Positions 1 through 45,259 of a stretch of 45,259 bases of DNA are shown one piece after another. The translations under genes were made by a program, and so were the position numbers. Location: contig JARYLJ010000013.1 in NCBI GenBank assembly GCA_029907705.1, positions 1-45,259 on the forward strand, given 5' to 3'. A model generated the notes under the pieces. It saw nothing but the letters and a program-made list of their open reading frames with translations, was not told the origin of the DNA and did not search any database. Position 1 is the stretch's first letter. Each line of letters starts with the position of its first letter. This stretch comes from Methanomicrobiales archaeon (GTDB lineage: Archaea; Halobacteriota; Methanomicrobia; Methanomicrobiales; JACTUA01).

Positions 1-484
1 GAGATCCTGTCAGGATACGGGAACTCAATTTACAGCTTAAGGTGTACACTGCCGGAAATCTGGATTCTCGATATCTCTCGTCATGAGCGACCAGTTCCAG
101 TGTTGTGATCACGGGCATGAAGTTTCGGGTTATCGAACATACCGCACCTTGGCTGTATTATCGGTGCGTGCAGGGGAACTCCCATGGCTGGATACCGAAA
201 GGATCGGAAGCATCGTACACAGAGGCGCCTGAGCAACGGCGGCGGAGCCATGCAGAGCACCCTGGAACGCTCGAGGCCATGAAAAAACCATGAGTATCCG
301 GCTGATCCTGACATCGGAGATGGATGGACGGCACTTCCGAAAAAAAGAAATCGAATCTGTGGTGAACTTTATGCTCAAAAAAAGAGAGTATCCGGCGCCG
401 TCGATCCGGTTCATCACAGAAGTTCATTCTGGATCGATTCATGGAGGGGGTAACATCACTCCTTCATCGGAGGAGGGGGGTGTA
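1..484. other. Intergenic region without a recognised gene
   Basis: No convincing gene is seen on either strand. The open frames here are short, have low-complexity or unlikely composition, and one only stays open because it runs antisense through the next gene. The stretch from about 78 to 200 resembles another intergenic stretch near 20207 and is listed separately as a repeat. The region lies downstream of the leftward DUF2121 gene. Confidence 0.6.
78..200 (+). repeat. Degenerate dispersed intergenic repeat, copy A
   Basis: This stretch shares ordered words with 20207-20325: GCGACCAG (87 here, 20216 there), GCATGAAGTT (115 and 20244) and CGTGCAGG (167 and 20295). The spacings are 28 and 52 here against 28 and 51 there. 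Similar but diverged sequence fills the space between, such as a shared CTCGT.AT before the first word. Constant spacing argues for common descent rather than chance. The copies are strongly decayed and carry no open frame in common. Confidence 0.45.
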
Positions 485-1102
485 TCAGGCATGGCCGGAG
501 GAACTTTCGGCATTGAAGTCATCCAGCCTCACGCCATCTCTCCTCATCTTACTCCTGATGTCACCTTTTGTTCCACTCTGGACCATCACATAACGACGGC
601 TCACCGTGGCGGTCTTCTCCGCAACATCTGTCATGACCCGCATGATGATCTCGATCGCCTCGCGGATCTCCCCGCCCTTCCAGTATCTGTTGATGGAATT
701 TTGGGCGATCGCTTTCCCGATCTCGCTTCCGAGCACGATGAAGCTGCTCCCCGATCCCTGCCGTCTGATCGTGGCGGCACCATCCAAAAAATCCACAATT
801 GCATAGGAGTCAATGGTTGCGTACAGCCTCCTCCGGCTCCTCACAACACCGTCTGTCGAAGTCACCTCACCGATGAGCACGCCGTCGCTCTGAAAGATCT
901 TGTTCTTCGTATCACTTATGGAGATCTCGATACCCAGTCCCTCTGCACGTAATTCGAGGGTCTCTTCCATGGCAATCCTGCCACTGTACAATTCATCCTC
1001 CAGTATCGCGATCTTGTCTTCCTCGCCCCTGAACCGGATCTCCCTCATGTCCCCCGCCATCACTGCTCCGCTGACGCCGATAAAAGAAATCACGAGGCTC
1101 AT
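485..1102 (-). CDS. DUF2121-like conserved archaeal protein (Ntn-hydrolase-like)
   Basis: A protein of 205 residues beginning MSLVISFIGVSGAVMAGD. The opening resembles proteasome-type Ntn-hydrolase N-termini (a beta strand followed by a G-x-V-x-AGD turn), and the overall pattern, with ELYSGRI near residue 40 and SRRYVMVQ near the C-terminus, matches the DUF2121 family I recall from methanogens. The function is unknown. I chose the ATG at 1102 rather than the longer frame from 1138, because a GGAGAGGAG ribosome-binding site precedes it and the family starts at MSL. It is a single leftward gene, followed at its 5' side by a 115-bp gap and then the TPR gene. The family name is from memory; the coding call is strong. 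Confidence 0.75.
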   Translation of the reverse strand: MSLVISFIGVSGAVMAGDMREIRFRGEEDKIAILEDELYSGRIAMEETLELRAEGLGIEISISDTKNKIFQSDGVLIGEVTSTDGVVRSRRRLYATIDSYAIVDFLDGAATIRRQGSGSSFIVLGSEIGKAIAQNSINRYWKGGEIREAIEIIMRVMTDVAEKTATVSRRYVMVQSGTKGDIRSKMRRDGVRLDDFNAESSSGHA

Positions 1103-1217
1103 CGTCAGTTCTCCTCTCCGATCATCTCGCCCCGACAATCTTTATCAGTGTGCCTGACCCCTGCACAAAGGAAATGGGAAGAACATCCTGAAAGAACATT
1201 CCACAAATGAACAGTAC

Positions 1218-1709
1218 TCAGTTACCCAGCAAGCGTTTAAGATCGTCCTCTCCGCGCGCTCTGGCGGCCTCCTCCATGCACTTCTCGGAACGCTCATGAT
1301 CGCCCAGCTTCTTGTGGCATAGTGCCATATTCATCCACGCTTCGGAGAGAGAGGGATCTATCTCGAGTACCTTTTTATAGCACATTATTGCGTCCTCGAA
1401 CCTCGATAGGGCGGTGAGGCAGTTCCCCTTGTAATAGTAATTGTATATTGCCCATGGATTTCGTTCGATTGCCCTCTCGAAGCACCAGAGGGCTTCCGAG
1501 TAACGCTCCAGCTTCAGGAGACTCCAACCGAGACCTAAATAGGCCTTCTCGGATTCGGGATCCAGACTGATTACATGTACAAATCGTATGACCGCCTCCT
1601 CGTATTTGCCTTCGTAATTCAGATCGTAGCCCTCTTTCAGATAGCGATCCACCTCCGATCGGCGCGAGTCCTTTGCAATCCTGTCCCGGATCTCCTTGAG
1701 GAACCTCAT
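1218..1709 (-). CDS. Tetratricopeptide repeat (TPR) protein
   Basis: A 163-residue soluble protein made almost wholly of TPR units. Helix pairs with the W-x-x-x-L/A-G-x-A-Y-x-x-A signature recur about every 34 residues: YEEAVIRFVHVISLDP, YSEALWCFERAIERNP, FEDAIMCYKKVLEIDP, then a last partial unit ending HERSEKCMEEAARA. TPR proteins are scaffolds for protein-protein contacts; no catalytic domain is present and the partner is unknown. The longer open frame to 1835 begins with a proline- and histidine-rich stretch unlike a real N-terminus, so I take the ATG at 1709 (MRFLKEIRD). The ribosome-binding site is weak. It stands alone, in the same direction as the DUF2121 gene downstream. Confidence 0.85.
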   Translation of the reverse strand: MRFLKEIRDRIAKDSRRSEVDRYLKEGYDLNYEGKYEEAVIRFVHVISLDPESEKAYLGLGWSLLKLERYSEALWCFERAIERNPWAIYNYYYKGNCLTALSRFEDAIMCYKKVLEIDPSLSEAWMNMALCHKKLGDHERSEKCMEEAARARGEDDLKRLLGN

Positions 1710-2004
1710 CGTCTCACTCGGGAGTGACGCCTCCCTCGCCCTCCCATTGAAGATGCTGGGCGGGTGATAATAACATTTTCGAGGGTGTATGGGCCGGGGT
1801 GCATCGGGATGGCGGGAGGATGGTGGATACTTCATAGGTTCTGTATCAACCGGTCATCTACCCTCTATCAAGGGGCTGGAACAGGAATCCGTTCACGAAC
1901 AACGCAGCATACCCTGAGGAAGGCGGCATGAGAAATCATGGTGATATACCGCTTCGGTTCAGGGACGATCCATCCGGTTCATTGGCAGCAAGGCCTCGAC
2001 TGTC

Positions 2005-2020
2005 CATGAAAAATTTCATG
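2005..2020. promoter_or_regulatory. Inverted repeat in the promoter of the 44-residue microprotein
   Basis: CATGAAA-AA-TTTCATG is a perfect 7-bp inverted repeat with a 2-bp centre. It ends 25 bp before the ATG at 2045 and contains the only A/T-rich, TATA-like stretch there. The distance fits a leaderless transcript with a TATA box inside the palindrome, so a regulator bound here would block transcription. The role is inferred from position only. The rest of 1710-2044 shows nothing recognisable. Confidence 0.35.
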
Positions 2021-2044
2021 TCTTCTCCGGTCTGAGAAGCGATC

Positions 2045-2179
2045 ATGCCGACCTGTGCCGACTGCTATTACTACACCCCGAAGAGCGAAGGGCAAGGCGA
2101 TTGCACCATCAACGGTCCGACAGAGGCGGACCGGGATAGGGAGAGGTGCCCTTCGAGGACATTCAGGCCTAAAAAATAG
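2045..2179 (+). CDS. Four-cysteine microprotein (44 residues)
   Basis: An ATG-started frame of 44 codons ending TAG at 2177. The protein begins MPTCADCYYYTP and has cysteines at residues 4, 7, 20 and 35, a CxxC followed by two spaced single cysteines, which suggests a small metal- or iron-sulphur-binding knuckle. I recall similar CxxC(Y/F)(Y/F)TP...GDC...RCP small proteins in methanogens and anaerobes, some related to the small subunits of glycyl-radical enzymes, but cannot confirm this. The frame sits in the gap between the leftward TPR gene and the convergent UPF0173 hydrolase, ending 15 bp before the hydrolase stop, and it has its own palindrome-bearing promoter region. It is too short for normal ORF lists. 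Confidence 0.65.
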   Translation: MPTCADCYYYTPKSEGQGDCTINGPTEADRDRERCPSRTFRPKK

Positions 2180-2194
2180 AAATTTATCTGATTT

Positions 2195-2884
2195 TTAACC
2201 TTTTCCACCAGTTCTGCGAATTGTTTCAGGTTTGACGAGCACATGCTCGCCAGGCGAGAGGACGTTGACACTGATATCCGTCGTCCTCTCTATCGCCTTC
2301 TTGAACTCCAGTGGATCCTGAAGTATCGGTGGCCAGGTGGAGTAGTGCATGGGGATAACGAGGGGTGCGCCCACATAATGGGCAGCGATCATCGCCTCAC
2401 GCGGTCCCATGGTGAATCTCCCTCCTATCGGAAGCAGGGCCACATCCGGCCTGTAGAGCTCCCCGATCAGCTTCATGTCGGAGAACAAGGCAGTATCTCC
2501 CGCATGGTAGACCCTGAGATCGTCCATTTTTATCACATACCCGCAGGCGACCCCTCCATAGCAGCAGACGCCTCCTGCCTCCAGCCAGCTGGAATGGATC
2601 GCCGGGGTCATCGTGAAATCCACGCCATCCACGGAGATGGTGCCTCCCACATTCATCCCTTCCGCCTCGATCCCTCTGCTGGCGAGGAACTTTGCGATCT
2701 CGTTCACCGCAATCGTTTTCCTGCCCAACGCGATCGCCTCGCCCATGTGATCCCCATGCCCATGCGTGAGTGCAACGAGATCCACGTCCACCTCGAAGGA
2801 ACCCGATGGGATAAAAGGATCGACGATCACCCTTTTCGAGCCCTCGAGAAGGAAGCATGCATGTCCCAGCCATGTGAGTTTCAT
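2195..2884 (-). CDS. UPF0173-type metal-dependent hydrolase (metallo-beta-lactamase fold)
   Basis: A 229-residue protein with the metallo-beta-lactamase HxHxDH signature as THGHGDH (His41, His43, Asp45, His46). Downstream ligands appear in HSSW, YHAGDTALFSDM and the C-terminal PMHYSTWPP segment. Length and order match the UPF0173 family (UlaG/YtkL relatives) of small cytoplasmic metallohydrolases whose substrates are mostly undefined. The frame opens upstream to 2959, but family members start at MKLTWLGHACF, which is the ATG at 2884. The ribosome-binding site is poor, so translation may be leaderless. It converges with the microprotein at 2045. The fold call is secure; the substrate is unknown. 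Confidence 0.9.
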   Translation of the reverse strand: MKLTWLGHACFLLEGSKRVIVDPFIPSGSFEVDVDLVALTHGHGDHMGEAIALGRKTIAVNEIAKFLASRGIEAEGMNVGGTISVDGVDFTMTPAIHSSWLEAGGVCCYGGVACGYVIKMDDLRVYHAGDTALFSDMKLIGELYRPDVALLPIGGRFTMGPREAMIAAHYVGAPLVIPMHYSTWPPILQDPLEFKKAIERTTDISVNVLSPGEHVLVKPETIRRTGGKG

Positions 2885-3135
2885 GAGATCAATTAGGTGG
2901 ACGATCTGTGATAAATGTGAAGTTCGACGGTGAATCGGCCAGAAGGAAGGACATGTCATCTTCTTGCAGGATGGTTCGATAAACCTGATACTCTGCGAAG
3001 AGAGATCATATCTGGATTAACATTCTTCGATAATTTCCAGTCAAGCCCCTCCATTTCAGACGATCCACCGGGGTCCGCGTATCATATCTTTTTTCGAGCA
3101 AACGTTTTTTTTCGGGACTATAGATTAAAATACAC

Positions 3136-3270
3136 ATGAAAATGGAGGATTTAAGATATCGCTTATGTTACTGCCATCGGATCGAATGCTGTGACTGCCT
3201 GCATGCATTTTTTAAATGCGAGTGTACACCACCTCTGTCATATTCTCCATGCATCGAGGGGATCGCCTGA
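3136..3270 (+). CDS. Cysteine-rich microprotein (44 residues, 8 Cys)
   Basis: A frame of 44 codons from ATG 3136 to TGA 3268 in an otherwise empty region. Cysteines are at residues 11, 13, 18, 19, 21, 28, 30 and 39, with His14 and His23 between them: two CxC pairs and a CCxC in 20 residues, a pattern expected of a zinc- or cluster-binding microprotein and not of random sequence. There is no clear Shine-Dalgarno site, but an A/T-rich TATA-like stretch (about 3119-3131) lies just upstream, compatible with leaderless translation; ATG 3142 is a second candidate start. I do not recognise a named family. Neighbours are the divergent UPF0173 gene and, further on, an HTH gene reading leftward. Confidence 0.45.
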   Translation: MKMEDLRYRLCYCHRIECCDCLHAFFKCECTPPLSYSPCIEGIA

Positions 3271-3611
3271 AGTTCGATCCGGACAGGACGGTGAATCGCG
3301 CACAGGTCACCGGAGCGGCGGCAAAAATCCATTGAAAATCGTTCCAGAATCATGCACAGGCCCATTGCAGGTTGAAAGCGATTCCGCGATAGATTATTTG
3401 AAGGAAGATGTACGAGGCATGCCGGTGGGTGTCATCGTGGACTATGCCGTGCAGAGATATCCGCACCACTGGAGAAAAGGAAGAAAATGGAAGAAAATTT
3501 CGATTGGATCAAAAAATAAATGGCGCCGAATCATAATTCAGCGAATCCGTAAAAAATTTCTGGGATTTCTGGGGGATCAGGAAGGTTATGGGACAATATC
3601 CGGTGGAGATC
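3271..3611. other. Intergenic region, nothing recognised
   Basis: Between the Cys-rich microprotein and the 3' end of the HTH gene I see no supported gene. The rightward frame covering it has an odd composition (runs of Lys and Arg from AAAAAT tracts) and no ribosome-binding site. A-rich stretches near 3476-3560 may hold the transcription stop of the leftward HTH gene. Confidence 0.5.
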
Positions 3612-4223
3612 TCATTGCATCATGTCTGCGAGATCCGCTTCGGTGATGTCGATCGCCTCGCCCAGTGCATCGATCGTGGCACCACGGGTCATCTGTTCTG
3701 AAAGATCCCTGTCCTCCATCACACCGCATATTCTATCGAGGTAGGGATCGATGGATTTGTCCTGCTCCTGTTCGATGATGTGCCTGTACTCGCGGAGGGT
3801 AGATGGGCTCACACCGAGGGCTTCGCTCACTTCCTTCATGGTTTTTCCCGATTTGAGCAGTTCTTCCATCCTCTCTCTCCCGAAGGGCATCTTGTAGTCC
3901 AGATCCCGGAACAGCTTGAGCCGGACTCGCGCTCTCGCGACCGTCTTCGAGAGCTTCTCGTCACCGAGGGCACGTGCGATCTCCGTATCGTTCTTTCCCT
4001 CGTGATATGCAATGATCAGACGTGCCAGCTGCCTTGGTGTGAGCTTCGTCTTGAAGAGCCCCTGATCAAGAACCTCACGGATGATCAGTGCGATTTCGCG
4101 TTCTATTGCCTCTTTATCACGCAATGTGCCGTGAATCTTCTTCATGGGTTCGACGATCTTTGTCTTGTTGGTAATCGTGGCGAATAGATCCAGAAGCTGT
4201 CGTTTCTTTGACTGTGTCGGCAT
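3612..4223 (-). CDS. Archaeal helix-turn-helix protein, similar to 'conditioned medium-induced protein 4'
   Basis: A soluble 203-residue protein with two probable helix-turn-helix segments. The first, near residues 63-95, reads LTPRQLARLIIAYHEGKNDTEIARALG; the second, near residues 120-150, reads GKTMKEVSEALGVSPSTLREYRHIIEQE. The layout, a charged N-terminus, an F-x-T-x-L-T-P motif, two HTHs and an acidic tail, matches proteins labelled conditioned medium-induced protein 4 in haloarchaea and methanogens, as far as I remember. It is probably a DNA-binding regulator; its target is unknown. The longer frame begins with TTG at 4247; I prefer ATG 4223, preceded by GGTGTGGTAATC. It is transcribed divergently from glyS. 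Confidence 0.75.
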   Translation of the reverse strand: MPTQSKKRQLLDLFATITNKTKIVEPMKKIHGTLRDKEAIEREIALIIREVLDQGLFKTKLTPRQLARLIIAYHEGKNDTEIARALGDEKLSKTVARARVRLKLFRDLDYKMPFGRERMEELLKSGKTMKEVSEALGVSPSTLREYRHIIEQEQDKSIDPYLDRICGVMEDRDLSEQMTRGATIDALGEAIDITEADLADMMQ

Positions 4224-4343
4224 GTGATTACCACACCAAATAAGCAATTACAATCTCCATCATCATATTTAATGATATTGTTTAATTCGTTCAGCGCCAA
4301 ACATCTTTATTTATCTTTGTTTTCAAATGGATGAAGAACCGTG
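4224..4343. promoter_or_regulatory. Divergent promoter region between the HTH gene and glyS
   Basis: A/T-rich 120-bp gap. For glyS a TATA-like element (CTTTATTTATC) lies about 30-40 bp before the start. For the HTH gene a TATA-like CATTAAATATG is seen on the opposite strand near 4262-4272, within a short inverted repeat ATCAT-N5-ATGAT (4262-4276), a possible autoregulatory site. Both assignments rest on sequence resemblance only. Confidence 0.45.
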
Positions 4344-6074
4344 ATGCAAATGGGTGACGTGTACGAGAGCGTGATGGAGCTGGCGAAGAGGAGGGGGTTC
4401 ATCTGGCCTACAGCGGAATGCTACGGTTCGGTGGCCGGGTTCATCGATTACGGCCCCCTGGGCGCGATGATGAAGCGCCGAATCGAAAATATTTGGAGGG
4501 ATTTTTTCGTAATACAGGAGGGCTATTATGAGATAGAGTCCCCGGTTATCGGGCCGGAACAGGTGTTCATCGCATCAGGGCATGTGAAGGGTTTCGTCGA
4601 CAAGATGTTCCAGTGTCCGCATTGCCGGGAATACTTCAGGGCAGATCATGCAGCGGAGGGGGCCGGAATAAAGAATGCGGCCCATATGGAAAGATCTGAA
4701 CTGGAAGGGGCGCTCGCACGCACCCCCTGCCCCGCCTGCGGCACCATTCTCGGTGAGGTGGGGATCTTCGATTTCAATCTGATGTTCCAGACAGGAATAG
4801 GTCCCGGAATTCAGCGACGCGGTTATCTGAGGCCAGAGACTGCACAGGGGATGTTCACAAACTTCAGCCGTTTATTGCGGTTCTACAGGGATCGGTTGCC
4901 GTTCGGGGCGGTCCAGATCGGAAAGTCCTTCAGGAACGAGATCTCCCCCAGACAGGGGGTCATCCGGCTGAGGGAATTCACACAGGCAGAGGCAGAGATA
5001 TTCGTCCACCCGGCGGGTAAGGCAAGGCATCCGTATTTTTACAGATATGCAGAGTATCGTGTTCCGCTCCTGACAATCGAGCACCAGATTGAGAATATGG
5101 AACCTGAAGCGGTCGCTATGGACGAGGCGGTGAAGAAGGGGCTGGTGGCACATGAATATGTCGCATACTATCTGGCACTAACGCACGAGATTCTGGTAAG
5201 GGTGGGGCTCTCCCCTGAAAAGATCAGGTTCAGACAGCATATGCCGGATGAAAGGGCACATTATGCAACCGATTGCTGGGATGTCGAGTTCCTCTCGGAA
5301 CGGTTCGGATGGGTAGAGGTGGTGGGTATCGCAGATCGGACAGATTACGATCTGAAGGCGCACGCGTCCGAGAGTGGGACATCCTTTTCTGTCTTCCTGC
5401 CGCTGGAGAACCCCATCAGGGTCAAGAGAAGGTGTCTTGTGCCCCGGATGAAGTTACTGGGCCCTCTCTTCAAAGGAAAGGCAAAAGAGATTGCAGAAAA
5501 GATTGAGCGGATGGAGCCCGCAGAAGGGGAGATCACACTCGAAATCGCCGGAGAGAGGATCAGGATCCCCCCTGAACTCTACGAGATCAGGGAGGAGGAG
5601 GTGGAGGTCAGGGGGCAGGAAGTGATACCCCATGTGGTCGAACCCTCGTATGGGATCGATCGGATGCTGTATGCGGTGCTCGAGCATTCGTATGCAGAGG
5701 AGGTGGTGGAAGGCGAGACGAGGAGGGTGCTTCGCCTGCCCCCCTGGGTCTCCCCTGTGCAGGTCGCTGTGCTCCCGCTGATGCCCAGGGACGGTCTGGA
5801 TGAGATCGCCCGCGAGATACATGGAAGGCTGACGTTGAAAAAGATCGTGGCGGAGTACGACGAGAATGGTGCGATAGGAAGGCGTTACCGAAGGCAGGAT
5901 GAGATTGGCACGCCCTTTGCCATTACCGTCGATTACGAGACGAAGGATACAGGTACCGTCACGCTCCGCGAGAGGGACAGCATGAAGCAGGTACGGATAC
6001 CTCTGGAAGGGCTTGAGGATCTCCTCGACCTCCTGATCAAGGGAGAGAAAATGTTCTCTCAGCTGCGCTCATGA
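4344..6074 (+). CDS. glyS: Glycyl-tRNA synthetase, class II (alpha2, archaeal/eukaryotic type)
   Basis: Charges tRNA-Gly with glycine in the cytoplasm. The 576-residue protein has the family order: N-terminal motif 1 with GSVAGFIDYGPLGAMMK (residues 28-44), a zinc-binding insertion with CPHC (about 91-94) and CPAC (about 129-132), RPETAQGMF, motif 2 around FRNEISPRQGVIRLREFTQAE, motif 3 with the conserved E-P-S-Y-G-I-D-R, and a C-terminal anticodon-binding domain (PVQVAVLPL onward). GTG 4341, ATG 4344 and ATG 4350 are all possible starts; 4344 follows a GGATGAAG stretch. Its stop codon overlaps the hef start (ATGA), so the two are translationally coupled. Confidence 0.96.
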   Translation: MQMGDVYESVMELAKRRGFIWPTAECYGSVAGFIDYGPLGAMMKRRIENIWRDFFVIQEGYYEIESPVIGPEQVFIASGHVKGFVDKMFQCPHCREYFRADHAAEGAGIKNAAHMERSELEGALARTPCPACGTILGEVGIFDFNLMFQTGIGPGIQRRGYLRPETAQGMFTNFSRLLRFYRDRLPFGAVQIGKSFRNEISPRQGVIRLREFTQAEAEIFVHPAGKARHPYFYRYAEYRVPLLTIEHQIENMEPEAVAMDEAVKKGLVAHEYVAYYLALTHEILVRVGLSPEKIRFRQHMPDERAHYATDCWDVEFLSERFGWVEVVGIADRTDYDLKAHASESGTSFSVFLPLENPIRVKRRCLVPRMKLLGPLFKGKAKEIAEKIERMEPAEGEITLEIAGERIRIPPELYEIREEEVEVRGQEVIPHVVEPSYGIDRMLYAVLEHSYAEEVVEGETRRVLRLPPWVSPVQVAVLPLMPRDGLDEIAREIHGRLTLKKIVAEYDENGAIGRRYRRQDEIGTPFAITVDYETKDTGTVTLRERDSMKQVRIPLEGLEDLLDLLIKGEKMFSQLRS

Positions 6075-8299
6075 AGTTCATCACCCACCCCCTGATCAGA
6101 CCGGATAGCATCGAGGAGCGGGAGTACCAGCTGGCCATCGCCATGAAGGCGCTGGAGGGCAATACGATGGTTGTACTCCCTACCGGCCTGGGGAAGACTG
6201 CCATTGCACTCCTCGTGGCCGCTTCCCGGCTGCATCATACAGGTGGACGCATCCTCGTCCTCGCCCCGACGAAGCCGCTGGTGGAGCAGCACATGAGGTT
6301 CTTCAGGGATCACCTCGTCTTTCCTGACAGCGAAGGTCACGCACATGCATGCGGGATGTTCACTGGTGAGACCCCTCCCGATGAGAGGAAGGAAGGCTGG
6401 ATCACATCCCGCCTCGTCTTTGCCACACCGCAGGTGATAAAGAACGACCTGATTGCAGGGAGATATGACCTGAAGGATGTGACCCTGCTGGTGGTGGACG
6501 AATGCCACCGGGCAGTGGGGTCATATGCATATGTCTTCATTGCACAGCGTTACATGGCGTCAGCGGATCATCCGCTGCTGCTTGCCATCACCGCCTCTCC
6601 CGGTGGTGAGAGGGAGCGAGTGGAGGAGGTGAGCAGGAATCTCGGCATACAGGTGGTGGAGACGAGAACTGAGAGCGACCCGGATGTCCGCCCGTACGTG
6701 CACGAGAAGGAGATACAGTACATCACCGTCGATCTCACTGCTCCGCTGGAGGAGGCATTGAAGATACTGCACGAGACGATCGATATCCGCCTGAGAGGCC
6801 TTCAGAAGATGAATTACACGGTTCCGAGCAGGGAAAAGCTCTCGATGAAGGCACTCACAGGTCTCAACCTCCAGATTCAGGAGAGGATCAGGGCACGGGA
6901 TCGTTCCGCTTACGAGGCCGCCTCCCTGTACGCGGAGATCATGAAACTCAGGCATGCGGTCGCCCTCGTGGAGTCACAGGGAAGCGTCGCGCTGAAGCGG
7001 TACCTGGAGAAGCTGGCGCAGGATGGGGCGGCGGCGAAGGGATCGAAGGCGAGCAGAAGGCTGGCGGCAGATCCGAGGTTCAGGCATCTGCTTCAGAAGG
7101 CGAAGGTATGGACGGAGGAGCATCACCCGAAACTGGGCATTGCGGTATCCCTGGTTAAAGCCCAGCTCGCTGCCTATCCGGAGAGCCGGTGCATCGTCTT
7201 CGCCACCTACAGGGATACGGTACAGTTGCTCACCGAGGCGCTGAGGGCGGAGGGGATCGCGGCGGAGCGTTTCATCGGCCAGGCGACGAAGGACATGGAC
7301 AAGGGGCTGACGCAGAAGAAGCAGCTGGAGATACTGAACCGTTTCAGGGAGGGGTTGGTGAAGGTGCTCATCGCCACCTCCGTGGGTGAAGAGGGGCTCG
7401 ATGTCCCCTCCACAGATCTGGTCGTCTTTTTCGAAGCGGTCCCCTCGGAGATAAGGAGTATACAGAGGAAGGGGAGGACAGGCAGAACCGGCGCAGGGAA
7501 GATCATCGTGCTTGTCACGAAGGGTACTTCGGACGAGATATACAGGTATGTGAGTGCAACAAAAGAGAGGGCAATGCTGCATGAGATAAAGAGCATGGGC
7601 AGAAAGGCGACGCAGACGCTGATCGCCGATGCGGCCCAGAAGAGCATCACATCCTATATGGGCGGTGGCCCCGCGATCACAGTGGACGACCGTGAAGCGT
7701 CCTCGCGTGTGGTGGAGGTGCTCTCCGAACTCGGTGCTTCGATTCAGTTGAAGAGGATGAGTGAAGGGGATTATGCGATCGGCGACAGAATCCTCGTTGA
7801 AAGGAAGACAGCGACGGACTTCATGAACACGCTGGTGGAGAGGGATCTCTTCGGCCAGCTCACGAAGCTCTCTGTTGCGGCGCCCAGACCGGTGCTGATT
7901 GTGGAAGGAAAGGATCTGTTCTCAGTCAGAAATATCCATCCCAATGCGATCAGGGGGGTGATCGCTGCCATCACGGTCGATATGGGGATACCGGTCATCT
8001 TCACCAGCGACGAGGGCGAGACGGCACAGATGCTCTTCATTCTTGCACGGAGAGAGGGTAATCCCTCGGAGGGGGGGAAGATGCACCCGCACAAGAGCTA
8101 CAGGTCGATAAAGGAGCAGCAGGAGTATATTGTCTCGTCGTTCCCGGGCATAGGGCTTAAGAATGCCAGACTGCTCCTCGAGCATTTCGGCTCGATAAAA
8201 GAACTGATCGATGCCAGCGCAGAGGATTTGATGGAGGTGAAGGGCATCGGCGAGAAGATCGCGGAGCAGTTCTTCGAACTGGCAAGGAAGCCATATTAG
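6071..8299 (+). CDS. hef: Hef: fork-structure-specific helicase-nuclease (XPF/FANCM family)
   Basis: A 742-residue protein that unwinds and cuts stalled or branched replication forks. The N-terminal superfamily 2 helicase has Walker A LPTGLGKT (about 36-43), the DEAH-type box VVDECHR (143-146), TASPGG and the C-terminal QRKGRTGRTG motif VI. An XPF-type nuclease follows, with GDYAIGDRILVERKTATDF (E-R-K-x3-D near residue 577), then a tandem helix-hairpin-helix region (FPGIGLKNARLLLEHFGS, VKGIGEKIAEQFF). All catalytic residues are present, so both halves look active. It overlaps glyS by 4 bp. The length is usual for euryarchaeal Hef. Confidence 0.96.
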   Translation: MKFITHPLIRPDSIEEREYQLAIAMKALEGNTMVVLPTGLGKTAIALLVAASRLHHTGGRILVLAPTKPLVEQHMRFFRDHLVFPDSEGHAHACGMFTGETPPDERKEGWITSRLVFATPQVIKNDLIAGRYDLKDVTLLVVDECHRAVGSYAYVFIAQRYMASADHPLLLAITASPGGERERVEEVSRNLGIQVVETRTESDPDVRPYVHEKEIQYITVDLTAPLEEALKILHETIDIRLRGLQKMNYTVPSREKLSMKALTGLNLQIQERIRARDRSAYEAASLYAEIMKLRHAVALVESQGSVALKRYLEKLAQDGAAAKGSKASRRLAADPRFRHLLQKAKVWTEEHHPKLGIAVSLVKAQLAAYPESRCIVFATYRDTVQLLTEALRAEGIAAERFIGQATKDMDKGLTQKKQLEILNRFREGLVKVLIATSVGEEGLDVPSTDLVVFFEAVPSEIRSIQRKGRTGRTGAGKIIVLVTKGTSDEIYRYVSATKERAMLHEIKSMGRKATQTLIADAAQKSITSYMGGGPAITVDDREASSRVVEVLSELGASIQLKRMSEGDYAIGDRILVERKTATDFMNTLVERDLFGQLTKLSVAAPRPVLIVEGKDLFSVRNIHPNAIRGVIAAITVDMGIPVIFTSDEGETAQMLFILARREGNPSEGGKMHPHKSYRSIKEQQEYIVSSFPGIGLKNARLLLEHFGSIKELIDASAEDLMEVKGIGEKIAEQFFELARKPY

Positions 8300-8302
8300 A
8301 AC

Positions 8303-8680
8303 CTAGGGAATCAGGAGCCGGCGAAGCGCCTCCACACCGGTGCTGATGCATTTCATCAGCTCCAGACACTCCCCTGTATCGGATGCCTGGCGGATTCTTC
8401 GGCACAGATCGATGAGCGTGGTCGATAGCTCGGCAGCCACATGGGCATCGACAGGTTCCGGCTTAACAGTGGCATACCCCTCTTTCGCCTGCACATGGCC
8501 AGGCCCGGAAAGAACCTGCGGGACAGACTTCGGTGCATCCAGCGGGTTACATACGACGCACCTCGTCTCCCCTCCGTATTCAAAGAGTGGCGCACCGCAT
8601 CCCGAACAGGCCTTCGCGAGCATCCTGCCCCCCTTGAGGAGGCATTCCGCCATCAACTCCTCGGGTGTCTTCTCTTCCAT
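8303..8680 (-). CDS. UPF0148 / Sjogren's autoantigen p27-like zinc-ribbon protein
   Basis: A 125-residue protein with an N-terminal domain typical of archaeal UPF0148 members: a helix (AECLLKGGRMLAKACSGCGAPLF) leading into a zinc ribbon with CSGC (about 25-28) and CVVC (about 41-44), then a charged linker and a helical C-terminus. The role is not established. The ATG at 8680 has a strong GGAGGAGAT ribosome-binding site. It converges with hef (3 bp between stops) and is divergent from the UPF0147 gene across a 63-bp promoter gap. Confidence 0.85.
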   Translation of the reverse strand: MEEKTPEELMAECLLKGGRMLAKACSGCGAPLFEYGGETRCVVCNPLDAPKSVPQVLSGPGHVQAKEGYATVKPEPVDAHVAAELSTTLIDLCRRIRQASDTGECLELMKCISTGVEALRRLLIP

Positions 8681-8743
8681 ATCTCCTCCGAATCCGTCAA
8701 CCTATATATCTCTGTATAAAACCATTATAAGGAAGGTGATTGA
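8681..8743. promoter_or_regulatory. Shared divergent promoter of UPF0148 and UPF0147 genes
   Basis: A 63-bp A/T-rich gap holding TATA-like stretches for both strands (CTATATATC near 8701-8709 and TATAAAACC near 8716). The rightward gene is preceded by AAGGAAGGTGAT, a good ribosome-binding site for its TTG start at 8744. Confidence 0.5.
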
Positions 8744-9007
8744 TTGCCAACCCCTGCGCAGACGATACAGTCCTGCATACAGATGCTACAGCAGATCATC
8801 GAGGATACCACAATCCCCAGAAATATCAGGCGTGTGGCGGATGAGACGAAGGGTGTCCTGATGAACGATTCGAAGAGCATAGGTCTCAGGGCAGCGACCG
8901 CTATCTCCATGATCGACGAGATCAGCAACGATCCGAACATGCCGGTACATGCACGCACCAGAATATGGGAACTGGTGTCGCAGCTGGAGACGATTCCACT
9001 CGATTGA
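8744..9007 (+). CDS. UPF0147 family small helical protein
   Basis: An 87-residue, all-helical soluble protein. The core with [16 protein letters not shown], then [36 protein letters not shown], is the highly conserved UPF0147 pattern found across archaea; function unknown. No ATG or GTG is available at the family N-terminus. The TTG at 8744, 4 bp after GGTGAT, gives the expected length, so I take it as the start. It is divergent from the UPF0148 gene, and UPF0147 is followed by the convergent YjbQ-family gene. Confidence 0.88.
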
Positions 9008-9083
9008 GATACTATCTGGGACTTTTTCTGATATATCCAGATATCCCCCTATTTACTTCAGCAGTATACGTCCGATACACGTT

Positions 9084-9497
9084 TCACCCCAGGATTGTAC
9101 AGACGATCGATCGGACCCTCGAGGGTTGCGTATCCAGCTCGAGGAGAACGATCTGCTGCCATGTTCCGCAGCCGAGCTCCCCCTTTACGATCGGGACACT
9201 CAGTGAAGGGCCGACAATTGCCGCTTTTACATGAGACCTCCCGTTCCCATCCCCCCATGCCCGGTCATGGGCATACGGGATATCCGCCGGCGCGATCCTG
9301 GATAGCGCCCCCTTCAGGTCGGTGAGCACACCGCCTTCGTATTCGATGGTGGTGAGTGCAGCGGTGGAGTGCTGGACAAACAGGTGAACCAGACCATCGT
9401 TTATTCCGCTCTCCCTCACCGCGTGCCTTATCTCCGGCGTCAGATCGACGATGTCTCCTTCACCCTTCGTACCTGCCTGCAGTATCTTTCTGAACAT
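9084..9497 (-). CDS. YjbQ/UPF0047 family protein
   Basis: A 137-residue single-domain protein with the family signatures: TPEIRHAVRESGINDGLVHLFVQHSTAALTTIEYE near residues 20-55, HDRAWGDGNGRSHVKAAIVGPSLSVPI in the middle, and GTWQQIVLLELD near the end. The conserved His and Asp/Glu residues of the putative metal/phosphate pocket (QHST, DGNGRSH) are present. Members have been linked to a weak thiamine phosphate synthase activity, but the true role is unsettled. The ATG start at 9497 gives full family length. Its 3' end faces UPF0147. Confidence 0.9.
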   Translation of the reverse strand: MFRKILQAGTKGEGDIVDLTPEIRHAVRESGINDGLVHLFVQHSTAALTTIEYEGGVLTDLKGALSRIAPADIPYAHDRAWGDGNGRSHVKAAIVGPSLSVPIVKGELGCGTWQQIVLLELDTQPSRVRSIVCTILG

Positions 9498-9662
9498 GAT
9501 GATCTGATCGTGGAGTCATGAAGAAATTTTTTTCCCTGTAGAATCATCATCGCCAGAGAAGAGAATTTTACCTTTCGGCGACCAGATAATATGGACCATG
9601 ATAGGGCGTTATGCCGGAATTTTCCGATACGGGTATGCATGCCCCACGAAGACGGTGTGATG

Positions 9663-10880
9663 ATGAGGCTGGGTCCGTGCAGAAAAATGTACAGGGCTGA
9701 GACGCAGCGAGCGGTACCGCTCGAAGAGACACTGAAAAGGGCTGAACAGATGCTGCCCGCCGCGGGAGTGACCCGTGTGGCGGATATCACGCAGCTCGAT
9801 CGGGTGGGGATACCCGTATACTCGTGCATTCGCCCCACTGCGGAGATGGGGGCGATATCAGTGTACAACGGAAAAGGTGCGACAAAGCTTGCGGCGAAGG
9901 TCTCCGCGATGATGGAAGGAATAGAGCGTTATTCCGCGGAGTTGAAGGGAAGAAAACTCTTCGTCCAGAGCTTTTCAAAGATGGGGAAGGAAGGCGACGC
10001 AATAAATCCGGCTTCGCTGATCCTCCCGCAGGGACGCCATCCGGATCTGCCTGTCCCGTGGGTGGAGGGGTTCGACATATGCACGGGGGAACCCGTATTC
10101 GTGCCTGCACATGCGGTCTTTCACCCTGTTCCGCGCGATTTGCCCCCTCTTTTCAGGACAAACACGAATGGCCTCGCCTCCGGAAACACGTACGAGGAGG
10201 CGGTCTTCCATGCCCTCACCGAAGTGATTGAACGGGATGCATGGTCCATCGTGGAGGCGACCAGGCAGACGGGGAGATCGATAGAGATCCCGGAGAACGG
10301 TATGATCGGAGATCTCGCCAGAAGATTCGGCGAGGCAGGGATAGATATCAGGCTGAAGGATATCACGAGCGACATCGGTATTCCCACTGTTGCGGCCGTT
10401 GCGGACGATCTGGTGCTCAGGGATCCGGCACTCCTCACCATCGGAATGGGCACCCATACGGAAGCGGCGATCGCCGCAATTCGTGCCCTGACGGAGGTCG
10501 CACAGAGCCGCCTGACCCAGATACATGGGGCGAGGGAGGACACGACCACGGCCGAATTCAGGAAGCAGCTCGGATACGAGAGGACGAAGAGAATGAACAG
10601 GCACTGGTTCGCAGATAATGGGTCGATGGACCTCGGGGCCCTTCCCACCTTTTCGAGCGAGGATTTTCTCGACGATATTCACTATATGGTCAAACAGCTC
10701 GCGGGCAAAGGACTGCATCGCGTGATTGCAGTCGATCTGACGAGACCGGAGATCGGGATACCGGTGGTCAGGGTGGTGGTGCCGGGCCTCGAAGTATATG
10801 CGATCGATAGCGAGAGGATCGGTGATAGATGCAGGGATGCCCGCCGTCGTCATATTTCTGGGCCCAAGCCTTCCCGTTGA
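9663..10880 (+). CDS. ycaO: YcaO-domain ATP-dependent cyclodehydratase/thioamidation enzyme
   Basis: In methanogens YcaO with TfuA converts a glycine of the methyl-coenzyme M reductase alpha subunit to thioglycine, activating the backbone amide with ATP. The 405-residue protein shows the YcaO ATP-binding acidic clusters: AKVSAMMEGIERYSAE (about 75-90), EAVFHALTEVIERDAWSIVE (about 178-197) and AIRALTEVAQSRLTQIHGARED (about 270-291). The open frame reaches back to 9591, but family N-termini begin near MRLGPCRKMYRAET, so I use ATG 9663 (GGTG 5 bp upstream; ATG 9660 is equally possible). It overlaps tfuA by 44 bp. That assignment to McrA is inferred from the pair and the methanogen-like gene content. 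Confidence 0.9.
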   Translation: MRLGPCRKMYRAETQRAVPLEETLKRAEQMLPAAGVTRVADITQLDRVGIPVYSCIRPTAEMGAISVYNGKGATKLAAKVSAMMEGIERYSAELKGRKLFVQSFSKMGKEGDAINPASLILPQGRHPDLPVPWVEGFDICTGEPVFVPAHAVFHPVPRDLPPLFRTNTNGLASGNTYEEAVFHALTEVIERDAWSIVEATRQTGRSIEIPENGMIGDLARRFGEAGIDIRLKDITSDIGIPTVAAVADDLVLRDPALLTIGMGTHTEAAIAAIRALTEVAQSRLTQIHGAREDTTTAEFRKQLGYERTKRMNRHWFADNGSMDLGALPTFSSEDFLDDIHYMVKQLAGKGLHRVIAVDLTRPEIGIPVVRVVVPGLEVYAIDSERIGDRCRDARRRHISGPKPSR

Positions 10881-11493
10881 AGAGGCCAGGTGCATACTGG
10901 AGGCCACATATCTCCCTCCGGCGAAGAGAGGGGATGTGGAGTGGGCAGTAAACGACGGTGCACGTGTCATCGGCCTGATCGACGGTGTCTTCTTTCAGGA
11001 GTGTGCAGTTGCCCACCGGGAGATACTCTTCGCCCTGAGGCGTGGTGTGAGAGTGATCGGGGCCTCCAGCATGGGGGCGCTGCGAAGTGCAGAACTGGAT
11101 ATATTTGGAATGGAGGGTGTGGGAGTGATATACCGTCTGTTCAGCGAGGGGTTGCTCGAGTCGGACGATGAGGTGGCCCTGGTCTTCGATCCGCTCTCAG
11201 GAAAGGCCCTTTCCGAGCCCCTCGTGAACATCAGGGCAACCCTCGCCCTCTCGCTCGAAAGGGGGGTTATCAGCAGCGAAGAACACCATACTCTCCTCGA
11301 TATCGCCTCTGCACTTTACTATCCGGATAGGACCTACCAGAGGATCTGCAGAGAGGCTGCAGACAGGATCGAGAGGAGGACCATCGAGCGTTTTCAGGGC
11401 TTCATTTCGGGCGAAGCGGTGGACCTGAAAAAGAAGGACGCGATTGCAGCGCTGGAGTACATACGGGACCGGGTAATGCCTGATGTGAAGTGA
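10837..11493 (+). CDS. tfuA: TfuA-like protein, YcaO partner
   Basis: A 218-residue TfuA-domain protein: VIFLGPSLPVEEA at the N-terminus, LPPAKRGDVEWAV, then IDGVFFQECAVAHREILFALRRGVRVIGASSMGALRSAEL, the family's signature block. TfuA is thought to help YcaO in backbone thioamidation, perhaps in sulphur delivery. ATG 10837 is preceded by GGTGAT with good spacing, and the frame overlaps the ycaO end, a strong sign of translational coupling. The frame extends upstream to 10798 without support. It converges with gyrA (67-bp gap). Confidence 0.92.
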   Translation: MPAVVIFLGPSLPVEEARCILEATYLPPAKRGDVEWAVNDGARVIGLIDGVFFQECAVAHREILFALRRGVRVIGASSMGALRSAELDIFGMEGVGVIYRLFSEGLLESDDEVALVFDPLSGKALSEPLVNIRATLALSLERGVISSEEHHTLLDIASALYYPDRTYQRICREAADRIERRTIERFQGFISGEAVDLKKKDAIAALEYIRDRVMPDVK

Positions 11494-11560
11494 CGGGAGT
11501 CATCGGATCAGCGCGGCGCCTGTCAGATACCCGGTGGCAGAGGACTGACGGGAATGTGGA

Positions 11561-16024
<4,464 letters not shown>

Positions 16025-16118
16025 AAAAAAACGATAAAAATAGCCATATCCAGAGGACAGCACATTCATTATAAATTGGCGCTGATAGCTCTTTAAATAT
16101 CCGCGATGGTTCAAAAGA

Positions 16119-16427
16119 TCACGCATACTCACCTGGATCCGCATCCTTGATGCCCAGATGGCGATCAATGGCAACGGCCAGCCTGCTGAGCACCCGGACC
16201 ACCTCCGCCGCATCTTCCCTGTCCATCGAGCCCGGCTGATGCCATATCACCCTCTTTCTCAGCAGGGTCACGAGTTCTTCCACCTCTGTCCCATTGAATT
16301 GGTGAGGAAGGATCAGCTCGTCCAGATGGTCAGATGCCCCGTAGAACGCCTGTTCCGGCGGGAGTCCGAAGTGCTTGGATAGCAGGAGCAGGTTGGTGAT
16401 GAAACCCCTTCCGAATTTGCTCTTCAT
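16119..16427 (-). CDS. Conserved archaeal protein of unknown function
   Basis: A 102-residue, soluble, mostly helical protein (MKSKFGRGFITNLLLLSKHFGLPPEQAFYGASDHL...). I recall similar proteins in methanogens but cannot name a family with confidence. It has an acidic C-terminus and no Cys clusters or membrane segments. It lies upstream of gyrB in the same direction, 108 bp away, and downstream of cbiQ with a 48-bp gap, so it may be cotranscribed with either. Confidence 0.65.
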   Translation of the reverse strand: MKSKFGRGFITNLLLLSKHFGLPPEQAFYGASDHLDELILPHQFNGTEVEELVTLLRKRVIWHQPGSMDREDAAEVVRVLSRLAVAIDRHLGIKDADPGEYA

Positions 16428-16475
16428 GAGAGAGTCTGTCGAGCCAAAGATTCAAAAACATGACGGTGAGCGCAG

Positions 16476-17291
16476 TCATCCGTGGATATAAAAATAGAGC
16501 GGGACGAAAATGATGAAAATGAGACAGGTATAGAGGAAACAGGCATCAGCCCTCGAAAGAGATTTCTTTTTTATGTACATATACGAATGTCTCCCGTAAC
16601 CCCTGCAGAGCATGGCGGTGTACGTTCTCTCCCCCTGTTCGTACGATCTCAGAAATATGGTCCCTACGATGTAACCGATCTGCCTGAGCCTGTATCGGTA
16701 GGGAAGGCGATGGTCGAAGGGATCGAAGCATCTGGTCTCCACTGCCTGCTGAACCTTCCTGAACATATAGCCGATGACAAAGAGGTACCTGGTCATCATG
16801 CCCATGACGAGGATGAATTCGGATGGCAGACCCAGCCTGCCTGCGCCCTCCAGCATCTCCTGCATTCGAGTGGTGGAGGCGAGGAGGATCACGAAAGAGA
16901 TGCACACGATGAATTTGGAGAAGAGTATCAGGGCAAATTCGATCGATTCGGCATAGATGAAGATCCCCGCGGGCAGTGAATACAGGATATGGAATTCGGA
17001 ATAGAAACGGTTTTTAAAGAATATCTGGAAAAAGATGAGGAATATACCGAACGGCAGCACTGCAAAGAGTCTCTTCACATAGTGCAGCGGACTCAGACCG
17101 CTGATCCCCCATAAGATTGCAAAGAGAAGGAAGAACGAGATAGAGACCGGAAAAGAGAGTGCCGAGTAAGGGATGCTTACGATGACCAGGATGACCGCGA
17201 GTGTGACCACAATCTTCACCCTCGGATCGAGCACATGTATGGGGCTTTTCCTGTAGGATTCCTTCTCGATCAGGAAGAGATCCTCGATCAT
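16476..17291 (-). CDS. cbiQ: Cobalt/nickel ECF transporter, transmembrane T component
   Basis: A 271-residue integral membrane protein with about five hydrophobic segments: two near residues 28-65, one near 80-95, and two in 105-155. It begins with the amphipathic MIEDLFLIEKESYRKSPIHVLDPRVKIV typical of CbiQ/EcfT, and it carries the coupling-helix region MLEGAGRLGLPSEFILVMGMMTRYL and MLCRGYG motifs that contact the ATPase. It couples CbiO to the substrate-binding CbiMN. Its ATG overlaps the cbiO stop codon by 4 bp. The gene order on this strand is cbiM-cbiN-cbiO-cbiQ. Confidence 0.92.
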   Translation of the reverse strand: MIEDLFLIEKESYRKSPIHVLDPRVKIVVTLAVILVIVSIPYSALSFPVSISFFLLFAILWGISGLSPLHYVKRLFAVLPFGIFLIFFQIFFKNRFYSEFHILYSLPAGIFIYAESIEFALILFSKFIVCISFVILLASTTRMQEMLEGAGRLGLPSEFILVMGMMTRYLFVIGYMFRKVQQAVETRCFDPFDHRLPYRYRLRQIGYIVGTIFLRSYEQGERTYTAMLCRGYGRHSYMYIKKKSLSRADACFLYTCLIFIIFVPLYFYIHG

Positions 17292-18121
17292 CTATCCCTC
17301 CCGAATGCCTTCAGCAAAGCACGCACAGCATCATCGAAGGTGTAGGCCATCGGAACGTCGATTCCGTGACGTCTCAGTGAACCGAAGAGCTTCGGGAGCG
17401 CGGGCATGTCCAGTCTGACCGAGGTGAGGAGATCCTCCCTCTCAAAGAGCTCCTCCACGGTACCTTCCCCGATGAACTCCCCACGGTGCATCAGGTACAC
17501 GTATTCCGCCAGCTCGGAGACGAGCGACAGATCGTGCGTGGAGAATATCACCGTCATTCCATATTCCCTGGTCAGAGATCTGATGAACTCAGCCAGATCC
17601 CGCATGCTCCGGGGGTCGAGACCTGCATTGGGCTCATCCAGTACGAGGACCTCCGGTTCCATCGCCAGAATACCGGCGATCGCGACCCGCTTCTTCTCGC
17701 CTCCGCTCAGGTGATGGGGGACGCGCGACCGGAGCTCCTCAATCCCGAGGAGCCTCAATGCCTCATTCACCCTGTGAGCGACCGTCCTCTCGTCGAGTCC
17801 GAGATTGATGGGCCCGAAGGCAACATCCTGCTCCACAGTGGGACTGAAGATCTGATCGTCTGCGTTCTGGAAGACGAGACCGATCAGCTTTCGCACCTCC
17901 TTCAGGTTCTCCTTCGTCACCGGTTCGCCCTTTATCAGCACTTCGCCGGTCGTTGGTTTGAGGATACCATTGAAATGTTTGAAGAGCGTGCTCTTTCCAG
18001 CCCCATTTGGCCCTATGATCGCGATCCTCTTGTTCCTCGGTGCGATGAAGTTGATCCTGTTGAGCGCCTTTATGCCACCCGGATATGTGAAGGAGAGATC
18101 CCTGGTCTCGATGAGATGCAT
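17288..18121 (-). CDS. cbiO: Cobalt/nickel ECF transporter ATPase
   Basis: A 277-residue ABC ATPase that powers metal uptake. Walker A GPNGAGKSTL (about residues 37-46), Q-loop FQNADDQIFSPTVEQDVAFGP, signature HHLSGGEKKRVAIAG, Walker B VLVLDEPNAGLDPRS and the H-loop FSTHD are all intact. The Q-loop context (NADDQIF) is characteristic of CbiO/EcfA. The ATG at 18121 lies 36 bp after cbiN. The metal specificity cannot be read from this subunit. Confidence 0.95.
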   Translation of the reverse strand: MHLIETRDLSFTYPGGIKALNRINFIAPRNKRIAIIGPNGAGKSTLFKHFNGILKPTTGEVLIKGEPVTKENLKEVRKLIGLVFQNADDQIFSPTVEQDVAFGPINLGLDERTVAHRVNEALRLLGIEELRSRVPHHLSGGEKKRVAIAGILAMEPEVLVLDEPNAGLDPRSMRDLAEFIRSLTREYGMTVIFSTHDLSLVSELAEYVYLMHRGEFIGEGTVEELFEREDLLTSVRLDMPALPKLFGSLRRHGIDVPMAYTFDDAVRALLKAFGRDR

Positions 18122-18157
18122 CGAATAAAACCTTTGAAAAAAAGGAATATGATACTT

Positions 18158-18508
18158 TCATTTCGATTTTGCAAGGATGCGGGAGAACCCCAGGCCGATG
18201 AAAAGGACAAGGATCGTCCCGAGCACTATGGCCAGGATTTCACCCTCCTTGTCCAGTCCCGGGACGGTGTAGTCGGGCATGAGCGCCTCGAAGGTGAACG
18301 TATTCCCGGTCTTCTCCACCACCGCCTCTTCCGCGACCACTGCCACATCCTCGTCCAGTTCCGCCCCATGGATCTCCTTTGCGCCATACATGCCGAAGAA
18401 CGCGCTTTCGAGACCATCCGGGTTGCTGGAAGCGAGGAAAGGTGCCATCGCCGCAATCGCGATGGCAACCAGAATACCGGCGATGAAGAACGTCTTTTTG
18501 TCCATCAT
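18158..18508 (-). CDS. cbiN: CbiN/NikN-type PDGLE membrane protein
   Basis: A 116-residue protein with a transmembrane helix at residues 6-26, the PDGLE motif (residues 30-34) that names this accessory family, an extracellular acidic loop and a second transmembrane helix near 88-110. With CbiM it forms the substrate-binding unit of cobalt or nickel ECF transporters. Its start codon overlaps the cbiM stop (ATGA). Confidence 0.88.
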
Positions 18509-19143
18509 GCGGCCACACCTCTCTTTTCAGATACGATATCGGGTCTGACCATGGTGATCAGGGCGATCGCCACAGTGGTGATGGCACCCTCTATCAATCC
18601 GATCACCGCGTGATACGTCCCCATGGAGACGAGACCCAGCTCGAGGGGGAAAGTGCCTGCTGCGGCCATCTCCAGCGCACAAACGATAGCGCCGGCGAAG
18701 AGCGAGATCCAGCCTGCGATGAAATATGCAGGGACCGGTCTCCCGATTGCACCCCTGACGCCTTTATATGAGTAATACCCGACGAAGCCGCCGATGACAC
18801 CCATATTGACGATGTTCGCACCCATCGCCGTGATTCCGCCATCGGCGAACAGGAAGCCCTGTACAAGCAGTACGATGGTAAGTATGAATACCGCTGCGTA
18901 AGGTGATCCCAGCACGATGGCCGCGAGGGCGCCCCCCACCATGTGGCCACTCGTCCCCCAGGGGATGGGGATGTTCATCGCCTGAATGGCGAAGATGCCT
19001 GCGGCAAGGACAGCGACGAGTGGAACCCGATCTTCATCCAGCTCCGATCGTGCCCATCTCAATGAAAGAGCGATAAAAACAAGCGCAACAAGCCAGTAAA
19101 TGATGCCATGCGAAATAGGAAGAAACGCATCCGGTATGTGCAT
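18505..19143 (-). CDS. cbiM: Cobalt/nickel transport protein CbiM
   Basis: A 212-residue polytopic membrane protein that binds the metal. It starts with the invariant MHIPDAFLP, whose N-terminal amine and His2 are metal ligands, and has [20 protein letters not shown], containing the second conserved His, and [14 protein letters not shown]. Cobalt would serve cobamide synthesis and nickel would serve F430 and hydrogenases; both are heavily used by methanogens, and the sequence alone does not decide between them. It is the first gene of the cbiMNOQ operon and is preceded by an A/T-rich dyad (19164-19209). Confidence 0.93.
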
Positions 19144-19163
19144 AACCTCTCACCGAATGTATG

Positions 19164-19209
19164 TAAGAATCTTTCAGATAAATAATTTATTATTTCTGAT
19201 AAGTTCTTA
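19164..19209. promoter_or_regulatory. Imperfect dyad upstream of cbiMNOQ, candidate metalloregulator operator
   Basis: Two half-sites sharing TAAGAA-NN-T-N-TCAGA face each other (15 of 23 positions match across the dyad) 21 to 66 bp before the cbiM start, across the A/T-rich stretch where the TATA box must lie. This is a sensible place for metal-dependent repression. The identity of the regulator is unknown. The rest of 19210-19540 is A/T-rich and then mixed sequence with no supported gene. Confidence 0.4.
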
Positions 19210-19540
19210 TAATAATTGAAAATTTTTTATTATTTACGAAATATCCCTCATAAACAATAGGCATTTTTCAGAAACGGGTGGTTCACGGTGGTTCCCGTGC
19301 CCCGATAACAGGAATCTCATTTCGAGCATTCACCGGGATTCGAGACCCTCTCCATCCTTTTCTATTTATCGATGGTGAGTCCACCCTTCATGGACGTGCC
19401 TTTTGCCCCAGGGAACAGTTTCTTTGCGTCATGCAGGAGAGAACCGCATGGGCACCGTATCGTTACGAATGCTTTAAAAATACATAAGGGGACGGAGGAA
19501 CAGGCCCTGCAACTGGTTTCACCGATAAATAGTATAATAA

Positions 19541-19969
19541 TTATCTGGCGTGCACGATTGCGGATTTAAGGGATCTCCTGAACTCCCTCCACATTCTCGA
19601 CAGTTCTCTGTTTACCTCTCGCAGATCCTTTGGATCCTGTTTTTCGAGCGCCTCCTGAAGCTGGAGCTTCATCCCTTCAATCCTCTCGAGTATCCGAATC
19701 GCTTCAGAGATGTTGAAACCATGTGCATCGAGAGTATCCAGCATCTTCTCCGTCCGATTCAGCCGAAGTGCGAAGATACCCATCCTGTAATCTGCATGTA
19801 TCCTCCAGAGTTCCTGTTTCAGGTCGCTGTCCGCCCACTTCAACTCCCTCATGTCTTCGTTTTTCCCCATGTGCAGTGCTGTCGCAGGCATCACAGCGAC
19901 GGCAAGCATGCAGAGGGACAGGAACATGGCCAATCGCCAGTCTTTCGAACTCCACTCTCTTCTCTTCAT
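19541..19969 (-). CDS. Secreted helical protein of unknown function
   Basis: A 142-residue protein with an N-terminal signal: basic MKRREWSSKDWR, then the hydrophobic LAMFLSLCMLAVAVMPATALHMG with a plausible signal peptidase site after TALA-type residues. The mature part is charged, all-helical and likely coiled coil (NRTEKMLDTLDAHGFNISEAIRILERIEGMKLQLQEALEKQD), with NRT and NIS sequons. I do not recognise the family; it looks like an extracytoplasmic helical protein. The ATG at 19969 is chosen over upstream starts because GGGAGATGG precedes it and it gives the signal peptide. A TATA-like TATTTTATC lies about 30 bp further upstream. Confidence 0.75.
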   Translation of the reverse strand: MKRREWSSKDWRLAMFLSLCMLAVAVMPATALHMGKNEDMRELKWADSDLKQELWRIHADYRMGIFALRLNRTEKMLDTLDAHGFNISEAIRILERIEGMKLQLQEALEKQDPKDLREVNRELSRMWREFRRSLKSAIVHAR

Positions 19970-20742
19970 ATATCCATCTCCCTTTCTAATTGAGATAAAA
20001 TAGGCTGATGGAGCCAATCAGATCTTTGATCCTCCCGGTTGAATGATCCAGCTGCTGTGTTGAATCGTTCGAATTAACCTCTTTCAACCCCCTCCAGACT
20101 CGACGATTCATCGGAATCCGCTGTCCCCTCTCTTCTCGAGTGCCCTTTTTTTTCACGACTTTGAAAAAAAAAGTACGCCCGAAAATTCTGGATTCATGAC
20201 ATCGCTCGTGATATCGCGACCAGATCGAACGTTATCGCCACATGCATGAAGTTATCGGTGACGAATCTGTCGTCACTCTATCATGTTCTCAGTCCGTGCA
20301 GGAGACGCCCGAATTTCGATACGGGAAGAGATCGGGAAAATCACTGTCATGAACCATGGAGCGGCTAGGGCATCGCATGGCGGAGATCCGGGAGTGTTCA
20401 TCGATTGAGAGAGGGGACAGAAAAATTTACCATTTTACCATCCAAAGCCGATCTGTTCCGCTCTCTGAAAAACCAGGAAATCCCACGCTGAACTTTTTGC
20501 CCCCAGAAAGTGAATGTTGCCCCCCTCATCGATATGCTTCATGTAGGAAATTCAATTGAAATTGATCCTCGGAGGGGGTACACCTTTTTTCCGGTTTTTT
20601 CAGCGGGTGCGGCGTTCGCCCCGTGCAGGCACCAGCCGGGTGATCACATGGGTATGTGATATTTTACAGGATCGGATGTTTACGGGATCGGATGGAGCGA
20701 TGGGCAAATTTTTATCTCTGAAAAATCAGCTTCTGATCGGTG
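19970..20742. other. Long intergenic region, with a degenerate repeat
   Basis: About 770 bp without a supported gene. It contains the promoter of the leftward secreted-protein gene, a run of A near 20163-20173, repeat copy B (20207-20325) and, just before 20743, an A/T-rich promoter (AAATTTTTATC) for the microprotein that follows. The open frames have no ribosome-binding site and a composition unlike neighbouring genes. Confidence 0.5.
20207..20325 (+). repeat. Degenerate dispersed intergenic repeat, copy B
   Basis: Counterpart of 78-200. The words GCGACCAG, GCATGAAGTT and CGTGCAGG occur in the same order and nearly the same spacing. Both copies lie in non-coding gaps, on the same strand, 20 kb apart. 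Confidence 0.45.
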
Positions 20743-20910
20743 ATGGGCATGGACGATGCCGAGCTCGAAAAGATGATCAAGAGTGTGAGTGCAAAGGAGC
20801 TGAAGGAGGAGGCAAAGAAGAGGGGTATCGCCCTCGGCAGGTGCCCCTCCAAGATGGATATCGCACGGAAGCTTCCGAAGGATGTCCTGGAGAAGCTGAG
20901 CAAAAAGTGA
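20743..20910 (+). CDS. SAP-like microprotein (55 residues)
   Basis: A 55-codon frame, ATG 20743 (or ATG 20749) to TGA 20908. It encodes a charged, helical protein: MGMDDAELEKMIKSV, then SAKELKEEAKKRGI, LGRCPSKMDIARKLP and a Lys-rich end. A helix with L-K-E-x-A-K-x-x-G-I followed by K-x-D-x-A-x-x-L is the shape of SAP-type helix-extension-helix motifs that bind nucleic acid. A TATA-like AAATTTTTATC lies about 40 bp upstream, and GGTGAT overlaps the first ATG, favouring ATG 20749 or leaderless use of the first. It converges with ribB (49-bp gap). Confidence 0.65.
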   Translation: MGMDDAELEKMIKSVSAKELKEEAKKRGIALGRCPSKMDIARKLPKDVLEKLSKK

Positions 20911-20959
20911 GGCCGCATCATCGAGAGAATAAAGCGATTCATTCTGCCGGGAGTGGTCA

Positions 20960-21655
20960 TTACGGGCAGCCCGCCCGCCACCACTCCATTATCTCCTCTC
21001 CCTCCACGAAGACGAGTCCTCTCTCCTTCGCGTAACGCATCGCCTTCTCTTTTCTCAGGGCGAGGCCCGTCTCGTCATCCAGCATCTCGCATATCGCGAC
21101 CGAAGGTGTAACCCCCGCCCCGAGGGCCAGGGCGATCGAGAGCTCGGTCTGACCGCACCTCTGGTCGAGGAGACCCTCAGCTGCCCGTAGAATCGCCACA
21201 TGTCCGGGTGCCCTGAAATGGCGTGCGAAATCCTCACCGTCACCATTCAATGATCTCCTTACCTCTTCTGCAATCGCGTTGATAGTCATGGCGCGATCCC
21301 TGTCTGTTATACCCGTGTAGGTGGAGCGATGATTCACCCAGATGGAGAACGATGATCGATTTCTCGCATCGTACGGCACATCACCGATCTGCTCGACGAC
21401 CCTGCTCCCGTTCAGGAGCTCGTACGCGAACGGAAGCCCGAGTCTTTCTGCAGCACAGGGATGGATGGCGGTACAGATCAGCCCGCCTCCATCCCTCCTC
21501 ATCTGGCATATATGCCTGAAGGTGACGGCATCTGCACGAATTGCAAAGTCGGTCTCCCCCTCGCGCGAGTCGAAATCGTACAGGAGAATGAATTCCCCTG
21601 AAGCCATCGCTCGAAGCGCTGCATCAATCCGTGGGGATCTCGATCCTGACCTCAT
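20960..21655 (-). CDS. ribB: 3,4-dihydroxy-2-butanone 4-phosphate synthase
   Basis: Makes the four-carbon precursor of riboflavin from ribulose 5-phosphate. The 231-residue single-domain protein has the acidic metal/substrate loop YDFDSREGETDFAI (about 27-39), FRAPGHVAILRAAEGLL with the metal-binding His (152) and RCGQTELSIALALGAGVTPSVAICEMLDDETG. Bacterial enzymes read GHTE where this one has GQTE; I believe archaeal members vary here, but it deserves an alignment. The ATG at 21655 gives a slightly extended N-terminus and overlaps the ribK end by 32 bp, so the genes are coupled. There is no fused GTP cyclohydrolase II domain, as usual in archaea. Confidence 0.93.
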   Translation of the reverse strand: MRSGSRSPRIDAALRAMASGEFILLYDFDSREGETDFAIRADAVTFRHICQMRRDGGGLICTAIHPCAAERLGLPFAYELLNGSRVVEQIGDVPYDARNRSSFSIWVNHRSTYTGITDRDRAMTINAIAEEVRRSLNGDGEDFARHFRAPGHVAILRAAEGLLDQRCGQTELSIALALGAGVTPSVAICEMLDDETGLALRKEKAMRYAKERGLVFVEGEEIMEWWRAGCP

Positions 21656-22289
21656 CCCTGTCCTCCACCCCCAGCGCTGCCCTCAAATCCTGCGCCGAGA
21701 TCACCTCGATGACGTCCTCAGGATAATGAGTCCGTCCAGGCACGATGATTGCGCAATCGAGACCATCGATGCGACAGGGCATGCACTTCGCATCACCGAA
21801 TGTCCTGTTGTCCATGCTGAACCCTGAAATCGGTATCCATTCGCGGAGCTCCAGCCTCATCCTCGCCTCGATACTGGCGGGTGATAACCTGATATTCAGC
21901 GTCCCCGGAAATGGCAGAAAACCGAGCTTCTCCTGGAACTGTCTTCTGTAGGGTTCGAGGCTCATGTAGTATCTCCCCTCCCCTATACCGCTCACCACCA
22001 CCCCGGCAAGCACATAGCCGGCACGATCGGATTCGAAGATCCTCCTGTATTCCGCATATTCCCTCTTCAGAAGCTCCCCGCCTTTCTTCGTCACGGTGAT
22101 GAACTGGCCATCGGGTCTGACGGTGCGGTGGATCAATTCTCTGGTCTCCAGGGATCTCAATCGCCTCGCGGCGGTCTGGGGACTCGTCTTCAATGCCGTG
22201 GCGAGCATCTGAGAAGAGATCCAGACAGGCCCGCGGCATCCACCCATCAGGGCGATTGCCTTGAGCGACTGGAGGTCCTCGGATGTCAT
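21624..22289 (-). CDS. rbkR: HTH-fused CTP-dependent riboflavin kinase / regulator (RbkR type)
   Basis: A 221-residue two-domain protein. Residues 1-90 form a winged helix-turn-helix (ISSQMLATALKTSPQTAARRLRSLETRELIHR). Residues 95-220 are the archaeal CTP-dependent riboflavin kinase (RibK): VVVSGIGEGRYYMSLEPYRRQF, FLPFPGTLNIRLSP and a C-terminal DVIEVISAQDLR. Such fusions act as the archaeal riboflavin regulator RbkR, sensing FMN while making it. The ATG at 22289 is preferred to TTG 22298. It lies inside a 24-bp palindrome, with a TATA-like stretch (about 22311-22322) about 25 bp before, so the mRNA is probably leaderless and autoregulated. ribB follows with a 32-bp overlap. Confidence 0.92.
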   Translation of the reverse strand: MTSEDLQSLKAIALMGGCRGPVWISSQMLATALKTSPQTAARRLRSLETRELIHRTVRPDGQFITVTKKGGELLKREYAEYRRIFESDRAGYVLAGVVVSGIGEGRYYMSLEPYRRQFQEKLGFLPFPGTLNIRLSPASIEARMRLELREWIPISGFSMDNRTFGDAKCMPCRIDGLDCAIIVPGRTHYPEDVIEVISAQDLRAALGVEDRDEVRIEIPTD

Positions 22290-22311
22290 GCTTATCAAAA
22301 TTGAGAAGCAT
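22288..22311. promoter_or_regulatory. 24-bp palindrome on the rbkR start, candidate operator
   Basis: The half-sites ATGCTTATCAAA and the reverse complement ATGCTTCTCAAT match at 10 of 12 positions. The palindrome covers the start codon and the expected transcription start, immediately downstream of an A/T-rich TATA-like stretch. A dimeric HTH protein bound here would block rbkR-ribB transcription. Confidence 0.55.
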
Positions 22312-22405
22312 ATTATTTATGAGTTACTGTCCATCCATGATTTCGTGAAACGTCGAATTTGCATTCGTTAAATATTTAAATCGCATCCCCTCAACTTAGA
22401 AGCCG

Positions 22406-23119
22406 ATGAAATCCGACCTGCGGCAGCAACTGGCGGAGAAGATGGCAGGGGAGATCACACTCTCCGACTCCCCGGGCAAGGCGCTTAAAAAATGGCGCGT
22501 CAGCTTCAACATACCGCAGGGTGTGCTGGCAGAGAGGCTGAAAGTCTCACCGTCTGTGATCAGCGATTATGAAAGCGGCAGGAGAAAGAGTCCTGGCACT
22601 GCTGTTGTCGGAAAGATCGTGGAGACGATTCTCGCCATCGATGAGGAGGGCGGGGGCAGATACATCCAGAAGTTTGCCCGTATCCTGCAGTCAGGATTCG
22701 AGGATGGGGACGTCATCTACGACATACATGAATATGCAGCTCCGGTCGTGCTGAAGGAGTTCGCCGATGCGATCAGGGCGAATTTTATTCATGGCTCCCT
22801 CGAGGAATCGATCTTCGGTTATACCATCATCAACAGCCTGAATGCGATCCTGCAACTCTCGTCGAATGAGTTCAACCGCATATATGGCTGGAGCACGGAA
22901 CGTGCGCTTATATTCACCGAGGTCTCGAACGGCAAATCTCCGATGGTCGCAATCAGGGTGACGCCATTCAAACCCCGCTGTGTCATACTACAGGGGATCG
23001 AGAAGGAGCAGGTTCACCCGCTCGTCCCTAAACTCGCAGAGCGGGATCGAATCACGGTATTATGCACAGCCATGGCAGTGGACCAGATAGTTCAGGCATT
23101 GAGGGAGAAAGCATGGTAG
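22406..23119 (+). CDS. XRE-family HTH regulator linked to the mevalonate genes
   Basis: A 237-residue protein. Residues 22-65 form a Cro/CI-type HTH ([41 protein letters not shown]). The rest, from about residue 90, is a mixed alpha/beta domain with no recognised ligand motif ([29 protein letters not shown]...). Proteins of this layout sit next to the HMG-CoA synthase-thiolase genes in many archaea, so it probably regulates isoprenoid precursor synthesis. The A/T-rich AAATATTTAAAT about 25-36 bp upstream suggests a TATA box. Its stop codon overlaps the HMG-CoA synthase start by 7 bp. Confidence 0.85.
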
Positions 23120-24174
23120 AAAGAGCAGGCATCATGACATATGGGGCATATATACCGAAATTCCGCATTAAAATTGCCGAAATCGCCCGTGTATGGGGTG
23201 CAAATGCAGAGGATATTATCGGTGGATTGGGGGTCTTTGAGAAATCTGTCCCCGATCTGGACGAGGATACAGCCACGATCGCGGTGGAGGCGGCGAGGCA
23301 TGCGCTATCGAGGAGGTATCTGGAGCCCTCGGAGATCGGTGCAGTCTATGTGGGCAGCGAGTCTCACCCGTACGCGGTCAAGCCCACCGCATGCACGGTC
23401 GGTGAAGCAATTGGAGCGACGCCGGAGATGACCGCCGCAGATTACGAATTTGCATGCAAGGCAGGAACGGCAGGCATACAGACATGCATGGGCCTTGTGA
23501 TGAGCAACATCGTCAGGTACGGAATTGCCATCGGTTCCGATGTCGCGCAGGGGGCCCCCGGTGATGCCCTCGAGTACACCGCCGCGGCAGGCGGTGCGGC
23601 ATTCGTCATTGGGAGGGAGGATCCCATCGCCCTGATCAGAGATACCTGCTCCTTCACCACAGACACACCCGATTTCTGGCGGCGGAATGGAGAGGAATAC
23701 CCGCGCCATGGTGGGCGATTCACCGGTGAGCCTGGTTATTTCAGGCACATACAGGGGGCAGCACTCATGATGCTGGAGCGGACGGGTACCACGGCAAAGG
23801 ATTATGATTATGCCGTCTTTCATCAGCCGAATGCGAAGTTTCCAAGAAGAATTGCACAGATGCTCGGATTTTCGAAGGAGCAGATCGAACCCGGTCTCGT
23901 CGTGCCATATCTGGGCAATACGTACAGCGGTTCCTCCATGATAGGTCTGGCTGCCACGCTCGATATCGCGAAACCGAAGGATCGCATCTTCGTTGCCTCG
24001 TTCGGTTCAGGTGCGGGGAGCGATGCATTCGATATCGAGGTGACTGATGCCATCGAATCAGGCGTCTTTAAGAGAGATGCTGCACCGAAAGTCAGGGATC
24101 TCCTGAAGGATCCTGTATATCTCGATTACGCGCTCTATGCGCGTCACAAAGGGAAGATAGTGATGCAGGGATGA
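23113..24174 (+). CDS. Hydroxymethylglutaryl-CoA synthase (archaeal)
   Basis: Condenses acetyl-CoA with acetoacetyl-CoA to HMG-CoA, the second step of the mevalonate pathway. The 353-residue protein has the catalytic Glu in [12 protein letters not shown] (about 83), the acylated Cys115 in FACKAGTAG and His237 in [11 protein letters not shown], with the C-terminal [11 protein letters not shown] typical of thiolase-fold enzymes. I chose ATG 23113, preceded by GGGAGAAAG, over the longer frame from 23062. It is coupled to the HTH gene upstream and to the thiolase downstream (ATGA overlap). It matches the archaeal, not the bacterial, HMGS subfamily, which works in complex with the thiolase and DUF35 proteins encoded next. 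Confidence 0.96.
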
Positions 24175-25334
24175 GAGAGGTTGCCGTCATTGGAATCGGA
24201 TGCACCACCTTCGGAGAGAAGTGGAACAGCTCATTCAGGGATCTGTTCATCGAAGCCGGAGCACGCGCACTCGAGGATGCAGGGCTGGCGGGGGAGAAGA
24301 TCGACGCGCTCTTCATCGGAAATATGAGCGCAGGAAGATTCGTTGAACAGGAGCATATCGGCGCGCTCATCGCCGACTATGCGGGGCTGGCCACGACCAC
24401 CCATATCCCTGCCACCAGAGTGGAAGCCGCATGTGCATCCGGTGGTCTCGCCTTCAGGCAGGGTGTCACCGCAGTGGCGAGCGGAATGTCGGAGATCGTG
24501 GTTGCGGCCGGTGTGGAGAAGATGACGGATGTTGCATCGGGTACCACTGTGGCCACCCTCGCCGGTGCAGCGGATCGGGAATGGGAGGCCTTCATCGGCG
24601 CCACATTTCCGGGACTGTATGCGATGATTGCGAACGATTACATGCACCGATATCCTCTCACGAGAGAGCAGCTCGCCATGGTCGCCGTGAAGAACCATTA
24701 TAACGGTGCAAGGAACCCGATTGCACAGTTCCAGCAGGAGATCAATATAGAGACCGTCATCAACTCCTCACTCGTCGCTGACCCTCTCCGACTGTACGAC
24801 TGCTCCCCCATCACGGATGGCGCGGCAGCCGCGATTCTGACGACGATGGAGAGAGCCCGTGAATTCACAGACACGCCGGTGAAGGTTCTTGCGAGTGCAC
24901 AGGCGAGCGATTCGATCGCGCTCCACGACAGGAGGGATATCAGTACACTCGATGCAACAGTGGTGGCGGCAAAGAGGGCATTCAGGCAGGCGGGACTGGA
25001 GCATTCGGATGTGGATATGCTGGAGGTGCACGACTGTTTCACCATCGCGGAAATCTGTGCCATCGAGGACCTGGGTTTCTGCAGGAAGGGGGAGGCGGGG
25101 AAGCTCACCGAGGAGGGTGTCACCTCCCTCCAAGGTGATCTCCCGGTGAATACGAGCGGAGGACTGAAGGCATGCGGCCACCCCGTAGGGGCGACAGGGA
25201 TAAAGCAGATCGTGGAGGTGGTCCAGCAGCTGCGTGGAGAGGCAGGCAGGAGGCAGGTGGATGCAAAGGTGGGGCTCGCGCACAATGTTGGAGGAACTGG
25301 TGCCACTGTCACCGTGCACATTCTGGGGGTCTGA
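24171..25334 (+). CDS. Acetyl-CoA C-acetyltransferase (archaeal thiolase)
   Basis: Forms acetoacetyl-CoA from two acetyl-CoA, the first mevalonate step. The 387-residue thiolase-fold protein has the nucleophilic Cys88 in [22 protein letters not shown], and [14 protein letters not shown] with the catalytic His (about 337), then a C-terminal [13 protein letters not shown]. Archaeal thiolases of this type pass acetoacetyl-CoA directly to HMGS through a shared CoA site held by the DUF35 scaffold. The start overlaps the HMGS stop by 4 bp; the DUF35 gene begins 2 bp after its stop. Confidence 0.96.
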
Positions 25335-25336
25335 AC

Positions 25337-25726
25337 ATGTCAGTTGCGAGGTTCTGGCGTAAAATTCCGCAGAGGTACAACCTGATCGGAACGAAGTGCG
25401 ATAATTGCGGTCGATACTTCTTCCCTCCCCGAACGTTCTGCCCCGTGTGCAGGCGAAACGGGAGGATACTCGAACATCAGTTCAAAGGCACGGGGAAGGT
25501 GGTCACATATACGGTCATCAGGGCCGCGAGCGAACAATTCGAGCATTTCACGCCCTATGTGCTCGCGATCATCCAACTGGACGAGGGTCCACGATTGACC
25601 GCCCAGGTCGCCTGTCCGCCTGATAAGGCAGAAATCGGGATGCGAGTGAAGAAGGTGTTTCGCCGCATCGGCACCGATGGGAGCAGCGGAGTGATCCACT
25701 ACGGGACGAAATTCGTCCCGGAATGA
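25337..25726 (+). CDS. DUF35/OB-fold zinc-ribbon scaffold of the thiolase-HMGS complex
   Basis: A 129-residue protein with an N-terminal rubredoxin-like zinc ribbon (CDNC at about 21-24 and CPVC at about 36-39), and an OB-fold from about residue 50 (GKVVTYTVI...FTPYVLAIIQLDEGPRLTAQV). In archaea this protein bridges thiolase and HMG-CoA synthase so that the unfavourable acetoacetyl-CoA intermediate is channelled. ATG 25337 follows the thiolase stop by 2 bp; the longer open frame upstream is only thiolase sequence in another frame. It completes the HTH-HMGS-thiolase-DUF35 operon. Confidence 0.95.
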   Translation: MSVARFWRKIPQRYNLIGTKCDNCGRYFFPPRTFCPVCRRNGRILEHQFKGTGKVVTYTVIRAASEQFEHFTPYVLAIIQLDEGPRLTAQVACPPDKAEIGMRVKKVFRRIGTDGSSGVIHYGTKFVPE

Positions 25727-25898
25727 AATCGGCGCTCCAGAAACCGGCCCCGATCGATTCTTGAATGTTTTCAGCAGGTACCCTGGAGCCGGGAAATGAC
25801 GCCCCAATGAGAGGGAGCATCCCGCCCATATGTCCGAGGGGTTCACCCCCATGCGGCAGCGCGGTTCGATGGGAGACCGTGCCAGAAGGAAGAGGAAT

Positions 25899-26801
25899 TC
25901 AGGGGCATGAGAGATCATATACCGCGAGCCACCTGCCCGGCGAGTACGTGTGGACTTTCCTCTCGTCCAGAACCAGCAGTCCTCTCCCCTCGAGAAAGGG
26001 ACTGAATTCATGCGTTTCCGATTGGAGCACATAGAAGTGGATCACCCCGCCCCCCGCGCAGATCGCACGCGCGGTATCGATGAACGCGGGGGTACTCATT
26101 GGTAGGTTCATCACAATTCTGTCGAACTTCTGTGGAAGGAGAAGATGCAGATGGGAGGCATTCGCCATGATTGGAACGACGTTCTTCACCCGGTTCAATT
26201 TAATATTCAGGATCAACAGATGCACCGCCACAGGGTTTATATCGGATGCGAATACGATGCCTGCCCTCTCCGAGAGCGTGATCGCCACTGGGCCCACCCC
26301 CGAGAACATGTCCAGCACTTTCTCACCCCTTTCGACCAGCTTCGAAAGCCTCTGCCTCTCCTCGGCCAGCCTTGCGGAGAAGTACGCATGCTCCAGATCG
26401 ATCTGGTATCGGCGTCCATATTCGGTGTACAGTGTACGGGCGGTGGGTATTCCAGCCAGCACTTCGAATCGCTTCGTTCTGTACTCTCCATCCACCGGAC
26501 CCAGAGGATGGAGCACGGTATGAAGTGATGGGCGCGATGAAAGAAGCCGCATTGCCCCCTCGCCATCCCGTTCTGGCATGATTGCAATCCCACCGATCAG
26601 TTCATGCCTAGGGAGTCCGGTGATCTCTCCAAGTGGTTCGAATTCATCACGCCCGGCATCCTCCAGAGGAGCGGTTACCGGCAGGATGACCTGATCACCT
26701 TCCACCCTGATCCGCAGTGACCGGTCCAGAAACCCGCTCTCGAGCAGGGCGCGTCTCTTCTCCTCGCCTTTCTCCCTCTTCACTCTCACGGACCACTGCA
26801 C
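25899..26801 (-). CDS. Trm5-like tRNA (guanine-N1)-methyltransferase / Taw-type class I methyltransferase
   Basis: A 300-residue S-adenosylmethionine-dependent methyltransferase. It has an N-terminal domain (VQWSVRVKREKGEEKRRALL...), then a central element with GRRYQIDLEHAYFSARLAEERQRL, the SAM site VLDMFSGVGPVAITLS and the catalytic NLPMSTPAF motif of the Trm5 family, which methylates G37 of tRNA or leads to wyosine. Only GTG starts exist; I choose the GTG at 26801, which matches the family N-terminus, over the GTG at 26819. It is divergent from HMG-CoA reductase. The exact tRNA target (Trm5a/b/c type) cannot be told here. Confidence 0.88.
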   Translation of the reverse strand: MQWSVRVKREKGEEKRRALLESGFLDRSLRIRVEGDQVILPVTAPLEDAGRDEFEPLGEITGLPRHELIGGIAIMPERDGEGAMRLLSSRPSLHTVLHPLGPVDGEYRTKRFEVLAGIPTARTLYTEYGRRYQIDLEHAYFSARLAEERQRLSKLVERGEKVLDMFSGVGPVAITLSERAGIVFASDINPVAVHLLILNIKLNRVKNVVPIMANASHLHLLLPQKFDRIVMNLPMSTPAFIDTARAICAGGGVIHFYVLQSETHEFSPFLEGRGLLVLDERKVHTYSPGRWLAVYDLSCP

Positions 26802-26854
26802 GACTCCGATCCCGATCACCCGCCTTCTTTATGGAGGACTCTTCAAGAATTATC

Positions 26855-28063
26855 ATGGATCATTATTTCGAGAGGATTAAAAACGGTCGCCTGAAACTTC
26901 ACGCTCTGGAGCAGGAACTGCCGCCGGAGGAGGCCGTCAAGGTGAGGCGCTCGTTTCTCGAAGATGAGACTGGGGTATCTCTCAGCGCCCTCGGGAAATT
27001 CACTATCGATATCGATCGTGTGGTACGCCGGAATATCGAGAATATGATCGGTGCCGTTCAGGTACCCGTCGGAATTGCCGGGCCACTGCGGGTGAGAGGC
27101 GAGCATGCAGACGGGCATTTTTATGTGCCGCTCGCAACAACAGAAGGCGCCCTCGTCGCGTCCGTAAACAGGGGTGCCGCGGTGATTACCCGCGCAGGGG
27201 GAGCAGACGCCAGGATTCTGAGAGACGGAATGACGAGGGCGCCCGTCTTCGCCGCGAGAGATGTGGTTCATGCGGCGAAGATAGCGGAGTGGGTGACGAA
27301 TCATCGCGATGTCATTGCCGGAGCGGCCGAGAGCACCACCTCACACGGCAGGATGCTCGGGCTTGTCGCTTATGTGACAGGGACAAATGTCTTTGTCAGG
27401 ATGGAGTTCGATACGAAGGATGCGATGGGGATGAATATGGTGACGATCGCCAGCGAAAAAGCATCCGAACTGATCGAATCGGAAACGGGTGCAAGGTTAG
27501 TGGCGCTGAGTGGCAACATGTGCACCGACAAGAAGCCTGCGGCGATGAATCTGATCCAGGGGAGGGGAAAGACGGTGATCGCCGGTGTCTTCCTCCCCGA
27601 GACGCTCGTGAGCGAGGTGCTGAAGACGGATGCCCACACCCTATCGGAGGTGAATCATCGCAAGAATCTGATCGGATCGGCCCGCGCGGGTTCCCTGGGA
27701 TTCAACGCACACGCAGCGAATGTCGTTGCCGCCATGTTCATCGCCTGCGGCCAGGACGCGGCACACGTGGTCGAGGGCTCTTCTGCGATTACGGATGCAG
27801 AGGTCAGGGAAGGGGGAGTGTATGTGAGTGTGACCATGCCGTCGCTCCAATTGGGAACTGTTGGAGGTGGAACCGGCATCGATACGCAGAGGGAGTGTCT
27901 GTCGCTCCTGGGAGTCAGCGGCGGTGGGGATCCGCCTGGTACGAACGCAAAGAGATTTGCAGAGATAGTGGCATGTACCGTTCTCGCTGGCGAAATCTCA
28001 CTACTCGGTGCGCTGGGGGCGCGCCATCTGGCAAAGGCGCACAAGACGCTCGGAAGGGGCTGA
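26855..28063 (+). CDS. hmgA: HMG-CoA reductase (class I)
   Basis: Reduces HMG-CoA to mevalonate with NADPH, the committed step to archaeal lipids. The 402-residue protein has PVGIAGPLRV, LATTEGALVASVNRG with the catalytic Glu, DAMGMNMVT (Asp), NHRKNLIGSA with the catalytic Lys, GTVGGGTGIDTQRECL and a C-terminal HLAKAH with the catalytic His. No N-terminal membrane domain is present, as usual for archaea. ATG 26855 (MDHYFERIKNG) fits family length; ATG 26831 is an alternative eight codons upstream. It is not in the HMGS operon but lies 1.1 kb from it, across the divergent trm5-like gene. Confidence 0.95.
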   Translation: MDHYFERIKNGRLKLHALEQELPPEEAVKVRRSFLEDETGVSLSALGKFTIDIDRVVRRNIENMIGAVQVPVGIAGPLRVRGEHADGHFYVPLATTEGALVASVNRGAAVITRAGGADARILRDGMTRAPVFAARDVVHAAKIAEWVTNHRDVIAGAAESTTSHGRMLGLVAYVTGTNVFVRMEFDTKDAMGMNMVTIASEKASELIESETGARLVALSGNMCTDKKPAAMNLIQGRGKTVIAGVFLPETLVSEVLKTDAHTLSEVNHRKNLIGSARAGSLGFNAHAANVVAAMFIACGQDAAHVVEGSSAITDAEVREGGVYVSVTMPSLQLGTVGGGTGIDTQRECLSLLGVSGGGDPPGTNAKRFAEIVACTVLAGEISLLGALGARHLAKAHKTLGRG

Positions 28064-28065
28064 TG

Positions 28066-28554
28066 TCAGACCCCGAACCATTTCATCATGATGATCGCAC
28101 TCTCGCCATTTGAATAATAACGCGTAAATATCATCATCTCCTCGTAACCCCTGTTCCTGTAGAACTGACGGGCCGCAAGATTGGACTCCCTCACCTCCAG
28201 CTGTATGCCTTCAGCCCCATCGAGTGCGAACTGCTGCTCCGTTCGTCTGAGCAGGAGCGTCCCGATACCACTGTTCCTGTATTCGGGCGCCACCGCCAGA
28301 TTGCAGATATGCCCATAGAAACCGTCATCCGCATTCTGGGGCGTCGCTATCAGGAAACCCACGACCTTCTCTCCGATAGTTGCGACGAAACAGGTGAACG
28401 GAAACCATTCGATGGACTGCCTTATTGTATCTGGTTCCCAGGGTTCGAGGAAAGATGTTCGCTCTATCTCCACGATCGAGGGCAGATCGGTGAGCCTCGC
28501 GTGGCGCACGACCGCGACCGGTCCTTCCAGGGGTCTGAAAGAATCGAGAGCCAT
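28066..28554 (-). CDS. rimI: RimI-like N-alpha-acetyltransferase (GNAT)
   Basis: A 162-residue GNAT-fold acetyltransferase, similar to archaeal Ard1/RimI enzymes that acetylate protein N-termini. It has VRHARLTDLPSIVEIERTSFLEPWE (motif C region), ICNLAVAPEYRNSGIGTLLLRRTE with the acetyl-CoA pyrophosphate loop (about 90-105) and LEVRESNLAARQFYRNRGYEEM (motif B). The three bases between its stop and that of HMG-CoA reductase show a tight convergent pair. It is divergent from the DUF1015 gene. Confidence 0.9.
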   Translation of the reverse strand: MALDSFRPLEGPVAVVRHARLTDLPSIVEIERTSFLEPWEPDTIRQSIEWFPFTCFVATIGEKVVGFLIATPQNADDGFYGHICNLAVAPEYRNSGIGTLLLRRTEQQFALDGAEGIQLEVRESNLAARQFYRNRGYEEMMIFTRYYSNGESAIIMMKWFGV

Positions 28555-28615
28555 GGGATGTGCAATAATATACTGTGCTCTCCTACCTATATGAGAGATA
28601 TTCAGGCGCTTCCAG

Positions 28616-29872
28616 ATGGTCAGGATCTATCCCTTCAGGGCGGTTCATCCGCTCAGGAATGCTGCACAGTCAATCGCAGCCGTGCCATATGATGTGGTGA
28701 ACGCGAGCGAGGCGAAGGCCTGTATCGACCAGAACCCCTTCAGTTTTCTCCGGGTGAGCAGGGCGGATGCGGAACTCCCCGATCTCCCGCCCCACGACGA
28801 AAGGATCTATGCAAAGGCGAGGGAGAACTATCTCTCCCTGCTCCGCCGTGGCCTGATAAGGAGGGACGAATCGGCCGGTCTGTACGTCTACCAGGTGATT
28901 GCAGGGAGCAAGGAGTACACAGGACTCGTCGCCTGCATCGATGCAGATGAATACCTCAACAATGCGGTGAGACGTCATGAACTGACGGTCCATGAAAAGG
29001 AGAGGGATCGCACTCTCCACATAGAGGCACTCGATGCACAGGAAGGGCTCGTTTTTCTCGTATACCGCAACAAAAACAGACTTGCAGAGAGGATACAGAA
29101 ATTGAGCCGGCAATACGCCGTACCGATCTGCGAGATCTCAACGAAGACCGGGGCATTGCACCGGCTCTACCGGATCGATAACACCGCGGCAATCGGGGAG
29201 ATCGTGGACTTATTCAAAATGGTGGATACCCTTTACATTGCCGATGGTCACCACAGGGCAGCAGCTGCCGTGAACGTGGCCCTGAAGAGGAGGAGTGATG
29301 GAAGAGGCGGGGCAGAATCGGGCAGGTTCATGGGTGCCCTGCTGGCTCATGACAATGTGACGATCCATGGTTACAGCAGACTCCTCACCGATCTCTCTCC
29401 CATGGGGGAGGGGGAGTACCTCGCCAAAATCCGTCGGGACTTTTCAGTCACGGCGATCGATCGGCCCTCTCGGGAATTGTTCGAAATCCCCAGGGATTTG
29501 GAATCGAAGAAGCACCGGATTCTTCTTTACCTGAAAAGCGGCTGGTATCTCCTGGAAAAGCCGATAGAAGAGAAGAGAAACCTGATCGATACGCTCGATG
29601 TGGTCGTGCTACAGCAGCTGGTGCTGGAGGGCATCCTTGGAATAAAAGACCCGAGAAGCGATCCCAGACTCCATTATCTATCTGGCTCACGGGGCCACGA
29701 CCAGCTGCGTGCCTGTGTGGATTCGGGCAGATACGCCGCCGCCTTTGCAATACAGCCCGTGGGCATAGAGACAGTGATGGCGATATCGGATGCAGGAGGC
29801 ATCATGCCGCCGAAGTCCACATGGTTCGAGCCGAAGCTCATGAGCGGAATGCTGGTTCATCCGCTCGACTGA
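28616..29872 (+). CDS. DUF1015 family protein
   Basis: A 418-residue soluble protein with the DUF1015 hallmarks: IYPFRAVHP at the N-terminus, VPYDVVNASEAKA, LRRGLI, a central RHELTVHEKERDRTLH and the strongly conserved YIADGHHRAAAAV, then MPPKSTWFEPKLMSGMLVH at the end. Family members are widespread in archaea and anaerobic bacteria, often near amino-acid genes; some are annotated as kinases, but the activity is unclear. The gene is followed by hisG 39 bp downstream in the same direction, perhaps one transcript. Confidence 0.9.
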   Translation: MVRIYPFRAVHPLRNAAQSIAAVPYDVVNASEAKACIDQNPFSFLRVSRADAELPDLPPHDERIYAKARENYLSLLRRGLIRRDESAGLYVYQVIAGSKEYTGLVACIDADEYLNNAVRRHELTVHEKERDRTLHIEALDAQEGLVFLVYRNKNRLAERIQKLSRQYAVPICEISTKTGALHRLYRIDNTAAIGEIVDLFKMVDTLYIADGHHRAAAAVNVALKRRSDGRGGAESGRFMGALLAHDNVTIHGYSRLLTDLSPMGEGEYLAKIRRDFSVTAIDRPSRELFEIPRDLESKKHRILLYLKSGWYLLEKPIEEKRNLIDTLDVVVLQQLVLEGILGIKDPRSDPRLHYLSGSRGHDQLRACVDSGRYAAAFAIQPVGIETVMAISDAGGIMPPKSTWFEPKLMSGMLVHPLD

Positions 29873-29911
29873 TCGGCAGTCTTAATCCTGTCTGTGGAAA
29901 GATTGATCCTG

Positions 29912-30784
29912 ATGCTGAGTATTGCCCTCCCGAAGGGGAGTCTGGAAGAACAGACCCTTCAGCTATTCAGAGAGGCGGATCTCTCTGTTAAAAGGACTGA
30001 TCGGGATTATAACCCCATAATAGAGGACGAGAGGATCGGAAAGGTGAAGATACTGAGGCCACAGGAGATCCCCGTCTACGTGGAGAAAGGTTACTTCGAT
30101 ATGGGTATATCAGGTCTGGACTGGGTGAAGGAGACGGGTGCAGGGGTGTTCGAGGTGGCAAACCTCTCCTACAGCAAGACAGGGGAGGGAAATGTAAGGA
30201 TTGTGGTGGCCGTCCACCGCGATGAACCCTTCGAGGATGTGAGAGAGATAAGGCCCGGGAGCAAAGTGACGACGGAATATCCCAATCTTACTCAGAAATT
30301 CTTCAGGGAACTGGGGATTCCGATACAGCTCTTCCATTCATATGGGGCATCGGAGGCTAAAGTACCCGATCTGATGGATGTGGTCGTCGATCTCACTGAG
30401 ACCGGTACCACATTGAGAAGGAATGGTCTGAAGATCATCGGCCAGATAATGGAGTCCCATACGGTTCTGATCGCAAACAGAAGGAGTTACGATGAGCCGG
30501 ATAAGAGGCGGCACATGGAGGAGATCGCCACACTGCTGCTGGGCGTCATCGAAGGGCGACAGAATGTCCTGCTCTCGATGAATGTTCCATCTGCATCGCT
30601 GGAACGGGTGATCGCGATCCTGCCTGCGATGAAGAAGCCCACGGTGAGCCGGCTGCACGGCATCGATTACTTCAGCATTCAGACCGTGGTGAAGAAGGGC
30701 GAGGTGAACTGGCTGATCCCCGGATTGAAGGATGCCGGTGCCGAAGATATACTCGAGATTCCGATATCGAAGATAATAAAATAA
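29912..30784 (+). CDS. hisG: ATP phosphoribosyltransferase, long form
   Basis: First enzyme of histidine synthesis: joins ATP and PRPP. The 290-residue length and the C-terminal ACT-like domain (about 215-290, VLLSMNVPSASLERVIAILPAM...KKGEVNWLIPGLKDAGAEDILEIPISKII) mark the long, histidine-regulated HisG that works without HisZ. The catalytic part has LSIALPKGSLEEQT, GISGLDWV and the PRPP-binding VVDLTETGTTLRRNGL (about 154-170). ATG 29912 is favoured, with GGAAAG 11 bp upstream, over GTG 29894. Confidence 0.95.
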   Translation: MLSIALPKGSLEEQTLQLFREADLSVKRTDRDYNPIIEDERIGKVKILRPQEIPVYVEKGYFDMGISGLDWVKETGAGVFEVANLSYSKTGEGNVRIVVAVHRDEPFEDVREIRPGSKVTTEYPNLTQKFFRELGIPIQLFHSYGASEAKVPDLMDVVVDLTETGTTLRRNGLKIIGQIMESHTVLIANRRSYDEPDKRRHMEEIATLLLGVIEGRQNVLLSMNVPSASLERVIAILPAMKKPTVSRLHGIDYFSIQTVVKKGEVNWLIPGLKDAGAEDILEIPISKIIK

Positions 30785-30922
30785 TGATGAAATGACGATA
30801 TTGATTGTCAGCCAATCTGGAAAAAAGATTATCTGGCCTCATGATTCGGCATTTGGAGTGAAAAATAATAACAATTGCTTTTGATATGCAATTACAAATA
30901 TTTATATTTCACTAATACAATA

Positions 30923-31528
30923 ATGGTAAATAGCGGGGGGATTATAATAAAATCAGCCTTCTGGATTGTTATAGCTCTGATTCTGTCCTCATTGTGCTCC
31001 GCCTGTATTTCGAATGATCGGGAGAGAGGAACCGAATTGGCACAGGGCACTCCACAGGGAATCGAGGAGTTACCAGAAGGGGGCTCCCAGTTCTATTCAT
31101 TGCAGGATGCAGTTACCGCACTTCAATGGTATACAGAAAATGAAAATATCGATATTTCCTCCCTCATTATATATTCGATACATGGCTCGTATACGAATAT
31201 CGAAGGGAGAGCGGAAGAATGGCTGTTCGGTGTGGAGGCCGGAGGAGATCCCTACATCATCATCTTCTCCGATGGCGAATGGACGAAAAACCGATGGGGT
31301 GAACGTTTCGAGACCAAAAGCATCAATATCGACGAGATCATCCCACCGGAGGATCTTTTCAGAAACAACAGGGATAAGATCATGGAATTGATGAACGGGA
31401 CGGGAACCGATACGATCGTACTGGACATTGTGGATGACAAGGCGATAATTGCAGCGATATCCGGAGAGGGATTTAGACAGCTGATCCTGAATGCATACAC
31501 AGGGGAGGTGATCGTATCGGACGTATGA
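30923..31528 (+). CDS. Putative lipoprotein, first gene of a pilin-like operon
   Basis: A 201-residue protein with a signal segment (residues 10-27: SAFWIVIALILSSLCSAC) ending in a lipobox-like L-C-S-A-C, so Cys-anchored export is likely. The mature protein, of mixed alpha/beta type (YSLQDAVTALQWYTENENI..., ILNAYTGEVIVSDV), resembles a PepSY-like or small ligand-binding fold only loosely; I do not recognise a family. ATG 30923 is about 20 bp after TATATTTC in an A/T-rich promoter, so translation may be leaderless. It overlaps the next gene by 4 bp (ATGA) and starts an operon of surface-located proteins. Confidence 0.7.
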   Translation: MVNSGGIIIKSAFWIVIALILSSLCSACISNDRERGTELAQGTPQGIEELPEGGSQFYSLQDAVTALQWYTENENIDISSLIIYSIHGSYTNIEGRAEEWLFGVEAGGDPYIIIFSDGEWTKNRWGERFETKSINIDEIIPPEDLFRNNRDKIMELMNGTGTDTIVLDIVDDKAIIAAISGEGFRQLILNAYTGEVIVSDV

Positions 31529-32652
31529 ATGGGAATAACGGAGAAGAGGGGCAGCTCTCCATCGATTTTCTCATAGGGTTCACCATCTTCATGCTCGGAC
31601 TCATCATGGTTGCAAACATGATACCGGGCCTCATGGTGGGGTTGAGGAGGACAACAGCCATAGATTACGACGCGGTGGCATATCGCACAGGTGCCATTCT
31701 GGTGGAGGATCCGGGCTGGCCACTGAACCCAATGTGGGCCACCCTGAACAATTACAGTATCCAGCGTTTCGGGCTCGCCATCGACAGGGAGACACCGAAC
31801 GTGCTCTCGAGGCTCAAAATCAATAAATTCTTCGGTAAGGATATCGTGCTCGTTTATCCCGATGATTACAGGAGCCGGCTCGTCTTCAGCGATTACCCCT
31901 ATCACCTGAATATCACGATGACAGAGCCAGGCAACAGTTACAGTGTCGGAGAACCACTTCCCGACCTGAACCTGAGCGGCTACGGGTATATCCGCCGGGT
32001 GGTGAGGATCAAGGAGTACCCATACGCAGAGCTCAATCTGAACGAATCTTATATGAGTAATTATTGCGTAAACAGCACTGCAGCCAATGCGACACAGAAC
32101 TTCACCATACGCATGGATTTCTCCAAATTTTTAGTAAAAAATTTGAGCCCCGCATATCAGTTCAACCCCCAACTGGAGCCAATTAATATTACCATTTACA
32201 ATTTCGGCTCCAAATTGAACAATACTGGAAACGATACAATGGGCTGGCTCTTCAACGGAAGCTGCCATGCGGCCTCACCTGAAGATTGGGAAAACGCAAA
32301 TCTGACACCACCTGACAACGCGACGCTCAAGAGTATCAGTTTCTGGAAGAACGGAGCCGGTCTTCCAGTACCTAATGTGAGCCAGTATAATCTAACTGTA
32401 TCGGGGATCAAAAACACCAACCCATTATCAAATCTGAATCAGACATTACGCCATAATGATACATTGTCATTTATCCTCTATTCTGGCGTATTTCCACTCG
32501 ACGAATCTACGATTATGGATGTCGTATTTACCTTCCAGGACACTCCCCCGAGGACCCTGATCAACGGGACATACGAGATCGATTACAATAAGGACGGTGT
32601 TCTGAAAATGCCTGATTTACGCGAAGGCTGGCTGGAGGTGGCCGTATGGTGA
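31525..32652 (+). CDS. Pilin-like surface protein with many N-glycosylation sequons
   Basis: A 375-residue protein with a type IV pilin-like N-terminus: EEGQLSIDFLIGFTIFMLGLIMVANMIPGLMVG, a short charged leader before a 20-residue hydrophobic helix. The long extracellular part is rich in Asn-X-Ser/Thr sites (more than ten, such as NSTAANATQNFT, NATL, NVSQYNLT, NQTL and NGTY), expected of a glycosylated archaeal surface protein. Its middle (about 32050-32500) is richer in A/T than its surroundings. I relate it to the pilin-like clusters with DUF7287-DUF7289 members in haloarchaea and methanogens; the individual family is uncertain. It overlaps both neighbours. Confidence 0.75.
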   Translation: MNGNNGEEGQLSIDFLIGFTIFMLGLIMVANMIPGLMVGLRRTTAIDYDAVAYRTGAILVEDPGWPLNPMWATLNNYSIQRFGLAIDRETPNVLSRLKINKFFGKDIVLVYPDDYRSRLVFSDYPYHLNITMTEPGNSYSVGEPLPDLNLSGYGYIRRVVRIKEYPYAELNLNESYMSNYCVNSTAANATQNFTIRMDFSKFLVKNLSPAYQFNPQLEPINITIYNFGSKLNNTGNDTMGWLFNGSCHAASPEDWENANLTPPDNATLKSISFWKNGAGLPVPNVSQYNLTVSGIKNTNPLSNLNQTLRHNDTLSFILYSGVFPLDESTIMDVVFTFQDTPPRTLINGTYEIDYNKDGVLKMPDLREGWLEVAVW

Positions 32653-33173
32653 ACAGTGAGGGGCAGTTCTACACGATGGAAGGCATCGCAGCGGCAGTGC
32701 TGATGGTGATCACCGCCTCGCTGGTGATGAGCACCACCAGCATCTACACATCCGGGGATACGCACATACAGGACATGCAGCTGGAGCTGCTGGGCAACGA
32801 TGCGCTGAAGGTGATGGATACGCCCAAGGCGGCAGGGGCCAATTCCACCCTCGAGGAACTTGTCAGAGATTGGAATAATACTGAATTCAATAATGAATTC
32901 AACCTTTCCATCAACGAGAAAGGAATCAACGAGAGAGGATTTGGAAACCTCTATTATACCTCGAATGTTTTTTATATTAACAAAACAGGGGTCGTTCGGG
33001 ATAAACTATTCTCTTATTCCCGTACGTATTTCGGAAATCCGAATGCGGTGAGGGTGACAAGATGGGTCTTTGTAGGTTCAAATGCCCCGATTGATGGTAT
33101 CGGTCAATTTTCAGATTTTAACAGAACACGCAACCAGACCGTCCTGCTGGAGGTGCTGATATGGCGCGAGTAG
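32646..33173 (+). CDS. Pilin-like protein, DUF7288-like
   Basis: A 175-residue protein beginning MVNSEGQFYTMEGIAAAVLMVITASLVMS, the EGQxYTxEG-then-helix opening I associate with DUF7288-type archaeal pilin-like proteins, followed by an Asn-rich extracellular part with NST, NLS, NKT, NRT and NQT sequons. The ATG at 32646 lies within the end of the preceding gene and follows a perfect GGAGGTG, so it is tightly coupled. It ends overlapping the next frame by 13 bp. Probable role: a minor pilin or membrane-anchored surface subunit. Confidence 0.78.
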   Translation: MVNSEGQFYTMEGIAAAVLMVITASLVMSTTSIYTSGDTHIQDMQLELLGNDALKVMDTPKAAGANSTLEELVRDWNNTEFNNEFNLSINEKGINERGFGNLYYTSNVFYINKTGVVRDKLFSYSRTYFGNPNAVRVTRWVFVGSNAPIDGIGQFSDFNRTRNQTVLLEVLIWRE

Positions 33174-33559
33174 ACGACAGCGGGCAATGGATCGTGCTGA
33201 TGGGCATCATGGTCAGCATCGCCCTCTTCTTCCTCGCCTTTCTCCTGAACCAGTCGACACTCGTCGGAATGACGACGGCGGAGAGCGTGCTGGAGTTCCC
33301 AAAGAACGAGATACAGGATCTGAGAAGCGAGGTCTTTCGTTGGGCGGAGCGTTACGAGGATCTTCCCCCTTCGGAGAAGGGCAACGCACTGAGGGACATC
33401 AGCATTTTGGCCAGGTCACGGAAGAGTGCAGAAGTGTATTTTAAGGTTGAATCACAGGTGAATGCGAGTGGATATTTGTACTTCCCGATTACGATTCATT
33501 ACAACAACGGAGTGACGGAGTATCATGAAAATACGACCTATTACATATCGGGTGAGTGA
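33161..33559 (+). CDS. Single-pass membrane protein of the pilin-like operon
   Basis: A 132-residue protein: a short N-terminus (MARVDDSGQW), one hydrophobic helix at about residues 11-30 (IVLMGIMVSIALFFLAFLLNQ) and a soluble exterior with NAS and NTT sequons. The helix directly after DDSGQ-W follows the pattern of archaeal type III signal-like pilins. GGAGGTG precedes the ATG. No family name can be given with confidence; it belongs with its four pilin-like neighbours by position and topology. Confidence 0.72.
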   Translation: MARVDDSGQWIVLMGIMVSIALFFLAFLLNQSTLVGMTTAESVLEFPKNEIQDLRSEVFRWAERYEDLPPSEKGNALRDISILARSRKSAEVYFKVESQVNASGYLYFPITIHYNNGVTEYHENTTYYISGE

Positions 33560-33560
33560 T

Positions 33561-33989
33561 ATGGCGCCTTCGGAAGAGGGGCTCACCACCCTGATCGAGT
33601 ACATCTCCATCAGCGGAATACTCCTGCTGCTCATGGTGATGATGATGTTCACCGTGAACGATGTCTTCATGGAGGGGCCGGCGAACACACTCGCCTATCA
33701 TGCCTTCACCGACATCGGTAACGGGATCAGCACGAGGGTGGTGGATATATATCTGATCGCACCCTACGACGGGACGATCGACTCGAAATTCGATATCCCG
33801 GATGACGTTGCCGGCAGGGATTATTTCGTGAAGGCATTGAATACCGGAACTGATCAGGTGATCGAGGTGAGACGCGGGGATATCTTCAGCCACATATCGA
33901 TCGCAGGGATCGGTGCCTCCAAAGGCGTCGTCGGTGAAACAACCGGTGGCGGGTGGAACAGGATCATGTACAATTCGAAGGGGTTCTGA
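33561..33989 (+). CDS. Membrane-anchored protein of the pilin-like operon
   Basis: A 142-residue protein with an N-terminal acidic stretch and a hydrophobic helix (about residues 13-33: ISISGILLLLMVMMMFTVNDV), then a soluble domain (DIGNGISTRVVDIYLIAPYDGTIDSKFDIPDDVAGRDYFV). This order, with STRVVDIYLIAP, is familiar from pilin-like operons of methanogens and haloarchaea (DUF7266/DUF7289-type clusters). ATG 33561, one base after the preceding stop, is preceded by GGTGAGTGAT; an upstream start in the frame (33525) would overlap more. Confidence 0.72.
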   Translation: MAPSEEGLTTLIEYISISGILLLLMVMMMFTVNDVFMEGPANTLAYHAFTDIGNGISTRVVDIYLIAPYDGTIDSKFDIPDDVAGRDYFVKALNTGTDQVIEVRRGDIFSHISIAGIGASKGVVGETTGGGWNRIMYNSKGF

Positions 33990-33991
33990 GC

Positions 33992-34795
33992 ATGCATAAA
34001 AGAAGGAGTTCTGTCGGGCATTCGAGAGAGGCTGGTGTCTCCGAGTCGATCGGGTTCGTCATCATCTTTTCGCTGGTGATGGTTGGTATAGGACTGATTA
34101 CACTTTATGGTTATCCGCTTTTACTGAAACAGCAGAGCGTCACGAACGTTCGCAACATGGAGAGGGACATGATCATCCTGCAGAACGATGTGAAGAGCCT
34201 CGTGTATAAGAATATACCATACAAGGAGACGTCTCTGCAGGTGGCAGGGGGTTCGCTCACCGTATATGGTTACGGTTTATCGGGATATACGGCTAGTTTC
34301 ACGATAAAGATCATTAATGAGGCAGATTCAACCGATTATCTTGAGATCGAAGAGAATGCCATCGGTCAGCTTCGTTACGAATCAGATTCGTTGGACGATA
34401 TTATCGCACTCGAGAACGGTGCCGTGCTGAGAAGGCAGAAGTTTTCTCAGGGTTCTGCAATGCTGGCGGAGCCCAGATGGTATATTGACAAAGTTGAAGG
34501 AAATGAAACCATCGTGATAAACCTGATTAACATCAGTTCGGATACGGTCAGATCGAGGACTGGTGTCGGGACGGTGAAGATGGCCCTGAAAGATGTCTGG
34601 TATAACGAAACACCGTTGGGATTCTGGAAGGTCGAGATTGAATACCACCCGGAGACTGAATACGACTTCTCGGTCGCATGGCAGAATTATCTGACAAACA
34701 CGCTCGGTCTGACAAAGTCAGGGTCCATATATTCAAAGGATGGATTGGAACGCGTCGTTATCAAGAGGTACGAGATCTCGATAGAAAGCCTTTAG
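33992..34795 (+). CDS. DUF7289-like archaeal pilin-type protein
   Basis: A 267-residue protein with the classic archaeal pilin core: REAGVSESIGFVIIFSLVMVGIGLITLYGYPLLL (about residues 13-45), an AVSEVIGF-type motif leading into a long helix, then a beta-rich extracellular domain (LQVAGGSLTVYGYGLSGYTASFTIKI...). VSESIGF in place of AVSE is a modest variation. ATG 33992 is preceded by GGGG-TTCTGAGC. It is the last gene of the operon and ends at 34795; no assembly ATPase or membrane platform gene (TadA/TadC type) is encoded in the window, so these must lie elsewhere. Confidence 0.78.
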   Translation: MHKRRSSVGHSREAGVSESIGFVIIFSLVMVGIGLITLYGYPLLLKQQSVTNVRNMERDMIILQNDVKSLVYKNIPYKETSLQVAGGSLTVYGYGLSGYTASFTIKIINEADSTDYLEIEENAIGQLRYESDSLDDIIALENGAVLRRQKFSQGSAMLAEPRWYIDKVEGNETIVINLINISSDTVRSRTGVGTVKMALKDVWYNETPLGFWKVEIEYHPETEYDFSVAWQNYLTNTLGLTKSGSIYSKDGLERVVIKRYEISIESL

Positions 34796-34884
34796 CACAA
34801 TTTAACCGGGTGGAAGAATTTGGAGGGCGTTGACGATAATCCTAAAATTTTTATCTGCCATTCCGACGAAAAAGAGGAATCAGG
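34796..34884. promoter_or_regulatory. Promoter-like region after the pilin operon
   Basis: AAAATTTTTATC (about 34842-34853) is a TATA-like element about 30 bp before the GTG at 34885, and AAAGAGGAATCAGG just before that GTG is a plausible ribosome-binding site. A frame of 146 codons from ATG 34830 (open to 35270) begins upstream of this promoter, so it is less likely to be the product. Confidence 0.35.
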
Positions 34885-35031
34885 GTGGAGTTGACACCTC
34901 TACCTTGCAGTTACTGTATGGTATTGCCCGATGGTGGTTTCGAATGCAGACAGGATCTCCAGCGGGCGAACCGGCGGGTGGTGCAGGGTTTATTGAGCAG
35001 ATACCTTCAATGGTATCCCAATCAGGAATAA
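34885..35031 (+). CDS. Possible 48-residue microprotein with CxxC and a third Cys
   Basis: GTG 34885 to TAA 35029, 48 codons. The protein has cysteines at residues 8, 11 and 21 (CSYC then C) and an Arg-rich second half. It sits at the right distance from a TATA-like element and a GAGG ribosome-binding site. No family is recognised, and a competing frame of 146 codons (34830-35270) overlaps it, so this is a low-confidence call. The rest of 35032-35260 shows no other candidate. Confidence 0.3.
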   Translation: MELTPLPCSYCMVLPDGGFECRQDLQRANRRVVQGLLSRYLQWYPNQE

Positions 35032-35260
35032 AAAAGGTAATTGCATCACAAGAGACTCCAGGATATAACGCTTTAGTGTTCACCCGTCTGCTCGGTATAC
35101 CGGATGATAAAAAGTGGCCTCAGAGCGACACGGATGGAGTGAAACAAAGCCCGCTGGCGCGTTCATATTTATTTCGGAAAGTCTCAGACGGAAAAATAAA
35201 ACGAGTAATTATCAAAAAATTGATCTCGGGTGGAAGAGTATTGGGAGATTTTAAATACAG

Positions 35261-35599
35261 TCAGAGATAATTGTTCCTTCTCAGCCAGTCCACCTGCGGC
35301 TTCGTGTAACGATATATAATATCGCATTTCTCATCCTGGAAACTCCATGGAATCACGATGAGAATATCTCCCTCCCGGATCCAGACCTTCTTTTTAATCT
35401 TACCCTTTATTCTTCCGAGGCGGGTGACACCATCATAACAGCGGACACGTATGTGGTTTGCACCCATCATGAGCTCGGCAACGCCGAACATCTCGCGGTT
35501 TCTCTTCTGGGGCAGTCTGACACGGATGATTTCTGTCTCGGCCCCTTCATTCTCCCTGACCTCGAACTCCTCCTCTGTATCAGGCCTCTTTCCTGTCAG
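35261..35599 (-). CDS. eif1A: Translation initiation factor aIF1A, apparently with a CTG start
   Basis: Archaeal homologue of eIF1A/IF1; it binds the ribosomal A site and helps to select the start codon. The OB-fold core runs from [18 protein letters not shown] through [43 protein letters not shown] to [10 protein letters not shown]. The family N-terminal tail, here ending [16 protein letters not shown], is encoded upstream of the only ATG (35491), and that frame has no ATG, GTG or TTG. It does have CTG at 35599, giving [12 protein letters not shown] and a normal length of 112. A good ribosome-binding site, GGAGATGAT, precedes this CTG. So I place the start at 35599. If that were wrong, a 76-residue protein from ATG 35491 would lack the tail. 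It is divergent from no gene; rbcL lies 3' on the same strand upstream. Confidence 0.88.
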
Positions 35600-35617
35600 C
35601 CAATCATCTCCATCTGT
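35597..35617 (-). promoter_or_regulatory. aIF1A translation start region: Shine-Dalgarno, five-codon upstream ORF, CTG
   Basis: Reading leftward, the mRNA has ATG GAG ATG ATT GGC TGA, a five-codon ORF (from 35613) whose TGA overlaps the CTG start (35599-35597) by two bases. The stretch GGAGATGAT (35611-35603) is both part of the small ORF and the ribosome-binding site for the CTG. A TATA-like TATATATAG lies about 50-60 bp further upstream (35655-35664). Termination-reinitiation or competition at this site is possible. Confidence 0.5.
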
Positions 35618-35720
35618 TTTGATATCTCTGTCGGCTAGAGTTTATCCTCTGTGGCTATATATATTCCCGTTCCGCAAGCCATTCGAACCGGGGGGAGGTA
35701 TCATCTGCAGATTTCCCATC

Positions 35721-35741
35721 CTCCAAGGGCATCCCTTGGAG
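35721..35741. other. Perfect 9-bp hairpin between aIF1A and rbcL
   Basis: CTCCAAGGG-CAT-CCCTTGGAG is a perfect 9-bp inverted repeat with a 3-base centre. It lies downstream of the rbcL end and upstream of the aIF1A promoter. No T-run follows on either strand, so it is not a simple terminator. Role unknown. Confidence 0.5.
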
Positions 35742-35833
35742 CTCATGGATGATTTCAGGGTTCTCATGGTGAAAGGTAGAGAGAAGAAAAAACAACGGCT
35801 TCAATCTAAAAAATTAGAGGGCTTTGACACAAT

Positions 35834-35860
35834 AGGGAAAAAAATTTTCCGATTTTCGGA
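35834..35860 (-). terminator. Likely rbcL transcription terminator
   Basis: On the rbcL strand, CCGA-AAA-TCGG forms a small hairpin followed within four bases by seven T residues, beginning 9 bp after the rbcL stop codon. T-runs are the main archaeal termination signal. Confidence 0.5.
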
Positions 35861-35868
35861 ATGTCAGA

Positions 35869-37161
35869 TCATATGGGCCTGTGGCGCCCCCACTTCTCCA
35901 GCGCCTCCCGCAGCTCTCTCGAATGTGTTGCCCGCTCCTCGAGCGTTTCACCTGCTTTCCAGGCTTCTATCGCCTCCATGGCGGCGATCGCGCCCGCACG
36001 TGTCCCCCGCGGGTGGCCATGAATGCCCCCGCTCACGAGCAATACGATATCCTTACCATAGATATCCAGCACATCTGGCACGAGACCGGGATGCAGTCCT
36101 CCTGAAGAGACCGGAAAGACGTTTTTGAGCCCATTCCACTCCTGTTCGAGTAGCATCCCCGGTACAGGCTTCGTGTGCGGTTCCCTCAGCACCTCTGCGA
36201 GCATCCCCACCTCTCTCTTCGTCCCCGCAAGTTTGCCCACCGCTGTCCCCGAATGGATCTGGCTCACACCGATGAGGCGCATCAGCTTCGCCAGAAACTG
36301 CATGCTGATTCCATGCCTGGGATTCCGGTTGAATGCCGCATGCATCGCGCGATGGGCGTGAATCGCGAGCCCCAGGTCAGAGCAGTGATCCCTCATGGTC
36401 ATCACCCCCGCTGTACCGGCGACGACCACATCGATCATCGCATATTTCCAACCATAATCCGCAAGTATTTGAGCCCTCCTCTTCATGGTCTCCGTATCGG
36501 CGGTGATATTGATGAGGGCGGATTTTACCTCCCCCGTTTCTTTTTCCGCTTTCTCGCGCATCTTGGCGAGGAGCCTCACACGATCCTCGAACCGGTTGAA
36601 GGACGTGGAGGTCAGGTTCTCATCGTCCTTGACCAGATCGAAGCCGCCCATCCAGGTTTCGTAACCGATCTCCGCATGCTCCTCCGCGGTAAATCCGATC
36701 TTGGGTTTCGGGACTGCACCGGTGAGTGGCCTGTCCTTGACCTTCATCATCCTCCTGATTCCATCGATTCCGAAGTGAGGCCCCCTGAAGTGCCTGATAT
36801 AGGCGGCCGGCAATCGGGCGTCCTGCAGGCGGAGCGATTTCACCGCCTTCATCCCGAAGATATTGCCGGCGATGCCGCTCATCAGCTGCACGGCGTTACC
36901 CTCCTCCCAGAGGTCGAGCGGGTATGCAATCTTCACATATTTGCCCCCGATCTCGAATGCCTTCGCCTGGAGATCCTTCATACGGGGAGGCAGGGTGAAG
37001 AGCGTCGTCCATGTGCCCGTCGAGCTCTCTGAAGCAATCCTTCCCGCCGCCTCCTCTCTGCTGATCCCCCTGGCCGGTTCGAAGTAGTAGAGGCAGACGA
37101 TCTCGTTCTCAGCCGGGTGGTGATTCAGATCAACAAAATCCATGTACCAGTCTGTACTCAT
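35869..37161 (-). CDS. rbcL: Ribulose-bisphosphate carboxylase, archaeal form III
   Basis: Fixes CO2 onto ribulose bisphosphate, in archaea usually within AMP/nucleoside salvage rather than a Calvin cycle. The 430-residue protein keeps all catalytic residues: Lys152 in TGAVPKPKIGF, the carbamylated Lys178 with Asp180-Glu181 in GGFDLVKDDENL, His in HAHRAMHAAF, loop 6 Lys in HSGTAVGKLAG and SGGIHGHPRG. It is therefore an active RuBisCO, not a RuBisCO-like protein. Form III is inferred from the archaeal setting and wording of these motifs. No AMP phosphorylase or ribose-1,5-bisphosphate isomerase gene is next to it. It is divergent from tRNA-Gln. Confidence 0.96.
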   Translation of the reverse strand: MSTDWYMDFVDLNHHPAENEIVCLYYFEPARGISREEAAGRIASESSTGTWTTLFTLPPRMKDLQAKAFEIGGKYVKIAYPLDLWEEGNAVQLMSGIAGNIFGMKAVKSLRLQDARLPAAYIRHFRGPHFGIDGIRRMMKVKDRPLTGAVPKPKIGFTAEEHAEIGYETWMGGFDLVKDDENLTSTSFNRFEDRVRLLAKMREKAEKETGEVKSALINITADTETMKRRAQILADYGWKYAMIDVVVAGTAGVMTMRDHCSDLGLAIHAHRAMHAAFNRNPRHGISMQFLAKLMRLIGVSQIHSGTAVGKLAGTKREVGMLAEVLREPHTKPVPGMLLEQEWNGLKNVFPVSSGGLHPGLVPDVLDIYGKDIVLLVSGGIHGHPRGTRAGAIAAMEAIEAWKAGETLEERATHSRELREALEKWGRHRPI

Positions 37162-37288
37162 ATCGATTCCACATCAATAAGAGAGAGACAGGCAATAAAA
37201 TCCTTTCCGGATGATGTCACACCGGATACAAGTTATAATGGGGAGGTTTCTTATTTTTCGAGGATGAAGGAATGAGGAGGATCAGGGG
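37162..37288. promoter_or_regulatory. Divergent promoter region of rbcL and tRNA-Gln
   Basis: A TATA-like GTTATAATGG (37232-37241) lies about 50 bp before the tRNA. On the other strand a TTTTATTGC element lies about 35 bp before the rbcL start. A short inverted repeat TCCGG-N11-CCGGA (37206-37226) sits between. Assignments are by resemblance. Confidence 0.4.
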
Positions 37289-37361
37289 ACCCCCGTAGTG
37301 TAGCGGTCAATCATACCGGCCTTTGGAGCCGGTGACGGCGGTTCGAATCCGCCCGGGGGTA
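37289..37361 (+). tRNA. trnQ: tRNA-Gln (anticodon TTG)
   Basis: The acceptor stem ACCCCCG pairs with CGGGGGT (37354-37360), with discriminator A at 37361. The D-arm region has the archaeal tRNA-Gln wording GTGTAGCGGTCAATCAT. The anticodon stem CCGGC/GCCGG encloses CTTTGGA, giving anticodon TTG. The T-arm is GGCGG-TTCGAAT-CCGCC. There is no variable-arm extension or visible intron; CCA is not encoded. Confidence 0.96.
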
Positions 37362-37602
37362 TCTGAATATATTCCTGCTGCGGTTCCCTTCATCACATAT
37401 TTTCCATCCATTCTAACATCATGTCTTTCAGACTCCCTTCATGGCAAGATCGCAGCGCTATTCCTTCATGGGGATATTCGCGGTATATCCGAGGCATACA
37501 TCTTCGGAGAGCCGGTGGCAGGGAGTTCGATCCCCCAACTTGGGATTTATCGGGTTGAACAGCCATATGGTCTTCATATCGTCACGGCGAAAATTCGCCA
37601 CT

Positions 37603-37637
37603 GCCGTATCCACTCTTCAACGGATCAACTGATCCCC
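37603..37637 (+). repeat. 35-bp direct repeat, copy 1
   Basis: Starts GCCGTATCCACTCTTCAACG and ends with GGATC-AACT-GATCC, a 5-bp hairpin. The second copy begins 68 bp later and differs at one base. Confidence 0.8.
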
Positions 37638-37670
37638 GAAATAATGACCTCATGGCCACCACCACAATCG

Positions 37671-37705
37671 GCCGTATCCACTCTTCAACGGATCAACCGA
37701 TCCCC
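37671..37705 (+). repeat. 35-bp direct repeat, copy 2
   Basis: Matches copy 1 at 34 of 35 positions; the single change (T to C) falls in the loop of the GGATC-N4-GATCC hairpin, leaving the stem intact. Only two copies exist in the window, so this is not a CRISPR array. Confidence 0.8.
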
Positions 37706-37750
37706 TCCTGTCAAATCGCATTCGATTTTAATTCAAAATTTTTCGATAAT

Positions 37751-37766
37751 TTCGAAAATTTTCGAA
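37751..37766. promoter_or_regulatory. Perfect 16-bp palindrome upstream of the beta-propeller gene
   Basis: TTCGAAAATTTTCGAA is its own reverse complement and is preceded by two related TTCGATAA/TTCGAAAA half-sites. It lies 58 bp before ATG 37824 (13 bp before ATG 37779), in A/T-rich sequence, so it may be a regulator-binding site overlapping the promoter. Confidence 0.45.
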
Positions 37767-37823
37767 GTTAAAGGAATAATGATATGTTTCAAGGTCAATA
37801 TGCCATTTAATGGAAGCGGGAAT

Positions 37824-39797
37824 ATGTTCAGCAGACGGATAATTGCTTTTATGGTCATCTCCACTGGAGTCATCGCCCTCATCATTGGCATGGCGATGTG
37901 GCAGGATGGCGGAACAGGCATCGGAGATCGGGGGGAACTGAAAAAGTTCTCCTCCGCATCAGAATTGAAGGCATTCCTTCAGGAACACCAGACCGGGTAT
38001 CAGGACGCATATGGGATAATCGGAACGGATACCGCCATCAGGGAGGGGCTGCCGGCATCGGCTCCTGTGCCGGCCATTGAAAAATGGGGACTGAATATCC
38101 CGGTATCGGAATCGGCATCAGGCTACTCCACGACAAATATCCAGGTGGAGGGGGTCGACGAGCCGGATTTCGTAAAGAACGACGGCAAATACATCTATAT
38201 CATCTCCGGTGACCGACTTCTGATCGTCGATGCATACCCGGCGGAGAAGGCGAGGGTACTCTCCGAGATCACGGTGAAGGGAAGGCCGGCGGAGCTCTTC
38301 CTGAACGGAGATCATCTCGTGGTCTTCAGCCGCCTGCAGGAGGAGTATTACCTGACGCCGCGCTCCAGCATCGTGCCGGTGCCCTGCTCCCGCGAGGCGA
38401 CGCATGCCTATGTGTATTCAGTGAGAGATCGGAGCAGACCGGAGCTTCTTCGGGACATCAATGTGAGCGGGAGTTATTATGACGCTCGGATGATAGGGGA
38501 TTACGTCTACCTGATCACGAGCGAGTACGTGAGATGGTGCACCGGGGATCCGGTGCTTCCTTATCTCGACGATGGCGCGGGAGAGGGCGTCTCCCCTGAC
38601 ATCTATTACTTCGATATCCCCCAGCGTTCCTTCATGTACTACACGCTCGCTGCTCTCGATGTGAGGGGGAGGAGGGAGGTGAAGGCAGAGACCTTCCTGC
38701 TGGGGTACTCAACCACCCTCTTCGCTTCGAAGGAGAACATATACATCGCGTACCAGAAGGAGATACCTGTCAGGAGATGGGCAGAGATCGCTCCTGCGGT
38801 CAGGAGCGTGGAGATCGGGGATGGGATCCCTCGCCAGGGTTCCATCATACACAAGTTCGGGGTGAACGGGGACCGTATCACGTACATCGGCATGGGAGAG
38901 GTCCCGGGGCACCTGCTGAACCAGTTCTCCATGGACGAATACAACGATCACCTCAGAGTCGCGACCACGGTCGAGGGATGGACGAGGGAAGGGGGATTCC
39001 TCTTCAACAATGTCTACGTTCTCGACCGGGAGATGAAGACGAAGGGAAGGCTCGAGTACATCGCACCGGACGAGAAGATCTACTCCACCAGATTCGTGGG
39101 AGATCGGCTGTATATGGTCACATTCAAGAGGATCGATCCGTTCTTCGTCATCGATCTCTCGGATCCGGAGCACCCGGGTATCCTGGGGAAGCTGAAGATT
39201 CCGGGCTTCTCGGATTACCTCCACCCGTACGACAGCCGCCACATCCTCGGGATAGGGAAGGAGACCGAGGAGAATCAGTGGGGCGGGGTCTCGATAGGGG
39301 GACTGAAGATCGCGCTCTTCGATGTTTCAGACGTGAATTACCCAAAGCTCGTGGATAAGGTGGAGATCGGGGAGGCGGGGACTGATTCGGAGGCGCTTCG
39401 CGACCACAAGGCATTCCTGTTCGATTGCCAGAAGGATCTCCTGGTGATCCCGGTGCGGGAGGTGAGGAAGGTCCCGATCCCGTCCTCGGCACAGGGCGCA
39501 TATTCGCAGAAGATCTGGCTGGGTGCATACGTGTTCGGGGTATCCCCCGAGAAGGGCTTCACGCTCAGGGGAACAGTCACCCACAGCAGCGATGCGCCGC
39601 CATACTACTACTACTACTGGGGAGCTCCGGATACGGTGAAACGAGCGCTCTACATGGACGACGTGCTCTATACGATCTCGACCAGGGAGATCGTGATGAC
39701 CGATCTGAAGGATCTGTCCAGGCATCTGAACCGGCTGGGGCTCCCCTCGGAGATTGCCGAACCGGTATACCCGCTGCCCCTGAAGGCGATGGAGTGA
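37824..39797 (+). CDS. Membrane-anchored beta-propeller domain protein
   Basis: A 657-residue protein with an N-terminal signal anchor (FSRRIIAFMVISTGVIALIIGMAMW), then a large extracellular domain. The strongly conserved VEGVDEPDFVKNDGKYIYIISG (about residues 110-131) marks the archaeal/bacterial 'beta propeller domain' family (secreted C-terminal beta-propeller), and blade-like repeats follow: DRLLIVDAYP, HAYVYSVRDRS, YTLAALDVRG, LYMVTFKRIDPFFVIDLSDPEHPGILGKL, ALFDVSDVNYPKLVDKV. No enzyme motif is visible; probably a cell-surface protein. Starts at 37779, 37800 and 37824 are all possible; the last gives the cleanest signal anchor and has GGAAGCGGG before it. Confidence 0.85.
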   Translation: MFSRRIIAFMVISTGVIALIIGMAMWQDGGTGIGDRGELKKFSSASELKAFLQEHQTGYQDAYGIIGTDTAIREGLPASAPVPAIEKWGLNIPVSESASGYSTTNIQVEGVDEPDFVKNDGKYIYIISGDRLLIVDAYPAEKARVLSEITVKGRPAELFLNGDHLVVFSRLQEEYYLTPRSSIVPVPCSREATHAYVYSVRDRSRPELLRDINVSGSYYDARMIGDYVYLITSEYVRWCTGDPVLPYLDDGAGEGVSPDIYYFDIPQRSFMYYTLAALDVRGRREVKAETFLLGYSTTLFASKENIYIAYQKEIPVRRWAEIAPAVRSVEIGDGIPRQGSIIHKFGVNGDRITYIGMGEVPGHLLNQFSMDEYNDHLRVATTVEGWTREGGFLFNNVYVLDREMKTKGRLEYIAPDEKIYSTRFVGDRLYMVTFKRIDPFFVIDLSDPEHPGILGKLKIPGFSDYLHPYDSRHILGIGKETEENQWGGVSIGGLKIALFDVSDVNYPKLVDKVEIGEAGTDSEALRDHKAFLFDCQKDLLVIPVREVRKVPIPSSAQGAYSQKIWLGAYVFGVSPEKGFTLRGTVTHSSDAPPYYYYYWGAPDTVKRALYMDDVLYTISTREIVMTDLKDLSRHLNRLGLPSEIAEPVYPLPLKAME

Positions 39798-40786
39798 ATA
39801 GGGTCCGAAAGGCACCCCTCACCCCAGCCTCATTTTCGGATCGTGGATCCCGGAAAATAACGGTATGATTTTCAATTTTTCGAATCTTCTGTGTTGGAAG
39901 GGGAGGTATGCCGTAGGCATGCCCGCGGAACTGATAATATATCATCAGATTTTCACGATCGCTCGTCATGTGCCAAAGTGGGAACTCTCCGAAGTTGAAC
40001 GGGGATGTACATGACTCCTGATCGTTCCAGGGGGTGATGCGGCGCCCCGCCCCCCCTGCCGCACCGACACCCCTTCTGACGATTCCTCAGTACATTCTTG
40101 AACGTGCTTCGATCGATCAGGAACTGCATGTACAGGGCCACAGCGTTCGATCAAGTCTCATCGACACGATCGATATCGTGACTCCAGAATTCCCGAATGT
40201 GCTTTTAATTAGAAAGTGTGAGATGAACACGCGCTCGGAGAAAGAGGAGACAAAAAGTAAACAATGGATTGTCGAGTCTGGAAGAGTTTATGTGACAGTA
40301 TTATCATCGATTCCAATGCCTCAAGGGAGTTCGCCAGGGACCGATCTGCAGAGGATGAGCTTCGATCGATTCTAACCCTTCATGAAAGAGGTCTGAGATC
40401 CGTCCTTCCAGAGGGAGAATCGCGGCATGCGTTGATGAAGCGAAGATCGAATCATTACAATACCAGATCCCTCATGAATCCTGGATCCACGAGTGCCCAT
40501 TGATTCGGGCTCATAAAGGAGACATTCTGTCATGCGATAGAATGGTTTGTGAACCCGGATGAATCGTTATAGATGGAGAGATGCGATTCGGTTCGGGGCT
40601 CATGAGTTACTGGATGTACCGATCGCGATTGAAAGGAGTCTTCCGCGATGGACAATATCGCATCCTGAACTTTTCAGGATGCCATCTCCAGTGCTGAACG
40701 CCTTTTCCCGCCGATCCTGAAACACGAGAGCGAGGGCGGGAATATGCTGCCCTGCGGGGTTGCGGATGTGGACGTGGTCCCGGAAG
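39798..40786. other. Accessory intergenic region, 1 kb, no recognised gene
   Basis: After the propeller gene come T-rich stretches (39868-39885) that may end its transcript, then nearly 900 bp without a convincing frame. It holds a nested inverted-repeat structure (40007-40133), a CACGAT-CGAT-ATCGTG hairpin (40165-40180), and ends at the left 26-bp repeat beside the recombinase gene. Frames seen here lack ribosome-binding sites and resemble no known protein. Confidence 0.5.
40007..40133. ncRNA. Candidate structured RNA or small inverted-repeat element
   Basis: An outer stem pairs GTACAT (40007-40012) with ATGTAC (40128-40133), then, after a 3/5-base internal loop, TCCTGATCG (40016-40024) with CGATCAGGA (40114-40122). 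Inside lies GGGGTG-A-TGCGGC (40031-40043) pairing with GCCGCA-CCGA-CACCCC (40058-40073), a 12-bp G/C-rich hairpin. A weak CTGA/TCAG hairpin may fill 40076-40090. This is about 27 paired bases in 127 nt. It could be a structured RNA, or the remnant of a miniature inverted-repeat element; the strand is not known. Confidence 0.35.
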
Positions 40787-40812
40787 TTTCATATAGCAAC
40801 ATATGGTTTATG
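40787..40812 (+). repeat. Left copy of a 26-bp inverted repeat flanking the recombinase gene
   Basis: Begins TTTCATATAGCAAC and ends GGTTTATG; the reverse complement occurs, without a mismatch, at 42293-42318. The core CATAT-AGCAAC-ATATG (40790-40805) is a 5-bp dyad around a 6-bp spacer, the size expected for a tyrosine-recombinase crossover site. The stop codon of the recombinase gene (40808-40810) lies within this copy. Confidence 0.85.
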
Positions 40813-41761
40813 GGCCCCTTTCACCATCCTTCCCTCTGCCCTCTCCTGTGCCGTTATTCCCCGAGAGGGGGAAGAACTCACGGTATATCCTTTTTCTCTC
40901 CTCGAGGTCGGTATGCAGGTATATCTCGGTCGTTTTAATCGAGGAATGGCCGAGATTCTCCTGAAGGACCTTCAGATTTTTTGATCTCCTGTAGAGTTCG
41001 CTCGCATAGCTGTGCCTGATCTTATGCGGGGTAATCCCTTTCGGGGCATATTTGGAGAAGATATGCTGAACGGTCCTCCTCGAGATATTCTTATGGTTCT
41101 GACCAAAAAAGAGCGGCCCCTCGCTCCGACCTTCGAGATATGTTGTTATTTCCGAGAGAGTGTCGGGATCGATGAATACGATTCTGAATTTACCACCTTT
41201 TCCCTTGATTTTGACGATCTGCTCCTCGAAATCGATATCCTCCACGTTTATGCTGCAGAGCTCCGAGACCCTCACCCCTGTGGCATAGATAATGCGGACG
41301 ATGAGGCGATCCCTTGTATCGTCTATGGAATTGATGAGCGAGAGAACCTGATCGTGTTTGAGATATATCAGAGCATTCTCCTTTATTTTCGGTCTCTCCA
41401 CTGCAATAACCGGATTTGCGGAAACTGCCCCCTGTGTATATAAAAATTTGTAAAATGAGGATAAAGTGGAGATGATTCTCCGGAGTGTTCTCGGTTTGTA
41501 GGTCTTCAGGGATGTGATGAATGAGAGGTAATCGTTGAAAAAGAGGCTCGGGACGTTGATATCCACGTCCATCCTTGCTTTGGTCAGGTCCTTCCAGTAG
41601 ATAACGAGTTTTTCTGGGTTCGCATGTTTTCTGAGCCAGGCATAATGGGCAAATGTCCTGATCACCCCCTGATATGTTTCGATTGTCCTCTGGGAATAAT
41701 TTCTCATGCGGAGGTGATGGAGAAATCTCGGGAGCCATTCTGAAAAATAGCCATTTTTCAT
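40808..41761 (-). CDS. Tyrosine recombinase (XerA/integrase type)
   Basis: A 317-residue site-specific recombinase. An N-terminal SAM-like core-binding domain (about 5-115, WLPRFLHHLRMRNYSQRTIETYQGVIRTF) precedes the catalytic domain with all active residues: Arg in ATGVRVSELCSIN, Lys in GKGGKFR, His-x-x-Arg in TPHKIRHSYASEL, His in LGHSSIKTT and the nucleophile Tyr in TEIYLHTDL. ATG 41761 is preferred to TTG 41782. It ends inside the left 26-bp repeat, and the right repeat lies 530 bp upstream of it. The sites are inverted, so recombination between them would flip the gene with its neighbourhood. It could instead be a chromosome-dimer XerA, but archaeal XerA genes are not normally framed by such sites. 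Confidence 0.93.
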   Translation of the reverse strand: MKNGYFSEWLPRFLHHLRMRNYSQRTIETYQGVIRTFAHYAWLRKHANPEKLVIYWKDLTKARMDVDINVPSLFFNDYLSFITSLKTYKPRTLRRIISTLSSFYKFLYTQGAVSANPVIAVERPKIKENALIYLKHDQVLSLINSIDDTRDRLIVRIIYATGVRVSELCSINVEDIDFEEQIVKIKGKGGKFRIVFIDPDTLSEITTYLEGRSEGPLFFGQNHKNISRRTVQHIFSKYAPKGITPHKIRHSYASELYRRSKNLKVLQENLGHSSIKTTEIYLHTDLEERKRIYREFFPLSGNNGTGEGRGKDGERGP

Positions 41762-41911
41762 GACCAGATTTCTAATTGTCAAAAGATATTAAATTTTGCA
41801 CCAAATCTCTATTCTGTGTAAAAACACAGGAACAGGATCGTAAAACATCCACTTCGATTACATTCATAACCTCTTAAGGTTGCACAAACGAAAATGAACA
41901 GGAGATCCATA

Positions 41912-42196
41912 ATGGGGGCAACATCGAATGTCTGGAATTCATGGCACAAACAGGACCCGGTATCAGGGCATTATCATCCGGATGGACCGATGATTGGTGT
42001 TACCAGCAGAATAGGACCTTCATGGAAACCACGCCGTTATCCAGGGCAGACAGGAGAATGCAATCATCGGGCAAGTGCTGTTCACAGAAGGCGAGAGCGG
42101 ATGAAGCAGTTATTCAACTATCGGTGCGCAATAAAATGTCATAAAATTATTCGATTTTTTTTGAAAAACAATAAAAATTTTGCAGAAATTGACTAA
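41912..42196 (+). CDS. Possible small protein inside the invertible segment
   Basis: ATG 41912 has a strong GGAGATCC ribosome-binding site six bases upstream and opens a frame of 94 codons, ending TGA at 42194. The protein is basic (PRRYPGQT, HRRRERMKQL) with a Lys/Phe-rich end and no recognised domain. Its C-terminal third is made by a very A/T-rich stretch. Base composition does not clearly support coding, so confidence is low. Confidence 0.3.
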   Translation: MGATSNVWNSWHKQDPVSGHYHPDGPMIGVTSRIGPSWKPRRYPGQTGECNHRASAVHRRRERMKQLFNYRCAIKCHKIIRFFLKNNKNFAEID

Positions 42197-42292
42197 ATAT
42201 AGATCGAAATGGGCCCTTCTATTTTTCTGCACCTGCAAACAACCCATGAATGGATCAGAAAGGCCCAGTGAGCGGTTCATCGACGTCGGGTT

Positions 42293-42318
42293 CATAAACC
42301 ATATGTTGCTATATGAAA
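42293..42318 (-). repeat. Right copy of the 26-bp inverted repeat
   Basis: Perfect reverse complement of 40787-40812, with the CATAT-N6-ATATG dyad at 42300-42315. It lies 107 bp before the DUF5806 start codon. Similarity ends abruptly on both sides, so the match is a discrete site and not part of a longer duplication. Confidence 0.85.
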
Positions 42319-42424
42319 ATGTGGATCCGAATACCCTTCCAGGAATGTGGTCATGTCCTCGAGTCATGCGGATCTTTTAAGGATGGCAGCGAAGATTGAT
42401 GGCTAAAGAAGAAGAGAGGGTTGT

Positions 42425-42952
42425 ATGGATTTGGAGGAAAAGGAAGAACTGTTCGCGGAGAAATACAGGAAATTCAAGAAGATGGATGGTGCCGCTTACG
42501 AGAGGGTGAATACGTTCCTGAGGAGGCACACCTATATCACTGCGAGAGAGTGGGCAATCGCTCGTCTCTGCTCTGATTTCCAGACACCGGCAGGGGCAGA
42601 AATGACCTATATCGGTGAACATCTGCCCGAACTGGTCCCCTTCATGAAGGACGCCTACACACCTCAGGCAGTCAACCAGGCAAGGAGTTCATTCAAGAAG
42701 AAGGTGAAGAAGGCTGGGGCCACCTTCTTCTATGGGGCGATGTGCGGTTTCTTCACGGCCGAACAGCTCGACGACATCCTCTTCGAAGCAAGCGAGGTCG
42801 CCCGTTTTCTTTTGGAAGTGGAAGGTACCAATCTCGAGATCGATCAGGAGATAGACATCGAAGACCGTATCACAAACGTAATGAAGCAGGTGGCGGAAGC
42901 CTCTGCGAGACTGAAAAAACGATCAGGTGAGGATCGGGGGAGAGAGAGTTGA
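42425..42952 (+). CDS. DUF5806-like conserved archaeal protein
   Basis: A 175-residue helical, soluble protein: YRKFKKMDGAAYERVNTFLRRHTYITAREWAIARLCSDFQTPAGAEMTYIGEHLPELVPFM, then YTPQAVNQARSSFKKKVKKAGATFFYGAMCGFFTAEQLDDILFEASEVARFLLEVEG. I recall this very conserved wording from haloarchaea and methanogens as DUF5806. Its function is unknown; the YTPQAVNQARSSF segment could be a DNA- or RNA-binding helix pair. ATG 42425 follows GAGAGGG. It is translationally coupled to the MobB-MoaE gene (TTGA overlap). It is the first gene to the right of the right recombinase site. Confidence 0.85.
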   Translation: MDLEEKEELFAEKYRKFKKMDGAAYERVNTFLRRHTYITAREWAIARLCSDFQTPAGAEMTYIGEHLPELVPFMKDAYTPQAVNQARSSFKKKVKKAGATFFYGAMCGFFTAEQLDDILFEASEVARFLLEVEGTNLEIDQEIDIEDRITNVMKQVAEASARLKKRSGEDRGRES

Positions 42953-43716
42953 AGGTCATACCGATCGTCGGGTACTCAGGTGCTGGAAAGACCTCATTCG
43001 CCATGAGGCTCATGAGCAGACTGGAGGAGATGGGCCGCGTTGGGGTGGTGAAGCACCTCGGACATCATCGTTACCATCTCGAAGCAGAAAAGGATACCAC
43101 GCAATATTTTGAACAAGGCGCATTGGTATCGATCGGGGTGGATAAAGAAAAGAGCGTCATTATCACCAGAGAGAACAGTCTTGAAGCGGCGCTCGATCTG
43201 CTGGCGGATGAAGGCATGAACTTCGCCCTGGTGGAGGGGTTCAAAACTTCAAGATTTCCGAAGATCGTGATCGGCGATCTGGACTCTGAGAATTGCGTCC
43301 TTCGCAATCCGGAGGTGGAAGAAGTCATATCGCATATTCCGAGCTTTGCTGATCATTACACGATGAATGGGGTCGTAAAAGAGCTGAAGAGGGAATGCAA
43401 CCTCGAAAAAGCCGGCGTGATCATGACGATCAACGGTATCGTGAGGGAATGGACGGGGGATGTCAGGACGGAATATATCGATTTCGAGGATGACATCGAA
43501 AGGAAGATCCAAAAGATAAAACTGAGAATGGAAGAAATCGAGGGAATTCTCGGTGTGAAATTCTATCACAGGAAGGGGAGATTGTTTGCCGGTGAAGATA
43601 TCACGTATATCGCGATAATTGCTGAACACAGAAGAGAGGCATTTCTCGCTGCCGGTCAGGCCCTCGAGGAGTTGAAAAAGAGCCTGCATGCAGATCTTTT
43701 GGGTTCCTCATCATGA
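42949..43716 (+). CDS. mobB: MobB-MoaE fusion: molybdopterin cofactor protein
   Basis: Molybdenum/tungsten cofactor synthesis. Residues 1-140 are MobB: Walker A PIVGYSGAGKTSF (about 5-17), SIGVDKEKSV, FALVEGFKTSRFPKIVIGD. Residues about 150-255 are MoaE, the catalytic subunit of molybdopterin synthase: VIMTINGIVREWTGD, YIDFEDDIERKIQKIKLRMEEIEGILGVKFYHRKGRLFAGEDITYIAIIAEHRREAFLAAGQALEELKKS. The lysine in ALEELKK corresponds to an active-site lysine; the second lysine near the WK motif of bacterial MoaE is not obvious. The TTG at 42949 overlaps the DUF5806 stop and has GGGGGAGAG upstream; no ATG is available. Such fusions occur in archaea. Confidence 0.88.
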   Translation: MKVIPIVGYSGAGKTSFAMRLMSRLEEMGRVGVVKHLGHHRYHLEAEKDTTQYFEQGALVSIGVDKEKSVIITRENSLEAALDLLADEGMNFALVEGFKTSRFPKIVIGDLDSENCVLRNPEVEEVISHIPSFADHYTMNGVVKELKRECNLEKAGVIMTINGIVREWTGDVRTEYIDFEDDIERKIQKIKLRMEEIEGILGVKFYHRKGRLFAGEDITYIAIIAEHRREAFLAAGQALEELKKSLHADLLGSSS

Positions 43717-43737
43717 GATGACAGGTGTATGGTTCAC

Positions 43738-45093
43738 ATGAAATTTAAAAGGCTTTTCGGGACGAACGGGGTCAGGGGTATCGTTGGAAAGGAGATGACA
43801 CCGGCGCTCGCGATGAAGATAGGTGCGGCACTTGCGACGATGAGAAAGGGGACCATCGTGGTAGGGAGGGATACGAGAACATCGGGACAGGCACTCGGAT
43901 CTGCATTGAAGGCAGGCATCATGGGGGGTGGCTGCTCCGTTATCGATGCAGGCATTCTTCCCACTCCGGCACTCCAGTATATAGTTCGCGATCGATACGC
44001 TGCAGGCGCCATGGTGACTGCCTCGCATAATCCTCCAGAGTACAACGGTATCAAGATCGTCGAACCTGACGGAACAGAGATGGGGGACATGGAGACCATC
44101 GAACTCGAGTCCATACTTTACAAGGGTGAAGAGGAGTTGGCGAGATGGGATTGTGCAGGCACGGAGTACCCGGCTCCACAACTCGTGAATGATTATATCA
44201 AGGGCGTTCTGTCACACTTCCCCCCCGGTCTCGGCGAGGGAATGACCGTCGTAGTGGATTCCGGCTCGGGTGCAGGTGCATTCTGCACGCCCGCGATACT
44301 CTCTGCGATGGGCTGCAGAGTCCTGACCATAAACGGTGAGATGAACGGACGTTTCCCTGGAAGAATGCCAGAACCATCCCCGGAGGGACTCAGAGATCTC
44401 GTGGAGTTTGTGAAATCATCGGGGGCGACGTTCGGAGTTGCGCACGATGGCGATGCCGACCGGTCCGTCTTCATCGATGAGAGGGGAAGATATATAGAAG
44501 AGAATCGCGAGTTCGCCCTCATGGTGAGGATGATGTGCCGGAGAAGGAGGGGGATGGTCGTTGCACCGGTCAGTACCTCTCTCGTGGTCGAGGAGGTGGC
44601 AAACAACGAGGGCACCGGGATGGATTATACTCCTGTGGGGAGTATCTATGTTGCCAGGCGTATGAAGGAACTGATCGCTTCGGGCATCTCCGTTGCAATG
44701 GGTGGCGAAGGCAATGGCGGCCTTATTTACCCATTTCACCAGTTCTGCCGCGATGGTGCCATGACTGCAGCGATGATGGTGCAGCTTCTATCCGAGGAGC
44801 AGAAGCCTCTTTCCAGCCTTTCGGATGCATTGCCATCCTATTACATGATAAAAGACAAGATTGAGACGGCAAAAGGAGAGGAGGTAATCAGAGCACTAGG
44901 AAAGGAATATCAAAACGAGAAGATGATACGGATCGATGGAGTGAAGATCATACGAGATGGCGCCTGGGCTCTGATTCGACCATCGGGGACGGAACCGCTT
45001 GTGAGGCTTGTGGTTGAATCGAGATCTGAAAAAGATGCCATCGATCTTCATAGGGAGCTGAGGGGACTGATCGCCCGTTCAGTGAAAAAGTAA
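43738..45093 (+). CDS. glmM: Phosphoglucosamine mutase / phosphohexomutase
   Basis: A 451-residue alpha-D-phosphohexomutase. It interconverts glucosamine 6- and 1-phosphate, or mannose/glucose phosphates, for surface glycan and N-glycan precursors. The phosphoserine loop is VTASHNPPEYNGIK (Ser96), the metal loop is DGDADRSVF (about 237-245), the sugar loop is GGEGNGG, and the phosphate-binding end is RPSGTEPLVRL. N-terminal FGTNGVRGIVG is of the GlmM/archaeal PMM type. ATG 43738 has AGGTGT ten bases upstream and is preferred to ATG 43729. Substrate preference cannot be decided from sequence alone. It follows the MobB-MoaE gene by 21 bp. Confidence 0.92.
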   Translation: MKFKRLFGTNGVRGIVGKEMTPALAMKIGAALATMRKGTIVVGRDTRTSGQALGSALKAGIMGGGCSVIDAGILPTPALQYIVRDRYAAGAMVTASHNPPEYNGIKIVEPDGTEMGDMETIELESILYKGEEELARWDCAGTEYPAPQLVNDYIKGVLSHFPPGLGEGMTVVVDSGSGAGAFCTPAILSAMGCRVLTINGEMNGRFPGRMPEPSPEGLRDLVEFVKSSGATFGVAHDGDADRSVFIDERGRYIEENREFALMVRMMCRRRRGMVVAPVSTSLVVEEVANNEGTGMDYTPVGSIYVARRMKELIASGISVAMGGEGNGGLIYPFHQFCRDGAMTAAMMVQLLSEEQKPLSSLSDALPSYYMIKDKIETAKGEEVIRALGKEYQNEKMIRIDGVKIIRDGAWALIRPSGTEPLVRLVVESRSEKDAIDLHRELRGLIARSVKK

Positions 45094-45256
45094 ATTACAT
45101 AAAAATTTCAGGGTAAAATACGGGAAGTTTTTATTCAAATATTATAGTTTTATTCAATAATAAATGAATAATACTGTTAAAGATGGATTATTATAAGATA
45201 AAATATGGTGATTCCTTAATAAAGGCCACGATTATATACTAACCAACGGTGGCCAA
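45094..45256. promoter_or_regulatory. A/T-rich intergenic region with inverted repeats, likely promoter of the next gene
   Basis: T-rich stretches (TTTTTATT near 45128) may end the glmM transcript. Then comes TTATTCA-N8-TGAATAA (45150-45171), a 7-bp inverted repeat. At the edge, GGCCAC (45224-45229) and GTGGCC (45249-45254) frame the TATA-like ATTATATACT (45231-45240), 16 bp before an ATG at 45257. A leaderless gene may start there; the window ends with its first codon. Confidence 0.45.
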
Positions 45257-45259
45257 ATG

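Follow-up and report, generated by a model that had tools for sequence, protein, structure and literature searches.

In bacteria, FimU, PilV, PilW and PilX constitute a minor-pilin tip module. Other minor-pilin modules of this kind, such as GspH-I-J-K and those with PilC/PilY1, likewise group several distinct pilins as a fixed set (PMC4471445), and in Streptococcus sanguinis the modular lectin pilin PilC provides a precedent for a pilus subunit carrying large grafted domains (PMC9934059). In Euryarchaeota, related sets of several pilins together with an ATPase/TadC machine have been described since 2016 as the PilB4-type or clade 2 set, to which section 11 of that work assigns a predicted major pilin of its own (Makarova, Koonin and Albers, PMC4858521), the set's major pilin belonging to arCOG03926 and a minor one to arCOG02911. 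The same source draws certain minor pilins of archaea at the pilus base, places PilY-type adhesins that can contain DUF2341 at the tip and argues for the exchange of pilin sets. As described for Haloferax volcanii, the PilB3-C3 locus comprises ATPase and TadC but no pilins and acts on PilA pilins encoded elsewhere, PilB1-C1 is found with clade-2 pilins, and PilB3-C3 rescues a pilB1-C1 deletion (PMC6491452). A type IV-like pilus is reported to be needed for transformation in the naturally transformable Methanoculleus thermophilus (PMC10133366), in whose genus the gene cassette presented here is common. This cassette is a further example of the kind of pilin set known since 2016 (PMC4858521), from which it differs in not sharing one locus with ATPase/TadC genes, either on its own contig C49 or in 72 named relatives, and in being preceded by a lipoprotein gene.

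Organization and conservation of the locus

The window, that is the whole stretch of 45,259 nucleotides analysed, contains at 30923-34795 a lipoprotein-like gene followed by five type IV prepilin genes (DUF7287, DUF7288, DUF7261-like, DUF7266-like and DUF7289), all six ORFs lying on the + strand, which confirms the six-gene set noted in the sequence-only reading. The description there of these genes as overlapping applies to three junctions (4, 7 and 13 nt), while the last two abut with gaps of 1 and 2 nt, and the count there of two perfect GGAGGTG sites has to be raised to three, located upstream of the starts of genes 2, 3 and 4. The features are listed below, where counts of relatives with a GGAGGTG site rest on choosing, for each gene, the start with the best site and hence are biased toward finding one.

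30923..31528, + strand: gene 1 (P0001), start codon uncertain, with a leader (LSSLCSAC) that reads as lipoprotein-like in the sequence
31504..31510, + strand: GGAGGTG ribosome-binding site of gene 2, present in 1/42 relatives
31525..32652, + strand: gene 2 (P0002), DUF7287 prepilin, 375 aa, 19 sequons
32634..32640, + strand: GGAGGTG ribosome-binding site of gene 3, within the end of gene 2, present in 34/64 relatives
32646..33173, + strand: gene 3 (P0003), DUF7288 prepilin, 175 aa
33149..33155, + strand: GGAGGTG ribosome-binding site of gene 4, within the end of gene 3, present in 52/68 relatives
33161..33559, + strand: gene 4 (P0004), DUF7261-like prepilin, 132 aa
33561..33989, + strand: gene 5 (P0005), DUF7266-like prepilin, 142 aa
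33992..34795, + strand: gene 6 (P0006), DUF7289 prepilin, 267 aa

Counted in the same biased manner, GGAGGTG precedes gene 6 in 2/70 relatives, and the heptamer is no rarity in the window, with 17 occurrences on the + strand and 12 on the - strand. Matches to sigma-70-type promoters in the window were set aside as not meaningful, since the host is an archaeon.

The five prepilin genes occur in the same order in 63 of the 72 named relatives, with the remaining nine cut by contig ends, and none of the 72 stretches contains an assembly ATPase; lack of co-occurrence in relatives, which had been named as evidence against this reading of the operon, is therefore not what is observed. These order counts were built on stop-to-stop frames, a simple gene caller having missed genes in L046, L059 and L062. 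The product of gene 1 is not a pilin and matches no family in Pfam or NCBIfam; its relatives lie upstream of the cassette in 50/72 named loci. In one locus (L100), gene 1 is listed after gene 2 only because the gene 2 frame is open further upstream. Proteins with VWA domains adjoin Methanosarcina-like cassettes.

Prepilin families and features of the DUF7287 subunit

The pilin-like nature of the five subunits is upheld by conserved N-termini, by three Pfam assignments and by two structural models. A class III-type signal, consisting of a short leader, G or A at position -1 and a subsequent hydrophobic stretch, is retained in all five families (61-73 rows each), with a single S at -1 in the gene 6 family as the only exception. 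Each family has its own signature after this position: D at +5 in 61/61 rows for gene 2, E at +6 in 66/66 rows for gene 3 and in 64/72 rows for gene 5, VSE (E at +3) in 72/73 rows for gene 6, and QW in 70/70 rows for gene 4, whose family lacks the usual N-terminal acidic residue. Of the families DUF7286-DUF7289 suggested for comparison, DUF7287 (gene 2, E 1.1e-7), DUF7288 (gene 3, E 4.6e-14) and DUF7289 (gene 6, E 3.2e-22) are matched over their cut-offs, while DUF7286 finds no match at E up to 10. Gene 4, whose single-sequence Pfam match lies under the cut-off, reaches 87.5% in profile-profile comparison with haloarchaeal-type proteins at the DUF7261 position, over its N-terminal part only, and gene 5 reaches 96% with those at the DUF7266 position, with 13 of 14 family members matching DUF7266 at E 0.01 or better and the window copy (0.011) as the sole exception. 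None of the six proteins matches Pilin_N (PF07790) at E up to 10. Family searches also returned no enzyme family over its cut-off, and so the interpretation as secreted enzymes, which would have spoken against pilin-like subunits, was dropped.

The AlphaFold models of the proteins of genes 2 (pLDDT 84.0, pTM 0.77) and 6 (pLDDT 92.9, pTM 0.83), the two that were modelled, exhibit the pilin layout, in which a long helix at the N-terminus leads into a beta-rich head, with helix 8-42 and beta domains in the former and helix 11-72 in the latter. Neither model was matched to a solved structure by Foldseek at E <= 0.001, the matches returned being at chance level, and the best Z in VIA-align 2 was 6.2 for residues 164-338 of the gene 2 protein (to other kinds of protein) and 2.6 for the gene 6 protein. 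Similarity of residues 162-341 of the former to the C-terminal domain of Clostridium perfringens enterotoxin (Z 6) was attributed to a common beta-sandwich arrangement and not to function.

The heavy supply of N-glycosylation sequons proposed for some of the proteins is clear for DUF7287 only, which contains 19 against 4.8 expected, a number reached in 0/2000 composition-preserving shuffles. The excess in gene 3 (6 against 2.7 expected, P 0.033) and gene 4 (3 against 1.0 expected, P 0.058) is unconvincing because one of seven control genes of the window reached P 0.017, and genes 1, 5 and 6 exhibit no enrichment in the shuffle test. DUF7287 is less conserved in its C-terminal part than in its N-terminal part (identity 0.318 vs 0.568), and the window protein is longer, at 375 aa, than its counterparts in seven haloarchaeal-type loci (145-231 aa). 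Long forms are found in 3/59 loci (L125, L121 and L133), and in L125 the protein is fused to two PKD, two DUF2341 and two Laminin_G_3 (lectin-like) domains; in the window DUF7287 the Pfam search recognised no lectin domain. General variability in length is ruled out, since the coefficient of variation within the order falls from 0.33 to 0.053, like that of the other subunits, once these three forms are removed. A LEVxxW motif is conserved at the C-terminus of DUF7287. Its explanation as a mere overlap with the ribosome-binding site and start of gene 3 is ruled out by L125, where VVEVAVW sits in the middle of the protein and is not accompanied by a start codon.

Assembly machines of the genome and their co-occurrence with the cassette

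The claimed lack of an assembly ATPase is correct for the neighbourhood, with no T2SSE or T2SSF match on contig C49, but not for the genome, in which three ATPase/TadC systems were found, all on other contigs. Contig C16 encodes a TadA-TadC1-TadC2 system with no pilin genes beside it, together with a candidate prepilin peptidase, so that peptidase and ATPase/TadC machine are both present in the cassette's own genome; the system on contig C57 is adjoined by Pilin_N pilins of its own. Reliance on a distant machine, one of two alternatives offered from the sequence, is thereby supported, with the C16 system as the candidate.

In Methanomicrobiales genomes of 90% completeness or more, the cassette is dependent on a C16-type machine in its pattern of presence and absence: TadC2 of this type is present in 94/94 cassette-bearing genomes, and the cassette in 0/17 genomes without it (Fisher 2.7e-11), 12 of these 17 double absences coming from one genus, g18. 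The cassette was scored with a profile of the gene 5 alignment (A1), because DUF7289 also picks up other pilins, and for TadC2 a threshold of 1e-80 was chosen once a gap had been seen between the weakest strong match (about 4e-90) and the strongest weak one (2.3e-69). Conversely, 21/115 genomes at this completeness have the machine and no gene 5 match, which indicates that C16-type machines do not universally include the cassette, unless it is too divergent there. Three of these 21 still carry DUF7288, and weak DUF7289 matches (1e-4 to 1e-8) in some genomes lacking a gene 5 match may represent divergent cassettes. The cassette without a strong C16-type TadC2 occurs in five genomes of lower completeness (77-89%). 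C57-type systems show no link with the cassette, which is present in 42/61 genomes with and 52/71 without them (P 0.70), and given also the Pilin_N pilins beside it, C57 was rejected as the cassette's machine.

In 15 cassette genomes, from six genera and four families, the C16-type system is the sole ATPase/TadC system besides the archaellum. T2SSE there picks up the C16-type ATPase, FlaI (encoded next to FlaJ) and, weakly, a third protein, which is a PIN-domain ATPase in the window's own genome and was assigned as such elsewhere by size and score. This set initially held 17 genomes, of which two were removed after checking: G112 had internal stops in the TadC2 and DUF7288 reads, and in G172 TadC2 carried an internal stop and another ATPase/TadC set not belonging to the archaellum was present with a broken frame.

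In haloarchaea, the cassette in the order DUF7287-DUF7288-(DUF7261)-DUF7266-DUF7289, where the likeness of gene 4 is N-terminal only, directly adjoins a TadA/TadC pair in four of five genomes examined, and in the fifth the genes next to the pair, on the opposite strand, are DUF7289 and four additional ORFs, of which three were flagged as pilin-like; some haloarchaeal cassettes (L074, L083) lie apart from an ATPase. The C16 ATPase resembles PilB3-C3 in having a PilB3_C domain (32.3 bits) and in the absence of pilins from its locus, and PilB3_C also matches the ATPases of all five haloarchaeal cassette genomes (26.1-41.0 bits, one of the six ATPases being below the cut-off of 27 bits) and neither the C57 ATPase nor FlaI of this genome. 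The domain is not specific: it scores highest on PilB3-like ATPases without pilins (80.8-89.5 bits), and at 17.1 bits it weakly matches a further C57-type ATPase (L203). In the ATPase tree, PilB3-like ATPases form a group separate from C16, and the tree was set aside as arbiter of the machine, as placing the haloarchaeal cassette ATPases with C16 and its neighbouring clade (AU p 0.107), with C57 (0.189) or with PilB3-like ATPases (0.172) is neither rejected nor supported.

Proposed role of the five subunits

These results lead us to regard the cassette as probably a detached minor-pilin module served by the C16 machine, with DUF7287 as its proposed outermost, adhesive subunit. A prepilin peptidase, possibly the candidate on C16, would trim the short leaders, and TadA-TadC1-TadC2, as co-occurrence suggests, would extract the five prepilins from the membrane and assemble them into a fixed heteromeric module priming or capping a pilus. 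The shaft would probably consist of PilA-like pilins encoded elsewhere, for which the nine Pilin_N matches in the genome, clustered stand-alone genes with four on C33, are candidates. PilB3-C3 differs here in acting on PilA adhesion pilins (PMC6491452); the five window families have no Pilin_N match. DUF7287 is proposed as the exposed subunit and might be glycosylated and adhesive; its mostly constant length slightly weakens a placement at the tip, where the five subunits may be located. On this assignment, five Pfam families of unknown function gain a shared testable role, a matching motor is named in the genome, and archaeal pili acquire a candidate for a tip module. More tentatively, the cassette could be the archaeal equivalent of the bacterial tip or priming complex, a five-subunit module extending from methanogens to haloarchaea, with DUF7287 as adhesin carrier and encoded apart from its motor, even though Pfam, Foldseek and VIA-align 2 yield no sequence or solved-structure match between bacterial tip modules and the window proteins. 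If so, DUF7287 would gain lectin, PKD and DUF2341 domains in some lineages, and the module may act as a plug-in tip, with DNA uptake as a further possible use.

It is rather unlikely that the five are instead the structural, major and minor, pilins of a PilB4-type pilus of their own, encoded apart and with one of them forming the shaft, as the predicted major pilin in the 2016 haloarchaeal model (PMC4858521), the same Pfam families adjoining the ATPase/TadC pair in haloarchaea and the strong ribosome-binding sites common ahead of genes 3 and 4 in relatives might imply; a fixed order with one gene each in 63/72 loci is unlike the clustered stand-alone Pilin_N genes, an argument that is suggestive only. 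Still less probable is that the subunits make up a short fibre base bound to the membrane, or a pseudopilus for secretion or DNA uptake, rather than the tip of an extended pilus. Published models with minor pilins at the base (PMC4858521) and the pilus needed for transformation in M. thermophilus (PMC10133366), a species whose genus often has the cassette, are compatible with it, but the lectin, PKD and DUF2341 fusion in L125 and the sequon density of DUF7287 suit an outward-facing end, and a fibre base of unknown function, the second alternative read from the sequence, is not needed. Least probable of all is that any machine of the genome (C16, C57 or the archaellum) serves the cassette through interchangeable ATPase/TadC modules, for although PilB3-C3 rescue (PMC6491452) and the argued exchange of pilin sets (PMC4858521) attest to flexibility, the cassette is not associated with C57-type systems and 15 cassette genomes have only the C16-type machine outside the archaellum.

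The preferred assignment to the C16-type machine is open to a clean gene-removal test in eight genomes of the genus coded g9 (probably Methanoculleus), which carry the cassette and a single non-archaellum machine.

Conservation of genes 2-6 as one unit

The six-gene surface-protein operon claimed in the sequence-only reading is present, with small corrections only:

30923-31528: gene 1, encoding a lipoprotein-like protein
31525-34795, + strand: genes 2-6 (the cassette), encoding DUF7287, DUF7288, DUF7261-like, DUF7266-like and DUF7289 prepilins

That reading had pointed to DUF7286-DUF7289, and in Pfam genes 2, 3 and 6 matched DUF7287 (1.1e-7), DUF7288 (4.6e-14) and DUF7289 (3.2e-22) over the cut-offs, with only weak matches of gene 4 to DUF7261 (0.1) and of gene 5 to DUF7266 (0.011). 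In profile comparisons with four same-place haloarchaeal-type proteins each, the gene-5 family aligned over its full length (96% probability) and the gene-4 family in its N-terminal part (87.5%). Taken singly, 13 of 14 gene-5 family members, the exception being the window copy, matched DUF7266, and 3 of 18 gene-4 family members matched DUF7261. No family match was found for gene 1, and NCBIfam gave zero matches for all six proteins.

Scanning of named genomes with a gene-5 alignment, based on a single short peptide pattern, revealed 72 loci, whose titles name Methanomicrobiales or its genera or families, except for four given just as "Euryarchaeota archaeon". Genes 2-6 are one unit: they occur in order at 63 of the 72 loci, and the remaining nine loci start inside the cassette, at or near a contig end. 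Gene 1 was recognised at 50 of the 72. The reported absence of adjacent TadA/TadC-type genes extends to all these relatives, since TadA, TadC, FlaI, FlaJ and prepilin peptidase had zero matches in the 72 loci (3-12 kb each).

The cassette recurs outside Methanomicrobiales, as seen among 20 loci picked for strong DUF7289 matches, with at least two tandem copies in Methanosarcina-like genomes (name inferred; L080, L081, L082 and L090). Across the Methanosarcina-like loci L080-L082, L090, L091 and L093 two cassette kinds, often in tandem, are seen: one with a long DUF7287 (about 320-330 aa) and a short gene 4 (about 150-154 aa), the other, resembling the haloarchaeal form, with a short DUF7287 (158-172 aa) and a long gene 4 (281-296 aa). 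Tandem cassettes are also suggested at locus L050 (genome G100), where gene 5 is present twice, at a distance of about 6.4 kb, and a 991-aa protein is encoded upstream.

The five cassette proteins are pilins. In N-terminal comparisons of 61-73 rows per family, G or A (S once in gene 6) directly precedes the hydrophobic stretch in all five families, and the residues that follow are subunit-specific, yet conserved within each subunit family. As modelled by AlphaFold, the gene 2 and gene 6 products (pLDDT 84.0 and 92.9) have a long N-terminal helix and a beta-rich head, with no solved structure matching either at E <= 0.001.

Residues after the G/A in the five families; the cleavage site of the five prepilins is a predicted one
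Gene 2: D at +5, 61/61 rows
Gene 3: E at +6, 66/66 rows
Gene 4: acid absent, QW instead, 70/70 rows
Gene 5: E at +6, 64/72 rows
Gene 6: E at +3, 73/73 rows

Co-occurrence of the cassette with a distant ATPase/TadC system

A genome-wide search for the matching ATPase, a distant machine having been one of the two alternatives proposed for the subunits, revealed three ATPase/TadC systems in the 1.79-Mb genome (completeness 98.9%) from which the window comes:

Contig C50: archaellum operon with flagellin, KaiC-type ATPase and CheA-like genes
Contig C57: TadA and fused TadC, with Pilin_N pilins
Contig C16: TadA-TadC1-TadC2

On C16, Roadblock and MinD/ParA-like genes lie directly upstream of TadA (L012:7254-9776), with a prepilin peptidase about 6.5 kb away on that side; within the 16.5 kb read, none of the genes was recognised as coding for a pilin. 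Further upstream of TadA stands a putative hydrogenase-like gene pair.

When 199 Methanomicrobiales genomes were compared for the gene-5 profile (positive in 129), C16-type TadC2 and C57-type TadC, the cassette was found in 124 of 160 genomes with the C16-type and in 5 of 39 without it, these five having a completeness of 77-89%. Restricted to the 132 genomes of at least 90% completeness, the counts are 94 of 115 with the C16-type versus 0 of 17 without (Fisher 2.7e-11, a value that overstates independence because the absences clump by genus: 12 in g18, 3 in g30 and one each in g24 and g9). The C57-type makes no such difference (42/61 with versus 52/71 without; P 0.70).

Seventeen genomes of this completeness have the cassette and lack a strong C57-type TadC match. 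T2SSE matches were listed for all of them, G008 and G019 included, and an ATPase neither C16-type nor weak PIN-type was read in 16, G112 having none. In 15, spanning six genera and four families, that ATPase is FlaI beside FlaJ, leaving the C16-type as the sole other system. Excluded from this count are G172, because of a second non-archaellum ATPase/TadC set with broken-up frames (L263), and the single-contig genome G112, because of internal stops in the TadC2 and DUF7288 reads (L249; C1:1229560-1230552), which may stem from a mistake in the assembly or from decay of the pilus system.

Conversely, 21 of the 115 genomes have the C16-type machine and no gene-5 match. Three (G041, G076 and G168) still hold DUF7288, which leaves about 18 in which the cassette is seemingly absent or too divergent to be seen; thus, the machine can probably work without it.

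Adjoining machines in haloarchaea

Five genomes, labelled haloarchaeal from G+C content and tree position, were examined. In four (L076, L077, L079 and L217), the cassette has as its immediate neighbours a large TadA (830-1326 aa) and a TadC. At L216 this pair instead borders, on the opposite strand, a DUF7289 gene plus four more ORFs (three flagged as pilin-like). Gene 4 was not found in the L077 and L079 cassettes; Pfam confirmed DUF7287, DUF7288, DUF7266 and DUF7289 at L079 and DUF7261 at L076. In the wider set, the L074 and L083 cassettes have no ATPase beside them.

PilB3_C was matched by all five haloarchaeal ATPases (26.1-41.0 bits; the cut-off is 27 bits, which one narrowly misses) and by the C16 ATPase (32.3 bits), with no match for the C57 ATPase and FlaI of the window's genome. 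PilB3_C is not specific: it is matched at 80.8-89.5 bits by pilin-less PilB3-like ATPases from three of the five haloarchaeal genomes and weakly by the C57-type ATPase at L203. Since the ATPase tree gives no resolution here either, the C16 assignment rests mainly on co-occurrence and the single-candidate genomes.

Place of the cassette proteins in the pilus

DUF7287 carries features of an exposed subunit. It has 19 N-glycosylation sequons versus 4.8 expected, and a mean identity of 31.8% in the C-part versus 56.8% in the N-part (54 sequence sets, excluding three loci with a long DUF7287). Mature DUF7287 is close to 350 residues in most relatives and exceeds 500 in 3 of 59 (521, 543 and 1250). 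The longest, from a Methanomicrobiales sediment genome (L125:1347-5114; a fusion of 1256 aa), contains in frame two PKD, two DUF2341 and two Laminin_G_3 domains and keeps the usual VVEVAVW end motif mid-protein. The other long DUF7287 proteins, at L121, L133 and L113, measure 527, 549 and 441 aa, with a sub-threshold Reelin_subrepeat-B match at the L133 end. In many relatives, including most haloarchaeal forms seen, the last element of both DUF7287 and DUF7288 tends to be a strand whose Trp lies close to the terminus, [LV]EVxxW; in the window (32634-32652, 33149-33173), this strand coincides with the next gene's ribosome-binding site and start codon. Proteins of 1478-1995 aa stand beside five of the Methanosarcina-like cassette loci; the two scanned both contain VWA domains, and one Big_1 over the cut-off.

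We favour the five subunits being minor pilins, because of their fixed order with one gene each, the DUF7287 features, and the Pilin_N shaft candidates elsewhere (nine places in the window's genome, four on contig C33 and two on C43). A bolder reading, in which the cassette is a tip module, is possible although somewhat doubtful. PMC4858521 places DUF2341 in PilY-type adhesins with an inferred tip location, PMC10133366 reports a transformation screen that struck a DUF2341 gene among Methanococcus maripaludis pilus genes, and PMC9934059 describes a lectin module grafted on the S. sanguinis minor pilin PilC at a proposed tip. These fusion, DUF2341, lectin and VWA parallels are convergent hints, short of proof of tip location.

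This kind of system is already known, since PMC4858521 describes, for Euryarchaeota, a PilB4-type system that has a pilin set of its own, and states that ATPase/TadC modules are able to act on pilins encoded elsewhere, and PMC6491452 reports that PilB1-C1 can be replaced by PilB3-C3 in Haloferax. Within the literature searched, no paper names DUF7287, DUF7288 or DUF7289, no title or abstract opening claims an archaeal tip complex, and arCOG02911 and arCOG03926 appear in PMC4858521 only, whose supplementary tables may list these loci. Elsewhere in the window, one ORF reads like a tyrosine recombinase (40808-41782, - strand) and another, adjoined by a tRNA-Gln at 37289, like a RuBisCO large-subunit-like protein (35869-37161, - strand).
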